Origin: an uncultured Bacteroidota bacterium
GTDB taxonomy: Bacteria; Bacteroidota; Bacteroidia; B-17B0; Aurantibacillaceae
DNA: 64,000 nucleotides
Assembly: GCA_903893815.1 (NCBI GenBank)
Contig: CAITNS010000016.1
Span: forward strand, 62,001-126,000
Reading direction: 5' to 3'
Position 1 is the stretch's first letter. Each line of letters starts with the position of its first letter. The position numbers and the translations under genes are program-made. This document shows, one piece after another, positions 1-64,000 of this stretch. Below the pieces are notes generated by a model that was not told the DNA's origin, made no database searches, and worked only from the letters and a program-made list of their open reading frames with translations.

Positions 1-2
1 CC

Positions 3-2249
3 AACGACACATTTATCAACCCCATAAATACAACGGTTATAAACAGTGTGGGAGGTGTTATACAATGGACGGTTAATTTACCATTTACAGATAGCACCGT
101 TTATTTTTGGAGAATCACCAAAGATTCAATTTTACCAACCGATTACACCAACTGGCGCGAAAGTTCATTTCAAGTTTATAATACAAAAACTGGTTGGGGT
201 CAATCCCATTTTCACCAATTTAAAAATGATAAATACCAATTTGTAAATTTCAATCGTCTAAATAGAAAATTTGAATTTAAAAATGATATAAAATCAATTA
301 CATGTCGAAATGGATTCCACAATGTTATACCATGGACATCAATAAATTATTCATTAAATGGTTACGTAATGCATAATCACCCTTGTGTTGCGTTTAGTGG
401 GTGGACATTTGCAATTTTTGATTCGATTTCAGCTGAACCAAGACACAGTTATCCATTAGCTACACCAACCGGAACAGGCATAACTCAAATGGATAATTGC
501 CAGTGTTACGGTAGAGTTTTAAGTGCATTTGACTACGGTATCCAAAGTTTTTGTGGTGCATTACCAACTTGGACAACAAGTATTTATAATTTGCTAGATA
601 CGTTGCCAGTTGGAACTAGAGTTTTAGCTTATAGTAACCAAAACCATTTAACATCAAGCTTTCCGCAACCTTTAAAAGACCTATTTGGTAGCATTGGTAG
701 TTTACAAATACAAACTACACCCGATACTATTCCAATAATTATATATGGCAAAAAAGGCATGCAAGCTGGTTCAGCACACGAGGTAAGAGGCTCAAGTCCG
801 AATAGTATTATTTATTTAGAAGACTCTATCAAAACAAACTGGAACAATGGTTATATCTTATCAGAAAATATAGGGCCAGCCACAAAATGGAATAGTTTAC
901 ACTGGAGGCAACAATCATTGGAATTACCATCTCGTGATAGCATTAAAGTAAAAGTGATTGGAGTTAAAACGAATGGGGCTGTAGACACGCTTGTAACTTT
1001 TAAAGACAGTATGGATGTGTATGCTTTATCTAATTATGTAAATGCGTCAACGTATCCAATTATACGATTAATCGCATTCATTAAAGATGATGTTCTAAAA
1101 ACATCTGCTCAGTTAAAAAAATGGCAAGTATATTTTGATCCAATTCCTGAATGTGCTATTAATCCGCAACAAGGCTTTACTAACAGTTCAACATTACAAG
1201 CCTTGCAAGAAGGAGACAATTTAATTGTGCATTTACCCATACAAAATATTGGCACTGTTCCTTTCACGGATAGTTTATTAGTAACCTACTGGATTGAAGA
1301 TGCTCAACGTGTTATTCATCCATTACCATATAAATTAAAGGCAAAACCATTTGTACCTAATCAAGTGATTCTTGATACGATTAAATTTAATACATTTAAT
1401 GCTAATGGTATTGGTCAGTTTGCGGGGTTTAACTATTTATGGGTGGATGTAAATCCTGAAAATCATTCTAAATATCAATTGGAACAATATCATTTTAATA
1501 ATGTGACACGTATTGGATTTAATGTAAGTAAGGATAATATTAACCCTTTATTAGATGTGACTTTTGATGGCACTCATATTTTAAATGGTGATATTATCTC
1601 ATCTAAACCACACGTATTAGTTACACTAAAAGACGAAAACAAATACTTAGCCCTAAACGACACTAGTAATTTTAAAGTGTTTATTAAATATCCTAATCAA
1701 TCAAGTGAGAGAAGAATTTTCTTTTCAAATGCTTTACAATTTTCACCAGCACAATTGCCAAACAACTCTTGTAAAATTGAATGGAGACCAGAATTTGCAG
1801 AAGATGGTAAATACAAAATGATTGTACAGGCTGTTGATAGAAGCAGTAACGTATCGGGTGCAACAGATTATAACATTCAGTTTGAAATTATTAATAAACA
1901 AACCATTACCGAAGTTTTAAATTACCCTAACCCATTTAGTACATCCACAAGATTTGTATTTACATTAACTGGCAACGAAATACCTGACATTTTTACTATA
2001 CAAATCATGACCATTACTGGTAAAGTAGTAAGAGAAATAACCAAAGAAGAATTAGGGAATTTACATGTAGGACGTAATATTACCGAATATGCCTGGGATG
2101 GAAAAGATGAGTTTGGTGACAAGCTAGCTAATGGTGTTTATTTGTATAAAGTAATCACTCGAAGTAATGGTCAATCTGTTGAGAAGAGACAAACCGATGC
2201 GGATTCTTTCTTTAAAAAAGGAATTGGCAAGATGGTAATTATGAGATAA
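3..2249 (+). CDS. Large T9SS-associated surface protein, PorU2-like, C-terminal part (5' partial)
   Basis: The frame is open to the left edge, so the true start lies outside the window; the track's start is an internal GTG. The visible ~750 residues form a long beta-rich region, a CARDB-like segment (around residues 385-500 of the track ORF) and a C-terminal FlgD-like Ig/sorting region starting at NYPNPFSTSTRF and ending in KMVIMR. In Bacteroidota this combination occurs in proteins annotated as putative type IX secretion sortase PorU2, where a C25 (gingipain-like) peptidase domain sits further upstream. That domain is not in view, so the PorU2 assignment is an inference from the C-terminal architecture. 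It could instead be another large T9SS cargo protein. Its 3' end overlaps the convergent downstream gene by 11 bases. Confidence 0.6.
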   Translation, partial: NDTFINPINTTVINSVGGVIQWTVNLPFTDSTVYFWRITKDSILPTDYTNWRESSFQVYNTKTGWGQSHFHQFKNDKYQFVNFNRLNRKFEFKNDIKSITCRNGFHNVIPWTSINYSLNGYVMHNHPCVAFSGWTFAIFDSISAEPRHSYPLATPTGTGITQMDNCQCYGRVLSAFDYGIQSFCGALPTWTTSIYNLLDTLPVGTRVLAYSNQNHLTSSFPQPLKDLFGSIGSLQIQTTPDTIPIIIYGKKGMQAGSAHEVRGSSPNSIIYLEDSIKTNWNNGYILSENIGPATKWNSLHWRQQSLELPSRDSIKVKVIGVKTNGAVDTLVTFKDSMDVYALSNYVNASTYPIIRLIAFIKDDVLKTSAQLKKWQVYFDPIPECAINPQQGFTNSSTLQALQEGDNLIVHLPIQNIGTVPFTDSLLVTYWIEDAQRVIHPLPYKLKAKPFVPNQVILDTIKFNTFNANGIGQFAGFNYLWVDVNPENHSKYQLEQYHFNNVTRIGFNVSKDNINPLLDVTFDGTHILNGDIISSKPHVLVTLKDENKYLALNDTSNFKVFIKYPNQSSERRIFFSNALQFSPAQLPNNSCKIEWRPEFAEDGKYKMIVQAVDRSSNVSGATDYNIQFEIINKQTITEVLNYPNPFSTSTRFVFTLTGNEIPDIFTIQIMTITGKVVREITKEELGNLHVGRNITEYAWDGKDEFGDKLANGVYLYKVITRSNGQSVEKRQTDADSFFKKGIGKMVIMR

Positions 2250-3213
2250 CTAACGTATCTAAAATTTTATCTTTAGATAAAGCAACTTTTAAAATTTCCG
2301 AAGCTTGTTTTAAAATATCAGCTTCTAATGTTTTCTTATTTCCTAAAATAACATTCGCCTTTTCTATAGCTTGAAGCTCTGTAAGATCTTCCAAAATAAA
2401 AATAGCATGCCTTAAATGTTCAGATTTTAAGCCGTCGTCTTTTAGTTTCCCTAATTCCTTAATCAACCAACTTAAAGCAAAAAAAGAATCAGCATCAAAT
2501 TCAACAATAGTAGTGTTTTTAGGCTTTTCAGGCAACTTATTATACGGCGAATTTAAAACCTCTTTTGTAAAATAATTCAACTGATACTTTGATTTCTTAG
2601 TCGATTTCTTTAATTGTATCAATCCTTGTAAGGCTTGCGCGTATATACTTAACCAACGTAATTTGCGTCTTAACTCATGTACTTGCTCTTCTAACTTTGT
2701 AAATTGATATTCACATTTTTCACAAAAACTAAGAATAGCATCAACTTCATCAATCAAAGAAAAAGTAAGTTCTTCAATATATTCTTTATTGTAATCAACA
2801 TTAAACTCACTTAGTTTTTCATCAAATCTAAGGAGCTTATTATTTAACCATTCTTTCTCAGATAGGCGTTGATTACATTTGTTAACTAAACTATTTGCAT
2901 TGACTGCAAAATATTTCAAGACTTCCTTTGTTACTTTTTTATTCATTTTTAATTCCTTTTCTAAAACTAAATATTGATCAATCTCACCAAATAAATCTTC
3001 TAATTTTTTAAATCGCTTATTCCATTTATCAAATATCTTTTCATCAAATGCTTTATTATGAAGTCTAGTTAAACCTTCCAGCATAAACAATGGAGTTCTG
3101 GCATCATTGGCATATAACCAAAGTGCTGGATTTTTTTGCTTCGATGCCTCCGTTAGCAAAGCTTGCAATTGCTTACTGTAAAACAAAAACGGATTGAACT
3201 CTTTTACTGTCAT
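2239..3213 (-). CDS. Helical protein with CHAD-like features, unknown function
   Basis: This 324-residue protein has no signal peptide or membrane segment and is predicted almost entirely helical, so it should be cytoplasmic. Two stretches resemble CHAD domains: RTPLFMLEGLTRLHNKAFD near residue 40 and VHELRRKLRWLSIYAQALQ near residue 180. CHAD domains are helical, conserved-histidine proteins linked to polyphosphate binding, often next to CYTH phosphatases, but no CYTH gene is present here. The family assignment is by eye and weak. The 3' end overlaps the convergent upstream gene by 11 bases. A TPR-SpoIIE pseudogene lies immediately upstream on the same strand, with only 4 bases between them, so this gene may once have shared its transcript. 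Confidence 0.6.
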   Translation of the reverse strand: MTVKEFNPFLFYSKQLQALLTEASKQKNPALWLYANDARTPLFMLEGLTRLHNKAFDEKIFDKWNKRFKKLEDLFGEIDQYLVLEKELKMNKKVTKEVLKYFAVNANSLVNKCNQRLSEKEWLNNKLLRFDEKLSEFNVDYNKEYIEELTFSLIDEVDAILSFCEKCEYQFTKLEEQVHELRRKLRWLSIYAQALQGLIQLKKSTKKSKYQLNYFTKEVLNSPYNKLPEKPKNTTIVEFDADSFFALSWLIKELGKLKDDGLKSEHLRHAIFILEDLTELQAIEKANVILGNKKTLEADILKQASEILKVALSKDKILDTLVIS

Positions 3214-3217
3214 AATT

Positions 3218-3560
3218 TTAAATTTTTATACCGATAACACATATATCATCCACCTGCTCCAAATCACCTCTCCAATATTCTATTGATTGTTTTAATTTTG
3301 TTTTTAATCTCTTTAAGCGGCAAATGTGATTTGGCAAATAATAATTCTTTAATTGTTTATACTTAAATTTTTTACCCTTTTGGCCACCAAATTGATCTGC
3401 GTAACAATACCTTATTGGTATCATTTTTAGCTGTTTTTAAAATTACAAGGCAAGAATCGATATTCATTAATTGCGCAAAAGTAGTATACCCAATAATAAT
3501 GCTGCAAAAAGCCAAAAAATATCTTATAACCTTAAATTTCACTGACTTAAAGCTAGCCAT
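3218..3560 (-). pseudogene. TPR-SpoIIE phosphatase remnant (internal deletion plus frameshifts)
   Basis: Two short minus-strand ORFs are the two ends of one lost gene. The first begins with a signal peptide and continues IDSCLVILKTAKNDTNKV, matching IDSILNIIKITKNDTGKL at the start of the 56894 gene. It then joins, out of frame near position 3405-3412, to YADQFGGQKGKKFKYK...DLEQVDDICVIGIKI, the end of a SpoIIE/PP2C domain as in the genes at 58517 and 62225. Essentially all TPR repeats, the membrane segment and most of the phosphatase are gone. Inside the C-terminal piece a shifted frame reads LLFAKSHLPLKEIK, matching the paralogues' NSALPMAEQK region, so there are also two compensating frameshifts. 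It cannot make a functional phosphatase. Confidence 0.85.
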
Positions 3561-3590
3561 TTTTTATTAAAAACAGTTTAAATTAATAAT

Positions 3591-3598
3591 TATCTTTG
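3591..3598 (+). promoter_or_regulatory. Bacteroidota -7 box for gltX
   Basis: TATCTTTG matches the TAnnTTTG consensus and ends only six bases before the gltX ATG. The track's TTG start at 3596 lies inside this box, which argues for the ATG at 3605. No clear -33 TTTG is seen. Confidence 0.6.
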
Positions 3599-3604
3599 CA
3601 CCCT

Positions 3605-5125
3605 ATGGAAAAAAGAGTAAGATTACGTTTTGCGCCAAGTCCAACTGGCGGTTTACATATGGGTGGGGTTCGTACCGCTTTATTTAGCTATTTATTTGCC
3701 AAAAAACATGGCGGTGATTTTGTGTTGCGTATTGAAGATACCGACCAAACTCGTTATGTAAATGGCGCTGAAGAATATATTATTAACGCCTTAAAATGGT
3801 GCGGTATTGAGCCAAATGAAGGTGTTGGTTTTGGCGATGGGACTTATGCGCCATACCGCCAAAGCGATCGCAAAGAATTAGGTATTTACAAAAAATACTC
3901 AGATCAGTTAATTGCTTCAGGTCATGCATACGTTGCATTTGATACCTCTGAGGAATTAGATGAAATGCGTAAACGTTTGGAAGCTGCTAAAGTAGTGGCT
4001 CCTCAATACAACGCTATCACGCGTCAAAACATGCGTAACTCATTAACCTTACCAGAAGATGAAGTGAAAAAATTAATGGATAGTGGTGCGCCTTATGTAG
4101 TGCGTTTAAAAGTACCTCGTAACGAAGAAATTCGTTTTCACGATATCATTCGTGGGTGGGTAACTGTAAACTCTAGTCAAGTAGATGATAAGGTATTATT
4201 GAAATCAGATGGAATGCCAACTTATCATTTAGCACATATTGTAGATGATATTGAAATGAAAATTACACATGCGGTGCGTGGCGAAGAATGGTTGCCAAGT
4301 GCTCCATCTCATATTTTGATTTACCGTTATTTAGGTTTAGAAGCTGACATGCCGCAATTGGCGCATTTACCATTGATTTTAAAACCAGATGGTAACGGCA
4401 AATTATCAAAACGTGATAAATCAGGCTTGCCAATGTTCCCAATCAACTGGCATGATGAACGAACAGGAGAAAGCTATGTAGGTTACAGAGAATCAGGATT
4501 TATGGCAGATGCTTTTATTAATATGTTGGCTTTGTTAGGATGGAATCCAGGAGATAACCGTGAGATTATGAGCAAGGAAGAATTAATTGCTAATTTTTCT
4601 TTTGAACGCGTAAATAAATCAGGAGCTAAATTTGATCCTGAAAAAACAAAATGGTTCAATCAACAATATTTAAGAATGCAAAGCGATGAGCAATTAGCAG
4701 AATCTGTTACGCCTTTTTTAGAAGCTAAAGGAATTAAAAAAGATAAAGCATTTGTAACAGAGTTTTGCCGATTGATAAAAGAAAAAGCGCATTTAGTAAC
4801 AGAGTTTTATGATTTGGGTTCTTACTTTTTTGCAGCACCAACAAGCTATGATGAAAAAGTAATGGCTAAAAAATGGAATGAAAATTCAAAAGCTACTTAC
4901 ACGAAACTAACAGAAAAATTAACTGCTATAGATAATTGGACAACAACTAGCTTACATGATTTATTTGCTGCAGTGGAACCAGAATTAGGTAAAATTGATA
5001 TGCAATTAGTTCGTGTGTTAACTACTGGTGTTGCCGGTGGCGCACAATTATTTGACATGTTAGCTTTATTAGGAAAAGAAGAAACACTTGCTCGTTTAAA
5101 CAAAGCATTAGCGAGTTTATCATAG
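3605..5125 (+). CDS. gltX: Glutamate--tRNA ligase
   Basis: Cytoplasmic class I aminoacyl-tRNA synthetase that charges tRNA-Glu. The HIGH-type motif is seen in PSPTGGLHMGG (residues 10-20), followed by RIEDTDQTR, and the KMSKS-type loop is KLSKRDKSG near residue 265. At 506 residues it is the normal length and complete. The ATG at 3605 is preferred to the track's TTG at 3596, because that TTG lies in the promoter box and the conserved N-terminus RVRLRFAPSPTGG begins right after the ATG. The stop codon shares its last base with the GTG of tadA, so the two genes are translationally coupled. Whether the enzyme discriminates against tRNA-Gln cannot be judged from sequence alone. Confidence 0.97.
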   Translation: MEKRVRLRFAPSPTGGLHMGGVRTALFSYLFAKKHGGDFVLRIEDTDQTRYVNGAEEYIINALKWCGIEPNEGVGFGDGTYAPYRQSDRKELGIYKKYSDQLIASGHAYVAFDTSEELDEMRKRLEAAKVVAPQYNAITRQNMRNSLTLPEDEVKKLMDSGAPYVVRLKVPRNEEIRFHDIIRGWVTVNSSQVDDKVLLKSDGMPTYHLAHIVDDIEMKITHAVRGEEWLPSAPSHILIYRYLGLEADMPQLAHLPLILKPDGNGKLSKRDKSGLPMFPINWHDERTGESYVGYRESGFMADAFINMLALLGWNPGDNREIMSKEELIANFSFERVNKSGAKFDPEKTKWFNQQYLRMQSDEQLAESVTPFLEAKGIKKDKAFVTEFCRLIKEKAHLVTEFYDLGSYFFAAPTSYDEKVMAKKWNENSKATYTKLTEKLTAIDNWTTTSLHDLFAAVEPELGKIDMQLVRVLTTGVAGGAQLFDMLALLGKEETLARLNKALASLS

Positions 5126-5568
5126 TGGAATTATACTCTGACGAATATTTTATGAACGAAGCGCTGAAAGAAGCCCGAAAAGCTTTTGAGGCAGACGAAG
5201 TTCCGGTTGGCGCTGTGATTGTAGCCGATAATAAAATAATTGCCAGAGCACATAATTATACCGAACGATTAAATGATGTGACCGCTCATGCCGAAATGCA
5301 AGCTATTACATCAGCAGCTAATGCTATTGGCGGAAAATATTTGAATGATTGTACTTTGTATGTAACTTTAGAGCCTTGTTTGATGTGTGCTGGTGCACTT
5401 CACTGGAGTCACATTACAAAAATAGTATTTGGTGCAAGCGACGAAAAAAAAGGATATAGTAAAATTAATCAAACCGTGTTACATCCTAAAACAACTGTTA
5501 TTAAAGGAGTTTTAGAAAATGAATGCTCAACGATTTTAAAAGAGTTCTTTGCATTAAAAAGAAAATGA
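5125..5568 (+). CDS. tadA: tRNA-specific adenosine deaminase
   Basis: Zinc-dependent deaminase of the TadA family, expected to convert A34 to inosine in tRNA-Arg(ACG) in the cytoplasm. The catalytic HAE motif (TAHAEMQ, about residue 55) and the zinc-binding PCLMC motif (about residues 83-87) are both intact, and the 147-residue length is typical. Translation starts at a GTG overlapping the gltX stop (TAGTG), so the gene is probably co-transcribed with gltX. Other nucleoside deaminases of the family share these motifs, but MNEALKEARKAFEADEVPVGAV is the usual TadA N-terminus. Confidence 0.94.
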   Translation: MELYSDEYFMNEALKEARKAFEADEVPVGAVIVADNKIIARAHNYTERLNDVTAHAEMQAITSAANAIGGKYLNDCTLYVTLEPCLMCAGALHWSHITKIVFGASDEKKGYSKINQTVLHPKTTVIKGVLENECSTILKEFFALKRK

Positions 5569-5597
5569 GATTATTAATTAAAATACTATAAAAAATT

Positions 5598-5640
5598 CTC
5601 TGCGAACTTCGCAATACTCTTTGCGATCTTTGCGGTTAAA
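5598..5640. repeat. Dispersed CTCTGCG/CTTTGCGGTTAA-type repeat, copy 1
   Basis: A CTCTGCGAACTTCGC...CTTTGCGGTTAAA string fills the gap between tadA and the SDR gene. A related copy lies at 44238-44279. Repeats of this look are common between genes in Bacteroidota; their function is not known to me. It ends about ten bases before the SDR start codon, so it may influence expression of that gene. Confidence 0.55.
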
Positions 5641-5650
5641 TAACAAAACT

Positions 5651-6439
5651 ATGAATTTAGACTTAAAACATAAACAAGCCATCGTTTGCGGTAGCACCCA
5701 AGGAATAGGAAAAGCCATTGCTTTAGAATTAGCAAACTTAGGAGCAAGCGTTACATTAATTGCTCGTAACGAAGAAGCTTTAAAAGCCACTAAAACAGAA
5801 TTAAGCACTACTGCTGGTCAGTTACATTCATACTTATGTGTTGACTTTAGTAAACCAGATGAACTAAAACAAATTGTTGAAGCCTATTTACAACGCCAAC
5901 CAACCGTTCATATTTTAGTAAACAATACTGGTGGTCCAGCTGCTGGCCCTGCGCATTTAGCCAAGACAGAAGAGTTTTTATCAGCTTTCAACAATCATTT
6001 AATTTGCAATCATATTTTAGTACAAGCCTGCTTAGAAGGCATGAAAAATGCTAAATACGGGCGTATTATCAATATTATTTCTACATCTGTAAAAGCACCT
6101 TTAGCAAATTTAGGTGTATCCAATACCATTAGAGCAGCTGTTGCTAATTGGGCAAAAACCTTAGCTAACGAATTAGGCAAGTTTAATATCACGGTTAATA
6201 ATGTCCTGCCAGGAGCTACTTCTACTGTGCGTTTAAAAACCATCATCGAAAATAAATCAACTAAAACAGGTCACGCTTTAGATGCAGTAACTAATGAAAT
6301 GATTGCTGAAATACCAATGGGTCGTTTTGGCGAAGCTTCTGAAATTGCTAATGCCGTTGCTTTTTTAGCATCACCGGCAGCTTCTTACATCAATGGTATT
6401 AATTTACCAGTTGACGGAGGCAGAACGGGGAATTTGTAA
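5651..6439 (+). CDS. SDR family oxidoreductase with altered catalytic residues
   Basis: A 262-residue Rossmann-fold protein of the short-chain dehydrogenase/reductase family. The nucleotide-binding motif GSTQGIGKA (residues 12-20), the NNTGG motif and the C-terminal INLPVDGGR are present, as in FabG-like NADP(H)-dependent 3-oxoacyl reductases. The usual catalytic YxxxK is missing: the aligned stretch LGVSNTIRAAV has Ser157 in place of Tyr and Arg161 in place of Lys. A subgroup of bacterial SDRs carries this S-x-x-x-R variant, so it is probably a real family trait and not decay, but the substrate is unknown. The ATG at 5651 was chosen because the track start lies inside the upstream repeat. 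Confidence 0.88.
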   Translation: MNLDLKHKQAIVCGSTQGIGKAIALELANLGASVTLIARNEEALKATKTELSTTAGQLHSYLCVDFSKPDELKQIVEAYLQRQPTVHILVNNTGGPAAGPAHLAKTEEFLSAFNNHLICNHILVQACLEGMKNAKYGRIINIISTSVKAPLANLGVSNTIRAAVANWAKTLANELGKFNITVNNVLPGATSTVRLKTIIENKSTKTGHALDAVTNEMIAEIPMGRFGEASEIANAVAFLASPAASYINGINLPVDGGRTGNL

Positions 6440-6460
6440 ATTTTCAATTGCAACATAATG

Positions 6461-6486
6461 TTAGCCTAAGCGGAGTCGAAGGCTAA
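6461..6486. repeat. Dispersed hairpin repeat with GCGGAGTCGAA core, copy 1
   Basis: TTAGCCT and AGGCTAA form a 7-bp stem around an AAGCGGAGTCGA loop, 22 bases after the SDR stop codon. The reverse complement of 47209-47232 is a second copy of the same design. There is no T-run after the stem, so this is more likely a repeat than a rho-independent terminator. Confidence 0.6.
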
Positions 6487-6547
6487 TGTAATCAACTTTC
6501 AATAGTTAATTCTTTTCTAGTAAATTAACAGGCTTTATCGCCTCCAA

Positions 6548-6582
6548 TTTGCCAATTTCTCAACTTTTTAATATTATATTTG
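6548..6582 (+). promoter_or_regulatory. Promoter for the nucleotidyltransferase gene
   Basis: TATATTTG at 6575-6582 fits the TAnnTTTG -7 box. A TTTG at 6548-6551 is a possible -33 element, with a slightly long 23-bp spacer. The ATG follows 30 bases after the -7 box. Confidence 0.55.
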
Positions 6583-6612
6583 TTTCTATTTATTACCTGA
6601 TTATATAGATTT

Positions 6613-7623
6613 ATGAAGATTATTATACCAATGGCTGGCAAAGGCAAACGCATGCGTCCGCATACTTTAACTGTTCCAAAACCTTTAATTAACATTGCAG
6701 GTAAACCCATAGTGCAAAGACTTGTAGAAGATATTACTAAAGTTTGTGGCGAAAAGGTAGATGAAATTGCTTTTATCATAGGTTCTGACTTCGGAAAAGA
6801 AGTAGAAGAAAACTTAATTAAGATAGCCGAATCGCAAGGTGCAAAAGGCACTATTTGCTACCAAGAGAAAGCGTTAGGAACTGCTCACGCTATTATGTGT
6901 GCCAAAGATAGCATTACTGGTAAAACCGTAGTAGCTTTTGCTGATACCTTATTTAAAGCGGATTTTGTAATGGACACTAATCAAGAAGGTGTGATTTGGG
7001 TGCAAGGTATTGAAGATCCTCGTCAATTTGGTGTAGTGAAATTAAATGAGGCTGGTGTCATTACAGATTTTGTTGAGAAACCAGAAACATTTGTGAGCAA
7101 TTTAGCAATTATTGGTATTTACTATTTTAAAGATGGCGATAATCTAAAAAAAGAATTACAGTATTTATTAGATAATAACATAACCGAAAAAGGCGAATTT
7201 CAATTAACCAATGCTTTAGAAAACATGAAGCAAAAAGGAATTGCATTTACACCTGGTAAAGTAACTGAATGGTTAGATTGCGGAAACAAAGACGCAACGG
7301 TTTACACTAACCAACGTGTATTAGAATTTGAAAAAGGAAAACCTAACTTAAAAGGAAAAAATATCGTTACCGAAAACAGTACCATTATTGAGCCTTGCTT
7401 TGTTGGCGACAATGTTGTGATTACAAATTCAATTGTTGGGCCGCATGTATCTATTGGTGCAGGTAGCAAAGTAAGTGATGCAGTTTTGAAAAATAGTATC
7501 ATACAGGCTAACACAAAATTAAGTAATACAATAATTGCAAATAGCATGATTGGCGAAGGCGCTGAAGTAAAAGGAAAAGCCTTAGACATCAGTATGAGTG
7601 ATTACACAACACTTTCTCTGTAA
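6613..7623 (+). CDS. Sugar-phosphate nucleotidyltransferase (NDP-sugar pyrophosphorylase)
   Basis: This 336-residue enzyme should couple a sugar 1-phosphate to an NTP to give an NDP-sugar for surface glycans. The N-terminal Rossmann domain (about residues 1-235) starts with the signature PMAGKGKRMRPHTLTVPKPL, and FVEKPE is also present. The C-terminal 80 residues show hexapeptide repeats of a left-handed beta helix (NSTIIEP, NSIVGPHVSIGAGS). The sugar and nucleotide specificity (glucose, mannose or other) cannot be read from the sequence. The order nucleotidyltransferase, TPR lipoprotein, DUF4292 protein, EnvC-like protein is commonly seen in Bacteroidota, hinting at a role in envelope building. 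Confidence 0.88.
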   Translation: MKIIIPMAGKGKRMRPHTLTVPKPLINIAGKPIVQRLVEDITKVCGEKVDEIAFIIGSDFGKEVEENLIKIAESQGAKGTICYQEKALGTAHAIMCAKDSITGKTVVAFADTLFKADFVMDTNQEGVIWVQGIEDPRQFGVVKLNEAGVITDFVEKPETFVSNLAIIGIYYFKDGDNLKKELQYLLDNNITEKGEFQLTNALENMKQKGIAFTPGKVTEWLDCGNKDATVYTNQRVLEFEKGKPNLKGKNIVTENSTIIEPCFVGDNVVITNSIVGPHVSIGAGSKVSDAVLKNSIIQANTKLSNTIIANSMIGEGAEVKGKALDISMSDYTTLSL

Positions 7624-7639
7624 ATCAAAACCAATAGTA

Positions 7640-9397
7640 TTGAAATTTAAAATCAATATAATTTTTAGTGCTTTAATTTTGCCATTAATGGTAATTTTTG
7701 CATTTTCTTGTAAATCAAAAAAAGGAACCTCTACTTCGTCTAAAGAAGCGAGCAACATATCCACAAAAGGCATCTCTGAAGAAAATCAAACTAAATTCTC
7801 TTTTTATTTTATCGATGGTTGCAAAGAGCGAATGAAAGGGAATATTGAATTAGCCGAAAACGCATTTAAAGAATGTCTAAAAATAGACCCGTCTTCCCCA
7901 GCCGTAAAATACGAATTAGGTAACATTTACCGATTTAATGGATTATATGACAATGCTTTGAAATACGGCAAAGAGTGCGCCAATGCAGATCCTAAAAACG
8001 AATGGTATCAATTATTGTATATCGACTGTTTACATAATAAACGTCAGTTTGCACAGGCAGCAGAAGTATATACTCGATTAATTAAAAATTACCCTAACCG
8101 CTCAGAGTTTTACGAAGGCTTAGCTGCCGAATATATGTATGGCGGTAACTACGAAAAATCGTTTAAAACATTTGACGACATTGAAAAGAAATTCGGGCAA
8201 AACGAAGCCTTTACGCTCAATAAAATAAAATTATTAAAACAATTAAAAAAAACAGCCGAAATTGAAGCTGAATTTAAAAAATTGATTGCAGCAAACCCAA
8301 GTGAAATAAGATATTACACGTATCTGTCAGAATTTTATCAGGAAACTAATCAAAATGAAAAAGCCATGGGTAATTATCAAGCGGCTTTAAAATTAGATTC
8401 AAAAAATCCTATTTTACATCTGGCATTAGCAGATTATTATAAATCGTTGAACGATAATGCTAATATGTTTAAAGAACTTGAAATTGCATTTGAAAGTTCC
8501 GATTTAGAAGTTGAAACTAAATTAAAAATTTTAGCGTCGTATTACGAGCTATCTGAATTGAATGCAGACTATAAAAAACAAGCGGATGAGTTGTGTGATA
8601 TTGCCTTAAGAGTAAACTCAAACTCTGCTGAAGTTCATAGCATCAAAGCCGATTTTTTATTGAAAGATAAAAAAGTAAAAGAAGCACGTGACGAATACGA
8701 ACTAGCTATAATATTAGATAAGAGTAGCTATAACATCTGGACTCAATTAATGGGAACGGAAGCAGAATTAGGAGAATATAAATCATTGGAGGCTCATAGT
8801 TTTGAAGCTATGGAGTTATTTCCTAATCAACCATTACCATATTTTTTTAATGGTATTTCAAACACAACTCTAAAAAACTATACAAAAGCAATCGAATCAT
8901 TTACTGATGGATTAGAATTTGTATATAACAACAATTTGTTATTAATCGACTTTTACTCGAGCTTAGGAGAAGCATATAACTCTAATAAACAATACGAAAA
9001 ATCAGATAAGGCATTTGATGATGCTTTAAAAATAGATCCAGATAATGCCTCTATCTTAAACAACTACGCTTACTATTTGTCACTAAGAAAAGAAAAATTA
9101 GAGAAAGCTGAAAAATTTTCGAGAAGAAGCAATGAATTATATCCAAATAATCGTTCTTATTTAGATACTTATGGCTGGATTTTGTATCAACAAGGTAAAT
9201 ATAAAGAAGCCGAAGTTTGGTTAGCGCGTGCCGTAAAAATTGGAAGTAAAAGTGCTATTGCCGAGCATTATGGGGATGTATTATACAAATTAGATAGAAA
9301 AGAAGAGGCGCTAAAATATTGGATGGACGCTAAAGAAGACGGCGCTGGTTCTGAATTCTTGGATAAAAAAATTGCGGAAAAAAAATTAAATGATTAA
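7640..9397 (+). CDS. TPR-repeat lipoprotein
   Basis: A lipoprotein of about 585 residues. The signal peptide ends at Cys24 in VIFAFSCKSKKG, so it is likely lipid-anchored in the envelope. The rest is a series of TPR helices (for example AENAFKECLKIDPSSPAVKY and KAFDDALKIDPDNASILNN), typical of scaffold proteins. The track start at 7598 lies inside the previous gene. I chose the TTG at 7640, just after that gene's stop, because it gives a complete signal peptide; an ATG at 7688 would leave too few residues before the lipobox. It overlaps the DUF4292 gene by 8 bases. Its binding partner is unknown. Confidence 0.85.
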   Translation: MKFKINIIFSALILPLMVIFAFSCKSKKGTSTSSKEASNISTKGISEENQTKFSFYFIDGCKERMKGNIELAENAFKECLKIDPSSPAVKYELGNIYRFNGLYDNALKYGKECANADPKNEWYQLLYIDCLHNKRQFAQAAEVYTRLIKNYPNRSEFYEGLAAEYMYGGNYEKSFKTFDDIEKKFGQNEAFTLNKIKLLKQLKKTAEIEAEFKKLIAANPSEIRYYTYLSEFYQETNQNEKAMGNYQAALKLDSKNPILHLALADYYKSLNDNANMFKELEIAFESSDLEVETKLKILASYYELSELNADYKKQADELCDIALRVNSNSAEVHSIKADFLLKDKKVKEARDEYELAIILDKSSYNIWTQLMGTEAELGEYKSLEAHSFEAMELFPNQPLPYFFNGISNTTLKNYTKAIESFTDGLEFVYNNNLLLIDFYSSLGEAYNSNKQYEKSDKAFDDALKIDPDNASILNNYAYYLSLRKEKLEKAEKFSRRSNELYPNNRSYLDTYGWILYQQGKYKEAEVWLARAVKIGSKSAIAEHYGDVLYKLDRKEEALKYWMDAKEDGAGSEFLDKKIAEKKLND

Positions 9398-10277
9398 AAG
9401 GAACCATATTTCTATTTTTTATCTGTGTCTTATTGGTGCGCTGCTCGTTATGTTATCGTGTAAATCAAAAAAACATGTTCAACAGGTAGCCATTCAAAAT
9501 CAAACAGAAGATACCATAGGCAGATGTAGATTACAGTTTAAAAGTGCCAAATCATTATCAAAACACATTAAGGAAAACGAGCTTCAGTACAATTGGCTAT
9601 ATGCTAAAGCAGATGTGGAAACCTTAATAGATGGCGAAGATCATAATTTAGATGTTAGGATAAAGGCCCGAAAAGACAGTGCCATTTGGATATCTATACA
9701 AGCAGTAGGATTAATTGATATCGCAAAGCTATTGATTACTCGCGATTCGGTTAAAATGGTAGTATATGTTAAAAAACAATATTTTAAAGGCGATTTCAAT
9801 TATATTAATCAATTACTAAATGCCGATTTAGATTTTGACCTTATACAAGCCGCTTTAATTGGAAATAGTGCTGATTTTGATGATGATGATTCTAAAATGA
9901 AGCCCGTGATTGATAGAGAAAACTGTCAATATTTGTTAAGTACCGTTCGAAAACGTAAGCTACGCCGTATAAACAGTGGTCAGGATTCATTAAAACGTTC
10001 TTTACAAATCATGAGATTAAATCCTGACAATTTTAAAATCATTAATAACGATTTTGAAGATGTGTCAACAAACAGAAGTTTTCATGCGAAATATGAGAAA
10101 TTCTTGGCTTCCGACTCTGTTTTTGCACCACACAATGTTAATATTGAGATAAAGGCAGAGAAGAAAATAGACCTTAAAATTAACTATGTTCGCATAGAGA
10201 TAAATCAGCCACAAAAATTAACGCTGAACATACCAAAAAGCTATGAACCTATACCTATTAAAAAAGAACAACGTTAG
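9390..10277 (+). CDS. DUF4292 family lipoprotein
   Basis: A 295-residue lipoprotein with the lipid-attachment Cys at residue 24 (VMLSCKSKK, the same tail as the preceding lipoprotein). The body is beta-rich with VRIEINQPQKLTLNIP near the end, which fits DUF4292, a Bacteroidota family thought to be LolA/LolB-like. A role in outer membrane lipoprotein handling is an inference from fold similarity only. The gene overlaps the TPR gene upstream (8 bases) and the EnvC-like gene downstream (35 bases), so the three are made from one transcript. Confidence 0.8.
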   Translation: MIKRNHISIFYLCLIGALLVMLSCKSKKHVQQVAIQNQTEDTIGRCRLQFKSAKSLSKHIKENELQYNWLYAKADVETLIDGEDHNLDVRIKARKDSAIWISIQAVGLIDIAKLLITRDSVKMVVYVKKQYFKGDFNYINQLLNADLDFDLIQAALIGNSADFDDDDSKMKPVIDRENCQYLLSTVRKRKLRRINSGQDSLKRSLQIMRLNPDNFKIINNDFEDVSTNRSFHAKYEKFLASDSVFAPHNVNIEIKAEKKIDLKINYVRIEINQPQKLTLNIPKSYEPIPIKKEQR

Positions 10278-11574
10278 CATTATTTTATGCTTAATCTTCT
10301 TTTTTAGTAGCATTTCATTTCACACCTTTTCTCAAACTAAAGGGCAACCATCGCAAAAAGATTTACTGAACAAAAAAAATAAGTTGAATGATGATATCAA
10401 ACAACTTAACTCTCAATTAAGTCAAACAAAGGCCAGTAAAAAATCGCAAATTAATACCATTGTGGTTATCAATACCAAAATTAAAGTGCGCGAAGAATTA
10501 ATTAGCACCATCAATAGTGAGTTAGCGCAAATTAATTCTCGAATCAAAAAAAATGTAACAGAGATAAATGCCTTAAAAGCTAGCTTAGATAAATTAAAAA
10601 GCGAATATGCTAAGATGATTTATTTTGCACAACGTAATCAAGATTCTTATACAAAAATTATGTTTTTGTTTTCGTCGGGCGATTTTAATCAAGCCTATAT
10701 GCGTATTAAATACTTTCAGCAATACGCTACATTTCGTAAAAAACAAGCTGATGAAATTGTTGCTACGCAATTAGTGTTGGGTACAAAATTAAAAGAACTA
10801 GAAGGGCAACGACACGAAAAAAATGTATTACTAGGAAATGAGAAAGAAGAAAAAACGCAATTAGATGGTGAGAAGCAGCAACAAGAAATTGTGTTAAGCG
10901 AATTACAACAACAAGAAAAAGAATTAAAAGAAGAATTAGAAAAGAAAAAACGTGATGCCGAAAATTTACAAATTGCCATTAAACGTTTAATTGAAGCAGA
11001 GATAAAACGTAAGTTAGAAGAATCATCTAAAATTGCTGCAGCTAAGGCAGCCAAAGCGGAAAAAATAGCTGAGAAAAATAAAACAAAAACCAAGACAAAA
11101 ACTAAAACACCAGAAGTAAAAGCAACCGCTCCTGAGTTAACAGAAGAAGCGGAAGCGCTTGGCGCAGACTTTTCGAGCAGTAGAGGTAAATTACCTTGGC
11201 CTGTAACAAAAGGCGTTATTTGCCAGCCTTATGGCGAATATGAACACCCTGCAATCAAAGGATTTATGATGAACAACAATGGTGTAGAGATTTGTGCGAA
11301 TAAAGGCTCACAAGCGCGTGCTGTTTTTGAAGGTGAAGTCACTAGTATTGCTATCTCTCCAACTGGCGGAAAATTAATTATCATTCGTCACGGTGAGTAC
11401 TTAAGTGTTTATAGTAATATTGGCGATGTATTTGTTAAACAAGGCGACAAAGTAGCCATTAAACAGGCAATTGGAAGTATAATGGATGAAGACGGCAAAA
11501 CGAGCATGAACCTTCAAATTTGGAAGGGACAAAAAACCATGGACCCTAGTGGCTGGTTGTTTAATGCTAGGTAG
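10243..11574 (+). CDS. EnvC-like murein hydrolase activator (degenerate M23/LytM)
   Basis: A 443-residue exported protein with a signal peptide (SIILCLIFFFSSISFHTFSQ), a long coiled coil (about residues 35-260), a lysine-rich linker and a C-terminal M23/LytM domain (about residues 320-440). The zinc-binding residues of active M23 peptidases are not conserved: MMNNNGVEICANKG replaces the HxxxD segment and SMNLQIWKG lacks the HxH pair. This is the EnvC pattern, in which the LytM domain activates a separate amidase and does not cut peptidoglycan itself. No amidase gene is in the window. The start codon overlaps the previous gene by 35 bases. Confidence 0.85.
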   Translation: MNLYLLKKNNVSIILCLIFFFSSISFHTFSQTKGQPSQKDLLNKKNKLNDDIKQLNSQLSQTKASKKSQINTIVVINTKIKVREELISTINSELAQINSRIKKNVTEINALKASLDKLKSEYAKMIYFAQRNQDSYTKIMFLFSSGDFNQAYMRIKYFQQYATFRKKQADEIVATQLVLGTKLKELEGQRHEKNVLLGNEKEEKTQLDGEKQQQEIVLSELQQQEKELKEELEKKKRDAENLQIAIKRLIEAEIKRKLEESSKIAAAKAAKAEKIAEKNKTKTKTKTKTPEVKATAPELTEEAEALGADFSSSRGKLPWPVTKGVICQPYGEYEHPAIKGFMMNNNGVEICANKGSQARAVFEGEVTSIAISPTGGKLIIIRHGEYLSVYSNIGDVFVKQGDKVAIKQAIGSIMDEDGKTSMNLQIWKGQKTMDPSGWLFNAR

Positions 11575-11588
11575 TTTTTTATAGGAAA

Positions 11589-12110
11589 ATGAAAAAAATA
11601 ATTTTCAGTGCGCTCATCTATCTTGTGTTAGTTTGCGTGGTAAGATTTATTGTCATTCCCGAAAAATATATTTACGGTCACCAACACGATTATAGAATTT
11701 TAGAATTTTTATTGGTTACTGTTGCTATTCCTGCAAGTGTGGGATTATTTTACATCGCAAAAACGGCAAACAAAGATAAAGCACTTGGCATAGGAATTTT
11801 ATTTATTGCGTTTGGTTTTATTGGTCTATTACTTTCCACGTTTATTGAAAAAAGTATAGTGTCATACCAAATCCATGACCATGGTAAAAACATTACTGGC
11901 AAAGTAGATTACACCTATCTAGAAAGGTCTGGCTCACGTTCATCTGGCAAATTGCAGTACCACATTATTGTAGTATTTGATGTCAATAGTAACAGCTATT
12001 ATTCTATACCAGGATTTACAGACGAAGAAAAATATAAAATAGGCGACACGATACTTGTTAAGTACTTGGAAAGAAATCCATTTTTAAATAAGATTTATTA
12101 TAAAGAATAA
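11589..12110 (+). CDS. Membrane protein of unknown function
   Basis: A 173-residue protein with three likely membrane segments (residues 4-22, 36-58, 68-88) followed by a soluble beta-rich tail with YHIIVVFDVNSNSYYSIPGF and GDTILVKYLERNP. The tail recalls DUF3592-type domains, where a short membrane protein carries an extracytoplasmic OB-like fold, but I cannot assign it firmly. The start ATG follows GGAAA at close range. It lies 14 bases after the EnvC-like gene and converges on purD with 9 bases between them. Confidence 0.7.
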   Translation: MKKIIFSALIYLVLVCVVRFIVIPEKYIYGHQHDYRILEFLLVTVAIPASVGLFYIAKTANKDKALGIGILFIAFGFIGLLLSTFIEKSIVSYQIHDHGKNITGKVDYTYLERSGSRSSGKLQYHIIVVFDVNSNSYYSIPGFTDEEKYKIGDTILVKYLERNPFLNKIYYKE

Positions 12111-12119
12111 ACTTACAAT

Positions 12120-13406
12120 CTACTTCCCCCAGTTCATCAAATCTTTTCCAATATCGCTACGGTAATATTTACCATCGTAGCTAACAGTTTCGGCAGCTAT
12201 AAAACTTTTAGCAATAGCGTCTTCAATGGTTTTTCCAAATGAGGTGATGGCAAAAACTCGTCCGCCATTTGTTACTACGTCTTCGTTTTTAAAAGTTGTG
12301 CCTGAGTGAAACACTTGGCTATTCGTAACCTTATTTAAACCAGTTACTACTTTATTTTTTTCGTAATCTTCTGGGTAACCACCGCTCACTAATACAACGG
12401 TTGTGGCAATATCTTTGGTTACACTAAATTGTTTTTCGTGCAAGGTTTGTGTCGCCACGCCTTGTAATAAATCTAACAAATCTGATTCAATACGTGGTAT
12501 TACTACTTCTGTTTCTGGATCGCCCATGCGGCAATTGTATTCAATCACACTTGGTTCACCATCACAATTCATTAAACCAATAAAAATAAATCCACGGTAA
12601 TCAATACCATCTTTTACTAAACCATTAATGGTTGGTTTCACAATTTTTTCTTCTACTTTTTTAATAAAAGCTTCATCAGCAAATGGCACTGGGCTCACTG
12701 CTCCCATTCCACCTGTATTTAAGCCAGTATCTCCTACTCCAATGCGTTTATAATCTTTAGCAGCTGGTAATATTTTATAGGATTTTCCATCCGTCAACAC
12801 AAATACAGATAATTCAATGCCTTTTAAAAATTCTTCAATCACAACCGTATTGCCCGCATTACCAAACTTGGCATTCAAAATCATATTTTGCAATTCTGTT
12901 TTAGCTTCTGCCGCATCATCAATAATCAACACGCCTTTTCCTGCGGCTAAACCATCTGCTTTTAAAACATACGGAGGAGTTAAGTTATCAATAAAGGCAG
13001 CTCCTTCAGCAATATTATCTTTGGTAAAGCTTTTATATTTAGCTGTAGGTACACCATGTTTAAACATAAATTGCTTACTAAAATCTTTACTGCCTTCTAA
13101 CTGCGCGCCATCTTTTTTAGGACCAATCACAGGAATTTCTTTCAACACTTCATCAGCTAAAAAATAATCGTGTACCCCTTTTACTAATGGATCTTCAGGG
13201 CCAACTAATACCATATCAATACTCTTTTCCCACACTAAATTTTTAATAGCATCAAAATCAGTTGCTGATATATTAACGTTACTGCCACATTGAGCAGTTC
13301 CAGCATTTCCTGGGGCAATATATAAGTTTTCTAATTGCTTACTTTGAGCTAGTTTCCATGCAAAAGCATGCTCTCTTCCTCCTGATCCTAAAATTAATAC
13401 GTTCAT
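12120..13406 (-). CDS. purD: Phosphoribosylamine--glycine ligase
   Basis: Cytoplasmic ATP-grasp enzyme of purine synthesis that joins glycine to 5-phosphoribosylamine. It has the N-terminal MNVLILGSGGREHAFAWKLA, the ATP-grasp segment YVLKADGLAAGKGV, the conserved GVDYRG-type motif (GIDYRGFIFIGLM) and YNCRMGDPETEVV. At 428 residues it is full length. It stands apart from other pur genes here, as is common in Bacteroidota. The terminator of the upstream basic-protein gene lies just before its start, so purD should have its own promoter. Confidence 0.96.
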   Translation of the reverse strand: MNVLILGSGGREHAFAWKLAQSKQLENLYIAPGNAGTAQCGSNVNISATDFDAIKNLVWEKSIDMVLVGPEDPLVKGVHDYFLADEVLKEIPVIGPKKDGAQLEGSKDFSKQFMFKHGVPTAKYKSFTKDNIAEGAAFIDNLTPPYVLKADGLAAGKGVLIIDDAAEAKTELQNMILNAKFGNAGNTVVIEEFLKGIELSVFVLTDGKSYKILPAAKDYKRIGVGDTGLNTGGMGAVSPVPFADEAFIKKVEEKIVKPTINGLVKDGIDYRGFIFIGLMNCDGEPSVIEYNCRMGDPETEVVIPRIESDLLDLLQGVATQTLHEKQFSVTKDIATTVVLVSGGYPEDYEKNKVVTGLNKVTNSQVFHSGTTFKNEDVVTNGGRVFAITSFGKTIEDAIAKSFIAAETVSYDGKYYRSDIGKDLMNWGK

Positions 13407-13434
13407 ATATTTTAATTAATGCGTAAAAATAAAA

Positions 13435-13458
13435 AATCCCACCTGATTAGATGGGATT
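13435..13458 (-). terminator. Rho-independent terminator of the basic secreted protein gene
   Basis: AATCCCA and TGGGATT form a 7-bp stem around a 10-base loop. Read on the minus strand it is followed by TTTTTTATTTTT. It sits 25 bases after the stop codon of the gene at 13483 and before purD. Confidence 0.8.
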
Positions 13459-13482
13459 GATTAAAAAGTTTTAAAAACTATT

Positions 13483-13890
13483 TTAATGTTTTCGTTTACT
13501 GAAACTAGAGTTTCCTCTTACACGTCTCATACTACGTTCTCTATTTTGTTGAGCGATAATACCATCTGTAAAACGTTTACCTTTAGTACGATTACGAGTA
13601 AATAATTTATGCTGCTCTTTCTTTTGTTTTTTACCAGGGTTTGTTTTGTGATAAACCCATGGACCATTGCTTTTATTTCCTTTAAAAACTCTAGCTAAAA
13701 AATTCTTTTTGTGTCCGCCTTTGGCAAAAGCATTTGCATTACCTCTACTCTTATTGCCAAAAAGCTTCCCTCCACCTCGTTGGTTACGATGTTCCTTTTT
13801 ACGTCCACCTCTTACCTGCGCCATGATAGGTGTAGTAACTCCTATAGATAAAATCAAAATTACTAGGGTAAAAAGTTTTGTAAGTTTCAT
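13483..13890 (-). CDS. Small, very basic secreted protein
   Basis: I do not recognise this 135-residue protein. It has a clear signal peptide (KLFTLVILILSIGVTTPIMAQ), so it should leave the cytoplasm. The mature part is extremely rich in Lys, Arg, Gly and Asn (for example RGGRKKEHRNQRGGGK) and has almost no acidic residues. Such composition suggests binding to an anion such as DNA, LPS or polysaccharide, but this is only inference. The ATG at 13890 gives a cleaner signal peptide than the track start 18 bases upstream. It has its own terminator and is divergent from mnmH, with a dyad between them. Confidence 0.75.
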   Translation of the reverse strand: MKLTKLFTLVILILSIGVTTPIMAQVRGGRKKEHRNQRGGGKLFGNKSRGNANAFAKGGHKKNFLARVFKGNKSNGPWVYHKTNPGKKQKKEQHKLFTRNRTKGKRFTDGIIAQQNRERSMRRVRGNSSFSKRKH

Positions 13891-13977
13891 TAATACAATA
13901 TTATACAAATAAAATCACAAAATCCAACGTATTTAGTTTTATTTATCGAATAAAACCATAAGATTTTAACAACTAGA

Positions 13978-13996
13978 TAGTGAAAACTGTTCACTA
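13978..13996. promoter_or_regulatory. Operator-like dyad between divergent genes
   Basis: TAGTGAA and TTCACTA are perfect inverted 7-mers around five bases. The site lies between the divergent basic-protein gene and mnmH, a usual place for a repressor site. No T-run follows. The protein that would bind is unknown. Confidence 0.35.
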
Positions 13997-14057
13997 CAAT
14001 AAAACTACAAAATGCGGTTCTTTAAAATTAATAACATTCATTTTCAATAAATAACTG

Positions 14058-14065
14058 TAGTTTCG
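14058..14065 (+). promoter_or_regulatory. Possible -7 box for mnmH-selD
   Basis: TAGTTTCG is one base away from TAnnTTTG and ends five bases before the ATG of mnmH, the same spacing as at gltX and dxs. Confidence 0.4.
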
Positions 14066-14070
14066 CTTTG

Positions 14071-15099
14071 ATGACTGTTGGTGCCATAAATGTAAACGAC
14101 TTTTTAAGCAAAAGTAAAACCGAACTCATTATAGATGTGCGAGCACCTATTGAGTTTTTCAAAGGTCATTTACCTAATGCTATTAATATTCCTTTATTTG
14201 AAGATAGCGAGCGAGCGGAAGTTGGCACTTTATATAAACAGCAGGGAAAAGATACCGCTGTCAATAGAGGCTTAGAAATTGTGTCTCCTAAAATGACTTC
14301 TTTTGTTAATCAGGTAAAAGCACTATCAAAAAACAAAAAAGTATTTGTGTATTGTTTTAGAGGTGGGATGCGCAGTAATAGTTTTGCTTGGCTCATGAAT
14401 ACTTCAGGTTTAGATGCCGTAATTATGAAAGGTGGCTATAAAGCTTTCAGAAATTATGTATTAGATTATTTTAAGCAAGACAGAAAAATAATTTTATTGG
14501 GTGGAAAAACAGGAAGCGGAAAAACAGACATCTTAAAAAAACTAAAAAAACAAAATTTACAAATTGTTGATTTAGAAAATATCGCTCATCATAAAGGCTC
14601 TGCTTTTGGTGCCATTAACGAACAAAAACAAAATCCTCAGCAGGTTTTTGAACATCAGTTGTATGATCAACTTTCTGACCTCGATAGCTCACAATACGTT
14701 ATATTAGAAGACGAATCTCAAGCCATTGGATTTAATAAATTACCCCAAGGTTTGTGGCAACAAATGAAACAAGCTACGATCATAAAAATTGAAATTCCAT
14801 TTGAATTGCGAGTACAAAAATTGGTAGAAGATTACACCACGGTTGACATCGATGCTTTAAAAGCCTGTGTTGGAAAAATAGCACAACAATTGGGAACCTT
14901 AAATACAAAATTATGTTTACAATATTTGGATGATAGAAATTTATCCGATGTAGCTCGTTTGTCCTTATTATATTATGATAGAGCTTATGAATTTAATTAT
15001 AAAAATAAAAAACAACCGATTATAAATATAAACTCTGATACGATTGAAGCAGAAGTAAATGCCTTAAAAGTAAAACAAATTATAAATACCTTGAACTAA
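14071..15099 (+). CDS. mnmH: tRNA 2-selenouridine synthase
   Basis: The enzyme (also called SelU or YbbB) replaces sulfur by selenium at the wobble 2-thiouridine of certain tRNAs, using selenophosphate. The N-terminal rhodanese domain carries the catalytic Cys in VYCFRGGMRS (about residue 95). A P-loop follows in LLGGKTGSGKTD (about residues 144-153). At 342 residues it is of normal length. The ATG at 14071 was chosen over the TTG one codon earlier. It is followed after 5 bases by selD, which supplies the selenium donor, so the pair is a self-contained selenouridine operon. Confidence 0.93.
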   Translation: MTVGAINVNDFLSKSKTELIIDVRAPIEFFKGHLPNAINIPLFEDSERAEVGTLYKQQGKDTAVNRGLEIVSPKMTSFVNQVKALSKNKKVFVYCFRGGMRSNSFAWLMNTSGLDAVIMKGGYKAFRNYVLDYFKQDRKIILLGGKTGSGKTDILKKLKKQNLQIVDLENIAHHKGSAFGAINEQKQNPQQVFEHQLYDQLSDLDSSQYVILEDESQAIGFNKLPQGLWQQMKQATIIKIEIPFELRVQKLVEDYTTVDIDALKACVGKIAQQLGTLNTKLCLQYLDDRNLSDVARLSLLYYDRAYEFNYKNKKQPIININSDTIEAEVNALKVKQIINTLN

Positions 15100-15104
15100 A
15101 AAAC

Positions 15105-16133
15105 ATGTCAGTAAAACTTACACAATTTAGTAAAGCATCGGGCTGTGGCTGCAAAATTGCACCAGCCGTATTAGAAGAAATTTTAAAAGGCTGTAAACAA
15201 GATATTGTTTTTAAAAACTTATTAGTTGGCAGTGAAACCAAAGATGACGCCGCCGTATACGAATTAGAAGATGGCAATTGCATTATTAGCACAACAGATT
15301 TTTTTACTCCTATTGTCGACGATGCCTTTGACTTCGGAAAAATTTCGGCATGCAATGCCATTAGCGATATATATGCGATGGGCGGAAAACCTTTAATGGC
15401 AGTAGCAATTTTAGGTTGGCCAGTAGATAAAATTCCTACCGAAGTTGCGCAACAAGTGATTAAAGGTGCTCAAAATATTTGTAACAAGGCTGGTATTCCT
15501 TTAGCAGGCGGTCATAGTGTAGATACACAAGAACCCTTATTTGGTTTAGCTGTAACAGGCTTAGTAAAAAAAGAACATATCAAAAAAAATAATGCCGTTA
15601 AAGAAAATGATATTATATATATTACAAAGCCTTTAGGTATTGGTGTATTGAGTACCGCTTTAAAAAGAGGATTACTAAACGAAACGGATTATCACTTACT
15701 ATTAGAACAAACCACCACACTAAATTCGATTGGCGAAAAACTAGGAGCATTAACTTATGTGAATGCTATTACAGATGTGACTGGATTTGGTTTTGCTGGT
15801 CATTTATTAGAAATGTTAGCCAATACTAATTTATCAGCAACAATACATAAAAGCGCACTTCCTATCATGGAAGCTGCAAAAGAATACGCCAAACAATTTG
15901 TTTTTCCCGATAATACGACGCGCAACTACAATGATCAATCTAAAAACATAGCTGGTATGAAAGATTTAGATTTTATTTTTTATTGCGATCCTCAAACTTC
16001 GGGCGGTTTATTATTTAGTGTTGAAGCATCTCACGAAAAAGAAATGGATGCCTTTTTAGAATCTCAAAATCAATTTTTTGCTAAAATTGGAGCAATTACT
16101 TCAAAACAAGAAAAAGCAATAATTTTTCTCTAG
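15105..16133 (+). CDS. selD: Selenide, water dikinase (selenophosphate synthase)
   Basis: SelD makes selenophosphate from selenide and ATP. The active-site loop is ASGCGCKIAP, with Cys14 and Lys17 corresponding to Cys17 and Lys20 of the E. coli enzyme, so this is the Cys form and not a selenoprotein. Further family motifs are DDAAVYEL, TDFFTPIVDD, AGGHSVDTQEP and DVTGFGFAGH. The length, 342 residues, is typical. It is in one operon with mnmH, and no selA, selB or selenocysteine tRNA was seen in the window, which suggests tRNA selenation as its use here. Confidence 0.95.
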   Translation: MSVKLTQFSKASGCGCKIAPAVLEEILKGCKQDIVFKNLLVGSETKDDAAVYELEDGNCIISTTDFFTPIVDDAFDFGKISACNAISDIYAMGGKPLMAVAILGWPVDKIPTEVAQQVIKGAQNICNKAGIPLAGGHSVDTQEPLFGLAVTGLVKKEHIKKNNAVKENDIIYITKPLGIGVLSTALKRGLLNETDYHLLLEQTTTLNSIGEKLGALTYVNAITDVTGFGFAGHLLEMLANTNLSATIHKSALPIMEAAKEYAKQFVFPDNTTRNYNDQSKNIAGMKDLDFIFYCDPQTSGGLLFSVEASHEKEMDAFLESQNQFFAKIGAITSKQEKAIIFL

Positions 16134-16218
16134 CTAAACTATTTTGTTTAACGTTTGTTAACCTATAAAATGGTAATAAAGTGTTAAAAATCACGTTTTT
16201 ACAATTAATAAAATAGTT

Positions 16219-16226
16219 TATCTTTG
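16219..16226 (+). promoter_or_regulatory. Bacteroidota -7 box for dxs
   Basis: TATCTTTG is a full TAnnTTTG match ending five bases before the dxs ATG. The mRNA should therefore start at or within a few bases of the start codon. Confidence 0.65.
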
Positions 16227-16231
16227 TTGTA

Positions 16232-18181
16232 ATGGAAATTGTTAAAGGTTCAGGTGTTATCCCTGGTGTATTATTGGCAAAGGTTAACTCCCCAGCCGAT
16301 TTAAAAAAACTAAAAGAAGAAGAATTAGAGCAGTTTTGTTCAGAATTGCGTCAATTTATTATTGATATCGTATCTGTAAAAGGAGGTCATTTTGGCGCTT
16401 CTTTAGGTGTTGTTGAATTGACAGCAGCTTTACACTATGTATTCAATACACCATACGACCAATTAGTTTGGGACGTAGGCCATCAAGCATACGGACATAA
16501 AATTATTACTGGCCGTAGAGATATTTTTCATACAAACCGTATTTACAAAGGTATTAGCGGTTTCCCTAAACGTTCAGAAAGTGAATATGATACTTTTGGC
16601 GTAGGTCACTCTTCTACTTCTATTGGCGGTGCTCTAGGAATGGCGGTTGCAAGTCAGTATTTAGGATTAAAAGATAAACAACACATTGCCGTTATTGGTG
16701 ATGGCTCTATGACTGCTGGTCAGGCTTTTGAAGCATTAAACCATGCAGGTATTTCAAATAGCAATTTATTAGTAGTATTAAATGATAATTGTATGAGCAT
16801 TGACCCTAACGTTGGTGCTTTGCGTGATTATTTAACTGATATAACAACTTCTCATGCATACAATAAAACAAAAGATAAAGTTTGGGAATTGCTTGGGAAA
16901 ATTAGCAAGTTTGGACCAAATGCTCAAGAAATTGCTAGTAAATTAGAGAATGCAGTTAAGACTTCATTATTAAAACAAAGCAATTTATTTGAGTCGTTAA
17001 AATTCCGTTATTTTGGACCAGTTGATGGGCACGATGTAGTTCGTTTAACGAAAATCATGGCCGATTTAAAAGATATACCTGGCCCAAAAATATTACACGT
17101 TTTAACTAAAAAAGGAAAAGGTTATAAATTCTCGGAAGAAGGAAATGAAACCGTTTGGCACTCACCAGGTTTGTTTAATAAAGAAACTGGAGAAATTATA
17201 AAAGTAGTTCCTAAAGAACCTCAACCTCCAAAATATCAAGATGTATTTGGATATACAATTGTAGAATTAGCTGAACAAAACAAAAAAATAATGGGTATCA
17301 CACCGGCTATGCCAAGTGGTTGCTCATTAAATATTATGATGAAAGCGATGCCTGATCGTGCATTTGACGTAGGTATTGCCGAACAACATGCGGTAACGTT
17401 TAGCGCAGGTTTAGCAACACAAGGCATGATCCCATATTGCAACATTTACTCTTCGTTTATGCAACGTGCATACGATCAAGTGGTACATGATGTAGCTTTA
17501 CAAAATTTAAAAGTAGTATTATGTTTAGATAGAGGTGGAATTGCTGGTGCCGATGGACCAACCCACCACGGTGCATTTGATATCCCTTATTTCCGTTGCA
17601 TTCCTAATATGATTGTGAGTGCTCCAATGAATGAAGAAGAATTACGTAACTTAATGTATACGGCTCAATTAGATGAAGTAACTGGGCCATTTAGCATTCG
17701 TTACCCACGAGGTAATGGCGTAATGGTAAATTGGAAAACACCATTTAAAAAATTAGAGATTGGAAAAGGACGCAAATTAAAAGATGGAAAAGAGGTTGCA
17801 ATTTTATCTTTAGGACATCCAGGAAACTTTGCAGTAAAAGCTATTGAGAAGTTAGAATCAGAAGGCATAACACCAGCTCACTACGATTTACGTTTTGCGA
17901 AGCCAATAGATGAAGCGATGTTGCATGACGTATTTGCTCGTTATAAAAAAATCATTACAATCGAAGATGGAACTATTGTAGGCGGTGTTGGTAGTGCTAT
18001 TTTAGAGTTTATGGCAGAAAATAATTACAGTGCTCAAGTAAAGCGATTAGGTATTCCAGACAAATTTATTGAACACGGTGAACCAAAAGAATTATACACA
18101 GAATGCGGTTTTTCTGAAGAGCAAATTTATTCGGAAGTTTTAGAAATTCTGAAAGAAAAGAAAGAAGTGAAAGTTGGATAG
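16232..18181 (+). CDS. dxs: 1-deoxy-D-xylulose-5-phosphate synthase
   Basis: Thiamine diphosphate enzyme that condenses pyruvate with glyceraldehyde 3-phosphate, the first step of the MEP isoprenoid pathway. The TPP-binding region reads GDGSMTAGQAFEALNHAG followed by NDNCMSIDPN, the catalytic Glu lies in VGIAEQHAVTFSAG, and the transketolase C-terminal domain includes PIDEAML and TIEDG. At 649 residues it is complete. No other start codon lies between the ATG and the conserved region, so the start is firm. The gene stands alone between its own promoter and a strong terminator. Confidence 0.97.
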   Translation: MEIVKGSGVIPGVLLAKVNSPADLKKLKEEELEQFCSELRQFIIDIVSVKGGHFGASLGVVELTAALHYVFNTPYDQLVWDVGHQAYGHKIITGRRDIFHTNRIYKGISGFPKRSESEYDTFGVGHSSTSIGGALGMAVASQYLGLKDKQHIAVIGDGSMTAGQAFEALNHAGISNSNLLVVLNDNCMSIDPNVGALRDYLTDITTSHAYNKTKDKVWELLGKISKFGPNAQEIASKLENAVKTSLLKQSNLFESLKFRYFGPVDGHDVVRLTKIMADLKDIPGPKILHVLTKKGKGYKFSEEGNETVWHSPGLFNKETGEIIKVVPKEPQPPKYQDVFGYTIVELAEQNKKIMGITPAMPSGCSLNIMMKAMPDRAFDVGIAEQHAVTFSAGLATQGMIPYCNIYSSFMQRAYDQVVHDVALQNLKVVLCLDRGGIAGADGPTHHGAFDIPYFRCIPNMIVSAPMNEEELRNLMYTAQLDEVTGPFSIRYPRGNGVMVNWKTPFKKLEIGKGRKLKDGKEVAILSLGHPGNFAVKAIEKLESEGITPAHYDLRFAKPIDEAMLHDVFARYKKIITIEDGTIVGGVGSAILEFMAENNYSAQVKRLGIPDKFIEHGEPKELYTECGFSEEQIYSEVLEILKEKKEVKVG

Positions 18182-18199
18182 TTCATTCTAGATTTAAAT

Positions 18200-18236
18200 A
18201 AAAATGCGGTTTAATGATTATTTAAACCGCATTTTT
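18200..18236 (+). terminator. Strong hairpin terminator after dxs
   Basis: A perfect 15-bp stem begins AAAAATGCGGTTTAA and closes with its exact complement after a 7-base loop. The A-run and T-run at the stem ends allow it to work in both directions. It starts 19 bases after the dxs stop. Confidence 0.9.
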
Positions 18237-18301
18237 ATTTTAACAGAAATTTTATTTTAATCCTCCTTTGTTTTCGTTAAATTTGTGTAAACACCAATAA
18301 A

Positions 18302-21300
18302 TTGCCTTCAGAACAAAATATCCTAATATTAAAACTAGATGAGTTTATACGCAAGTATTATAAAAACCAACTGATCAAAGGTTTATTATATACTAGCGGA
18401 TTATTAGTTGCTGCTTTTTTATTTTTAGTAGTTGCTGAATACTTTGCCGAATTTGGAACAACGACAAGAACTATTTTATTTTATTCGTTTTTAATTGCTA
18501 GTAGTTTTGTATTATTCAAATACATTGTCATTCCTGTTTTAAAATTAAATAAATTAGGCTCAGTAATTTCTTATGATGAAGCGGCAAATATTGTCGGCAC
18601 ACACTTCAATAATATCAACGATAAACTATTAAACACGCTTCAGCTACAACGAAACTCTGGTTCTATTTTATCTCCAGATTTATTAACAGCAAGTATCAAT
18701 CAAAAAATGGAAGAGTTAAAACCTATTCCGTTTACTTCGGCAATTGATATTGGAGAAAATAAAAAATACTTAAAATTTGCTTTGCCGCCCATTGCTTTAA
18801 TGTTATTAGTATTAGCAATAAAACCAAGCATCATTACAGATGGAACAAAACGCATGGTGTTTCATCAAACCTATTTTGAAAAAGCAGCGCCTTTTCAATT
18901 TGCTATTGATAATAATAATTTAGAGGCTATTCAGCAACAAGATTATGTGTTAGAATTAAAACTCAAGGGAAACGAAATTCCTAATGAAGTTTTTATTTTA
19001 GTAGATGGTGTAGAACATAAAATGGAAAAAGTTGATAATGTAAATTATACGTATACTTTTAAAAATGTTCAGCAAAATCAAGACTTTGTATTTACGGCGG
19101 CAGGCTTTAATTCTAAATCTTACGAATTAAAAGTATTACCAAAACCAATGTTGATGAAGTTTGATATTCAGTTAAGTTATCCAGCTTACCTCAACAAAAA
19201 AAATGAAACCGTATCAAATATCGGTGATTTGCAAATACCTCAGGGCACAAAAATGCAATGGGTATTTCATACAAAAAATACGGATCAAATATTTTTAAAT
19301 TTTAGAGATACCATGGTGGATATTTCTAAATCATCGGAAGATGAATTTTCTTTTTCAAAACGCATGATGCAAAGTATGCCTTACAGCATCAAAACCATGA
19401 ATCATTTCTTAAAACAAAATCCTGATTCAGTAAATTATACAATTAATGTGGTTCCAGATCAAGTTCCATTAATTGATGTGAGCGAAAAAACAGACTCCTT
19501 AAATCCTAAAAATATTTATTTCTCTGGCACTATAAAAGATGATTACGGCTTTACACGATTAATATTTAAATACACACAATACACCCAAGATTCAACGGGT
19601 AAAGCCATTTTGAAAAATGGAGAACAAATCATGGGTGTGAACAAACAGCAAATTACTCAGCCCTACTATTACTTTTTAGATGCCTCTCGTTTTGAATTAT
19701 TGCCTGGTGATAAAATAGAATATTACTTTGAAGTGTGGGATAACGATGGTGTTACAGGTTCTAAATCTGCTAAAACGCAAACCATGTTGTTTAAAGCGCC
19801 AACCATTGATGAAGTGAATGCGGCGACAGACAAAAACAATTCGGAGATTAAAAAAGATTTAGAAGACGGCGCTAAAAAAGCAAAAGATTTACAAAAAGAA
19901 ATTAATGACCTCAGTAAAAAACTGACCGAGAAAAAACAAATGGGTTATGAGGAAAAGAAAAAATTGGAAGATATTTTGAAGAAACAAAACGAACTCAAAA
20001 ATAAAATTGAAGAAAGTAAACAAGAAAATCAATTAAATAATCAACAGCAACAAGAGAATCAACAAATGGATGAATCTCTTTTAGAAAAACAAAAACAACT
20101 TGAACAGTTGTTTGAAAACATCATGACTCCTGAAATGAAAAAATTATTTGATGAGTTAAATAAGCTATTAGATAAACTAGATAAAAATCAAGTACAAGAA
20201 AAACTCGAACAATTAAAACTGTCGAACAAAGACATGGAAAAAGAGTTGGACAGAACCTTGGAAGCATTTAAACAAATGGAAGTAGAACAAAAACTACAAC
20301 AAGCCATTGATAAATTAGATGATTTAAAAAACAAAGAAGATGCCTTGAAGAAAGAGACAGATGAGAAATCAGATGTGAGAAATGAGAAGTCAGAAAAAGG
20401 CAATGAGAAACCTGAAACTTCAAACAAGGAACAAAAAACTGACAACAAGAAACCAGAAACCTCTTCTAAAGAATTAGAGAAAAAACAAGACGAATTAAAC
20501 AAACAGTTTGAGGATTTAAAAAAAGACTTAAAAGAAATGCAAGAAAAAAATGCAGCTCTTGAAAGTCCGAATGAAATTCCTAAAACTGAAGAAAAGCAAA
20601 ATGAGATTAGTAAGGAGATGGAAAAAAGTTCTGAGCAATTAAATCAGAATAATAAAAAGAAAGCATCACAATCTCAAAAAGAAGCTTCTGATAAAATGGA
20701 AGAAATGAAACAGCAAATGCAGCAAGCGATGGAGAAGATGCAAAAAGAAGAGGAAGAAGAAGACATGCAAGCTGTACGTCAGATTTTAGAAAATTTATTA
20801 AACTTATCTTTTGCACAAGAAGATTTAATGGGACAACTTTCTAAGTTACGCTCTGATAATCCACAATATTTAAAAATCACCCAAACACAAAAAAAATTAC
20901 AAGACGATTCAAAAATTATTGAAGATAGTTTATTAGCAATCAGTAAAAGACAACCTAAAATTAGCGCAACGGTAAACAGAGAAATTTCTGCCATAAATAT
21001 GAATATGGGAAAAGCTGTTTCTGAATTAGCAGAACGTCAGCAGTCTAACGCTCAAATGCGCATGCAATATTCTATGACTTCTATTAACAACTTGGCATTA
21101 TTACTAAACGAGTCTTTAGAGGACATGCAAAAGCAAGCCAAAGAATCAAAAGAAAGTAAACCAGGAAATGGAAGTTGTAAGAAACCAGGAAAAGGTAAAA
21201 AACCAAGTTCATCAACTAAACCCGGCGACGGAAAACCTAGTATGCAAAGCATGAAGCAAATGCAGCAAAAATTAAATGAACAATTAGCCGAACTTAAAAA

Positions 21301-21868
21301 ACAATTAGAACAAGGTCAGAAACCTGGCGGTCAAAAACCGGGGGATAAACCAGGACAGAAACCTGGAGGGCAAAAACCAGGGGGACAAGGCGGAATGGGT
21401 CAGCAAGGTGGGCAAAAAGGTATGATGCCTGGACAACAAGGTCAGGGCATGAGTGAACAATTGGCTAAAATGGCGGCTCAACAAGAAGCATTAAGACGTC
21501 AAATGCAGCAAATGATGGATAAAATTAAAAAAGATGGTGGTTCAAACCCAGGTGGAAATATTGCAGACATGATGGAACAGACTGAAATAGATATCGTTAA
21601 CCGTCAAATTACGCAAGAAACGATGAAACGCCAGCAAGATATCATAACTAAACTTTTAGAAAGCGAAAAAGCAGAGCGAGAGCGCGAGCAGGACGAACAA
21701 AGGAAAAGTAATGAGGCGAAAAATCAAGTTTTAAGTAACCCTACGCAATTTTTAGAGTATAAAAGACTTAGAGAAAAAGAACTGGAGTTGTTAAATACGG
21801 TTTCGCCAAGTTTAACACCTTACTATAAGCAAAAAGTTAATGAATATTTTAATAGCGTAAACAAATGA
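18302..21868 (+). CDS. DUF4175 family membrane protein with very long coiled coil
   Basis: An 1188-residue protein with two N-terminal membrane helices (about residues 22-42 and 55-78) and a third near 155-172. A beta-rich extracytoplasmic region follows to about residue 500, then a very long Lys/Glu/Gln coiled coil (about 530-880). A low-complexity stretch has repeated QKPGGQKPGDKPG-type units (about 1040-1070). This layout fits DUF4175 proteins of Bacteroidota, whose function is not established. The start is a TTG, as no ATG precedes MPSEQNILILKLDEF in frame. Its stop overlaps the start of the RsbW-like gene by four bases. The acidic and Gln-rich repeats may vary in length between strains. 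Confidence 0.8.
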   Translation: MPSEQNILILKLDEFIRKYYKNQLIKGLLYTSGLLVAAFLFLVVAEYFAEFGTTTRTILFYSFLIASSFVLFKYIVIPVLKLNKLGSVISYDEAANIVGTHFNNINDKLLNTLQLQRNSGSILSPDLLTASINQKMEELKPIPFTSAIDIGENKKYLKFALPPIALMLLVLAIKPSIITDGTKRMVFHQTYFEKAAPFQFAIDNNNLEAIQQQDYVLELKLKGNEIPNEVFILVDGVEHKMEKVDNVNYTYTFKNVQQNQDFVFTAAGFNSKSYELKVLPKPMLMKFDIQLSYPAYLNKKNETVSNIGDLQIPQGTKMQWVFHTKNTDQIFLNFRDTMVDISKSSEDEFSFSKRMMQSMPYSIKTMNHFLKQNPDSVNYTINVVPDQVPLIDVSEKTDSLNPKNIYFSGTIKDDYGFTRLIFKYTQYTQDSTGKAILKNGEQIMGVNKQQITQPYYYFLDASRFELLPGDKIEYYFEVWDNDGVTGSKSAKTQTMLFKAPTIDEVNAATDKNNSEIKKDLEDGAKKAKDLQKEINDLSKKLTEKKQMGYEEKKKLEDILKKQNELKNKIEESKQENQLNNQQQQENQQMDESLLEKQKQLEQLFENIMTPEMKKLFDELNKLLDKLDKNQVQEKLEQLKLSNKDMEKELDRTLEAFKQMEVEQKLQQAIDKLDDLKNKEDALKKETDEKSDVRNEKSEKGNEKPETSNKEQKTDNKKPETSSKELEKKQDELNKQFEDLKKDLKEMQEKNAALESPNEIPKTEEKQNEISKEMEKSSEQLNQNNKKKASQSQKEASDKMEEMKQQMQQAMEKMQKEEEEEDMQAVRQILENLLNLSFAQEDLMGQLSKLRSDNPQYLKITQTQKKLQDDSKIIEDSLLAISKRQPKISATVNREISAINMNMGKAVSELAERQQSNAQMRMQYSMTSINNLALLLNESLEDMQKQAKESKESKPGNGSCKKPGKGKKPSSSTKPGDGKPSMQSMKQMQQKLNEQLAELKKQLEQGQKPGGQKPGDKPGQKPGGQKPGGQGGMGQQGGQKGMMPGQQGQGMSEQLAKMAAQQEALRRQMQQMMDKIKKDGGSNPGGNIADMMEQTEIDIVNRQITQETMKRQQDIITKLLESEKAEREREQDEQRKSNEAKNQVLSNPTQFLEYKRLREKELELLNTVSPSLTPYYKQKVNEYFNSVNK

Positions 21869-22275
21869 TACCAGCTAAAGGAGAAAAATTGGATATCCCA
21901 TCATCATCAGAAAATATAAGATTAGTAGAGCGTTTAGTAGAAGATGTATGCGATGTGTTTAATGTAAACGAAGATAGTTATGGCAATATACTAATAGCTG
22001 TAACAGAGGCAGTAAACAATGCCATTTACCATGGCAACAAAGGTAATCCTGATAAACATATTAAAATAGGATTTGAATCACACGAAAAAAATATTTGTTT
22101 TTCGGTAGCTGATGAAGGTCGTGGATTTGATTACAATAATTTACCTGATCCTACAGATCCAGCAAATTTAGATAAACCAAACGGACGCGGGGTTTTTTTA
22201 ATGAAAAACTTAGCTGATAAAGTTGAATTTAATAATAACGGACAAGAAGTTTTATTGACGTTTAATTTGAATTAA
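21865..22275 (+). CDS. RsbW-like ATP-binding protein (GHKL fold)
   Basis: A 136-residue stand-alone GHKL ATPase domain of the anti-sigma-factor/serine kinase type. It has the N-box EAVNNAIYHGNKG, the G1 box VADEGRGFDYNN and the G2-like NGRGVFLMKNLAD. RsbW/SpoIIAB proteins bind sigma factors or phosphorylate anti-anti-sigma factors, with SpoIIE/PP2C phosphatases reversing this. The window holds SpoIIE-type phosphatases, but far away, so a link is only possible. The ATGA overlap with the DUF4175 gene indicates coupled translation. No STAS-domain partner is nearby. Confidence 0.85.
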   Translation: MIPAKGEKLDIPSSSENIRLVERLVEDVCDVFNVNEDSYGNILIAVTEAVNNAIYHGNKGNPDKHIKIGFESHEKNICFSVADEGRGFDYNNLPDPTDPANLDKPNGRGVFLMKNLADKVEFNNNGQEVLLTFNLN

Positions 22276-22292
22276 TACTTCCGTTTTTTTGA

Positions 22293-22478
22293 ATGAAAAA
22301 ATCTCATTTTAAAATTTTATTTATTATTGGTATTGTATTTAATGTTTTAGCTATCATTTTATTAGCTATGAACTTCGTTAATACTCAAAAAAACGAATAC
22401 CTTTTTAAAATCAGTCTCCCCTTAATTGGCTTATTGTTTTTTTACTTTATGATAAAGAAAATAAATTCCCTAAAATAA
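22293..22478 (+). CDS. Small two-helix membrane protein
   Basis: A 61-residue protein with two predicted membrane helices, FKILFIIGIVFNVLAIILLA and FKISLPLIGLLFFYFMI, separated by a short polar loop NTQKNEY. I cannot name a family. It sits 17 bases after the RsbW-like gene and 1 base before ybeY, so it is translated as part of that operon. The tight spacing and clean two-helix pattern argue that it is real. Confidence 0.6.
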   Translation: MKKSHFKILFIIGIVFNVLAIILLAMNFVNTQKNEYLFKISLPLIGLLFFYFMIKKINSLK

Positions 22479-22479
22479 T

Positions 22480-22902
22480 ATGGCAATTTCCTTCAACAAC
22501 CAAAGCATTGCTTTTAAATTTAAAGCAAAAACAAAAATAAAAGCTTGGATTAAAACTATTACCGAAAAAGAAAAGCACAAACTCGGCACGATTAATTATA
22601 TTTTTTGTACAGATGATGAATTGCTTGAAATCAATATCAAGCATTTAAATCATAATACACTTACCGATATTATCACCTTTGATTATACAGAAGGTAAAAC
22701 CATCAATAGCGATATTTTTATTAGCATTGAAAGAGTTTTAGAAAATGCCGATAAATTTAAAGTAACCTTTGATGAAGAATTTCACCGCGTGATGATACAT
22801 GGTATTTTGCACTTATGCGGCTATAAAGATAAAATCAAAGCAGATGCTGAGTTGATGAGAAAGAAAGAAAATGGGGCTCTGAAGTTGTTATTAAAATCTT
22901 AA
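22480..22902 (+). CDS. ybeY: Endoribonuclease YbeY (rRNA maturation factor)
   Basis: YbeY is a metal-dependent RNase needed for 16S rRNA 3'-end maturation and ribosome quality control. The 140-residue protein has NHNTLTDIITFDY and the signature MIHGILHLCGYKDK. Two of the three zinc-binding histidines of the HGxLHLxGYDH motif are present; the third position is Asp (GYKD), a change I recall from Bacteroidota homologues, so probably not a defect. It lies at the end of the DUF4175-RsbW operon and overlaps the convergent ABC transporter gene by 4 bases. Confidence 0.92.
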   Translation: MAISFNNQSIAFKFKAKTKIKAWIKTITEKEKHKLGTINYIFCTDDELLEINIKHLNHNTLTDIITFDYTEGKTINSDIFISIERVLENADKFKVTFDEEFHRVMIHGILHLCGYKDKIKADAELMRKKENGALKLLLKS

Positions 22903-24746
22903 TTCAACTCGTATTGCAACTTGCTCAACTTCTGATAAAGCCCTGAATCGTTGGCCATTAATTCTTGATGAGTTCCCATTTCTACAACCTCGCCTTTTTG
23001 TAATACAACTATTTTATCTGCTTTTCTAATAGTTGATAAGCGATGTGCAATTACAATAGATGTTCTGCCAATCATTAATTTATCTAAAGCATCTTGCACT
23101 AAGCGCTCGCTTTCACTATCTAAGCTGCTCGTTGCTTCATCTAAAATTAAAATAGAAGGATTTTTTAAAACTGCTCTAGCAATAGCCACACGTTGTCGCT
23201 GTCCGCCAGATAATTGAATACCTCTATCGCCCACTAAGGTTTCAAATTTATCTGGGAAACTCATAATAAAATCATAGGCATTAGCTTGTTTTGCGGCTTC
23301 AATCACATCAGCACCCGTAGCACTTGGTTTTCCGTATAAAATATTTTCTTTAATGGTTCCACCAAATAACAATACATCTTGTGGTACAATTGCCATTTGA
23401 TCACGTAATTCAGTTAACTCATAATCCGTTGATTTTTTTCCATCAATCGTGTATTCTCCGCTAGTTGGTTCATAAAAACGCAATGCCATGGATGCTAAAG
23501 TTGACTTACCGCTTCCGCTACTACCAACTAAGGCAATAGTTTCGCCAGCTTTGGCATTAAACGAAATGTTTTTTAATACAACAAAATCTGGCCGAGTTGG
23601 ATAAGTAAATTGAATATTTTTAAATTCTAAATCGCCTTTTACTCTATTCAAATTTAAGTTATTACGATGCGCTAAATTTATTTCTTCATGAGTGTCATCA
23701 ATAATATCAAACACTCTATCGGTTGCACCAAGTGCACGTTGTATGGATGCCAACTGCTCAGGTAAGCCACCTAACGACGCTGCCACAAAAAATGAAAGCA
23801 TCATAAAAATACCGAAATTTTCAGGGCTCAATAAAGGTTTGCCGTCTGGTCCAATTTGATTGAGCAGTAATAACATTTGGTATAAAATAAAAAAGATAGA
23901 GCCAAACACACACATAATAATAAAGGCAAAAAACGCGCCTCTCATCACACCATATTGAACTCCAAATCTTCTAATTTCATTGGTTACTTTGTCATATTTG
24001 CTAATTTCTAATTGTTCGTTCGTAAATGCTTTAACGCTTGTAATGCCTGTTAATGCTTCTGAGACAATAATTCCCGACTCGGAAATTTTATCTTGAAATC
24101 CTTTTGAGTATTTACGAATTTTTCGTCCGTATATAATAGCAATGATCGTAATTGGTGGAATGATTGCTAGAAACCATTTGGCTACGTCCCAACCCGTATA
24201 GTATACCAATAAAACTAATCCTCCTGTTCCAACAATTGTTTGACGAATCACTTCGGCAATGTTAACCGCAAAAGCATCTGATATAACATTAATATCAGTG
24301 GCTACTCTACTACTTAAATCGGCTACTTGATTTTTTGAGAAAAAACTCATTGGCATTTTTACCAATTTATTAAAAGTATCTGTTCTCAAGCCTTTTAATA
24401 TATTTTCGGTAACAATTGAAAAAGTATATACTCGACCAAAAGATACTAATCCTTGAATAATCAATAATACAAAAAGCTCAATACCTGTTCCAGAAACAGC
24501 GTCTTTAAAAAGACTAGGCGCCATGGTAGTTTGTCCTAAATATCCAAACATTTTACCAGCCATAATTGGGAAATACAAGCCAACAATAGCCGTTGCTAAA
24601 ACAAAAAACATCCCTAATACAAAAATCCACTTACTTTTTCCCAAATATTTGAACAAACGGAACGATTTTTTGAAATTTGCTGCGGATAGTTTTGCCTTTG
24701 GAATATCGTCTTTTGCTTTGTGCTTTACACTAGTACCTTTTGCCAT
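22899..24746 (-). CDS. MsbA-like ABC exporter (fused permease and ATPase)
   Basis: A 615-residue half-transporter expected to act as a homodimer in the inner membrane. Six membrane helices occupy about residues 35-335. The ATPase domain (about 370-610) has Walker A GSSGSGKST, the signature LSGGQRQRVAIARA and Walker B ILILDEATSSLD, all intact. The closest well-known relatives are lipid A or multidrug exporters (MsbA/BmrA type); the substrate cannot be predicted. Its own promoter must lie in the 162-bp gap shared with the divergent rpmH. Confidence 0.92.
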   Translation of the reverse strand: MAKGTSVKHKAKDDIPKAKLSAANFKKSFRLFKYLGKSKWIFVLGMFFVLATAIVGLYFPIMAGKMFGYLGQTTMAPSLFKDAVSGTGIELFVLLIIQGLVSFGRVYTFSIVTENILKGLRTDTFNKLVKMPMSFFSKNQVADLSSRVATDINVISDAFAVNIAEVIRQTIVGTGGLVLLVYYTGWDVAKWFLAIIPPITIIAIIYGRKIRKYSKGFQDKISESGIIVSEALTGITSVKAFTNEQLEISKYDKVTNEIRRFGVQYGVMRGAFFAFIIMCVFGSIFFILYQMLLLLNQIGPDGKPLLSPENFGIFMMLSFFVAASLGGLPEQLASIQRALGATDRVFDIIDDTHEEINLAHRNNLNLNRVKGDLEFKNIQFTYPTRPDFVVLKNISFNAKAGETIALVGSSGSGKSTLASMALRFYEPTSGEYTIDGKKSTDYELTELRDQMAIVPQDVLLFGGTIKENILYGKPSATGADVIEAAKQANAYDFIMSFPDKFETLVGDRGIQLSGGQRQRVAIARAVLKNPSILILDEATSSLDSESERLVQDALDKLMIGRTSIVIAHRLSTIRKADKIVVLQKGEVVEMGTHQELMANDSGLYQKLSKLQYELN

Positions 24747-24834
24747 TTTGCGGAAATTTAGAGTGCAAATGTACAGTTTTAGGACGGCTAAAACCGAAAA
24801 TAATAGCTATTTTAAGGTTAAATTTGGTAAAAAA

Positions 24835-24865
24835 TTTGCCACATAATAAAAATCCATTATATTTG
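24835..24865 (+). promoter_or_regulatory. Promoter of rpmH
   Basis: TTTG at 24835-24838 and TATATTTG at 24858-24865 are separated by 19 bp, a textbook Bacteroidota -33/-7 pair. The leader to the rpmH ATG is about 40 bases. Confidence 0.8.
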
Positions 24866-24908
24866 CAGTCCAATTTTGAAAAACTTATAACATTTAAATA
24901 CTAATACC

Positions 24909-25064
24909 ATGAAACGCACTTTCCAACCATCGCAACGTAAAAGAAGAAACAAACACGGATTTCGTGAGCGTATGGCTTCTGCAAATGGCCGTAGAGTTAT
25001 TGCTAGTCGCAGAGCTAAAGGTCGTAAAAAATTAACTGTATCAAGCGAAAAAACGCATAAATAA
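24909..25064 (+). CDS. rpmH: Large ribosomal subunit protein bL34
   Basis: This gene is too short for the ORF track. It encodes 51 residues beginning [18 protein letters not shown], continuing with [20 protein letters not shown], the diagnostic bL34 sequence. It is rich in Lys and Arg, as expected for a 23S rRNA-binding protein. It is flanked by an ideal promoter and a strong terminator, so it forms a single-gene transcription unit. The usual neighbours rnpA or dnaA are not present here. Confidence 0.97.
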
Positions 25065-25098
25065 TAGCTTTTCTAAAGCAATTTAGTATCTTTTTAAC

Positions 25099-25130
25099 AA
25101 AGCTGCCTGTATTTACGGGCGGCTTTTTTA
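25099..25130 (+). terminator. Rho-independent terminator of rpmH
   Basis: AAAGCTGCCTGT pairs with ACGGGCGGCTTT (12 bp with two G-T pairs) around an ATTT loop, followed by a T-run. It starts 34 bases after the rpmH stop. Confidence 0.85.
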
Positions 25131-25158
25131 TTATATTCGGGCTTCAAAATGTTCAATA

Positions 25159-28100
25159 ATGAAAAAAATTCTACTTCTTCTATCATTCATTTCTCTAAAA
25201 TTTTTAGCTCAACAACAATCTACTATTCAAGAGCAAAGTAATTACTATAAAAACTATTCTTTTTCAAAAGACAGTCAATGGGATAGTTTAAACACCATTG
25301 AAAACGGAACCGTTTATCAAGCAAATTCAAATCAACAAAAAACAACAAGCTGCACTTTAAACAAAAAAGTATATGGCTGGCATCCATATTGGGTAGGTTC
25401 TGTTTACACAAACTATGATTGGAGCATGCTCAGCGACTTTTGTTATTTTGATTATGCGGTTAGTCCAACAACAGGTAATAATACAAATGCTTCTTTCGCC
25501 TGGGCAACTAGTGCAGCTGTTACTGCAGCAATTAGTAATAGCGTAAACGTTCATTTTTGCGCTACCTTATTTGGCAGCCATTCTACCTTTTGGGCAAGCT
25601 CAGCAGCTCAACAAACGTTTATTACCAATGCCATTAACTTATTAAATTCTCGTCCGGGTAGTAACGGTATTAATATTGATTTTGAAGGGATGGGCTCGAG
25701 CGATAAAGTGCCTTTTACAGCATTTATGACAAGTCTTTGTAATCAGGTACATGCAGCTAATCCAAATTATAAAGTAACTATGGCTTTGTATGCTGTTGAA
25801 TGGGGCAATAACACCTTTGATATAGCTGCACTAAATCCACTAGTAGATAATTTTATTATTATGGGGTACGATTATTATTATTCAGGCTCAACTACTGCTG
25901 GTCCTGAAGCGCCCTTGTATAATTTTCAAACCACTTACAATTACACTTTAGCAAAATCAATTACTCATTATTTAAATAAAGGCGCCACTAAAAGTAAATT
26001 GCTTTTAGGGTTACCTTGGTATGGCAGAGAATGGGAAACAGTAGCGAGTACAGCTCCTTCAGCAACAACAGGTGGCTTTACCTCTTCGCGAACTTATGCT
26101 TACGTAAAAAATAATGCGGCTACTTACTCTCTGGCAAATAAAAATTTTGAAAATAACAGTTTTGAAAATTACTATTCATTTCAAAATACTGGGAATTGGC
26201 GACAATGTTGGATAGATGATAATTATAGCTACAGTCGTAAATTTGATTTAGTAAACCAACGTGGCATTGGCGGCATTGGCATTTGGGCATTAGGCTATGA
26301 TGATGGTTATTCTGATTTATGGAACTTAATAAAAGATAAATTTTCGACATGTGCTACCGTTGCTTGTACTGATAGTATTTACGATATGGGTGGGCCGAAC
26401 AGAAATTATTATGATAACGAAAATTATGTTTATACCATTGCTCCTGCAGGTGCGAGTTCGGTAAAACTAAATTTCAGTTACGCTGTTACTGAAGCAAATT
26501 ACGACACTTTATTTATTTACAATGGTAACTCAACTTCCTCAGCAACACTTGGCGTATATACAGGAACATTGAATTCAACGTTTACGTTAACGTCTACCTC
26601 TCCTGCTGTAACTATTCGTTTTAAATCGGATGGAGGAACTGTGCAATCTGGCTTTAAAGCAATTTGGACATGCATACAAGATAACACAAATCCAACAACA
26701 CAAATAACAACACCAAATAATTGGATTACTCAAAGCTTTACAGCTACTTACACTGATGCTGATAATGTTGGAGGGAGTGGCATTGAAAAAAGTTTTTACC
26801 AACCAAGTTATTTTAATGGAATTGAGTGGAGAGCTAATGGCGCAAGAGGTTTTTTTAATGACGATTTTAGTGGAAGCACTATACATCCAGAATGGACAAG
26901 CTCTGTAGGAACTTGGAGTATCAATGCAGGAGCTTTAATACAAACCGACGAAACAAATGCAAATACAAACATTTATGCTGCCGTCACTCAAAGTTTATCT
27001 AATCGTTATTTATACTGCTTTAAGGGAACCATTACTGGAGGTAATACAAACCGTAGAGCAGGCATTTACATTGCTTGTGACAATCCATCACAAACTCAGC
27101 GTGGAAACAGTTATATGATTTGGTTTAGACCAGATCAAAGTGCTGTTGAGTTTTACAAATCAGTTGCAAATACTATTGGTTTACCAACCTACTCAGCTAG
27201 CATCAATATTAATGCAGGAACAACTTATGATTACAAAATATCATACGATAGAATTACAGGAGAAATAAAAGTTTGGCAAAACAATGTGTTTATTGCATCT
27301 TGGACAGACACTTCACCTCATGCAACAGGAACATCTGTATCTTTTAGAAGCGGTAACAGTACTTTTAGAATAGATGATTTTAAAATATTCCGTTCAAGAG
27401 CTGTATCTACTTCCATTTTAGTTGGGGCAGCCAATACAAACGATCTTCGTAACGAAAATATTTCGCCGAACATATACGGCGGAAATATTAGTAGTATTAC
27501 AAAAGATAATGCCAATAATCTTTCAGCTATTAGCAATCAATATATTGATATCGACTGGACTAAACCAACTGCCTCATCTATTATTAAAGATGGAACTGCA
27601 AATGACATTGATACAACTTATGTTGGAACGCAATTAGATTTGAATTATACAATGGCAGAAGATACTAACTCGGGAGTTGCTTCGTATTATTATGCCATTG
27701 GCACAACGGCAGCTTCTCAAAATATTACTTCTTGGACCTTAAACAACTTGAACTTATCAGCTACCAAAACAGGATTGAACTTAGTAAATAACCAAAAGTA
27801 TTACATTATGGTAAAAGCTATAAATAATGCTGGTTTAGTAAGCGATAGTACAGTAAGTGACGGTGTAATATACCTTATGTCAACTGGTATAGAAGAAAAT
27901 AATGCACTAAACGAATTATCTATATATCCAAACCCTGCTAACGACAAAGCAACTATTAGTTTACTAAGTTCATCTAATGAAACTATAAATTATACGCTAT
28001 ATGATGCACAAGGAAAACTAATTGAAGAAAAAGTACTATACATACATTCAGGAATAAATACTTTGGAAATAAGCGTTCATCAGCTACAAATAAGTAAAGG

Positions 28101-28164
28101 CATTTATTTTATTAAACTAGTTTTAGAAGGCAAATCAATTACTAAGAAATTAGTTATTGAGTAA
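25159..28164 (+). CDS. Secreted GH18-family hydrolase with CUB domain and T9SS tail
   Basis: A 1001-residue exported protein. After the signal peptide comes a GH18 (chitinase-like) domain at about residues 70-395, with YGWHPYW and the active-site segment GINIDFEG. The catalytic Glu and preceding Asp are kept, while the two outer Asp positions of the usual DGxDxDxE are Asn, as in some YaaH-type GH18 proteins. A CUB-like domain (about 400-505, ending in FKAIWTC), a laminin-G-like domain (about 560-760) and an FN3-like segment follow. The last 80 residues, starting LSIYPNPANDKATISL, are a type A T9SS sorting domain. It probably cleaves chitin, peptidoglycan or host/algal glycans at the cell surface; substrate unknown. 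Confidence 0.88.
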   Translation: MKKILLLLSFISLKFLAQQQSTIQEQSNYYKNYSFSKDSQWDSLNTIENGTVYQANSNQQKTTSCTLNKKVYGWHPYWVGSVYTNYDWSMLSDFCYFDYAVSPTTGNNTNASFAWATSAAVTAAISNSVNVHFCATLFGSHSTFWASSAAQQTFITNAINLLNSRPGSNGINIDFEGMGSSDKVPFTAFMTSLCNQVHAANPNYKVTMALYAVEWGNNTFDIAALNPLVDNFIIMGYDYYYSGSTTAGPEAPLYNFQTTYNYTLAKSITHYLNKGATKSKLLLGLPWYGREWETVASTAPSATTGGFTSSRTYAYVKNNAATYSLANKNFENNSFENYYSFQNTGNWRQCWIDDNYSYSRKFDLVNQRGIGGIGIWALGYDDGYSDLWNLIKDKFSTCATVACTDSIYDMGGPNRNYYDNENYVYTIAPAGASSVKLNFSYAVTEANYDTLFIYNGNSTSSATLGVYTGTLNSTFTLTSTSPAVTIRFKSDGGTVQSGFKAIWTCIQDNTNPTTQITTPNNWITQSFTATYTDADNVGGSGIEKSFYQPSYFNGIEWRANGARGFFNDDFSGSTIHPEWTSSVGTWSINAGALIQTDETNANTNIYAAVTQSLSNRYLYCFKGTITGGNTNRRAGIYIACDNPSQTQRGNSYMIWFRPDQSAVEFYKSVANTIGLPTYSASININAGTTYDYKISYDRITGEIKVWQNNVFIASWTDTSPHATGTSVSFRSGNSTFRIDDFKIFRSRAVSTSILVGAANTNDLRNENISPNIYGGNISSITKDNANNLSAISNQYIDIDWTKPTASSIIKDGTANDIDTTYVGTQLDLNYTMAEDTNSGVASYYYAIGTTAASQNITSWTLNNLNLSATKTGLNLVNNQKYYIMVKAINNAGLVSDSTVSDGVIYLMSTGIEENNALNELSIYPNPANDKATISLLSSSNETINYTLYDAQGKLIEEKVLYIHSGINTLEISVHQLQISKGIYFIKLVLEGKSITKKLVIE

Positions 28165-28237
28165 TGTTGTTGCTTATTTTAGCTGCTGGTAAAAGAAATC
28201 ACAACACATCATATAAAGAATATCCTGAATGGGCAAC

Positions 28238-29482
28238 CTACTTAGCTTTTGTAGTATTAACATTTGAAGTATACTTGCTTTGGAAAGCTAAAAGAAACAA
28301 CAATCCGAAAAACAAAAAATAATAAACTCCCATTTGTCGTTCAAGTATCGATTCTGTAAACATAACTAAAACAGAAGAACATATATAAATAAATCCTAAA
28401 GGAAAGTTTTTGAGTTTTTTATAGATCATAGCTAATAAACCTAAAAACAATAATATCACGCCTACACCGTAGTTAATTCCGAGAGTTAAAAACTGATTGT
28501 GAGAATTAAAGTGAAAAAAATATCCTTTATAAAAGTTCACCATTAAATAACTTGAATCAATAATTTTTTGCGTGTTTCGTGCACCAACTCCAAAATAAAT
28601 ATCGTTTAAAAACAGATTTTTACTGCAATTAAAAATCACATTTCTTTCTAAAAGTGTATTATTAATTGTTGGCTGAAAAAAATAATTTGGTATTTCCAAA
28701 AGGCGATTTCTAAGCGAAGGGATAAGAAAAGAAATGCCTACAACAAAAACAAATGAGCATCCGTAAATAAACATTAATTGCTTCCTACTACTCACTTTTT
28801 TATAGCCAATCCATATCAGCCCAAGAATCAATATAATCAAAGGCATTTTTGAAGCAATGACAATATTTAATCCTATAATAAAAAATAGTGATATACTTAA
28901 AATCCATTTTAAATTTTTAGAGTATTTATCAAAATAATAAATAATCCATAATGAAGCAGTTGTACTAAATAACCCATAATAAATAGGATGTTGGCTTGAC
29001 ATTTCTTCAAATGATCTCCTGAACTCAAAAGCACCATTTTGGTAGGCTACTTCCGAAAATACATTACCCCAAAACAATAAGTTTAAAACTGTCATAAATG
29101 AAAGTATAGCTACCGAACTTATAAAACAATTTACGGCCTGTTTAATTTCGAGTTTCGAATTCAAACAGGCACTCAAATAAAAAACAATTGGGGCAGCGAA
29201 AAACAATAGCTTTTTTTCCAATTCAAAACGAATAACCTGGTTATTGGGGTATAACAAAAATTCAATGAGATACGGGACAAAAGGCAAGATGAACAAAGCA
29301 TACAATTTAAAAATAGAAAAATTAAACTTTGGTTTTTCTCTATAATAAAATAATAAGGTAAAAATCGTAAAACATATAAAAAAAATATTGATAAACTTTA
29401 TTGAAACAACTGGAAAAGTAAATAAAGCAAGAAACATTACTTGCCTTAATTTTTCAATATTCTCTTTTTTTACCAAAATCAT
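28238..29482 (-). CDS. O-antigen ligase/polymerase-like membrane protein
   Basis: A 414-residue protein with about ten membrane helices and one larger loop (about residues 265-335), the layout of the Wzy/WaaL O-antigen ligase family. Sequence conservation in that family is low, so the assignment rests on topology, on the loop segment VGARNTQKI...FHFNSHNQFLTLGINYG and on its place next to glycosyltransferases. NSHNQFLTLGINYGV is a typical ligase-loop motif. It could polymerise or ligate the glycan made by this locus. It overlaps the upstream GT gene by 4 bases and is co-transcribed with it. Confidence 0.8.
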   Translation of the reverse strand: MILVKKENIEKLRQVMFLALFTFPVVSIKFINIFFICFTIFTLLFYYREKPKFNFSIFKLYALFILPFVPYLIEFLLYPNNQVIRFELEKKLLFFAAPIVFYLSACLNSKLEIKQAVNCFISSVAILSFMTVLNLLFWGNVFSEVAYQNGAFEFRRSFEEMSSQHPIYYGLFSTTASLWIIYYFDKYSKNLKWILSISLFFIIGLNIVIASKMPLIILILGLIWIGYKKVSSRKQLMFIYGCSFVFVVGISFLIPSLRNRLLEIPNYFFQPTINNTLLERNVIFNCSKNLFLNDIYFGVGARNTQKIIDSSYLMVNFYKGYFFHFNSHNQFLTLGINYGVGVILLFLGLLAMIYKKLKNFPLGFIYICSSVLVMFTESILERQMGVYYFLFFGLLFLLAFQSKYTSNVNTTKAK

Positions 29483-30588
29483 TTACTACAAAAAGATTTA
29501 TATGTTTCCTCTACAAATGAGGTAAACTCATTACGAAATCTACTTTTATCAAAACGAGTTGTATTTTTTATAAAATCTGCTTCATGATAAACTTTCTTTT
29601 GAGTCTCAAATGATTCGATAGCTTTTTCTAAGTCATTAACAGTTTGTTTTTCAAAAAAACAACCAACACTTTCATTTACTGTCTCTTTATAACCTCCCAT
29701 TTGAGGCACAATGATGGGTGTGCCACAGGATTGCGCTTCCACAACTGTTATTCCGAAATCTTCGTTAGCATTTGCAATAAAAGCCTTAGCATTTTTAATT
29801 TTTTCTCTCAAATCATCCGTGCTGATGTAGCCCAATATTTGGACATTTGGAGTGGCTATTTTACTAAGTTTTTTTCGATTTGGTCCATCTCCAGCAACAA
29901 TAAGCTGTAAATGTGGGAATTTAGAAAAGGCTTTTATGATTTGTTCCGTTTTTTTATAAGCCACTAAGCGAGAAACCGTAAAATAATAATTTGCTTTTTT
30001 TGCTGTTATTTCAAAACTCGAGACATCTACTGGAGGATAAATAACAATAGCTTCTCTATTGTAATTCTTTTCGATTCTATTTTTTACATTGATGGAATTA
30101 GCCACAAAAAAATCAACTCGTGAATTTGATTTCAAATCCCACTTCTGAAGTCTATTTAAAAAATAATTAAAAATCATTTTCGAAAAGGAATTCTTCATTA
30201 CACTCAAATAATCTTGCCTCAGATCCCAAGCATAACGCATTGGGCTGTGACAATAACAAATATGCAATTGCGACTTTGTTTTTTGAATCCCTTTAGCAAC
30301 AGAACTAGATGAAGAAATAATCAAATCATATTTTGACAAATCAAGACTTTCTATAGCCCTAGGAAATAATGGAAATAAAAATCTATAAAATTTTTTAGAA
30401 AAAGGAATATTTTGAATAAAGCTAGTTTTTGCTATTTTACCTAAAAGATACTTTTCTCTTTTGTGTTCGTCATAAAAGTCAATTAAACTAAACACATCAG
30501 CTTCCGGATAACACACTAAAATTTCACGCACCACCTTCTCAGCTCCGCCAATGTCATTAAACCAATCGTGTACTAACGCTACCTTCAA
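29479..30588 (-). CDS. GT4-family glycosyltransferase
   Basis: A 369-residue GT-B enzyme. The N-terminal domain begins MKVALVHDWFNDIGGAEKV with the glycine-rich acceptor-side loop. The C-terminal donor domain has the GT4 E-x7-E motif in ANANEDFGITVVEAQSCGTPIIV. A retaining transfer of a sugar from an NDP donor to the growing glycan in the cytoplasm is expected; the sugar is unknown. It is the middle gene of a three-gene minus-strand operon, 3 bases after the preceding GT and overlapping the ligase-like gene by 4. Confidence 0.9.
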   Translation of the reverse strand: MKVALVHDWFNDIGGAEKVVREILVCYPEADVFSLIDFYDEHKREKYLLGKIAKTSFIQNIPFSKKFYRFLFPLFPRAIESLDLSKYDLIISSSSSVAKGIQKTKSQLHICYCHSPMRYAWDLRQDYLSVMKNSFSKMIFNYFLNRLQKWDLKSNSRVDFFVANSINVKNRIEKNYNREAIVIYPPVDVSSFEITAKKANYYFTVSRLVAYKKTEQIIKAFSKFPHLQLIVAGDGPNRKKLSKIATPNVQILGYISTDDLREKIKNAKAFIANANEDFGITVVEAQSCGTPIIVPQMGGYKETVNESVGCFFEKQTVNDLEKAIESFETQKKVYHEADFIKNTTRFDKSRFRNEFTSFVEETYKSFCSK

Positions 30589-30591
30589 TTT

Positions 30592-31626
30592 CTACAATTC
30601 TTGCAAAGTTTTTAAAATTAAAGAAACCGATTCATCAAAACTATATTTTCGCGTAAGTTTTTCAACATCTAAATCTGATATTGTTGCAGTATGCAGCCTT
30701 TGTAAAGCATGAATAAAATCGGATGGATTAGATGTACTAAAATAAATAGGTAAATTCTCAAACGATTCCTGAAACACTAATAAATCAGAACAAATAACAG
30801 GTGTTTTCAAACATAAACTTTCCAAAACAGGAATTCCAAAACCCTCATATAAAGACGGGTATACAAGCGCCTTCGCGTATTTAATAAAAGAGTAATATTG
30901 GGCTTCGGTGGTGTAGTTATGATAAATAATAGAAGGATGCACTCTTTTTGGAACTGAGTTAAAAACTGTTTGATCGCTATTTAAAATAACGAGTTTAAAA
31001 CCAAGCTTTTCTATCTCATTAATATGCTTCAAAACACCAGTCGTATTTTTACGAGGGTTATTCCCTCCAAGGAGTAAAATATAATTTTCCTGTATTTGTC
31101 GATTATCAATTTGAATATTAGTATTTAACCCATTTGGAATAATCTTTATATTCTCACTATCAATTTTGTAATGAGAAATAATTTCTTGTCTAGAAAATTC
31201 TGAAACAGTGAAAATTACTCTTGCAGACTTTGCAATTCTTGGAATCAAAAAACGATACCACTGTCTAAATCCTAGCGAAAACCACTTAAACCCTTTTTGC
31301 TCACAAGCTAAATCATGAATCGTAACAATTTGATGAATTGCAAATAAAGGAGCTGAATTGCAAAAATTAATTAAAATACTATTCGATTGCCTATTGACAT
31401 ACAAGGGCAAACTCCATTGTTCCCAAAAACTACTATTTGAAAAGAACCCAATTTTTTTAGTATTAAAACCATCAAATAGCAGATTAGATTTGGGCGTTAA
31501 AACCTCAAACGGAATATTTCGCCTTTTCATAGCCTCTATCATCCCGAGTGCGTATGCCTGTACCCCCGTTTTTTGCTGGGTTAAGAACTTGCCATTGATG
31601 TATATTTTACTGATAGACACAAACAT
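30592..31626 (-). CDS. GT4-family glycosyltransferase
   Basis: A 344-residue GT-B glycosyltransferase. IYINGKFLTQQKTGVQAYALG at the N-terminus is typical of GT4 mannosyl- or rhamnosyltransferases of O-antigen loci. The donor-site motif is PSLYEGFGIPVLESLCLKTPVICSD. It is the first gene of the minus-strand operon and is divergent from the ABC permease gene, with 68 bases between them. A TATATTTA just before its ATG may be its promoter box. The exact linkage is not predictable. Confidence 0.9.
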   Translation of the reverse strand: MFVSISKIYINGKFLTQQKTGVQAYALGMIEAMKRRNIPFEVLTPKSNLLFDGFNTKKIGFFSNSSFWEQWSLPLYVNRQSNSILINFCNSAPLFAIHQIVTIHDLACEQKGFKWFSLGFRQWYRFLIPRIAKSARVIFTVSEFSRQEIISHYKIDSENIKIIPNGLNTNIQIDNRQIQENYILLLGGNNPRKNTTGVLKHINEIEKLGFKLVILNSDQTVFNSVPKRVHPSIIYHNYTTEAQYYSFIKYAKALVYPSLYEGFGIPVLESLCLKTPVICSDLLVFQESFENLPIYFSTSNPSDFIHALQRLHTATISDLDVEKLTRKYSFDESVSLILKTLQEL

Positions 31627-31694
31627 AAATATAGATAAAAAAGCCCTTCAAAAATCAAAAAATATGGTCAAAAAAGGCTATTTTCGCTTAATTC

Positions 31695-32450
31695 ATGAAA
31701 AACACAAAAGGATATACTTTATATTTTTTAGTATATAAGAACTTACAGTTAAAATACAAGCATTCATTGCTTGGTTTTGTTTGGAGTTTTATACACCCAT
31801 TATTTTATTTATTGATTTTTAATTTTGTCTTTTCTAAGGCCTTTTCGGAAATCGAAAACTATTCACTATTTGTGTTAAGTGGTTTAATATTTTGGGTTTA
31901 CTTTTCGGGAAGTTGCAATCAATTGTCTCAAACATTTATTAAAAACACTCATCTCATTAAATCTCTTCAAGTAAAAAAAATATTATACCCCATCTCCGAA
32001 CAATTAACAGAACTTGTTAGTTTTTTAGCAGGCTTTATATTATTTATTGGCTTAATGGTTTATTTGAACTTAAATGTGAATATCACCATCCTTTATATTA
32101 TTCCAATTATAATTCTGTTTTCTATTTTCACATTTTCAGTTGGTTTAATTCTTGGTTCATTGAATGTTTTTTTTAGAGACATTGGTATTTTATGGAACAC
32201 ACTTAATCCTGCGCTATTCTACTTAACACCTATTGCTTATGCAATCGATATTATTCCTCAAGAATACTCCTTTTATTTTAAATTCAATCCGCTTTACCAC
32301 TTTCTATATATTATTCGAAATGTCTTACATCAAGGATGTGCGCCTGAATTTTATCACAGCCTATTTTGTTTAATTATTACTCTTATAACGGTAATAATAA
32401 GTGCTTATATTTATAAGAAAACCAAAAACGGCTTTATCTCCAATTTATAA
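31695..32450 (+). CDS. Polysaccharide ABC exporter, permease subunit (Wzm/TagG type)
   Basis: A 251-residue ABC-2 type permease with six membrane helices. The N-terminal YKNLQLKYKHSLLGFVWSFIHPLFYLLIF is characteristic of O-antigen, teichoic acid and capsule exporters. Together with the next gene it should move an undecaprenyl-linked glycan across the inner membrane. It shares one base (TAATG) with the ATPase gene, so the two subunits are made in step. Alternative starts inside the overlapping plus-strand track ORF were rejected, as this frame carries the family sequence. Confidence 0.92.
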   Translation: MKNTKGYTLYFLVYKNLQLKYKHSLLGFVWSFIHPLFYLLIFNFVFSKAFSEIENYSLFVLSGLIFWVYFSGSCNQLSQTFIKNTHLIKSLQVKKILYPISEQLTELVSFLAGFILFIGLMVYLNLNVNITILYIIPIIILFSIFTFSVGLILGSLNVFFRDIGILWNTLNPALFYLTPIAYAIDIIPQEYSFYFKFNPLYHFLYIIRNVLHQGCAPEFYHSLFCLIITLITVIISAYIYKKTKNGFISNL

Positions 32451-33190
32451 TGAAAGAAATTGCAATAGAATTAAATAATGTTTGCGTTAGTTATCTCCAT
32501 AACCGACGCGGCATTTATTCTATTAAAGATTTTGTTTTAAAAGGAGGGATATTTTCACCATTCGAATATAAATCTGTATTACACAATATCAATCTAACCG
32601 TTTATAAGGGAGAATCTTTAGGAATACTCGGCAGAAATGGAGAAGGCAAAAGCACTTTACTAAGAACTATAGCAGGTATTATTACTCCAACATCGGGTAC
32701 CTGTAAAGTTCATATAGAAATATCTCCTTTACTAGCTTTAGGCGCAGGCTTAGAATTAGAACTCACTGGAATTGAAAATATAAAGATATATAATGCCCTT
32801 AGTGGAAATTTTAATAAAAAAACAATCTCCTCAGTTATTGATAACGTTGCAAATTTTTCTGAATTATCGATGGAACAATTGCAAATGCCAACAAAAATGT
32901 ATTCCACTGGTATGTTAGCGCGTTTAGCGTTTAGCAGTGTTGTAACGTCTCAACCGGATTTAATGATGATTGATGAAGTAATGGCAGTTGGCGACAAAGG
33001 CTTTCAAGAAAAATGTAAAAAAAGAATACACGAAATAAAACAAGCAGGCGCCACTATACTATTTGTTTCACATAATCCAGATGAAATATTGGAAATATGC
33101 GAACGAGGAATTTGCTTAGAACACGGTAAAATAAGTTATGATGGAACTTCTGCAGAAGCTTCAAAAACGTATTTAAAATTATTTAATTAA
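32450..33190 (+). CDS. Polysaccharide ABC exporter, ATPase subunit (short Wzt type)
   Basis: A 246-residue ATPase that powers glycan export with the preceding permease. It has Walker A GRNGEGKSTLLR, a signature region STGMLARLAFSSV in the divergent form seen in Wzt/TagH, and Walker B DLMMIDEVMAVGD. The protein ends after the nucleotide-binding domain and lacks the C-terminal carbohydrate-binding domain of E. coli O9a Wzt, so recognition of a modified glycan end is not expected. Both ends share one base with neighbours (TAATG), showing tight coupling. Confidence 0.92.
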   Translation: MKEIAIELNNVCVSYLHNRRGIYSIKDFVLKGGIFSPFEYKSVLHNINLTVYKGESLGILGRNGEGKSTLLRTIAGIITPTSGTCKVHIEISPLLALGAGLELELTGIENIKIYNALSGNFNKKTISSVIDNVANFSELSMEQLQMPTKMYSTGMLARLAFSSVVTSQPDLMMIDEVMAVGDKGFQEKCKKRIHEIKQAGATILFVSHNPDEILEICERGICLEHGKISYDGTSAEASKTYLKLFN

Positions 33191-35316
33191 TGCCTCAAAA
33201 AGGAAACATAAAAGAAAAACTTACTTTAAAAGAACGTAATGAACTACTTGATTTAAAATTAAAATCAAGAGACGAGTTGGTGAATGAAGTTGTTAAGTCA
33301 AAGAACGATATCAAGCACCTTCACGAACAGCTAAATAATGCCTTCCGAAGCATAGATCAATTAATTAAACGAGTAGCCGAATTAGAAAGTAGTAAATATT
33401 ATAGATTTAAAAAATACATATCCTTATACATAAAACGCTTACGTGGTAATGTAAAAAAAGGGAATAAGAAAAATATCTTCTCCATACTTTACAATTACGT
33501 TTTTAAGAGAGGTGGGAGAATTGCCCGGATTATTTTCGCGAAAGTATTAAAGCACGTTTATCTTTTAGTAGAAATTAAAAAAGTAATGATTATAGAAGTG
33601 TTTACTGATATACTTTCCAATCAGGCAGATTACAATCAATTTTTAACCAGACGTATTCTAACAAAAGATAAGAAAAAACAAATTTTAAAAACTCAAAAAA
33701 CATTTTCTTACAAACCATTGGTAAGCATTGTCGTTCCCGTTTACAATCCTCCTATCGAGTTCTTTAAAAAAGCAATAGATTCAATTATCAATCAATACTA
33801 TGGTAATTGGGAAATATGTTTGGCAGATGATTGTTCGACAGACGAAGAAGTAAAAGAAATAATTGAAGAATATAGAAAAAAACACACCAATATAAAGGTT
33901 GTATATAGAACTGAAAATGGACATATTTCACGAGCATCAAACTCTGCGCTAGAATTAGTAACTGGAGAATATGCTTTGTTAATGGATCAAGACGATGTAT
34001 TGCGAGAAAACGCCTTATTTGAAATTGTAAAATTAATTAATGAAAAGCCAAATGCTGATTTAATATATACAGATGAAGATAAGATTGACGAAAACGACAT
34101 ACATTCCGTTCCTCATTTTAAACCAGACTGGAGCCCAGATAGTTTATTGTCTAGAAATTACTTAGGACATGTATGTATTTTTAAAACCAATCAGTTAAAA
34201 GCTATCAATGGATGGCGCGTTGGTTTTGAAGGAAGTCAGGATTACGATTTAGTGTTGAGATATACGGAGAAATATACAAACATCTATCATATACCTGAAG
34301 TACTTTATCATTGGCGTATACATCAACAAAGTGCGGCGTCAGCAGAAAGTGCAAAGCCATACGCATACAGGGCAGCGCAACAAGCCTTGACTGAAGCGAT
34401 GGAACGCAGAGGATATGTTGGGCATTTTGACTTCTTAGATGGATTCAGAGGCTACCAAGTGCGGATAGATTTAAAAAACACAGATGATCTAGTCAGTATT
34501 ATTATTCCAACAAAAAACAAGCAAGATTATTTAATTAAGTGTATTGAGTCAATTACAAAATTATCCACTTATAAAAATTATGAAATTATTTTAATTGATA
34601 ACAATAGCGATGAAAAAGGATTTTTTAAGACTGTTGACAAGTGGAAGAATCAATCTCAATTTAAGTTCAAAGTAATTCGAGATGAAAAATCTTTCAACTT
34701 TGCTAGATTAATGAATGTAGGACGAGCCAATGCTTCTGGAAAATATTTAATCTTACTAAATAACGATACAGAAGTTATCACACCTGATTGGATTGAAGGC
34801 ATGATGGAACATGCTCAACGACCAGAGATTGGCGTAGTAGGCTGTAAATTGCTATACGATGACGATACCATTCAGCACGCTGGAGTAATTGTAGGTATAG
34901 CGGGCGTTGCCTCCCATGCTTTTATTGGTGATGATAGAGACGGGCCAGGATATTTCAACTATATCAATTTACTAAACAATTATTCATCATTAACTGCGGC
35001 ATGCGTGATGATGCGTGCCGAAGTGTATGATAAAGCAAATGGCTTTAGTGAAGAATTTGTAGTTGAATATAACGATGTGGATTTTTGCTTGAAAGTATTA
35101 GAAGAAGGATATCGTAATTTATACGTGCCGCATGTAGAATTGTACCATTACGAATCCATCTCAAGAGGACATCCACATGCCACATCAGAATCATACAAAC
35201 GACATGTAAAAGAAGTCAATAAATTCAGAAAAAAATGGATGAAATACATAGATCATGATCCTTGCTATAATCCAAATTTATCATTAGGAACAGAACATTT
35301 TAATATTAAAATATAA
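33190..35316 (+). CDS. Tandem GT2 glycosyltransferase
   Basis: A 708-residue protein with two GT-A (GT2) catalytic domains. A coiled coil at residues 15-65 and a basic segment come first. Domain 1 starts at VSIVVPVYNPPIEFF (about residue 178) with LMDQDDVL as the DxD region. Domain 2 starts at VSIIIPTKNKQDYL (about 435) with LLNNDTEV. Two domains in one chain often add alternating sugars, like rhamnan or other O-polysaccharide synthases. The sugars are unknown. It starts in a TAATG overlap with the exporter ATPase. Confidence 0.9.
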   Translation: MPQKGNIKEKLTLKERNELLDLKLKSRDELVNEVVKSKNDIKHLHEQLNNAFRSIDQLIKRVAELESSKYYRFKKYISLYIKRLRGNVKKGNKKNIFSILYNYVFKRGGRIARIIFAKVLKHVYLLVEIKKVMIIEVFTDILSNQADYNQFLTRRILTKDKKKQILKTQKTFSYKPLVSIVVPVYNPPIEFFKKAIDSIINQYYGNWEICLADDCSTDEEVKEIIEEYRKKHTNIKVVYRTENGHISRASNSALELVTGEYALLMDQDDVLRENALFEIVKLINEKPNADLIYTDEDKIDENDIHSVPHFKPDWSPDSLLSRNYLGHVCIFKTNQLKAINGWRVGFEGSQDYDLVLRYTEKYTNIYHIPEVLYHWRIHQQSAASAESAKPYAYRAAQQALTEAMERRGYVGHFDFLDGFRGYQVRIDLKNTDDLVSIIIPTKNKQDYLIKCIESITKLSTYKNYEIILIDNNSDEKGFFKTVDKWKNQSQFKFKVIRDEKSFNFARLMNVGRANASGKYLILLNNDTEVITPDWIEGMMEHAQRPEIGVVGCKLLYDDDTIQHAGVIVGIAGVASHAFIGDDRDGPGYFNYINLLNNYSSLTAACVMMRAEVYDKANGFSEEFVVEYNDVDFCLKVLEEGYRNLYVPHVELYHYESISRGHPHATSESYKRHVKEVNKFRKKWMKYIDHDPCYNPNLSLGTEHFNIKI

Positions 35317-35323
35317 TTGATAT

Positions 35324-36715
35324 ATGGTATTTAGCTCCGTCATATTTTTATTTTACTTTTTACCTATAGTTTTGCTTGGAAACTTCTTATTAAGAAATAT
35401 TCAACTAAAAAATCTATTTCTATTAATATGTAGTTTGCTTTTTTACATGTGGGGAGAAGGTGAACTTGTAGTACTAGTAATACTATCAGCTCTATTTAAT
35501 TACTTAATTGGACTTGGCTTAGCTTATTCTCGTATTCCAAAAGCCATATTAATTATTGGCATTTTACTTAACATTGGATTATTAGGCTATTATAAATATT
35601 ATGAATTTATCATAGAAAATCTAAACGTACTTGGATTCAATATCGTTCATCAAAATAGCATCTTACTCCCAATAGGTATTTCATTCTTCACCTTTCATGG
35701 CTTGTCATACATTATTGATGTTTACAGGGATAAAAAATTAGTTCAAAAAAATGTTTCAAATTTGCTTTTATATATTACGTTCTTCCCACAGTTAGTAGCT
35801 GGCCCAATTGTAAGGTATCACGACATTTCTCAACAGTTAAACAAAAGAGAAGTAAGCGTTGATAAAATGACGGAAGGAATAAAAAGATTCATTATTGGGT
35901 TAGCAAAAAAGATATTAATTGCAAATACACTAGGTGCACTAGCTACACAAATTTTTAGCACAGATACCTCATTAATTGGAACTGGCCCAGTATGGCTGGC
36001 AATCATAGCTTATAGTTTTCAAATATACTACGATTTTTCAGGGTATTCAGATATGGCAATAGGACTGGCCAAATTTTTCGGCTTCGACTTTCCTGAAAAT
36101 TTTAACTTTCCTTACATAAGCAAATCAGTGAAAGAATTTTGGCAACGCTGGCACTTATCCCTATCGAATTGGTTTAAAGACTATTTATACATTCCGCTAG
36201 GAGGAAGTAAAAATGGCAATTTTAAAACATACAGAAATTTAATGATTGTATTCCTATGCACTGGCATTTGGCATGGAGCTTCATGGAATTTTATCGTCTG
36301 GGGCTGTACTCATGGAATACTTATCATCATTGAAAGACTATTTCTATTAAAGTACTTAGAGAAATCTTCCATCATTTCAAGAATATATTTAATGACAACA
36401 ATTGTTACAACCTGGTTGTTTTTTACTATAGAAGATTTTAGCAAAATTATTATCTACCTAAAAAAAATGTACTTTATATCTGGTACAAGCGGAATTCTTC
36501 ATTTAAACGTCTTTATGTCGTTAGAAACTGTGACAATTCTAGTGCTCGCAATAATTTTTTCTGTTCCTTGGCACAGAATTATTATAATAAAAACACCCAA
36601 AACCGTAACAATAGCAAATTATTTAAACACGATTTTTCTGCTAGTACTATTTTTATTATGTATTAGCAATTTAGCGTCAGAAACGTATAATCCATTTATA
36701 TATTTTCGTTTTTAA
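35324..36715 (+). CDS. MBOAT O-acyltransferase (AlgI-like)
   Basis: A 463-residue polytopic inner-membrane protein of the membrane-bound O-acyltransferase family. Typical stretches are LPIGISFFTFHGLSYIIDVYR, FFPQLVAGPIVRY, FWQRWHLSLSNWFKDYLYIPLGG and the catalytic-histidine segment CTGIWHGASWNFIVWG. AlgI passes acetyl groups across the membrane to AlgJ/AlgX-type proteins, which place them on the polysaccharide. Here two AlgJ/X-like genes follow directly (one base shared with the first), so an O-acetylation module is very likely. The acyl group itself is inferred. Confidence 0.93.
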   Translation: MVFSSVIFLFYFLPIVLLGNFLLRNIQLKNLFLLICSLLFYMWGEGELVVLVILSALFNYLIGLGLAYSRIPKAILIIGILLNIGLLGYYKYYEFIIENLNVLGFNIVHQNSILLPIGISFFTFHGLSYIIDVYRDKKLVQKNVSNLLLYITFFPQLVAGPIVRYHDISQQLNKREVSVDKMTEGIKRFIIGLAKKILIANTLGALATQIFSTDTSLIGTGPVWLAIIAYSFQIYYDFSGYSDMAIGLAKFFGFDFPENFNFPYISKSVKEFWQRWHLSLSNWFKDYLYIPLGGSKNGNFKTYRNLMIVFLCTGIWHGASWNFIVWGCTHGILIIIERLFLLKYLEKSSIISRIYLMTTIVTTWLFFTIEDFSKIIIYLKKMYFISGTSGILHLNVFMSLETVTILVLAIIFSVPWHRIIIIKTPKTVTIANYLNTIFLLVLFLLCISNLASETYNPFIYFRF

Positions 36716-38433
36716 TGAGAAAATATATAAATACTTTTTGGCTCAGCGCGTGTCTTATACTAATGAGCACCCTTTCGGTACTTATTACAAAACGATACTT
36801 TTCTCAAAGTAGTGTTATAACTATTCAAATAGATTATCAAGCCTATTCCGACGAAGACTTAACTCTATACTGGAACACCAGCAAAGGAATCCATCCAAAA
36901 AATTACTTAACCCAAACTACTTCGATAAAAAAGAACAAATACTCGTATTCTTTGCGAGACGCTGATTCTTTAATTGAAATAAGAATAGATCCCGACACTG
37001 GGTTCATTTTAGCGCATATTAATGAAATTAACATCACTGGTTTAATACAACCAATTAAAATAAATGATTTTAGTAATGTAAAATCAAATGGATTAATTAT
37101 CACCAAAAACAATTCCGGTTACTATATTCAACGACAAGTAAATAATTATGACCCAAATTTCACAATCACTATTCCACCATCAGTAAGACAAGTAAATCAT
37201 CAGCTACTTACTATCGATGTTATTCTGTATATAATATCACTAGTATTTTCGGTACTCCTATTTCTAATATTCAAAACAAAGCTGTTAATGATGTTAGAAA
37301 AACAAAGTCTCAATAAAATTTCACTGATTTTTGTTTTCATTAGTGTCATTTCGAGTTATTGGATAAATAGCGTTTTAAAATTTTATAAAGCACCAGCGAG
37401 TATTGAAAACAGAAAACTTGCTGATAAACCCGAAACAGACAGTGTTTTTCATAAAAGCAAGCTATACTTCGCAAACTACACAACGTGGTTTAATGATCAT
37501 TTCCCCTACAAAAGTATTTTAGTTCACACGAACTCAATATTTAAACTCAACGTATTTAAAACATCCCCAATGCCAAATAGTATGTTTATTGGAAAAAATT
37601 TTGAGTTTTACACATCAAACGAATTATTAAGGGATGATATAACTGGAAAAAAACGATTAACCGATGAAGAAATAAATTACATGTATGGAGTTACTCTGTC
37701 AAAAAAAGTATTTCTCGAAAATCAAAATATCAGCTTTTACTTAACTATACCGCCTTCCAAACAAACAACCTATCAAAACCTACTACCAGATTACTTATCC
37801 TTACAATTAAAAGGAAAAAAAATGGGGCTACAGTTTATTGATAGACTTCGAAAAGAAAATGCGACTTTTTATATCGACGTTATTGATCTATTAAACGAAC
37901 GACACAAAAAATATCCAAAAGAAAAACTATTTTACAAATACGACATCCATTGGAGTGAATGGGGTGCATTTTTAGGTTATCAAAAACTGATTAACACCAT
38001 TAATCTAAAACATCCTTTTGTGGGCAAAGCTTTGAATTTTAATGAAGTGGATTTAAAAATTGAATACAGTAATGATGCTGATTTGGCTAAGTTAATTTTA
38101 ATGCAAAACGAATTCAAAAAAGAACGCTACATTTTTACACCAAAAATAAAAGACACCATTACTGAAACCATGATAAATGGTATTACCCAGTTTCCAATTT
38201 TCAAACACTACAACCCACATGGTAAAGGAAAACTATTGATGTTTAGAGACTCATATACTGAACAATGGCGCAACCTAATAGCCCATCATTTTAAAGAATC
38301 AGTTTTTATATGGGATCCAACTATTTCACAAAAATTAATAAACGAATACAAACCCGATATCGTTATTCAAGAAAATTGCGAGATGTTACTGTTTTATTTA
38401 TTTAATGCTGTTCAAGTAAATGAGCAAAAGTAA
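36715..38433 (+). CDS. AlgJ/AlgX-like SGNH acyltransferase 1
   Basis: A 572-residue membrane-anchored protein. A first helix (about residues 7-25) precedes a beta-rich module of about 130 residues. Two further helices (about 165-187 and 198-216) follow, then the periplasmic SGNH-type domain. Its catalytic elements are present: GKNFEFYTSNE at the domain start, the Asp-His pair in YDIHWSEWGAF and the nucleophile Ser in MFRDSYTEQW. By analogy with AlgJ/AlgX it should transfer the acyl group delivered by the MBOAT protein to the glycan. It overlaps the next gene by 14 bases. Confidence 0.85.
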   Translation: MRKYINTFWLSACLILMSTLSVLITKRYFSQSSVITIQIDYQAYSDEDLTLYWNTSKGIHPKNYLTQTTSIKKNKYSYSLRDADSLIEIRIDPDTGFILAHINEINITGLIQPIKINDFSNVKSNGLIITKNNSGYYIQRQVNNYDPNFTITIPPSVRQVNHQLLTIDVILYIISLVFSVLLFLIFKTKLLMMLEKQSLNKISLIFVFISVISSYWINSVLKFYKAPASIENRKLADKPETDSVFHKSKLYFANYTTWFNDHFPYKSILVHTNSIFKLNVFKTSPMPNSMFIGKNFEFYTSNELLRDDITGKKRLTDEEINYMYGVTLSKKVFLENQNISFYLTIPPSKQTTYQNLLPDYLSLQLKGKKMGLQFIDRLRKENATFYIDVIDLLNERHKKYPKEKLFYKYDIHWSEWGAFLGYQKLINTINLKHPFVGKALNFNEVDLKIEYSNDADLAKLILMQNEFKKERYIFTPKIKDTITETMINGITQFPIFKHYNPHGKGKLLMFRDSYTEQWRNLIAHHFKESVFIWDPTISQKLINEYKPDIVIQENCEMLLFYLFNAVQVNEQK

Positions 38434-40651
38434 AACATCATACTTATTCTATCTTTTAGTTGGTCTAATACCTATTATATACTACATAATGTATAAAATA
38501 GACAATCCAAAAAATATACCGCTAGGCGGATATCATTTCTACACTAGCGTAAAATCGCCAGATATTTCAAAAATTGAGTTTTACAAAAACAATGATTTAT
38601 TAAATACTTGGCAAACGTCATTCAAAAAATACAAACAAATAGATTATTTAGAAAAAAATGATTTAAAAAGTGATAAGGGTTTTTCTATAAAAATAAGTCA
38701 CAATAATCAAATTGATACTATTTCATTTTTAGGCATAAATTTTTATATAAATGGGCAACTATACACTCTTGCGCAAAATCAGATAAGTCAAATTACCACG
38801 AGCTCAAACGCTAGAATAATTCACCACAATAGTCAATTAAAAATTATTTCCGAAGACCATAATCCCGTTGATGTAAAATTCAATGCGCCATGCTCTTGGT
38901 CAATAAATTCAATTGATAATTTTAAAAAAATATTATTTCTATTAACCTGTATTGTTTTTTGCAGCTTGCCATTCATTATCAGACCAGGCAAAAAGTGGTT
39001 TTTAATATCTCTTACATGTAGTTTAATTGCGATGTTTTATTATTGGCAAATAGGAAAAGATCCAAACGCCCAATTAAGTATAAGTCCATGCAACATAAAT
39101 AAGGCAATTACTTTTTATTACAATTCAGTTCCAAATTTTAAAAATGAACTATCTGCAATTTACAATGATTCTTCGGAGACAATGAAAACTCAGGTAAATA
39201 CGGTTAAGCATTCTTTTTATAGGATAGACTTTTCTGATAGCTTGCAAGACCTCACCAAAGTTCAAATTAAATATTCAATTGGTCTCATTAGCAAAACGTG
39301 GCATCTAAATTCAATTATACCATTTGAAATGAATGGAAATGATTTAGATTATGAAAATGGCAAATACTCTATATCAGGTAATGATGGATATTTATGTTTA
39401 ACAAATGTGCTTTTTAATAACGGGTTTAAAAAAGTGAATTTTGTTCGTTCTAATGTATATATGCTATTTACATTTATTATTTTTTGTACGTTATTATTAA
39501 TCGAACGCTATTTAGCGAATATTATTAGTGGTGGTAAAATTATTATTCTACCATTTATTTGCATGATATTCAGCAGTTTCTTTTATCTATTCGTAAATGA
39601 CGAAAAGCTTGTTATGAGTGAAGAAAAAAGATTAGCCTTGCCATTTCCTCAATATAAAAATAGCTCGTCTCTAAAAATATACACTAAGCAACTTGACAAC
39701 TATTTTAAAGATCAATTACCTGGCAGAAGTCAACTAATTTTAATAAATAATTACAGCAAGTACAAAACATTCTCTGAGGTTGCCAATAATCCACTCGTAC
39801 ATTTTGGAAAAAATGGATGGATGTTTTATACCGGCGAAAACGTAAAGGATGTGTATGAAAATAAAACTCCTTATACAATTGAGAATCTTAAAAAAATGAC
39901 TTCTGTTTTGGAAAAAAGACGCGATTGGTTAAAAGCACAAGGAATAAGCTATTACCTTATTTTTCCAAGAATGTCGCATTATTTCTATCATGAACATGTC
40001 GGTTATGGAATTTACAAGTATAACCCTAAAGCAAGGCTAGAAGTTTTTCTGGAATACTTAAAAGCAAATAGTGATGTCAACGTCATTGATATATACACGC
40101 CTATGTATAAAGCTAAAAAAGAATCTAAACGAGATTTGTATTACCAATCAGATTCACATTGGAATTTATATGGCGCTTACTTTGCATATACTGCAATTAT
40201 AAACAGAATTAAAATTGATTATCCAAATCTAAAAGCCCCTATTCCGCTTGATAAAATTAAATGGCATGAGGCCGAGTCTTACGATGCGGATTTAGCGCAA
40301 CTACTTTCCTTAGGATCCGTAATTACTCGCCACGAATTTATACCGATAAATAAGGAAATTAATAATACTGCCGAATTACCGATTCCTGAATATCCTGAAT
40401 ATCAATCAGTGCATCCCATGGTTTTCTACCAAGGAAAAAACTCAGACGCTCCAAAACTTATTATGAACCGAGACTCATATTCTAATTTTTTAATCCCCTA
40501 CTTTGCTCCGCACTTCAGCAGACAAGGCTATTTATGGACACCAATATTCTTTCCCACCATTATTCGAAAAGAAAAACCTGATATTGTTATCACAGAAATG
40601 ATGGAACGATTTTTAGATGATTTATTAGTTGAAAATCCTCATTTACCTTAA
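38420..40651 (+). CDS. AlgJ/AlgX-like SGNH acyltransferase 2
   Basis: A 743-residue relative of the preceding protein with a longer membrane part: an N-terminal helix, a beta-rich module, a helix pair (about residues 170-210), a second beta-rich module and another helix pair (about 347-392). The SGNH domain then starts near GKNGWMFYTGE. Catalytic motifs are SDSHWNLYGAY (Asp-His) and MNRDSYSNFL (Ser). Two different AlgJ-like enzymes behind one MBOAT suggest acylation at two positions or on two sugars, which is inference. It overlaps the first AlgJ-like gene by 14 bases. Confidence 0.85.
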   Translation: MSKSKTSYLFYLLVGLIPIIYYIMYKIDNPKNIPLGGYHFYTSVKSPDISKIEFYKNNDLLNTWQTSFKKYKQIDYLEKNDLKSDKGFSIKISHNNQIDTISFLGINFYINGQLYTLAQNQISQITTSSNARIIHHNSQLKIISEDHNPVDVKFNAPCSWSINSIDNFKKILFLLTCIVFCSLPFIIRPGKKWFLISLTCSLIAMFYYWQIGKDPNAQLSISPCNINKAITFYYNSVPNFKNELSAIYNDSSETMKTQVNTVKHSFYRIDFSDSLQDLTKVQIKYSIGLISKTWHLNSIIPFEMNGNDLDYENGKYSISGNDGYLCLTNVLFNNGFKKVNFVRSNVYMLFTFIIFCTLLLIERYLANIISGGKIIILPFICMIFSSFFYLFVNDEKLVMSEEKRLALPFPQYKNSSSLKIYTKQLDNYFKDQLPGRSQLILINNYSKYKTFSEVANNPLVHFGKNGWMFYTGENVKDVYENKTPYTIENLKKMTSVLEKRRDWLKAQGISYYLIFPRMSHYFYHEHVGYGIYKYNPKARLEVFLEYLKANSDVNVIDIYTPMYKAKKESKRDLYYQSDSHWNLYGAYFAYTAIINRIKIDYPNLKAPIPLDKIKWHEAESYDADLAQLLSLGSVITRHEFIPINKEINNTAELPIPEYPEYQSVHPMVFYQGKNSDAPKLIMNRDSYSNFLIPYFAPHFSRQGYLWTPIFFPTIIRKEKPDIVITEMMERFLDDLLVENPHLP

Positions 40652-40672
40652 TAAAAAATATTAAATTTATCT

Positions 40673-41752
40673 GTGAAAAAGATTCTCATCATAGCCGACC
40701 ATCGTCTAAATCGTTCGCCAAGTCAGCGCTACCGTTTTGAGCAGTACTTAAATTATTTTAAAGAAAACGGCTTTGATTGGGAATTATCAGAAATCATTTC
40801 GCAAAAGGATGATAAAGTATTTTACAGTTCGGGAAACTATTTCAAAAAAGCGTGGATTCTTTTTAAATCACTATTTATTAGATTAAACGATTTGCGTCGA
40901 GCAAAACAATTTGATGTCATTTTTATTCAGCGCGAAGCATTGTTATTAGGTTCTTCGTATTTCGAAAAACAATTCTTTAAAAGACATAAAGTTATTTTTG
41001 ATTTTGATGATAGCATTTGGTTATTGGATACGTCGCCAGAAAACAAAAAATTTGAATTCTTAAAAAATCCAGATAAAACCAAAATCAATATTGCTCATGC
41101 CCATCGAGTGATTGCAGGTAACTCTTTTTTAGCCAATTACGCTAAACAATTTAATCCAAATACGATTATCATTCCAACAACCATTGATACAGATTTTCAC
41201 AAACCAAAACCAGAATTAAGAGGTAAGGATAAAATAGTGATTGGATGGAGCGGAAGTATTAGCACCATTAAGCATTTTGAAATGGCAATTCCTGCTTTAA
41301 AACAAATTCAAAATAAATACCCAGATAAAATAGAGATTCACGTCATTGGACAAGGGTCATATACTCATCCAGAAATTAAGGTGATAAGTAAAAATTGGAG
41401 TTCAAAAACAGAAGTTGATGATTTAAACTGTTTTGATATTGGGATTATGTCGCTACCAAATGATGAATGGGTAAAAGGCAAATGCGGACTGAAAGGGTTA
41501 TCCTATATGGCTTGTGGCGTAGCAACTGTTATGAGTAATGTAGGCGTAAATTCAGACATTATTGAACATGGCAAAAACGGGTATTTAGCGCAAACTGAGC
41601 AGGATTGGATAGATTGTCTTTCTCTTTTAATTGAGAATAGTGCCTTACGTCACAAAATTGGGTTAGCTGGCCGAGAAACAGTGGTTAAAAACTACTCTGT
41701 AAATGCTCATAAAGATACCTATTTAGGTGTTTTAAAATCTCTAATAAAATAG
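40673..41752 (+). CDS. GT4-like glycosyltransferase
   Basis: A 359-residue GT-B protein starting at a GTG (KKILIIADHRLNRSPSQRYRFEQY). The donor domain carries VIGWSGSISTIKHFE and KCGLKGLSYMACGVATVMSNVGVNSDII. The usual E-x7-E motif is altered to K-x3-L-x-Y-M-A-C-G, as in a group of GT4 proteins of uncertain specificity. NRSPSQRYRFEQY near the start is also seen in these. It ends the plus-strand polysaccharide operon, 21 bases after the second AlgJ-like gene. The sugar is unknown. Confidence 0.85.
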   Translation: MKKILIIADHRLNRSPSQRYRFEQYLNYFKENGFDWELSEIISQKDDKVFYSSGNYFKKAWILFKSLFIRLNDLRRAKQFDVIFIQREALLLGSSYFEKQFFKRHKVIFDFDDSIWLLDTSPENKKFEFLKNPDKTKINIAHAHRVIAGNSFLANYAKQFNPNTIIIPTTIDTDFHKPKPELRGKDKIVIGWSGSISTIKHFEMAIPALKQIQNKYPDKIEIHVIGQGSYTHPEIKVISKNWSSKTEVDDLNCFDIGIMSLPNDEWVKGKCGLKGLSYMACGVATVMSNVGVNSDIIEHGKNGYLAQTEQDWIDCLSLLIENSALRHKIGLAGRETVVKNYSVNAHKDTYLGVLKSLIK

Positions 41753-41796
41753 TAGATTTACTCGCCTAAACCACTACACAACAATAAAAATTATAT

Positions 41797-42879
41797 ATGA
41801 AAAACACAGCACTTACACAAAAACACATTTCTTTGGGAGCTAAAATGGTTCCATTTGCAGGATACAATATGCCTGTTTCTTATAGCGGATTAAACGATGA
41901 GCATGCAACTGTTAGAAATGCAGTAGGTGTATTTGACGTGAGTCACATGGGTGAATTTATTTTAAAAGGAGATAAAGCTTTAGATTTGATTCAAAGAGTA
42001 ACAAGTAATGATGCTTCTGTTTTAACTGATGGTAAAGCACAATATTCTTGCTTACCAAATAACGATGGCGGTATTGTAGATGATTTAATTGTATATCGTA
42101 TTGATGAAAAAACATATATGTTAGTCGTAAACGCTTCTAACATTGATAAAGATTGGAACTGGATTAGTAAACACAATACTGAAGGTGTTGACATGAAAAA
42201 TATTTCAGAAGAAACTTCTTTACTAGCAATTCAAGGACCGAAAGGTTTAGAAACTTTACAAAAACTAACGGATGTTAAACTAGCTGACATTCCTTATTAC
42301 TCGTTTGCAAAAGGAAAATTTAATGGTATTGATAATGTAGTGATTTCTAACACTGGTTACACTGGTGCAGGTGGTTTTGAAATTTACTTTAAAAATGAAG
42401 ATGCAGAAAAAATTTGGGATGCTATTTTTACAGCAGGTGCCGAGTTCGGTATTAAACCAATTGGATTAGGCGCTCGTGACACTTTACGTTTAGAAATGGG
42501 CTTCTGTTTATACGGAAACGATATTGACGATACAACCTCTCCAATTGAAGCAGGTTTAGGGTGGATCACAAAATTCACAAAAGACTTTACTAATCGCGCC
42601 GCTATTGAAAAACAAAAAACAGATGGCGTAACTAAAAAATTAGTAGGCTTTGAAATGATTGACAGAGGTATTCCTCGTCACGATTACCAAATTGCTGATG
42701 CTAATGGAAATATCATCGGTAAAGTAACATCTGGAACTCAATCACCAACTCTAAACAAAGCAATTGGTATGGGTTATGTAAACAAGGAATTTGCTAAAGC
42801 TGATACGGAAATTTTTATCGTAATTAGAGATAAAGCCATTAAAGCTCAAGTTTGTAAAATACCATTTTTGAAAAAATAA
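41797..42879 (+). CDS. gcvT: Aminomethyltransferase (glycine cleavage T protein)
   Basis: The T protein transfers the aminomethyl carbon of glycine to tetrahydrofolate. Family motifs are visible: [38 protein letters not shown] and [20 protein letters not shown], the last carrying the folate-site Asp. At 360 residues it is full length. The other glycine cleavage genes (gcvH, gcvP) are not here, as is usual in Bacteroidota. An 18-bp inverted repeat lies right after the stop. Confidence 0.96.
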
Positions 42880-42885
42880 GTACAA

Positions 42886-42937
42886 AAAGCACTAAGATTA
42901 AAGTATTAAGACTATAAATCTTTAATCTTAGTGCTTT
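42886..42937. terminator. 18-bp inverted repeat after gcvT, terminator-like
   Basis: AAAGCACTAAGATTAAAG and its perfect complement flank a 16-base loop. It begins 6 bases after the gcvT stop. The T-run afterwards is weak (AATCTTTTAACC), so it could be a dispersed repeat that also stops transcription. It ends 19 bases before the next start codon. Confidence 0.65.
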
Positions 42938-42956
42938 AATCTTTTAACCTAATTAC

Positions 42957-43664
42957 ATGAACATAGAAGTTTGTTATACACCTCAAGCCTATAATCTTTT
43001 TCATAAAGACAATTCGATTGTGGTTGTAATAGATATCTTCAGAGCAACCTCGGCCATTGTTACTGCCTTTTATAATGGTGTTAGCAAAATGATTCCAGTT
43101 GCAACAGTAGAGGAAGCAAGAGAATATCAAAAAAATGGTTTCATGGCTGCGGCCGAAAGAGATGGAGAAGTGATTGAAGGTTTTGAATTAGGGAACAGTC
43201 CTTTTGGTTACATGAACAGTAAAGTAAAAGGGAAAACCATTGCTATTTCAACGACAAATGGAACGCAAGCTATTGAAGCAAGCCGCAAAGCATCCAAAAT
43301 TTTAGTAGGTAGTTTTTTAAATTTAGATGTCTTATGCGAGTATTTATCCTCTCAGAAAAAAGATGTGATTTTAGTTTGTGCTGGTTGGAAAAATAAATTC
43401 AATTTAGAAGACACTATCTTTGCAGGAGCTGTTGTAAACAAATTAACTACCGAATCAGGTTTTGAAATTACTTGCGACTCAGCTATTGCCTCTAATCATT
43501 TATATACCATTGCTAAAGATGACTTGTTTGAATTTTTATCAAACTCTTCGCACCGCAATCGTTTAGCAAAATTAGATTTAGAACGTGATATTAAATATTG
43601 CTTAACGCCAAATCAATGCCCAGTTATTCCAGTAATGGAAGGGAAATACTTGGTAAAACTGTAA
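42957..43664 (+). CDS. 2-phosphosulfolactate phosphatase family protein (ComB-like)
   Basis: A 235-residue protein of the ComB family. VVVIDIFRATSAIVTAFYNG, ELGNSPFGY and ISTTNGTQAIEAS are typical. In methanogens ComB makes sulfolactate on the way to coenzyme M. Bacteroidota do not make coenzyme M, so here it may serve sulfonate metabolism such as sulfonolipid synthesis, or a different phosphatase reaction; the sequence does not decide. No ComA, ComC or sulfonolipid gene is nearby. The next gene follows after 7 bases. Confidence 0.85.
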   Translation: MNIEVCYTPQAYNLFHKDNSIVVVIDIFRATSAIVTAFYNGVSKMIPVATVEEAREYQKNGFMAAAERDGEVIEGFELGNSPFGYMNSKVKGKTIAISTTNGTQAIEASRKASKILVGSFLNLDVLCEYLSSQKKDVILVCAGWKNKFNLEDTIFAGAVVNKLTTESGFEITCDSAIASNHLYTIAKDDLFEFLSNSSHRNRLAKLDLERDIKYCLTPNQCPVIPVMEGKYLVKL

Positions 43665-43671
43665 TTATTTT

Positions 43672-44226
43672 ATGGAAAACATTCAAGTTATTAGTAAACG
43701 TACTTCTGTTTTAATAAAAGATCAGGTGTTTAGTTTAGTGATATTACCAACAGGTGATAAGAAAAAAACAAATATCATGTTCTTATGGTTATTAGCTTGG
43801 AGTGTGAGTGGAGTTATTGTAATGGCTAATTATTTTAATCTAACACAAGATAAAGCAAAAATGATGCTGATTGTTTGGCTAGCATTTTGGGCGTATTTTG
43901 AATTTAAAATTATCCGAGTGTTTATGTGGAAACGTTTTGGCAAAGAAAAACTTTGGATTAAAAATGGCAAGATTTTGTATCAACAAGACATTAACGGCAA
44001 AGGTAAAATTAAAGAATTTGACTTGAATTTAGTTTCTGACTTTAGTTTAGTGGCTTTAACACCAGGCAGTATTGCTGATACATTTAGTCAAACCTTTTGG
44101 GTAAAAGGTGGCGAGCGTATTGAGTTTAATTGCCAAGCCAAAAACATAAGAGTTGGAATGCAATTAGATGACGAAGAAGCAAAAAAAATTATTGCAGCTT
44201 TGAATAAATTTTTGAAGAGTAAGTAA
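43672..44226 (+). CDS. Membrane protein of unknown function
   Basis: A 184-residue protein with two membrane helices (about residues 36-54 and 62-84) followed by a soluble domain: KIRLWIKNGKILYQQDI-type strands, GERIEFNCQAKNIRVGMQLDDEEA and a helix at the end. The layout resembles small PH-like or YdbT-like membrane proteins. I cannot name a family. It lies 7 bases after the ComB-like gene and ends 29 bases before the stop of the convergent rluE. Confidence 0.65.
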   Translation: MENIQVISKRTSVLIKDQVFSLVILPTGDKKKTNIMFLWLLAWSVSGVIVMANYFNLTQDKAKMMLIVWLAFWAYFEFKIIRVFMWKRFGKEKLWIKNGKILYQQDINGKGKIKEFDLNLVSDFSLVALTPGSIADTFSQTFWVKGGERIEFNCQAKNIRVGMQLDDEEAKKIIAALNKFLKSK

Positions 44227-44237
44227 CCCTCTAAACT

Positions 44238-44279
44238 CCTCTGCGTTCTCTGCTCCTACTCAGCGTTCTCTGCGGTTAG
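44238..44279. repeat. Dispersed CTCTGCGTTCTCTGCGGTTAG-type repeat, copy 2
   Basis: Two CTCTGCG-type units with GCGTTCTCTGCGGTTAG at the end resemble the repeat at 5598-5640. On the minus strand it is read as the C-terminal tail DLTAENAE of the pseudouridine synthase and supplies its stop codon at 44256-44258. Confidence 0.6.
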
Positions 44280-44891
44280 ATCTTCTTTCCAATTCTCAAT
44301 CTTCAACTTTTTAAAAAATTCTTCTTCTTCAATCTCTAACACACAACCTGGTTGCAAATCTCCTAATTCTAAATTTTCGATTGATACACGAATTAAGCGT
44401 TTACAATGATGATACACCGAAGACACCATTTTACGGATTTGATGATACTTGCCTTCTGTTAGAGTAATCATTAACCAAGAACTTGGCAAGTCTTCTCTAA
44501 ATTCGTGCGCACGCTTTGGCAAATTTGCAGGCTTTGCAACAATCTCTACTTCGCAAGGCGTTGTAGTATAATAACCACCACCTTTTACTCTAATAGTAAT
44601 ACCCGTTTGTAATTGAAGTAATCGTTCGGGTGTTACTACTTTTTCAACATGAACTAAATAGGTACGTTTATGTGGCGTATCACTTTCAAATAATAATTTA
44701 GTAACACGTTTGTTAGTTGTTAAAATTAATAAGCCTTCCGAATTATTATCTAATCGTCCTATGGCATGTGTGCCTTCGGGCCAATCAAAATCAACATCAC
44801 CTAATAAATTAACCTTATCGGGGCTAACAAATTGCGACACCATTTTGTATGGCTTATTAATAATAAAATAACGATTAGGATTTGGGTTCAT
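44256..44891 (-). CDS. rRNA pseudouridine synthase, RluE/RsuA type
   Basis: A 211-residue enzyme without the N-terminal S4 domain, like RluE. The catalytic Asp lies in AIGRLDNNSEGLLILTTN, and KTYLVHVE-type (KRTYLVHVEK) and TEGKYHQIRKMVSSVYHHCKRLIRVSI motifs follow. RluE modifies 23S rRNA U2457, but the exact site here is not certain, so I give no symbol. The last residues (DLTAENAE) come from a dispersed repeat that has replaced the original 3' end. The start overlaps the upstream GT2-DUF2062 gene by 17 bases. Confidence 0.9.
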   Translation of the reverse strand: MNPNPNRYFIINKPYKMVSQFVSPDKVNLLGDVDFDWPEGTHAIGRLDNNSEGLLILTTNKRVTKLLFESDTPHKRTYLVHVEKVVTPERLLQLQTGITIRVKGGGYYTTTPCEVEIVAKPANLPKRAHEFREDLPSSWLMITLTEGKYHQIRKMVSSVYHHCKRLIRVSIENLELGDLQPGCVLEIEEEEFFKKLKIENWKEDLTAENAE

Positions 44892-46083
44892 TAACTATTG
44901 GTTTATACCCAAATACTTTTAATAATATCCAAGTCACAATAAAACCTACTACGCCTGCAGCTATTGATAATACAGTAGCACCGATATAATAAACATATAA
45001 ATTTTTAAGCGTTTCAACAGAAAGTAATTTAGTGAAATCTAAATTTACTTGCTTACCTAACACAAATTCGCCAGTTTTTACGCTCGCATACAAAACAAAA
45101 GGAATTAAAGGTGGCACAGAAATTTGTGCTGACAATCCAACAATAATTTTATTTAATTTAAAAAATACAGCTGTGAAAATAGCTAATGCAAATTGAAAAC
45201 CCCAAATAGGTACAATACCAAAAAACAACCCAACACCAACCGATAAAGCTTTTTTATTAGTGCTTTCGTGAGCAGCAACTACCTCTGCTTTCCAAACTTT
45301 TTTTAAATTTTTGAAGTTAATGCTTCTAATTAACATTACTGGGCGCCAAAACAAGGCCGCAAGTATTACTAAATAGGTATTTAAAAAACTAATTCTTGTA
45401 CTATCTCTACTTGGAATAAAATGCGACACACGTTCTCCCTCTGGAGCGTAATACACACTTACAGGTACCGACACAACAGGAATTCCTCTCCAAGCGGCTT
45501 TTACAATCACTTCAATCTCTAATTCAAACTTAGTGGTGAACAACCATATTTTTTTTAAGCGTTGAACAGGATATAATCTGTACCCACTTTGTGTGTCAGG
45601 CATAGTAATACCTGTCTCAGCCCAAAACCAAAAATTACTGAACTTGTTTCCGAACGTACTTTTGTTTGGCACATTTTCAACCGTCATGTTTCTTGCGCCA
45701 ATAATTAAACTACCAGGCTCTTTTTCGATTTTATCCAAAAATAAAATAAAATCTTTTGGATAATGTTGTCCATCACTATCAATACTAATCACATAATCAA
45801 AACCTAAATCAACCGCTTTTTTAAAACCATTTCTAAGACCTACTCCTTTTCCTTGATTAACAGGATGCGTTACCACTTTTAACTGAGGATATTTTGCTAA
45901 TATCTCGGAAGTATTATCCGTACAACCATCATTCACAATAATTACTTCATCACAATACTCTAGGGTAGATTGAATAACGCCTTCGATTGTTTTCGCATTA
46001 TTATACGTAGGTACAAGTACGCAGCATTTAAGCTGTTTAAATTTTTGTTTTACTTGCAATTTGTGCTCCTGATATTCGGTCAT
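44875..46083 (-). CDS. GT2 glycosyltransferase fused to DUF2062
   Basis: A 402-residue protein with two parts. The N-terminal 240 residues are a GT2 (dolichyl-phosphate-mannose synthase-like) domain with VLVPTYNNAKTIEGVI, VNDGCTDNT, ISIDSDGQHYP and DTQSGYRLYP. The C-terminal ~130 residues have three or more membrane helices with the DUF2062 look (GVGLFFGIVPIWGFQFALAI, SVPPLIPFVLYAS). The fusion suggests a membrane-bound enzyme that charges polyprenyl phosphate with a sugar for envelope use. It is outside the polysaccharide locus and overlaps rluE by 17 bases. Confidence 0.88.
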   Translation of the reverse strand: MTEYQEHKLQVKQKFKQLKCCVLVPTYNNAKTIEGVIQSTLEYCDEVIIVNDGCTDNTSEILAKYPQLKVVTHPVNQGKGVGLRNGFKKAVDLGFDYVISIDSDGQHYPKDFILFLDKIEKEPGSLIIGARNMTVENVPNKSTFGNKFSNFWFWAETGITMPDTQSGYRLYPVQRLKKIWLFTTKFELEIEVIVKAAWRGIPVVSVPVSVYYAPEGERVSHFIPSRDSTRISFLNTYLVILAALFWRPVMLIRSINFKNLKKVWKAEVVAAHESTNKKALSVGVGLFFGIVPIWGFQFALAIFTAVFFKLNKIIVGLSAQISVPPLIPFVLYASVKTGEFVLGKQVNLDFTKLLSVETLKNLYVYYIGATVLSIAAGVVGFIVTWILLKVFGYKPIVNEPKS

Positions 46084-46147
46084 AACTAGACGGTAAAAAT
46101 AAAAAAATATAGTTGCAAAAATCGTATTTCATTTTCTATTTATTCCC

Positions 46148-46155
46148 TAAGTTTG
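46148..46155 (+). promoter_or_regulatory. Bacteroidota -7 box for the frameshifted secreted protein gene
   Basis: TAAGTTTG fits TAnnTTTG and ends six bases before the ATG at 46162. Its position supports that ATG as the true start, although the reading frame then breaks at the A-run. Confidence 0.55.
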
Positions 46156-46161
46156 TAGTGT

Positions 46162-47212
46162 ATGGCACGTATTATTAAATATTTCATTTTTATAGTCGTT
46201 TTATTAGCTAATACAACTGTATTGGCTCAAAAAAGTGAGCCGAAAAAAAAAGCTAACAAAAGCCGAAAAGAAAGAAAAGAAAAAACAGGAGAAGGAGAAA
46301 AATAAAATTCCTGAAAATATTGAAGTATTTCCCGGTAATTTTTTAATTCGTCCACGTTTTGTTTACCCCATTGTTTCAGTTAATGTAAGTAATCGCCTAT
46401 TTGGGAAAGGTGAAAAATTTTCATACATGCCTGCCATGCCCGGCGTAGTAGGATTGTCGCTAAAAATAAAAAAAGTATATATATCAGCCGCTTTACAATT
46501 GCCAGCAAGCGAAGCTCTAAAGAAAAAATACGGAGTCACAAAATTCAGAAATATCAATATTAATATTCAAGGTAGAATATTGAATTGGGGCTTGTTTTAT
46601 AGAGACTATAAAGGTTTCTATTTGTCAAACTATAAACAATATTATCCAAATTGGAATCAAGACTCTCTGGGTTACCCAAAATCACCGGGATTGCGCATTA
46701 TTGAAGGAGGTATAAATTTAGGATTTAACTTTAACAAAAACTTTTCGATGAACGCTGCTTTTGCTCAAGGTGAAAGACAAAAGAAAAGCGCAGGTTCCTT
46801 TTTAATGGGATTAAGTGAAAGGTATCAACGTATTGAGGCCGACACTAGTTTTGTGCCTCCTACACAGGGGTCTTTGTATCCAAATTTAGATAAATTGGTA
46901 TATGGTAATTTTATTAGCACCATCGTTTATTTGGGCTTTGGCTATCAGTTTGTAATTAAAAAAGTACATTTTACTCCGGTATTATTAGCTGGTTCTGGTT
47001 TTCAATTTCAGAGTTATGTACAAACCGATAAAAAACGTTTTTGGATTAATGTGCCAACCTATGCTACTGCCAAAGCACAATTAGGCTATAATGGAGATCA
47101 TTTTTTTGCAAATCTTATTTATGCCACTGAGTTTAATACCATTCCAATTAAAGAATCAAGAATTAGATTGTTTAGTAATTGGTTGGAGTTTGGAATGGGA
47201 TTAAGGTTTTAG
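46162..47212 (+). pseudogene. Secreted, probably outer-membrane protein with a frameshift in an A9 run
   Basis: From the ATG at 46162 the frame encodes a clean signal peptide (IIKYFIFIVVLLANTTVLAQ) and then stops after a Lys/Glu-rich stretch. The long ORF in the track (325 residues from a GTG at 46235) is in another frame and lacks any export signal, yet continues the same protein: a KKKLTKAEKKEKKKQ linker and a beta-rich body ending WLEFGMGLRF, with a C-terminal Phe as in beta-barrels. Removing one A from the run of nine at 46243-46251 restores one continuous protein of about 349 residues. This is a sequencing error, a true mutation, or a slippage switch. I cannot name the family. Confidence 0.7.
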
Positions 47213-47232
47213 CTTCGGCTACGCTCAGCTAA
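47209..47232. repeat. Dispersed hairpin repeat with GAGCGTAGCCGAA core, copy 2
   Basis: TTAGCT and AGCTAA enclose TCGGCTACGCTC. Its reverse complement aligns with the repeat at 6461-6486. The stop codon TAG of the preceding gene is formed by the first bases of the repeat. Confidence 0.6.
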
Positions 47233-47267
47233 CACACGCAGCTAAATTTACCTAATCCTATAAACAA

Positions 47268-47294
47268 AAAAGGCTACATATAATGTAGCCTTTT
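47268..47294. terminator. Bidirectional terminator between convergent genes
   Basis: AAAAGGCTACAT and ATGTAGCCTTTT form a perfect 12-bp stem with a 3-base loop. A- and T-runs at the ends let it serve the gene at 46162 (plus) and the gene at 47313 (minus). Confidence 0.88.
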
Positions 47295-47312
47295 AAATTT
47301 CTGAAATCTTAT

Positions 47313-48101
47313 TTATTTCTTCTTATCAAACTCTGCTACTTGATTATCGTAGCATAAGTAGTATTTACCTTTTGAAAGGTTTTTAATATCTGTTTCTTTA
47401 CCAAATCCTTTTTTAACTAAAGATCCAAAAGCATCATACACTTCAAAAGAAGTTTCAATAGTAAATTGAATAGCTTTATTATCCTTAGTAATCATAAAAT
47501 AAGCTTTATCAATTGTAGAGTTAACAATAACAGCTGAAGATACTTTAGGCGCAGTTGCTAAACCAACTTGTTTTACTCTAAATTTATTTTCGCCGCTATG
47601 AGTCGCCACTTGAAAAGAATAATCATGGGTATCAGGATTACCTAATCCTTGAACTTCGCCAACATATACCCATTTGTTCCATTTAAATTGTTCAACAATA
47701 TAAGGTAAAGGTCCACTTTCGTTTTTAGTAGTCCATTTTAAGATGCCAGAATTATTTATATTCATACTCACTACCTCAAAAGTGGGACGAGGTTTTAAAA
47801 CTTCCGGATTTAATACAACTGGAACGCAATCGCTTTTGTGACTGATTTCAATGATTACTTTTTGTCCTGGTTTTATATTCATGGCAGTTAAATCTATTTC
47901 AAAAGCTGAAGAGTTAACTTCATCTGTTGTGATTTTACCATTTACTTTAATTTCAGTTGCACAAAAACCAACGCCATTTGAACCAAATGAATTTTGAATA
48001 TAAATATTCTTATTTTGAAATTTCCCTTCTACTACTAGAATTCCTGCACTTAAATTAAATGCGGCTAAAACAAAAGAAAAAATTAAAAATAGACTTTTCA
48101 T
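47313..48101 (-). CDS. Secreted protein of unknown function
   Basis: A 262-residue exported protein with a signal peptide (FLIFSFVLAAFNLSAG). The body is beta-rich, with two Ig-like segments: FQNKNIYIQNSFGSNGVGFCATEIKVNG and an FN3-like stretch ILKWTTKNESGPLPYIVEQF. The last 50 residues (FEVYDAFGSLVKKGFGKETDI...GKYYLCYDNQVAEFDKKK) resemble a T9SS type A sorting domain but lack the leading YPNP motif, so T9SS export is uncertain. It is a single-gene unit ending at a bidirectional terminator. Confidence 0.72.
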   Translation of the reverse strand: MKSLFLIFSFVLAAFNLSAGILVVEGKFQNKNIYIQNSFGSNGVGFCATEIKVNGKITTDEVNSSAFEIDLTAMNIKPGQKVIIEISHKSDCVPVVLNPEVLKPRPTFEVVSMNINNSGILKWTTKNESGPLPYIVEQFKWNKWVYVGEVQGLGNPDTHDYSFQVATHSGENKFRVKQVGLATAPKVSSAVIVNSTIDKAYFMITKDNKAIQFTIETSFEVYDAFGSLVKKGFGKETDIKNLSKGKYYLCYDNQVAEFDKKK

Positions 48102-48161
48102 TAATTATTAAATTAAGGTTGTAATTATACAACGTAAAAATAGAAAAAAAAGCACTAAAAA

Positions 48162-48353
48162 TTACAGGCGATGGCGCATTTTAACATATAAAGACAAGCA
48201 TAAAAGCAAGAAAAAGGTAATCCAAAGAATTTTTGAGGCTCCTCTAAAGTGTATCTTATTCGTGAAACTGTCTTTTCTGTATGCCCATAGCATTCCAACT
48301 ATAAAAACTAGTAAAAAAAGGGAGGTAAAAATGATTTGACCAGTTGTGAACAT
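48162..48353 (-). CDS. Small two-helix membrane protein
   Basis: A 63-residue protein with two membrane helices, IIFTSLFLLVFIVGMLWAY and ILWITFFLLLCLSLYV, and a short basic loop with RKDSFTNKIHFRGASK. The ATG at 48353 (MFTTGQ) is preferred, since the track's upstream start adds eight residues without helix character. Proteins of this look are frequent in Bacteroidota; no function is known to me. It is divergent from the WG-repeat gene. Confidence 0.65.
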   Translation of the reverse strand: MFTTGQIIFTSLFLLVFIVGMLWAYRKDSFTNKIHFRGASKILWITFFLLLCLSLYVKMRHRL

Positions 48354-48399
48354 CTTTTCGATATATTTTGGATGCAATTTATAATTTTACAGGCAATTG

Positions 48400-50490
48400 A
48401 TGAAAAAATTAACAATCATTTTATTAGTAAGTTTTGCAACGCAAGCTTTTGGAAGTAAAATTTCGGATGCTTACGAGGCACTTTCTATTTTTGATTATTT
48501 TAAAGCAAAACAATTATTTTATAAATCCCTGCCAAAATATCCCTGCGAATCGGCTTTTGGTTTAGCTAACATATATTTTAGAACTGACAATCCTTTTTCA
48601 AATATTGATAGTGCTGCTAAATATATTGCCATTAGTCAAGGTCGGTTTAAAGATACCATCACCTACTCTTTATATCACATTAGCCAAGAAACGATTGGCT
48701 CGCTAGCCATTGTTATTGGAAATAAAGGTTACGAGAAATATAGCAGCCATAATTCTGTTGAGAGTTATAATTATTTTTTATCTCATTTCTATTTTTCGGA
48801 TAGTACTTTGTTACCACAAACGTATTTTAAAAGAGATGGTATGCAACTAAACAAGGCAATAGCTTTACAATCGAGCGAGCAAGTGACTCAATTTTTATTA
48901 CAATATCCTCAAAGTAGTTTATACACAAAAGCCAAGAAATTATTTTACGACTATCAATACAACGAACAAACCCCCGATAAAACGATTCATCAGTATCAGC
49001 TATTTATTAAACAATATCAAAACAATCCCAATGTTGCTTTTGCAGAAAATAATTTATTTAATTTAATTCAGCCACTACATTCAAACGACAGTATCTATAA
49101 CTTCATAAAAAAATACAGTACTTCTGTAACAGCAGAAGCCGCATGGAAATTATTGTATAGTACATCTGTAAAATCATATAGCAAAGAAGAGTTAACCAAT
49201 TTTTTAATAAAATATCCCGATTATCCTTTTAATGAAAGCATCATAAAAGAAATATCTTTAGCGCAAAACATAATATTACCTCTAAAAAATTCAGAAGACA
49301 AATATGGTTTTATTGACACTATAGGTAATTGGGTCATTGCACCTCAATTTGATGACGCCTTTGCATTTAGCGAAGGATTTGCCTCGGTATGCAAAAACGA
49401 TAGCTGCTTTTACATTAACAAAGAAGGTCAGAAAGTTTCTAATCATTATTTTGAAGAAACAGAAAGTTATAAAAACGGTGTAGCTATTGTAAAAAAAGAT
49501 AACCAATACTATTTAATTAATCGTTCGGGGCAATATATTTCTAAAGGATATCAAGATATTAATGAATCCTCAGACAACTTATTTGTGTGTAAATCAAACA
49601 ACATTTATGGTGCTATAAATATAAAAGGAGAAGTTGCCATTCCTTTTACTTATGCTAAACTTGGGAATTTTAAAAACAATTTTGCCTATTATCTTTCTAA
49701 TAAATACGGCTTAGTTGATATTTATAATAATGCTTTGCAAGCTCAATGGGATTGGATTTCGGATGTTGATACCAATTCGATTGTAGTAGTGAAACAAAAA
49801 AATCAATTTGGTTTAATGAACATTTATGAGCAAATTATTTTGCCAGTAGAATATGATTACATCGCTCCAAATCAAAATGAAATATATTTAGTGGTGAAAA
49901 ATAATTTATATGGTTTTTATAATTCAAAAGAAAATTGTTTTGTCACTTCCATTGCTTACGATTACAATCCTGCATTTCCAACAAGCTATTACACAAACGG
50001 AAAATATTTTAGACTAATTCAAGACGATGAAGTTGCTTTAATTGATGCTAATGGCAGATACAGCATTAACTTTGGAACCTATACCAATTTATTTTTCGCC
50101 AAATGCGATATTATACGCATACAAAAAAACAATAAATATGGTTATGTAGATAGGAAACTAAAAGCAGTGACTCCTGTTGAATTTGAAGAAGCTCAAGATT
50201 TTAAAAACGACGTTGCTATTGTCTCTAAAAAAGGAACAAGTCAATTAATTAACATCCAAGGTAAATCCATTTTTACTATTAAAGACGGTCGCGTAGCGGA
50301 CGATTTAAATGGTTTACTATACCGAACATCTTTTAATGAATTAATAGGGCTTATTAATGGCAAAGGTGAAGTATTATTAAATATAGAGTATAATATTATC
50401 GAGCCTATTACTTCTTATTTATTTTATTGCAAAAAAGTGGATGGTATTTTCTTGTATAATTCTAATACAAAGATTTTGAAAAAATTATAA
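48400..50490 (+). CDS. Secreted WG-repeat protein
   Basis: A 696-residue exported protein. After the signal peptide (KLTIILLVSFATQAFGS) comes a helical TPR-like region to about residue 290, then at least six WG (KWG/beta) repeats, for example KYGFIDTIGNWVIAPQFDDA, NNIYGAINIKGEVAIPFTYA and NKYGYVDRKLKAVTPVEFEE. WG repeats form beta structures thought to bind proteins or glycans; the ligand is unknown. The ATG at 48400 is chosen over the TTG one codon earlier. It is divergent from the small membrane protein gene. Confidence 0.85.
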   Translation: MKKLTIILLVSFATQAFGSKISDAYEALSIFDYFKAKQLFYKSLPKYPCESAFGLANIYFRTDNPFSNIDSAAKYIAISQGRFKDTITYSLYHISQETIGSLAIVIGNKGYEKYSSHNSVESYNYFLSHFYFSDSTLLPQTYFKRDGMQLNKAIALQSSEQVTQFLLQYPQSSLYTKAKKLFYDYQYNEQTPDKTIHQYQLFIKQYQNNPNVAFAENNLFNLIQPLHSNDSIYNFIKKYSTSVTAEAAWKLLYSTSVKSYSKEELTNFLIKYPDYPFNESIIKEISLAQNIILPLKNSEDKYGFIDTIGNWVIAPQFDDAFAFSEGFASVCKNDSCFYINKEGQKVSNHYFEETESYKNGVAIVKKDNQYYLINRSGQYISKGYQDINESSDNLFVCKSNNIYGAINIKGEVAIPFTYAKLGNFKNNFAYYLSNKYGLVDIYNNALQAQWDWISDVDTNSIVVVKQKNQFGLMNIYEQIILPVEYDYIAPNQNEIYLVVKNNLYGFYNSKENCFVTSIAYDYNPAFPTSYYTNGKYFRLIQDDEVALIDANGRYSINFGTYTNLFFAKCDIIRIQKNNKYGYVDRKLKAVTPVEFEEAQDFKNDVAIVSKKGTSQLINIQGKSIFTIKDGRVADDLNGLLYRTSFNELIGLINGKGEVLLNIEYNIIEPITSYLFYCKKVDGIFLYNSNTKILKKL

Positions 50491-50505
50491 CAAACCTGTT
50501 TTAGA

Positions 50506-50530
50506 GATGCTGAAACAAGTTGAGCATGAC
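50506..50530. repeat. Dispersed GATGCTGAAACAAGTTGAGCATGAC-type hairpin repeat
   Basis: GATGCTGAAACAAG followed by TTGAGCATGAC is an imperfect inverted repeat 15 bases after the WG-repeat gene. I recognise the pattern as one often seen between genes in Bacteroidota. Only one copy was found in the window. Confidence 0.45.
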
Positions 50531-50548
50531 GAGAGCCAAGTACTAAAA

Positions 50549-53500
50549 TTATTGACTTACAACGGGAAACACCAAGATAAAAGTCGTTCCTAAATTAATA
50601 TCAGTTTCAAAAGAAATAGTTCCATTAAAAGACACTACCGAATTTTTTACCATTGCTAAACCTAAGCCAGTACCTGTGGTTTTAGTAGTGAAATTAGGAA
50701 TGAATAAACGATGTGTTAATTCTTCTGCAATACCACAGCCATTATCTTTTACTTTAATCGTCACATAATTTTTATCACCAAATGCTGTGACTTCAATTTT
50801 TCCTTTTCTGTTTTCAGGAATAGATTGCTCTGCATTTTTTAATAAGTTTGTAAATATTCGCAAACACTGTTCTTTATCTGCCATAATTAATAAAGCATCA
50901 GGAGCATTTAATGAAATTTCACACTCAGTATTTTGCTGAAATAAATTGGTAACACTTTGCAATACATCACAAATATTTACCACTTCTAAATTAGTTGTTG
51001 GTAATTTAGCAAAGTTTGAAAACTCTGTTGCGATATGCGACAAAGTATCAATTTGTTCAATTAACATCTTTGATACTTTATTTACTCTATCGGTTATGTC
51101 GTCGGGGTTTGTTTCCACTACTCGCTGTAAATGCTGAATGTTAAGCTTCATTGGAGTTAATGGATTTTTTATTTCATGCGCTACTTGCTTCGCCATTTCA
51201 CGCCAAGCACTTTCTCTTTCTGATTGAGCTAATAGTTCCGAACTCTTTTCTAACTTAATTAACATATTATTGTACTCTACCACTAAGTTTCCAATTTCAT
51301 CTTTCGATTGCCATTGCAAGGCTTCGTTAAATTTACCAAACTGAATGTTTGAAATTTGCTGTTTAATAATTCTTAATGGTTTCGTTAATAAGTTAGATAC
51401 TAATAAAGCGATAAGTGTAGTAATAGCAAACAGAATAGTGTATATGTTAATGAGTGTTGTTAAATAAGCTGTTAATTCTTTTTCTAAATCTTTTTGTCGC
51501 GCAAAATATGGTAAGTTGATATAGCCTAACAATTTGTCGTTTTTACTATAAAAAGGAATATAAGCCGATAAATAATTAAGAGACCCAATGTTTTCTTTTT
51601 GAGTGTAATTTGCTAAAATACCTCGTGTAAGATTCATATAAGCTGATGGATTCATGAACTTAGAAACTAATCCTTGCTCGTAAATAGCAGGCTGAGAAGT
51701 TGCATACAACATGCCTTTTTTACTAAATAAAGAAATATCACTACCAAATAACTGAGCCAACCGCTTTAAACGAAACGTTGTATTGTCTCTATAATTAGGT
51801 TCTAAAGCATTCTGCTGCCCAACCGTTTGCTGCAACTCTTTTAATACCGATTGTGATTTTAAAACTAAGTCCTTTTCGTTTTTCAACTCAAACTGAGAAG
51901 TTACAACCCACACTGTTCCAATAACCACTGCCGCTAAAGAAAGTACCACAATAGATACCAAGATAAACTGAATTCGGTTATTTAAGGAACTAAATCGTTC
52001 GCTACGCTTGATGACAATTGAGTTAAACCAAACAACCAGTAATACTAACAGTGCAAAGAAAATAAATAAATAAGAGTTAGACGTAAATCGGCCCCATGCT
52101 CCAAAAGCTTTATCGGTAATTACAATCGACACATTATTTTTGATACGATATATAAAGTGTTCATACGAATCGCTTGAAGCTGGGTTAAACATATTGTTTT
52201 TAACAAACAAAGGGTATTGATATTCGCCAAAAGTATTGAGCAACTTATTAGATTCATAAACGGCATACGATATTTGTTTAGATTCTAACTTATTTTCTAA
52301 AGATTTATCTAATAACAAATCCGGGAAAGCACCTAAGTTTACTGCTAGTTTAGGCTCTAATTGGATAAACAAGCGAAATGTTTTATCTGGATTTTTATTA
52401 ACGTCTTCAATATCAATTTTAGCAATGTATCGAATCGATTTTTTATCTTTATCAATAAAATACAAATCATCACAAATAGTTTGCGAGCCTCCTTTTTCAA
52501 TTTGATCTTTAAAATAATCTTCATTTAAATACATCGCATTTAAATGAATAAAAATTGGCGTGCAATCATTTTTAAACAGAGACATCACAATTTCATACCG
52601 CTCAAAATAACCGCTAAAATTTCGCTGCCTTATATTTTGTTCAATTTGTTCATTACTTAATTGTAATTGCGATAATAAATTTTTTAATTGTGCATCCGAT
52701 TTAATGGCACTGCTAATTTTGTTAAATTCATTTTCAGCAATCACATCTTGCCTATCTGTTAAGCCTAATGAAATAGCTTCGTAGGTTTGTTTTTTATTTA
52801 ACTGCTCATATTTACTAAATAAAGTAGATACAATAAATGTAGACATCAATAAAATCAAACCAATATTTATAAAATTGTATGTAGCCTTAAACCGTCTTAA
52901 AAAATAAGAGATTAGCACTAACAATAATGGCCACAAATAATCGAACACATGAAACTGATTTGATTTACTTAACACAAAGACGGTAGCGATGCATATTATT
53001 GAAAAAGAAAATAAGATTCCAACAAAATTTTTGTAATCAATGTACATAGAAATAAATTTATCTAAACACAAGTAAAAAGCAAAAATTAAAAAGCCAACGG
53101 ATAAAATTCCAATTAAACTATAAGCACTAAAATTAAATAACTCATTAATGTTATACGATATAGTAGAGTTATTTACCAAACTAAAAATCAATAATCGAAT
53201 TTGCAAAGAAGACAAAATGATAACAAAAACAAATAATACATCTACCGATAATTGCAAAAAACTATTTTTAATGGAGATGCCTTTTGGTATTTTATAAATT
53301 AAGGTTGATATTAAAAAAATCAAAGCGCTATTAATTAATACATCACCCAAATACGAGAAATAAAATGAAGATGCATTGGCAAAAATTTTAGCGTCATACA
53401 AGCCTCCGTCATAAAAATCAGCAGGAATTTTAAAATAAATCATCAAGGAGCGAATTGCCAAGCAGGCCGAACTAAAAGCAATCACAAATAAAATTTCATT

Positions 53501-54214
53501 TTGAATTTTAGCTTTCAAAAACAAAAATAAAGACCATAAAAACAAAATGCAGGCAATGATATAAATAAAACAAGCGTAAGTATTTGAACTTTTACTTTTA
53601 AATAAGCCATCTTCTCTATAAACTTCAAATAAGGGCGGGCCAAACTTTGACTTAACAGCATGATCCAAATAATTAATAGGCGTAATTAATTTAGTATTTT
53701 CGGGTAACTGAAGCCATTTACTGAAATTATTATTCAAGTATCTATTTTCAAAATCATACTCCGGTTTAATAGAAATGAGCGCAACTAAGGTGTAATTTAA
53801 TTTCTGGTCGGTTTCCTGTTTAATGTATTCGTACCAACCATTGCGCATTTTTATGAGTTGCAAATCTGTTTCGTTGGTATAAGCAAATAAATCTACGGCA
53901 GGTTGGTTATCCGACCAATAACACAAGCTATCATTACTATATACATAAACAGCAATGCCTTCATTTTTATATAAATCTGAAATGATGCCATTGTATTTTA
54001 CAAACAAATCACTTGGTTTGGTATCTTTTAAAGCATTAGATAGCAGATCTAAATGAGATTTGGCAATAACTTCCTTGGCATGAAGTCGCTTTTCGGCAAC
54101 AGCCACTAGCTCCTTAGTTGTGTAATTATTGCTTTGAGATAAAAAATAGGAAAAAACGGCGCATAATAGGCCACAAGAAAAAATAACATATAATTTAAAA
54201 GGGAGCTTTTTCAT
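50549..54214 (-). CDS. Very large NtrY-like sensor histidine kinase
   Basis: A 1221-residue inner-membrane kinase. It has about ten predicted membrane helices: one near the N-terminus, a bundle at about residues 215-470 after a first extracytoplasmic domain, and two more around a second such domain. A HAMP-like segment (LTKPLRIIKQQISNIQF) follows, then the HisKA domain with the phospho-accepting His in QVAHEIKNPLTPMKLNIQHL. The HATPase domain has the N-box NLLKNAEQS, DNGCGI and TTGTGLGLAM. NPLTPMKLNIQ is typical of NtrY-type kinases. No response regulator gene adjoins it, so it is an orphan kinase whose signal is unknown. Confidence 0.9.
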   Translation of the reverse strand: MKKLPFKLYVIFSCGLLCAVFSYFLSQSNNYTTKELVAVAEKRLHAKEVIAKSHLDLLSNALKDTKPSDLFVKYNGIISDLYKNEGIAVYVYSNDSLCYWSDNQPAVDLFAYTNETDLQLIKMRNGWYEYIKQETDQKLNYTLVALISIKPEYDFENRYLNNNFSKWLQLPENTKLITPINYLDHAVKSKFGPPLFEVYREDGLFKSKSSNTYACFIYIIACILFLWSLFLFLKAKIQNEILFVIAFSSACLAIRSLMIYFKIPADFYDGGLYDAKIFANASSFYFSYLGDVLINSALIFLISTLIYKIPKGISIKNSFLQLSVDVLFVFVIILSSLQIRLLIFSLVNNSTISYNINELFNFSAYSLIGILSVGFLIFAFYLCLDKFISMYIDYKNFVGILFSFSIICIATVFVLSKSNQFHVFDYLWPLLLVLISYFLRRFKATYNFINIGLILLMSTFIVSTLFSKYEQLNKKQTYEAISLGLTDRQDVIAENEFNKISSAIKSDAQLKNLLSQLQLSNEQIEQNIRQRNFSGYFERYEIVMSLFKNDCTPIFIHLNAMYLNEDYFKDQIEKGGSQTICDDLYFIDKDKKSIRYIAKIDIEDVNKNPDKTFRLFIQLEPKLAVNLGAFPDLLLDKSLENKLESKQISYAVYESNKLLNTFGEYQYPLFVKNNMFNPASSDSYEHFIYRIKNNVSIVITDKAFGAWGRFTSNSYLFIFFALLVLLVVWFNSIVIKRSERFSSLNNRIQFILVSIVVLSLAAVVIGTVWVVTSQFELKNEKDLVLKSQSVLKELQQTVGQQNALEPNYRDNTTFRLKRLAQLFGSDISLFSKKGMLYATSQPAIYEQGLVSKFMNPSAYMNLTRGILANYTQKENIGSLNYLSAYIPFYSKNDKLLGYINLPYFARQKDLEKELTAYLTTLINIYTILFAITTLIALLVSNLLTKPLRIIKQQISNIQFGKFNEALQWQSKDEIGNLVVEYNNMLIKLEKSSELLAQSERESAWREMAKQVAHEIKNPLTPMKLNIQHLQRVVETNPDDITDRVNKVSKMLIEQIDTLSHIATEFSNFAKLPTTNLEVVNICDVLQSVTNLFQQNTECEISLNAPDALLIMADKEQCLRIFTNLLKNAEQSIPENRKGKIEVTAFGDKNYVTIKVKDNGCGIAEELTHRLFIPNFTTKTTGTGLGLAMVKNSVVSFNGTISFETDINLGTTFILVFPVVSQ

Positions 54215-54238
54215 TTATATCAATACGTCCTATTTTAT

Positions 54239-54366
54239 TTACTGTAAATTGCGTCAGTTCGAGTAAGCGCTGCCTCTTTGCGCTATATCGAGAACTTTAC
54301 TGTTTACTTCTCGATACACATTTGCAAAAGACAGGCAAATGCACTCGAAGTGACATTTTACAGTAA
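54239..54366. repeat. 128-bp element with inverted-repeat ends and inner hairpins (MITE-like)
   Basis: The left end TTACTGTAAATTGCGTCAG and following TTCGAGT match the complement of the right end, ACTCGAAGTGACATTTTACAGTAA, over about 26 bases with few changes. Inside are three more inverted pairs: AGCGC/GCGCT, TCGAGAA/TTCTCGA and ATTTGC/GCAAAT. There is no ORF. It fills most of the gap between the divergent kinase and TMTC-like genes. It could be a non-autonomous mobile element or a structured repeat. Confidence 0.65.
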
Positions 54367-54447
54367 TTAAACACATTTATCTTAGGGCAATTTACTGTTT
54401 TTTAACTAATTTTTTGACTGTAAAAATCATTTTTTTGAAGTTTTAAG

Positions 54448-54455
54448 TATATTTG
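54448..54455 (+). promoter_or_regulatory. Bacteroidota -7 box for the TMTC-like gene
   Basis: TATATTTG fits TAnnTTTG. The track's TTG start at 54453 overlaps it, so the ATG at 54477 is the better start, leaving a leader of about 15 bases. Confidence 0.6.
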
Positions 54456-54476
54456 TATGATAACACCTTATTTTTT

Positions 54477-56717
54477 ATGGCTAAACAAACTACGAGTACA
54501 AAACAACCGGTTTTTCAAGAACTGAAAAATACGTTTCATTTTTTCCCGTTTAAAAATCAAGCAGCTCCGTTTATTGTTATTATCCTATTAGGGTTAATTT
54601 TCAATTTAACCTCTTTGCATAACGAGTATGCCTTAGATGATGGTATTATTATTCATCAAAACGACCACGTTATTAAAGGTATAAAAGGTATTAAGGATAT
54701 TATGACCAAAGATGCCTACGAAAGTTTTTACCGTAGAATGAATGCAACCGATCAATTAGCAGGTGGTCGTTACCGTCCGTTATCTGTTGTGAGTTTTGCT
54801 ATTGAGCAAGAATTTATTGGAGCATATCCAAAAGATGGTTTATATCCTCAACGTTGTTGGGATACTAATCAAAATAAAAAAGATGATGTAGAAGAAGATA
54901 TTAATGATGATGGTGTATTTAACGAAGTAGATTGCCAAGTAAAAGGCGCTTCTTTACGTCACTTTGTAAATATCATTACCCTTATTATTGGAGTGATGTT
55001 ATTATTCTTGTTTTTTAGAAATTACATTTTTAAGGACAATCACGATTTAGCCTTTCTAGCAGCCTTAATATTTTTAATGCATCCTATTCACTCCGAGGCC
55101 ATTGCCAATGTAAAAAGTCGGGATGAAATTTTTTCACTCATATTTATTTCCCTAACATTCTTCTTCTCCTTTAAATACATGAAGGATAAAAACACTAAAA
55201 CCTTATTTTGGGCAGCCTTTAACTTTTTATTAGCCCTATTGTCAAAAGAATACGCCGTTGTATTAGTGATGCTAATTCCTATTGCATTTTTTGTTTACGG
55301 AGAAATTGATTTTGATCCAAAAACATTCTTTCAATCAAAAGAGTTTAAACAAGCTTTATCGTTATTTGGAATTTTCTTTGCCTGTGCCTTGCTGATGTTG
55401 TTGGTAAAACGAAACTCCGATATGCACATTCAACCCGGACAAAAAGCAACAACCTCATATTGGATTTTCCCATTTGTGTATTTAGCTATTGGTGTATTTG
55501 TGATTGGTTCTAAAATCAAAACTAAGTTTGCAACCTTAATGAGTTGGCATTTCTTTATCATGTTGTTTTATTTAGGAATGCGTTTGGTAGCCGTTAAATT
55601 AAAACCAGGTGTACCTGATACAGAGATTTTAAATAACCCATACTTATTAGCCTCTCAACATGAGCAATGGGCAACAAAAGTATATGTATTATTAAAATAC
55701 TTTACCTTATGTTGGTTCCCTCACCCATTATCTTCTGATTATTCATTTAACACAATTCAGTTCCGCACCTTTGCAAGTTGGGACACTTTAGTATCATTAG
55801 TATTACACATTGGTTTATTGATAGCAGGCGTAAAATTAGTTTTAAAGAAACATACTTTAGGTTTTGCTATTGCTGTGTACTTTGCCTTTTTATTAATGAT
55901 TGGTAATATTTTAATGGATATTGGTGCTACTATGGGTGAGCGTTTATTATTTCACTCAACCATTGGATTTGTGATTGCTTTTGCATGGTTAATATTAAAA
56001 GGAGTTGACAAAATACCAGGTAACTTAATGGTTAAGCGTAGCGTTTTCTTTTTATTATTAGGAACCATGACTTTCCTTTATGGTTGTAAAACTTGGGAGC
56101 GTAACTGGGATTGGAAAAACGATATTACTTTATTCTTAAAAGATGTAGAAACGGTTCCAAACTCTGTATTAGTATTAGGTAATGCTGGAGCACGTTATAT
56201 TGACTTATCGGATACAAAAAACTTTGTAGCTAAACGCGAGGAATCTTTAGAAAAAGGGATTAAGTATTTAAAACATGCTATTGAGTTGCACCCACGTTAC
56301 GTAAACGGTTATTTAAATTTAGGTTTAGGTAGCTACAAATTAAAACGTGATAGAGACGCTTTATTTTACTGGAAACAAGCAGAAGCGTTGTATCCAAACA
56401 ACCCGTACTTAAAAAATTATTATATCGTCATGTATAATGATTTATTAAATAGAGGTTACCAAAAAGCACAACGTGGCCAACTGGATAGTGCTATTTATGA
56501 ATTAAGAAAAACCATCATCTTAGATAAATTAAACCCAGAAGGTTTTTATAATTTAGGTGGAGCTTATTACCAAAACAAACAATACGATAAAGCAAAAATT
56601 TATTGGGAACAATGTTTAAAATTAAAACCTGACCATGTGCAAGCAAAATCTGGTTTAGCAACCATTGTAACGGTAACGGTGCCAACGCCACCTCAACCGC
56701 AAGGGATAAAAAAATAA
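54477..56717 (+). CDS. TMTC-like membrane protein with C-terminal TPR repeats
   Basis: A 746-residue protein with about ten membrane helices followed by TPR repeats (about residues 590-730, for example KYLKHAIELHPRYVNGYLNLG and AKIYWEQCLKLKPDHVQAKS). FLMHPIHSEAIANVKSRDEIFSLIF matches the conserved loop of TMTC/Pmt-type (GT-C) glycosyltransferases, which use polyprenyl-phosphate sugars to glycosylate proteins. An Asp-rich insert (NKKDDVEEDINDDGVFNEVD), resembling a calcium-binding dockerin-like loop, sits in the first periplasmic loop. A protein O-glycosylation role, as known in Bacteroidota, is plausible but inferred. Confidence 0.78.
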   Translation: MAKQTTSTKQPVFQELKNTFHFFPFKNQAAPFIVIILLGLIFNLTSLHNEYALDDGIIIHQNDHVIKGIKGIKDIMTKDAYESFYRRMNATDQLAGGRYRPLSVVSFAIEQEFIGAYPKDGLYPQRCWDTNQNKKDDVEEDINDDGVFNEVDCQVKGASLRHFVNIITLIIGVMLLFLFFRNYIFKDNHDLAFLAALIFLMHPIHSEAIANVKSRDEIFSLIFISLTFFFSFKYMKDKNTKTLFWAAFNFLLALLSKEYAVVLVMLIPIAFFVYGEIDFDPKTFFQSKEFKQALSLFGIFFACALLMLLVKRNSDMHIQPGQKATTSYWIFPFVYLAIGVFVIGSKIKTKFATLMSWHFFIMLFYLGMRLVAVKLKPGVPDTEILNNPYLLASQHEQWATKVYVLLKYFTLCWFPHPLSSDYSFNTIQFRTFASWDTLVSLVLHIGLLIAGVKLVLKKHTLGFAIAVYFAFLLMIGNILMDIGATMGERLLFHSTIGFVIAFAWLILKGVDKIPGNLMVKRSVFFLLLGTMTFLYGCKTWERNWDWKNDITLFLKDVETVPNSVLVLGNAGARYIDLSDTKNFVAKREESLEKGIKYLKHAIELHPRYVNGYLNLGLGSYKLKRDRDALFYWKQAEALYPNNPYLKNYYIVMYNDLLNRGYQKAQRGQLDSAIYELRKTIILDKLNPEGFYNLGGAYYQNKQYDKAKIYWEQCLKLKPDHVQAKSGLATIVTVTVPTPPQPQGIKK

Positions 56718-56723
56718 ATTAAA

Positions 56724-56753
56724 AAGGGCTACTCAAATGAGTAGCTTTTTTTT
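56724..56753 (+). terminator. Rho-independent terminator of the TMTC-like gene
   Basis: GCTACTCA and TGAGTAGC form an 8-bp stem directly followed by a run of T's; an A-run precedes it. It lies 10 bases after the stop. Confidence 0.85.
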
Positions 56754-56767
56754 GGAAATGAATTTAG

Positions 56768-56775
56768 TATATTTG
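56768..56775 (+). promoter_or_regulatory. Bacteroidota -7 box for the split TPR-SpoIIE gene
   Basis: TATATTTG fits TAnnTTTG. It would give a leader of about 115 bases before the ATG at 56894, long for this window. Confidence 0.5.
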
Positions 56776-56893
56776 ATTAGTTATAGAAGTAAAAAACCAA
56801 TATAATATTGAAGTTTTTACAATATTACAGGGATAAAATCACTCCTATAAGCAAGTAGCTACAATACGCCAAACAACCTATATTATAAAATAA

Positions 56894-59230
56894 ATGAACC
56901 CAAAATACCTCATACTAATTCTTTGTTACATATTCGTTACAATTGCGCGAGCGCAACAACCGAAAAAAAACTCAAAAGAATATTTGGAACATCTTGTTAA
57001 AGAAAAAGAAAAAACTGCAATAAAAACAAGTGTACAGCCACAAATAGATTCGATTTTGAACATTATTAAAATCACAAAAAATGACACTGGAAAATTAAAG
57101 CTATACGTTAAAATTATTGAGTTGTGTGAATTGAAAGACAATTTAAAATATGCTCAACCAATAATAGATATTGCAGACAAATTATTACCTACTACTAGCG
57201 ACAGCACATATACAAATAAATTGCTGGAATGGCGTGACAACGGCGTTGAATATCAACTTGCATTCTACAATGGCGTTAATGATTTTAAATCTCAAGAGCC
57301 ATTATATTTATCTCATATAAAAGTACTGGAGAAATACAAAGAAAAGAGATATGTGAATTTGATAATACATTTAGGAAATGTGTATGGCTTTCAAGGAGAA
57401 ATGATGAAGCAGTTACAGCTCCTAGAAAATGGTTATGAAACTGTCAGAAAGTGGAATAAAAAAACTCTAATAGCTAGCTTTACATATCAGTTAGCCTTGT
57501 TCTTTGCTCGTAATAATGATACGGCAACAACAAGACAATGGATTGAAAAAAATATAGCCATTGAAAAAGAAATAAATGACAGTATTTTCATAGCACGTAA
57601 TGTGTTTTTAGTGGGAGATTTGTTTCAAATAATTAAATATTATTCTAAAGCCGAACAAAGTTTTATCCAAGCTATTAAACTGTACAAAAAACTAAATGAC
57701 GAAGGGGCTTTAGCTGAAACGTATTTAGAAATGGGAAATTTATTTTCTAACCAAAATGCATGCGATAAAGCTATTACTTGGTACGAACAAAGCGAGCAAT
57801 TAGGTCAAAAAATTGGCAATGGTGGAACTGTGGTGAAAAGTATGATGAAAAGAGGTCGTTGCTATGCCTTGCAAGGAAATTATGAAAAAGCAATAGAAAC
57901 GCACAAATGGATTTGGAATTTAATTGATAAACCAGGAATTGATAATAGTTCATTAATTCTTATCGGGCGACACTTAATTAGAGACTATTTTGAATCAAAG
58001 CAATATGCTAATGCTAAAAAAATATTGGACAGAATTGTAAACTTAAATGCCCCCACAATGGATAAAAAAAACATAGAAAAACTTGCCTACCAATTAGATT
58101 CGGCAATGGGAAATACGAGTGGGGCATTTTTGCATTACCAAAATTATGTACAATTAGAAAAGAAACTCAATAATGCCGAAATAACTAAAGCAGGAGTCCA
58201 ACAAAAATTTAAAAGTGACATAGAAAAACAAAAGACCGAACAAGCCCAAAAAGATGTCGAAGCAAAGTCTGAGAGCGAAAAACAAAAAATGATTTTATAT
58301 TTTGTTTCGGGTTTCCTGCTGTTGATTGCGGTTTTGGCTGTTTTTATTTTCAAAAATTTACGCACGACTCAAAAACAAAAACTAGTTATTGAGGTCAAAG
58401 AAAGATAAACCCAACAGCAAAACAATATTATCATTAAACAAAAGGATATAGTAGAAGAACAGCACAAAGAAATTCTTGACAGTATAAATTATGCTGAGCG
58501 CATACAGCGTACCTTCTTGGCTAGCAAAGATTTGCTAGACGCTAATTTACAAGATTACTTTATTCTCTTTAAACCCAAGGATGTGGTGAGTGGAGATTTT
58601 TATTGGGCAAATAAATTACCTAACGGTAATTTTGCCATAGCTACCGCCGACAGCACAGGACATGGTGTACCCGGTGCAATTATGAGTTTGCTTAATATTA
58701 CCAGTATAGAAAAAGCCATAGAGCAAAATAAATTTTTGCCAAATGAGATTTTAAATCATACTCGCAACACAATTATTGAACGTTTGAAAAAAGACGGAAG
58801 CTCAGAAGGTGGCAAAGACGGAATGGATTGCACTTTGTGTGTTTATGATTTTAAAAACATGAAATTATTTGTTTCATCAGCCCATAATCCTGTATGGATT
58901 ATTCGTAAGCAAAGTAGTCTTGAATTTATTGAAATAAATCCAGACAAAATGCCTGTAGGCAAACACGATAAACAAGATACTTCATTCACCCTAAACGAAG
59001 TTGAATTACAAAAAGGTGATATAATTTATACACTGACTGATGGTTTTCCAGACCAATTTGGAGGTGCAAGAGGCAAAAAATTTATGATAAAACGACTGCG
59101 CGAGTTGATTGTTGAAAATGCCAATTTACCAATGACCGAACAAAAACAATTTTTGGAAAAAACTTTTTCCGATTGGGTTGGCGAATTAGAACAAATTGAC
59201 GACGTAACTGTAATTGGAATAAAAATCTAA
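56894..59230 (+). pseudogene. TPR-SpoIIE phosphatase split by an in-frame stop codon
   Basis: The first ORF (504 residues, 56894-58408) has a signal peptide, TPR repeats and a membrane helix (ILYFVSGFLLLIAVLAVFIF), and ends KLVIEVKER-stop. The second (58517-59230 in the track) is in the same frame. The bases between them still encode the expected linker QKDIVEEQHKEILDSINYAERIQ, so only the TAA at 58406-58408 interrupts the gene. The second part has all SpoIIE/PP2C motifs: SGDFYWA, ADSTGHGVPG, DGMD, TDGFPDQFGG and IDDVTVIGIK. Intact, it would be a membrane sensor with a cytoplasmic phosphatase for an anti-anti-sigma type target. The TTG at 58517 is a poor start, so the phosphatase part may not be made. 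Confidence 0.8.
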
Positions 59231-59301
59231 AACGCACTAGTTGCTAACAGAATACTGGAAAATAATAGGTAATTTTGCTAGTAATTAAACAAACACAAAT
59301 T

Positions 59302-59344
59302 ATCCATGTTGTTAAATAATCAGAACTAATGATACAACATGGAT
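59302..59344 (+). terminator. Inverted repeat, possible terminator after the split SpoIIE gene
   Basis: ATCCATGTTGT and ACAACATGGAT are perfect 11-base inverted copies around a 21-base loop, followed by TTTTCG. The loop is long and the T-run short, so an operator or attenuator for the next lipoprotein gene is also possible. Confidence 0.45.
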
Positions 59345-59369
59345 TTTCGAAAATTTAAAATTTAATCTA

Positions 59370-59594
59370 ATGAAATTATCTATTTTATACTTGGTTACTT
59401 TATCACTGTTAATGGGAAGTTGCAAAAAAGAATGTGCAAAAAAATTAAGCCCTGTAAATCAAACTACTGAATCTTTAAAAACTACACCGCCTAATTTTAT
59501 TCATCCCTATTTTATTAAATATAAAAACTATCGAAACGATTTAAATTCGACCTATAAAAATTTCGTTACTAACTCTTATAATAAAGGCTGTTAA
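59370..59594 (+). CDS. Small lipoprotein ending in Gly-Cys
   Basis: A 74-residue protein with a lipoprotein signal peptide (LYLVTLSLLMGSCKKEC, lipid Cys at about residue 18). The mature part has about 57 residues and ends TNSYNKGC. I do not recognise a family. The body PPNFIHPYFIKYKNYRNDL is rich in Tyr, Asn and Lys. It is followed after 14 bases by another lipoprotein gene, so the two are likely co-expressed. The C-terminal Cys is odd for a lipoprotein and recurs in the 60194 gene. Confidence 0.65.
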   Translation: MKLSILYLVTLSLLMGSCKKECAKKLSPVNQTTESLKTTPPNFIHPYFIKYKNYRNDLNSTYKNFVTNSYNKGC

Positions 59595-59608
59595 ATAAAA
59601 TAGTTTCA

Positions 59609-60178
59609 ATGATGCATCCATTTCCTTTATTTTTATTTACTATCATAGTTTTATTGTCATTACAATCGTGCGACAAAGCAATTGCAAATGAAAAAACAAC
59701 AGATACAACTAAGGTTGATGCTAAAACCAATACACCAGAAGTTAAACCTGTTTACGATTTAAACCATGTTGTATATTCAGACACCAAAGGCATAAGTGCA
59801 GGTAACGATATCTTCACAACGTTTGATTGTCCGGATGACTTAAACTTTCCTCCAATTAGTATAAAACATTGGGATAAGATTTCTGTTGTTAACGGAAGAC
59901 TTCCAACTTACGAAGAAACACATAATGGCATGTCGATTCATCATTATGGTGGAGAAGCAAACAAGGTTGTTAAAGTTTATAATATGACCTTACCACGTTT
60001 AGCAAGTATTTATAGTAATCGTACCAAGCAATACGAAACCGTAGTAGTTATTCAAATGGTGCAAACTGCTGAAGATACCGTAGTAGGTTATCGTTACTTA
60101 ACAGGAGGTTGTGGAGGTTCCTTATTTAAAAACTTCCATTTTTTAACGGTATCAGAAATACAAAAGGTTGTTGGTTGA
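59609..60178 (+). CDS. Lipoprotein of unknown function
   Basis: A 189-residue lipoprotein with the lipobox LLSLQSCDK (Cys at about residue 21), a Thr/Lys/Asp-rich linker of about 25 residues and a folded domain. Visible features are FDCPDDLNFPPISIKHWDKI and, near the end, YRYLTGGCGGSLFKNFHFL. The family is unknown to me. Start codons ATG at 59609 and 59612 are equivalent. It is the second of four consecutive envelope protein genes on this strand. Confidence 0.7.
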   Translation: MMHPFPLFLFTIIVLLSLQSCDKAIANEKTTDTTKVDAKTNTPEVKPVYDLNHVVYSDTKGISAGNDIFTTFDCPDDLNFPPISIKHWDKISVVNGRLPTYEETHNGMSIHHYGGEANKVVKVYNMTLPRLASIYSNRTKQYETVVVIQMVQTAEDTVVGYRYLTGGCGGSLFKNFHFLTVSEIQKVVG

Positions 60179-60193
60179 TAAACAATAAAAAAC

Positions 60194-60862
60194 ATGAAAA
60201 CAACCTCAAAACGTTATCCGAAAATAGTAGTTGGAACTTTTGCTTTAGCTTTAGTTATATTGATCATGTCTTTCATTGCTTATGATAAGAGTACAACAGA
60301 AGCTAATAATACTGTATTAGAAATTACAAGCGTTTCAATCATTGATGGCAACTATAAAATTGATGCGAATATTGCTATCAATAATGGAATAAAAGAAAAA
60401 TTAATTGCTACGCTGGAAGCTGAAACACTCATTGATAAAAAAACGGTAGAGGAGATTCCTGATTTTATCAAAAGATTTTTAGATGGTATTTCAACTAACC
60501 AAACATTTGACATGGCAAATCCAGATGAAGAATGGCAGGAAGGCGGCTGGGTAAATGGTTTTAATAACGAAAAAAAAGCCATTGTACATGCCACCTCTTC
60601 AGTGGCAAAGCCTTTTCCGCCAAGACAGTTAATTTATTGTGGTATTGGAAAAAATATGGCGCTCATTTCGTATTATATTGGTGGAATTAAAAAAACACAA
60701 AATAATATAATGATAAAATTCAAAAATGATAAAATTGTTGACTTATGGTTCGATCATTATTATTCTCAGTTTGGTTATTCGCTTGGCGGTAATACTAAAT
60801 ATGTAACCACAAAATCCGACATTATTAAATATATTAAGAACACCAATAGCGGAGGTTGTTAA
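60194..60862 (+). CDS. Membrane-anchored protein of unknown function
   Basis: A 222-residue protein with one N-terminal membrane helix (KIVVGTFALALVILIMSFIAY), probably an uncleaved anchor, and an extracytoplasmic domain of about 190 residues. The domain ends YIKNTNSGGC. YCGIGKNMALISYYIGGIKK and IVDLWFDHYYSQFGYSLGG are notable segments, but I do not recognise a family. It follows the 59609 lipoprotein by 15 bases and probably shares its transcript. Confidence 0.68.
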   Translation: MKTTSKRYPKIVVGTFALALVILIMSFIAYDKSTTEANNTVLEITSVSIIDGNYKIDANIAINNGIKEKLIATLEAETLIDKKTVEEIPDFIKRFLDGISTNQTFDMANPDEEWQEGGWVNGFNNEKKAIVHATSSVAKPFPPRQLIYCGIGKNMALISYYIGGIKKTQNNIMIKFKNDKIVDLWFDHYYSQFGYSLGGNTKYVTTKSDIIKYIKNTNSGGC

Positions 60863-60981
60863 GACTAGCTATTGAATAAAGAATCACCTCAAACAAGAAA
60901 TTATAAATTATCTTAAAACTATACAAACAGCGAATTGCTAGCTAGTTAAATTTAAAAATAAGTATGTAATTTTAGCTTGCA

Positions 60982-61557
60982 TTGAAGTCATTAATTTTAC
61001 ATATTTTCATTTTACTAAGCACCTTTAGCTATGGCCAGCTAAATAATAAACTTTTAAAAAAGGCAACGGAAGCCAAAGCTTTTTGCAAGAAAAATAATAT
61101 GAATACAGAGTATTGTTTTTTAGTTGATTTCTCAATTCATTCGGGTAAAAATCGTTTTTTTATTTACAATTTTAAAACCAACACGGTCGTTAAATCAGGC
61201 TTAGTGTGTCATGGTATTGGCAAAAATAGTACTACCGAAAAACCAATTTATAGTAATGAAGTGGGTAGCAATTGCAGCTCGCTTGGTAAATATAAAATAG
61301 GCAAACGTGCGTATAGCAATTGGGGAATTAATATTCATTACAAAATGCATGGTTTAGAAAGCACAAATTCAAACGCCTTTAAACGACAAGTAGTATTACA
61401 TTCTTATAGCTATGTTTCGGAAACAGAGTTATTTCCTAATAACTTAACCATGGGATGGAGTCAGGGCTGCCCTGTTTTAGCAAATGGATTAATGAAAACA
61501 ATCGATGGGTTATTACTAAAAACCAAAAAGCCAACTTTGATTTGGATTTATGAGTGA
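60982..61557 (+). CDS. L,D-transpeptidase-like secreted protein (YkuD_2 type)
   Basis: A 191-residue exported protein with a signal peptide (LILHIFILLSTFSYGQ) and a murein L,D-transpeptidase-like catalytic domain. The likely active site is His in VVLHSYSYV and Cys in MGWSQGCPVLANG, the H...SxGC pattern of the YkuD_2 group. YkuD_2 proteins are widespread in Bacteroidota; their peptidoglycan cross-linking activity is inferred from the fold. The start is a TTG, since no ATG precedes the signal peptide, with TAATTTTA just upstream as a possible -7 box. It is the last of four envelope genes here, 119 bases after the previous one. Confidence 0.82.
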   Translation: MKSLILHIFILLSTFSYGQLNNKLLKKATEAKAFCKKNNMNTEYCFLVDFSIHSGKNRFFIYNFKTNTVVKSGLVCHGIGKNSTTEKPIYSNEVGSNCSSLGKYKIGKRAYSNWGINIHYKMHGLESTNSNAFKRQVVLHSYSYVSETELFPNNLTMGWSQGCPVLANGLMKTIDGLLLKTKKPTLIWIYE

Positions 61558-61568
61558 GATAATCGTTT

Positions 61569-62105
61569 CTATTTCGATATTTTATAACCAATCTTAGTTC
61601 TTGGCTTCGTGTTCTCTTTCTTTTCGATCAGTTCGTCTAAATACCTAAAGACAATCTCCATGTTTTTATCTTGATTGTCTAATTTCTTTTTTATTTTCTC
61701 AATATCTAAACGAAGCTCTGTATTATCAGTTAACATTTGCCTCACTTTTGTAAAAATTCGCATAATTTGAATATTTACAGTAATAGCAATTTTACTATTT
61801 AAAACACTTGAAAGCATTGCTACGCCTTGTTCTGTAAATACTATTGGCAAATATCTTACACCTCCCCAACTTGAGGTGCCAATTTGGCACCTCAAGTTTT
61901 CATATTCTAGTTGTGTTAATTCAAACATAAAATCTTCCGGAAAACGTTCAATATTTCTTTTTACCTGGCGTTTAAGTTGTTTAGTTTCCACCTGATACAA
62001 ATCAGCTAAATCTTTATCCAACATCACTTTTTGATTTCTGATGACATAAATTTTGTTCATCACAACTTCATCGGTTACCACTAACACATTCTCTTTCTTT
62101 ATCAT
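61569..62105 (-). CDS. ORF6N domain protein
   Basis: A 178-residue protein with the ORF6N DNA-binding-like domain: IRNQKVMLDKDLADLYQVETKQLKRQV near residue 22, then RNIERFPEDFMFELT and YLPIVFTEQGVAMLSSVLNS. A coiled coil follows to the C-terminus. ORF6N proteins are common in phages and mobile regions and as chromosomal strays in Bacteroidota, usually of unknown role. No phage genes accompany it. A 31-bp near-perfect palindrome (61868-61898) lies inside the coding region. Confidence 0.9.
   Translation of the reverse strand: MIKKENVLVVTDEVVMNKIYVIRNQKVMLDKDLADLYQVETKQLKRQVKRNIERFPEDFMFELTQLEYENLRCQIGTSSWGGVRYLPIVFTEQGVAMLSSVLNSKIAITVNIQIMRIFTKVRQMLTDNTELRLDIEKIKKKLDNQDKNMEIVFRYLDELIEKKENTKPRTKIGYKISK
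61868..61898. repeat. 31-bp palindrome within the ORF6N gene
   Basis: AACTTGAGGTGCCAA and its exact complement are separated by one base. It encodes part of the conserved NLRCQIGTSSWGG region, so it may be fixed by the protein sequence. Confidence 0.6.
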
Positions 62106-62159
62106 AATATAAACTCTATATAAAATATACTACAAAGTAAAGTTATTTATAGACTAGTG

Positions 62160-62180
62160 ATTGCTATGGATTGTAGCAAT
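62160..62180. other. Short inverted repeat between ORF6N and SpoIIE genes
   Basis: ATTGCTA and TAGCAAT flank seven bases, 45 bases beyond the stop of the minus-strand phosphatase gene. It has no T-run on that strand, so a terminator role is weak. Confidence 0.3.
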
Positions 62181-62224
62181 TTAATTTTCAAAAAAATAAA
62201 GGGAAAGTCAAAGGTGGGTAAATT

Positions 62225-64000
62225 CTAAACTACTTTTACACCAATTAAAGACACATCATCTACTTGGTCGTGTTTGTGCATCCAATCATTAAAAGTACTA
62301 TCCAGAATATTTTTTTGCTCTGCCATAGGCAATGCGCTATTTTTAATTAAAGATTCAATTAAAGGTTTGTATTTTAATTTTTTGCCTTTAGGCCCGCCAA
62401 ACTGATCTGCGTAGCCATCGGTACTTAAATAAACAATATCGCCTGCTTGTAATTGAACGGTAACACTTGAAAATGGTGTTTCTGTTTCTAAATATAAACC
62501 AATTGGCATTTTATCTGCTTTGTATTCTTGCAGTTCTTTTCCTCTTAGTAACCATAACGGATTATTAGCTCCTGCAAACTCCAAGGTATTGTCTAATTTA
62601 TTCCACACGCATAAACTCATATCCATACCATCTTTTTGTTGTGTCCCACCTTTTTGCTCAAGGGCATGAATAATTTTAGAACGCAATTTATTTAAAATTT
62701 GATCCGCTTTAAATATTTTATTTTCCACTACAATTTCATTTAAAAAACTGTTACCTAACATACTCATAAAACCGCCTGGCACACCGTGTCCAGTGCAATC
62801 TGCTAAACAAAAAATAGACCTATTGTTAGGTGTATTATAAGCCCAATAAAAATCACCACTTACAATATCTTTTGGTTTAAATAAAATAAAATATTCTTTC
62901 GATATTTTATTCCAAACATCTTCGCCAGTTAAAACGGCTTGTTGTATTCGCTTGGCGTAATTAATACTATCAATAATTTCTTTTTGTTTTTCGTCAACCA
63001 AATCTTTTTGATGAGTAATTTCTTCGTTCTTCAACTCCACCTCCATCTTTTGATTTTCGATAATGAGATTTGCTTTTTTAGCTTTTCTGAAATTGATGAA
63101 CGCCATTACTGCAAAAAAGCCGGTACCCAATAGAGCTAAGGTCCCAAATAATATAATTAAAGATTTTTGTTGATTTTGTTTTTCCTTAGCTTCAATTTCA
63201 AAAGTTTGATTTGTGATTTGCAATTCTTTTTTTTCTGTTTCGTATTTGGTTTCCAATTCTTTGGTAACCTCTAATCCCTTTTGAAAATTAATAGAGTCGT
63301 TGATAGCTAAGGTTTTAAAAAAATAAACTTCAGCGCTATCCGTTTTTTTCTCAAAGATATAACACATGGCCAAATCTCTGTAAATGTGCTTAATATTATC
63401 TGTAGTTCCTGCTAAATTTGAGTATTCTAAACTTTTGTATAGATAATGTTTTGTTTGTGTTGTATTCTTGTTCAATTTCCAATACACATTGGCTAAATTA
63501 CTATTTAAGATAAGGAGATAATTATTAAAGCCATTTCGCTCAAAAAAAGAAAGAGGTCCTTTAAGATAAATTAAAGAAGAATCATATTTTGCTGCATCAT
63601 TAAATCTCACGCCTAATTGCATCATCATATTAAAATATTTAATGCTATCATTCAATGCTAATGAAAGTGCAAAAGCTTTTCTTGAATGAATTAAAGCAAG
63701 ATCTGTTTTTTTTAAGTCGATATAAAGATTTGAAATATTATTGTTGATATTTACTAAACCAAGAGTCCAATTTATTTTCTCATATATCTCAAGGGCTTTT
63801 TTATTATCAGCAATGGCACCTTCAAGATCACCATTTGTTCTTTTCACTAAAGAAAAACTTTGATATACTTTGCCAATACCTTTATCATTTCCTATTTTTT
63901 GAAAATAAATTAATGCTTTATTGTAATATTTTAAAGCGCTATCCACTTTATTTTCCATGTGATAGCTATTGCCAAATTGCACTAATACATCTCCTTTTGC
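62225..64000 (-). CDS. TPR-SpoIIE phosphatase (5' partial)
   Basis: The frame is open to the right edge (AKGDVLVQFGNSYH continues into the track ORF), so the N-terminus and any signal peptide lie outside. The visible ~590 residues hold TPR repeats (to about residue 260), a membrane helix (LIILFGTLALLGTGFFAVMAF), a coiled coil and a SpoIIE/PP2C domain. All metal-binding motifs are intact: SGDFYWA, ADCTGHGVPGGFMSM, DGMDMSL, TDGYADQFGG and VDDVSLIGVK. It likely senses an envelope or cell state and dephosphorylates a STAS-type protein, but no partner gene is adjacent. It is a paralogue of the split gene at 56894 and the remnant at 3218. Confidence 0.92.
   Translation of the reverse strand, partial: AKGDVLVQFGNSYHMENKVDSALKYYNKALIYFQKIGNDKGIGKVYQSFSLVKRTNGDLEGAIADNKKALEIYEKINWTLGLVNINNNISNLYIDLKKTDLALIHSRKAFALSLALNDSIKYFNMMMQLGVRFNDAAKYDSSLIYLKGPLSFFERNGFNNYLLILNSNLANVYWKLNKNTTQTKHYLYKSLEYSNLAGTTDNIKHIYRDLAMCYIFEKKTDSAEVYFFKTLAINDSINFQKGLEVTKELETKYETEKKELQITNQTFEIEAKEKQNQQKSLIILFGTLALLGTGFFAVMAFINFRKAKKANLIIENQKMEVELKNEEITHQKDLVDEKQKEIIDSINYAKRIQQAVLTGEDVWNKISKEYFILFKPKDIVSGDFYWAYNTPNNRSIFCLADCTGHGVPGGFMSMLGNSFLNEIVVENKIFKADQILNKLRSKIIHALEQKGGTQQKDGMDMSLCVWNKLDNTLEFAGANNPLWLLRGKELQEYKADKMPIGLYLETETPFSSVTVQLQAGDIVYLSTDGYADQFGGPKGKKLKYKPLIESLIKNSALPMAEQKNILDSTFNDWMHKHDQVDDVSLIGVKVV

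Follow-up and report, generated by a model that had tools for sequence, protein, structure and literature searches.

An intergenic REP doublet of an uncultured Bacteroidota bacterium is built like the repeat pair that brackets a small GIY-YIG endonuclease gene

CGTC-tagged REPs, a group that includes dRS3 of Neisseria and RPE-4 and RPE-6 of Rickettsia (Di Nocera 2013, PMC3733652), have been reported to lack a dedicated transposase, and the way in which they spread was left open (PMC3733652). For the doublets known as REPINs, a distinction has been raised between a two-hairpin form and a single long hairpin (PMC3116915), and TnpA-Y1 subclass 2.6 (RAYT group 5) of Bacteroidetes has been described as having atypical flanking structures (PMC6006769). 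The stretch of DNA analyzed here, a window of 64,000 nucleotides, carries a 128-bp block at 54239-54366 that is composed of two units of the same kind, inverted relative to each other so that both feet point outward. Unit A bears a CGTC foot and unit B a TGTC foot, in agreement with the tag of CGTC REPs (CGTC or TGTC/CCTC at one foot). Of the CGTC stem features (8-9 continuous bp that start with an AT pair, a loop of 4-5 nt and a CCA-like tail), only the first A-T pair is found. Because the A+N4 outer stem of the units leads through a tandem G.A step into an inner stem that varies, the window family is placed outside families CGTC-1 to CGTC-4, as a relative of them.

No ORF covers the block, which lies between a histidine-kinase gene on the left (50549-54214, minus strand) and a TMTC/TPR-like gene on the right (plus strand, ATG at 54480). 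The location, the folding, the lack of an ORF and the divergent flanking genes given in the preliminary description were all confirmed. As single-stranded DNA, region 54229-54376 has a predicted folding energy of −33.2 kcal/mol, while its shuffles average −12.3 (sd 2.7, z −7.67) and none of 200 does as well. From the outside to the inside, the predicted block fold consists of a TTACTGTAAA/TTTACAGTAA stem, GTCA.TTCGAGT paired with ACTCGAA.TGAC, and three inner hairpins. Both units follow a common plan, [C/T]GTC-A-N4-GA-G...C-GA-N4', in which the inner stem and loop are variable and the tandem G.A geometry is our reading of the sequence. Unit A (54253-54295, plus strand, GTCAGTTCGAGTAAGCGCTGCCTCTTTGCGCTATATCGAGAAC) is of the G-type and comprises a C-GTC foot, an A, a GTTC/GAAC outer stem, the tandem G.A and the variable inner stem AGCGC..GCGCT. 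It is followed by the spacer TTTACTGTTTA (54296-54306; mostly 10-15 bp in other dimers) and by the C-type unit B (54307-54354, minus strand, GTCACTTCGAGTGCATTTGCCTGTCTTTTGCAAATGTGTATCGAGAAG), which comprises a T-GTC foot, an A, a CTTC/GAAG outer stem, the tandem G.A and the inner stem CATTTGC..GCAAATG. N1-N1' covariation in the family supports both units. The core CTCGAAGTGAC, recognized earlier as common in Bacteroidota repeats, is indeed the foot-proximal half of such a repeat. The ends of the element were placed differently in the preliminary description, at the TTACTGTAAA arms. These arms (left, 54239-54248; right, 54357-54366) are private to the window copy, with no counterpart in 46 dimers and no general flank complementarity in these dimers outside the GTCA feet, and they are thus not ends held in common with other copies. 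Copies of the family share their unit boundaries at the GTCA feet, which in the window fall at 54253 and 54354. A search for a second doublet of this type across the window found none, and a half-site at 37345-37410 was rejected as a real unit since it sits within a coding gene. Separately, five TTTACTGT-like motifs occur in about 200 bp (54238, 54295, 54358, 54390 and 54423; region 54239-54440); the one at 54390, which many relatives keep, is a possible promoter or regulator site.

The dispersal of the family is evident within and beyond the genome of origin. Partial relatives of the block are found on contigs C53 and C70 of the same genome, and in pattern searches, which underlie all genome-wide repeat counts, the core TTCGAGT(12-42)TATCGAGAA is present in 12 of 20 genus genomes, with a maximum of 50 per genome. 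The reversed control pattern gave no match over the genus genomes. The pattern is also widespread in Flavobacteriales, including Flavobacterium, Chryseobacterium, Lutibacter, Maribacter, Winogradskyella and others. A fuzzy rule collected 184 units in the genus, where 64 of 79 neighboring unit pairs are oriented foot-outward, the head-out (HH) dimer arrangement of CGTC REPs. A G-type unit is paired with a C-type unit in 56 of the 64 foot-outward doublets, and a T precedes GTC on each side in 39/46 dimers. The inner sequences of the units are diverse (282 distinct among 288), with loops and inner stems that vary freely, and 128 of the 288 units fold better than all 20 of their own shuffles. Structural constraint is apparent in the first pair of the outer stem, which is Watson-Crick in 117 of 122 genus units (59 expected if independent) and in 143 of 166 units of other genomes (60 expected if independent). 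The units of one genus genome, G010 (C7:115691-116004 and C8:63949-65568), are mostly single and share one orientation, with intervals of about 115-270 bp where they cluster more closely, and may represent a decayed or tandemly amplified form of the family.

The block is missing in every relative that retains the kinase/TMTC pair. In the nearest relative, G019, in which the kinase is 97% identical over the stretch compared, the empty site reads TTTTTCATTTATAT-TA-TAGGGCAATTTACTG, and the window genome has 162 additional bases there. Alignment of the filled and empty sites places this whole insert at 54221-54382, and the window block is a recent insertion. The proposal of a non-autonomous mobile element is therefore upheld to the extent that relatives of the block are scattered in its own genome and genus and its site is empty in relatives, cleanly so in G019. 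The same two results contradict the idea of a single copy conserved only with the kinase/TMTC promoter. An imperfect 9-bp direct repeat flanks the insert, with a left copy, CATTTATAT (54212-54220), that overlaps the kinase start codon and a right copy, CATTTATCT (54374-54382); this repeat is only suggestive because it is not a general family feature. Across the family, direct repeats have a mean of 6.8 compared to about 6.0 in mismatched flanks, and the excess comes from arrays. The insert extends 32 and 28 bp beyond the feet, where the TTACTGTAAA palindrome arms are located, and these segments lie outside what the nuclease model presented below explains. REP dimers within palindromes have been described in A. 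variabilis and H. neapolitanus (Di Nocera et al., PMC3733652), to which the palindrome around the window doublet may be analogous. In G003, a relative identical to MAG UBA5697 (100%) over 1,957 bp, locus L110 (C11:5813-5901) likewise contains a REP doublet that seems to occupy the loop of a hairpin resembling a terminator, GAGGCTGTTT...AAACAGCCTC. A degenerate doublet of the same family on contig C70 of the window genome (L003, G000:C70:2478-2597) also has an empty site in G019. The clean empty sites are these two G019 sites only; the joined-flank search with the elements of G003 recovered orthologous spans in relatives that are mostly too diverged for boundary placement.

To find genes associated with the repeats, ORFs around 214 repeat loci were clustered without prior choice of gene. 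The most widespread family encodes an ABC ATPase that is also found in unrelated chance loci. The second most widespread is a GIY-YIG protein of 95-105 aa, present at 10 loci in several genera, each of which is in or near a repeat array. The window genome contains one such gene (G000:C53:102020-102310, 97 aa) with intact catalytic residues. It is bracketed by outward-footed units, the arrangement that defines the element proposed below, and these units (C53:101766-101832 and 102526-102569) are the best C53 relatives of the window element detected by BLAST. The window doublet is built like this unit pair. To evaluate the association, GIY-YIG genes were gathered from genus, phylum and plasmid records by protein homology only, with their flanks disregarded. 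Under a strict rule that demands a GTC hairpin with an outward foot in each flank, no more than 300 bp away, 46 of 80 genes are bracketed, compared to 0 of 692 control positions (Fisher 1.4e-52); the rule was written after the units had been seen, and the weight of this result is carried by the control comparison and the flank-blind choice of homologues. When no unit rule was imposed and the two flanks were compared for their best inverted repeat, this repeat exceeds the threshold at 47 of 66 loci and at 9 of 308 control positions, and the best flank matches are mostly GTCA units. In minimal elements (L337, L360, L338 and L350), a single outward-footed unit lies on either side of the gene, and this pair is usually a G/C heteropair, as in free doublets. 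Several bracket types occur in the genus, namely long TTCGAGT units, short GTCA[GC]TTCGAGCGNAGTCGAGAA[CG] units, GTCACCCTGAGCGGAGTCGAAGGG with GTCAGGCTGAGCGGAGTCGAAGCC, and CATGCTGAACT stems. The strict rule leaves 34 of the 80 genes unbracketed, some of which carry variant units that it misses, as in Methylobacterium, Sphingomonas parapaucimobilis and Planktothrix. No brackets were seen at the genes of Legionella, Cupriavidus, Xanthomonas and Sphingomonas paeninsulae, where they seem to be truly lacking, and no relative of the gene is detectable in G010, which has nine units.

Outside Bacteroidota, the evidence is drawn from plasmid records. Inverted repeats are present in both flanks of 12 of 14 further relatives from this collection, and 10 of the 14 have strict CGTC-type hairpins. 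Classic CGTC brackets are observed in Rhizobium, Sinorhizobium meliloti, Shinella, Neorhizobium, Azospirillum, Novosphingobium, Sphingobium, an Aeromonas record and Neisseria gonorrhoeae, with bracketing repeats such as CGTCATTCCCGCGCAGGCGGGAATCC (dRS3 type) and CGTCATCCTCGGGCTTGACCCGAGGATCCA. At the Neisseria gonorrhoeae locus (L435, NZ_CP119142.1, 1880519-1883173), dRS3-type CGTC repeats bracket the GIY-YIG gene, which may explain the spread of dRS3 in this genus. In Azospirillum lipoferum 4B (L437, plasmid AZO_p3, 254312-256978), a GIY-YIG gene with CGTC REP dimers on both sides is situated between sufB and sufC of the suf operon. Four loci of another GIY-YIG clade (MKGYMYILEC...; L351, L354, L355 and L356) have flank inverted repeats, GGCTTCGAGAGCCTCAGCCACC or GCTTCGACTCCGCTCAGCCACC, without a GTC foot, which are perhaps another cognate repeat type.

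The type of REP follows the lineage of the GIY-YIG protein. On a tree of 44 bracketed proteins, five REP classes require 7 changes compared to 25.6 for shuffled labels, and none of 200 shuffles is as low; the classes were set by simple text rules that, for example, mislabelled L372 through a chance stem, and near relatives would cluster in any case. The informative case is that of two sister clades in the genus, one with the long and the other with the short REP type: both clades have genes in G003 and in G008, and every such gene is accompanied by the REP type of its clade. Pairing of gene and cognate repeat is thus lineage-specific. Counts of long-type units, made by hand, are higher in the four genomes that have a long-type gene (p 0.003). 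Across the phylum, long-type units co-occur with GIY-YIG genes (30/32 vs 203/364, p 7e-6, counted by hand); this is weak evidence, given how widespread the gene is and how few of the relatives are assigned to a clade. The catalytic residues Y8, Y18, G20, R28 and E66 are invariant in all 44 proteins.

Taken together, the block is probably a non-autonomous REP doublet mobilized by the GIY-YIG nuclease, a reading in which the association is observed and the enzymatic step is inferred. In the proposed mechanism, the protein would recognize the [C/T]GTC foot and its hairpin, either as single-stranded DNA or as an extruded cruciform, and would nick at the GTC foot of the cognate hairpin. Through repair or replication, a copy of the element, or the element itself, would subsequently arrive at another intergenic site. 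Two forms would be mobile in this way: the autonomous unit-gene-unit element of about 390 bp and, as its non-autonomous counterpart, the free doublet. The opposite G and C types of the two units may hinder pairing between units and so favor a two-hairpin (clover) form over one long hairpin. The bracketed gene suggests itself as the missing enzyme for repeats published as having none. By extension, and with somewhat less confidence, the CGTC/GTCA-tagged REPs of Bacteroidota, Proteobacteria and Cyanobacteria may well belong, as its non-autonomous arm, to a distinct class of minimal mobile element in which two hairpins enclose one GIY-YIG nuclease gene and movement relies on structure-specific nicking, not on HUH or DDE chemistry.

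In the main rival explanation, the REPs are moved by some other activity, and the GIY-YIG gene is a passenger for which REP clusters are preferred insertion targets or safe sites. Association alone is compatible with this reading, as are the GIY-YIG genes without REPs and the genomes with REPs and no gene. It is considered unlikely, since the minimal element has exactly one outward-footed unit per side, usually as a heteropair like that of free doublets, and the REP type follows gene lineage even inside one genome; moreover, bracketed genes of one clade occupy different genomic contexts. Movement of the doublet by a REP-associated tyrosine (HUH) transposase, as for GTAG REPs, is improbable. 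The ssDNA-foldable inverted doublet matches the architecture of REPINs (PMC3116915), and Y1/HUH genes, some REP_Tyr_transpos-like, are present in 12 of 20 genus genomes, but the family foot is GTCA and not GT[AG]G, no RAYT gene is flanked by the repeats, no unit lies within about 1.5 kb of any Y1 gene in the genus, no repeat locus contains a Y1/HUH gene, and two genomes with repeats (G010 and G016) have no Y1 match. A RAYT/HUH partner was accordingly rejected after Pfam Y1_Tnp and protein searches revealed no family repeats adjoining such genes. Two genus genomes do contain RAYT-like Y1 genes of the Bacteroidetes type (L060, L068 and L069; YIHNNP/YIHQNP), with no family unit nearby.

Two further readings are much harder to sustain than a nuclease-mobilized doublet. 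In the first, the block would be a MITE derived from a classical IS, bounded by terminal inverted repeats and a duplicated target, which would account for the imperfect direct repeats around the window insert. This is very improbable given that the duplication is neither general nor constant in the family, that no IS with the ends of the block was found and no parent IS is present among the ORFs around the repeats, and that each unit folds internally into a hairpin and has an asymmetric foot. Least credible is selection of the block at the kinase/TMTC locus as a cis-acting RNA or a promoter element, which the strong fold and the position between divergent genes would favor. As a primary identity, such an element is refuted by the absence of the block from relatives that have the gene pair, by the dispersal of its relatives in unrelated contexts and by the lack of an Rfam match: one Rfam search returned five chance-level matches below gathering and a further search none, leaving the structured RNA suggested in the preliminary description without support. 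A secondary effect of the block on the kinase or TMTC promoter is possible.

The REP doublets themselves are of a known kind; the link to a GIY-YIG protein is the new part, and its mechanism stands as a candidate read from sequence. This link was not found in the open full-text literature (preprints and subscription papers lie outside this scope, and priority is unproven), where a Moraxella paper that contains both terms gives them as separate genes. With a small, conserved candidate enzyme and its cognate DNA named, the spread of CGTC REPs, including dRS3, becomes directly testable. If the proposal is true, the GIY-YIG fold would become a further enzyme class behind the movement of short mobile DNA, and there would be a reason why many GIY-YIG genes with no annotation beyond "nuclease family protein" occur in several copies and lie between the genes of operons.

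Compared with CGTC REPs, the window family shares the CGTC/TGTC tag at one foot, the A-T first pair, the mostly head-out and often heterodimeric arrangement and an intergenic location in many unrelated species, and classic CGTC repeats are found bracketing genes of the same GIY-YIG family. Its units depart from the plain 8-9 bp stem and 4-5 nt loop of CGTC REPs in that a short outer stem leads through a tandem G.A step into an inner stem that varies, and whereas no enzyme was given for CGTC REPs (PMC3733652), a candidate is proposed here. Among solved structures, the nearest are those of the UPF0213/YhbQ-type small GIY-YIG proteins (PDB 1ZG2 and 1YWL, both UPF0213), sequence relatives of the GIY-YIG gene that are hypothetical proteins with no stated link to repeats. 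TnpA-Y1 subclass 2.6 occurs in the same phylum as the window family, and such genes are present in the genus without these units nearby. The GTAG REPs and REPINs with RAYT (REPtrons; PMC3116915, PMC6006769) resemble the present system in that inverted doublets are the apparent mobile unit, the enzyme gene is bracketed by its own repeats and the repeat type follows the enzyme lineage. The two differ in foot and associated enzyme: a GT[AG]G foot and an HUH tyrosine transposase in REPtrons, and a GTC(A) foot and a candidate GIY-YIG nuclease in the window family.
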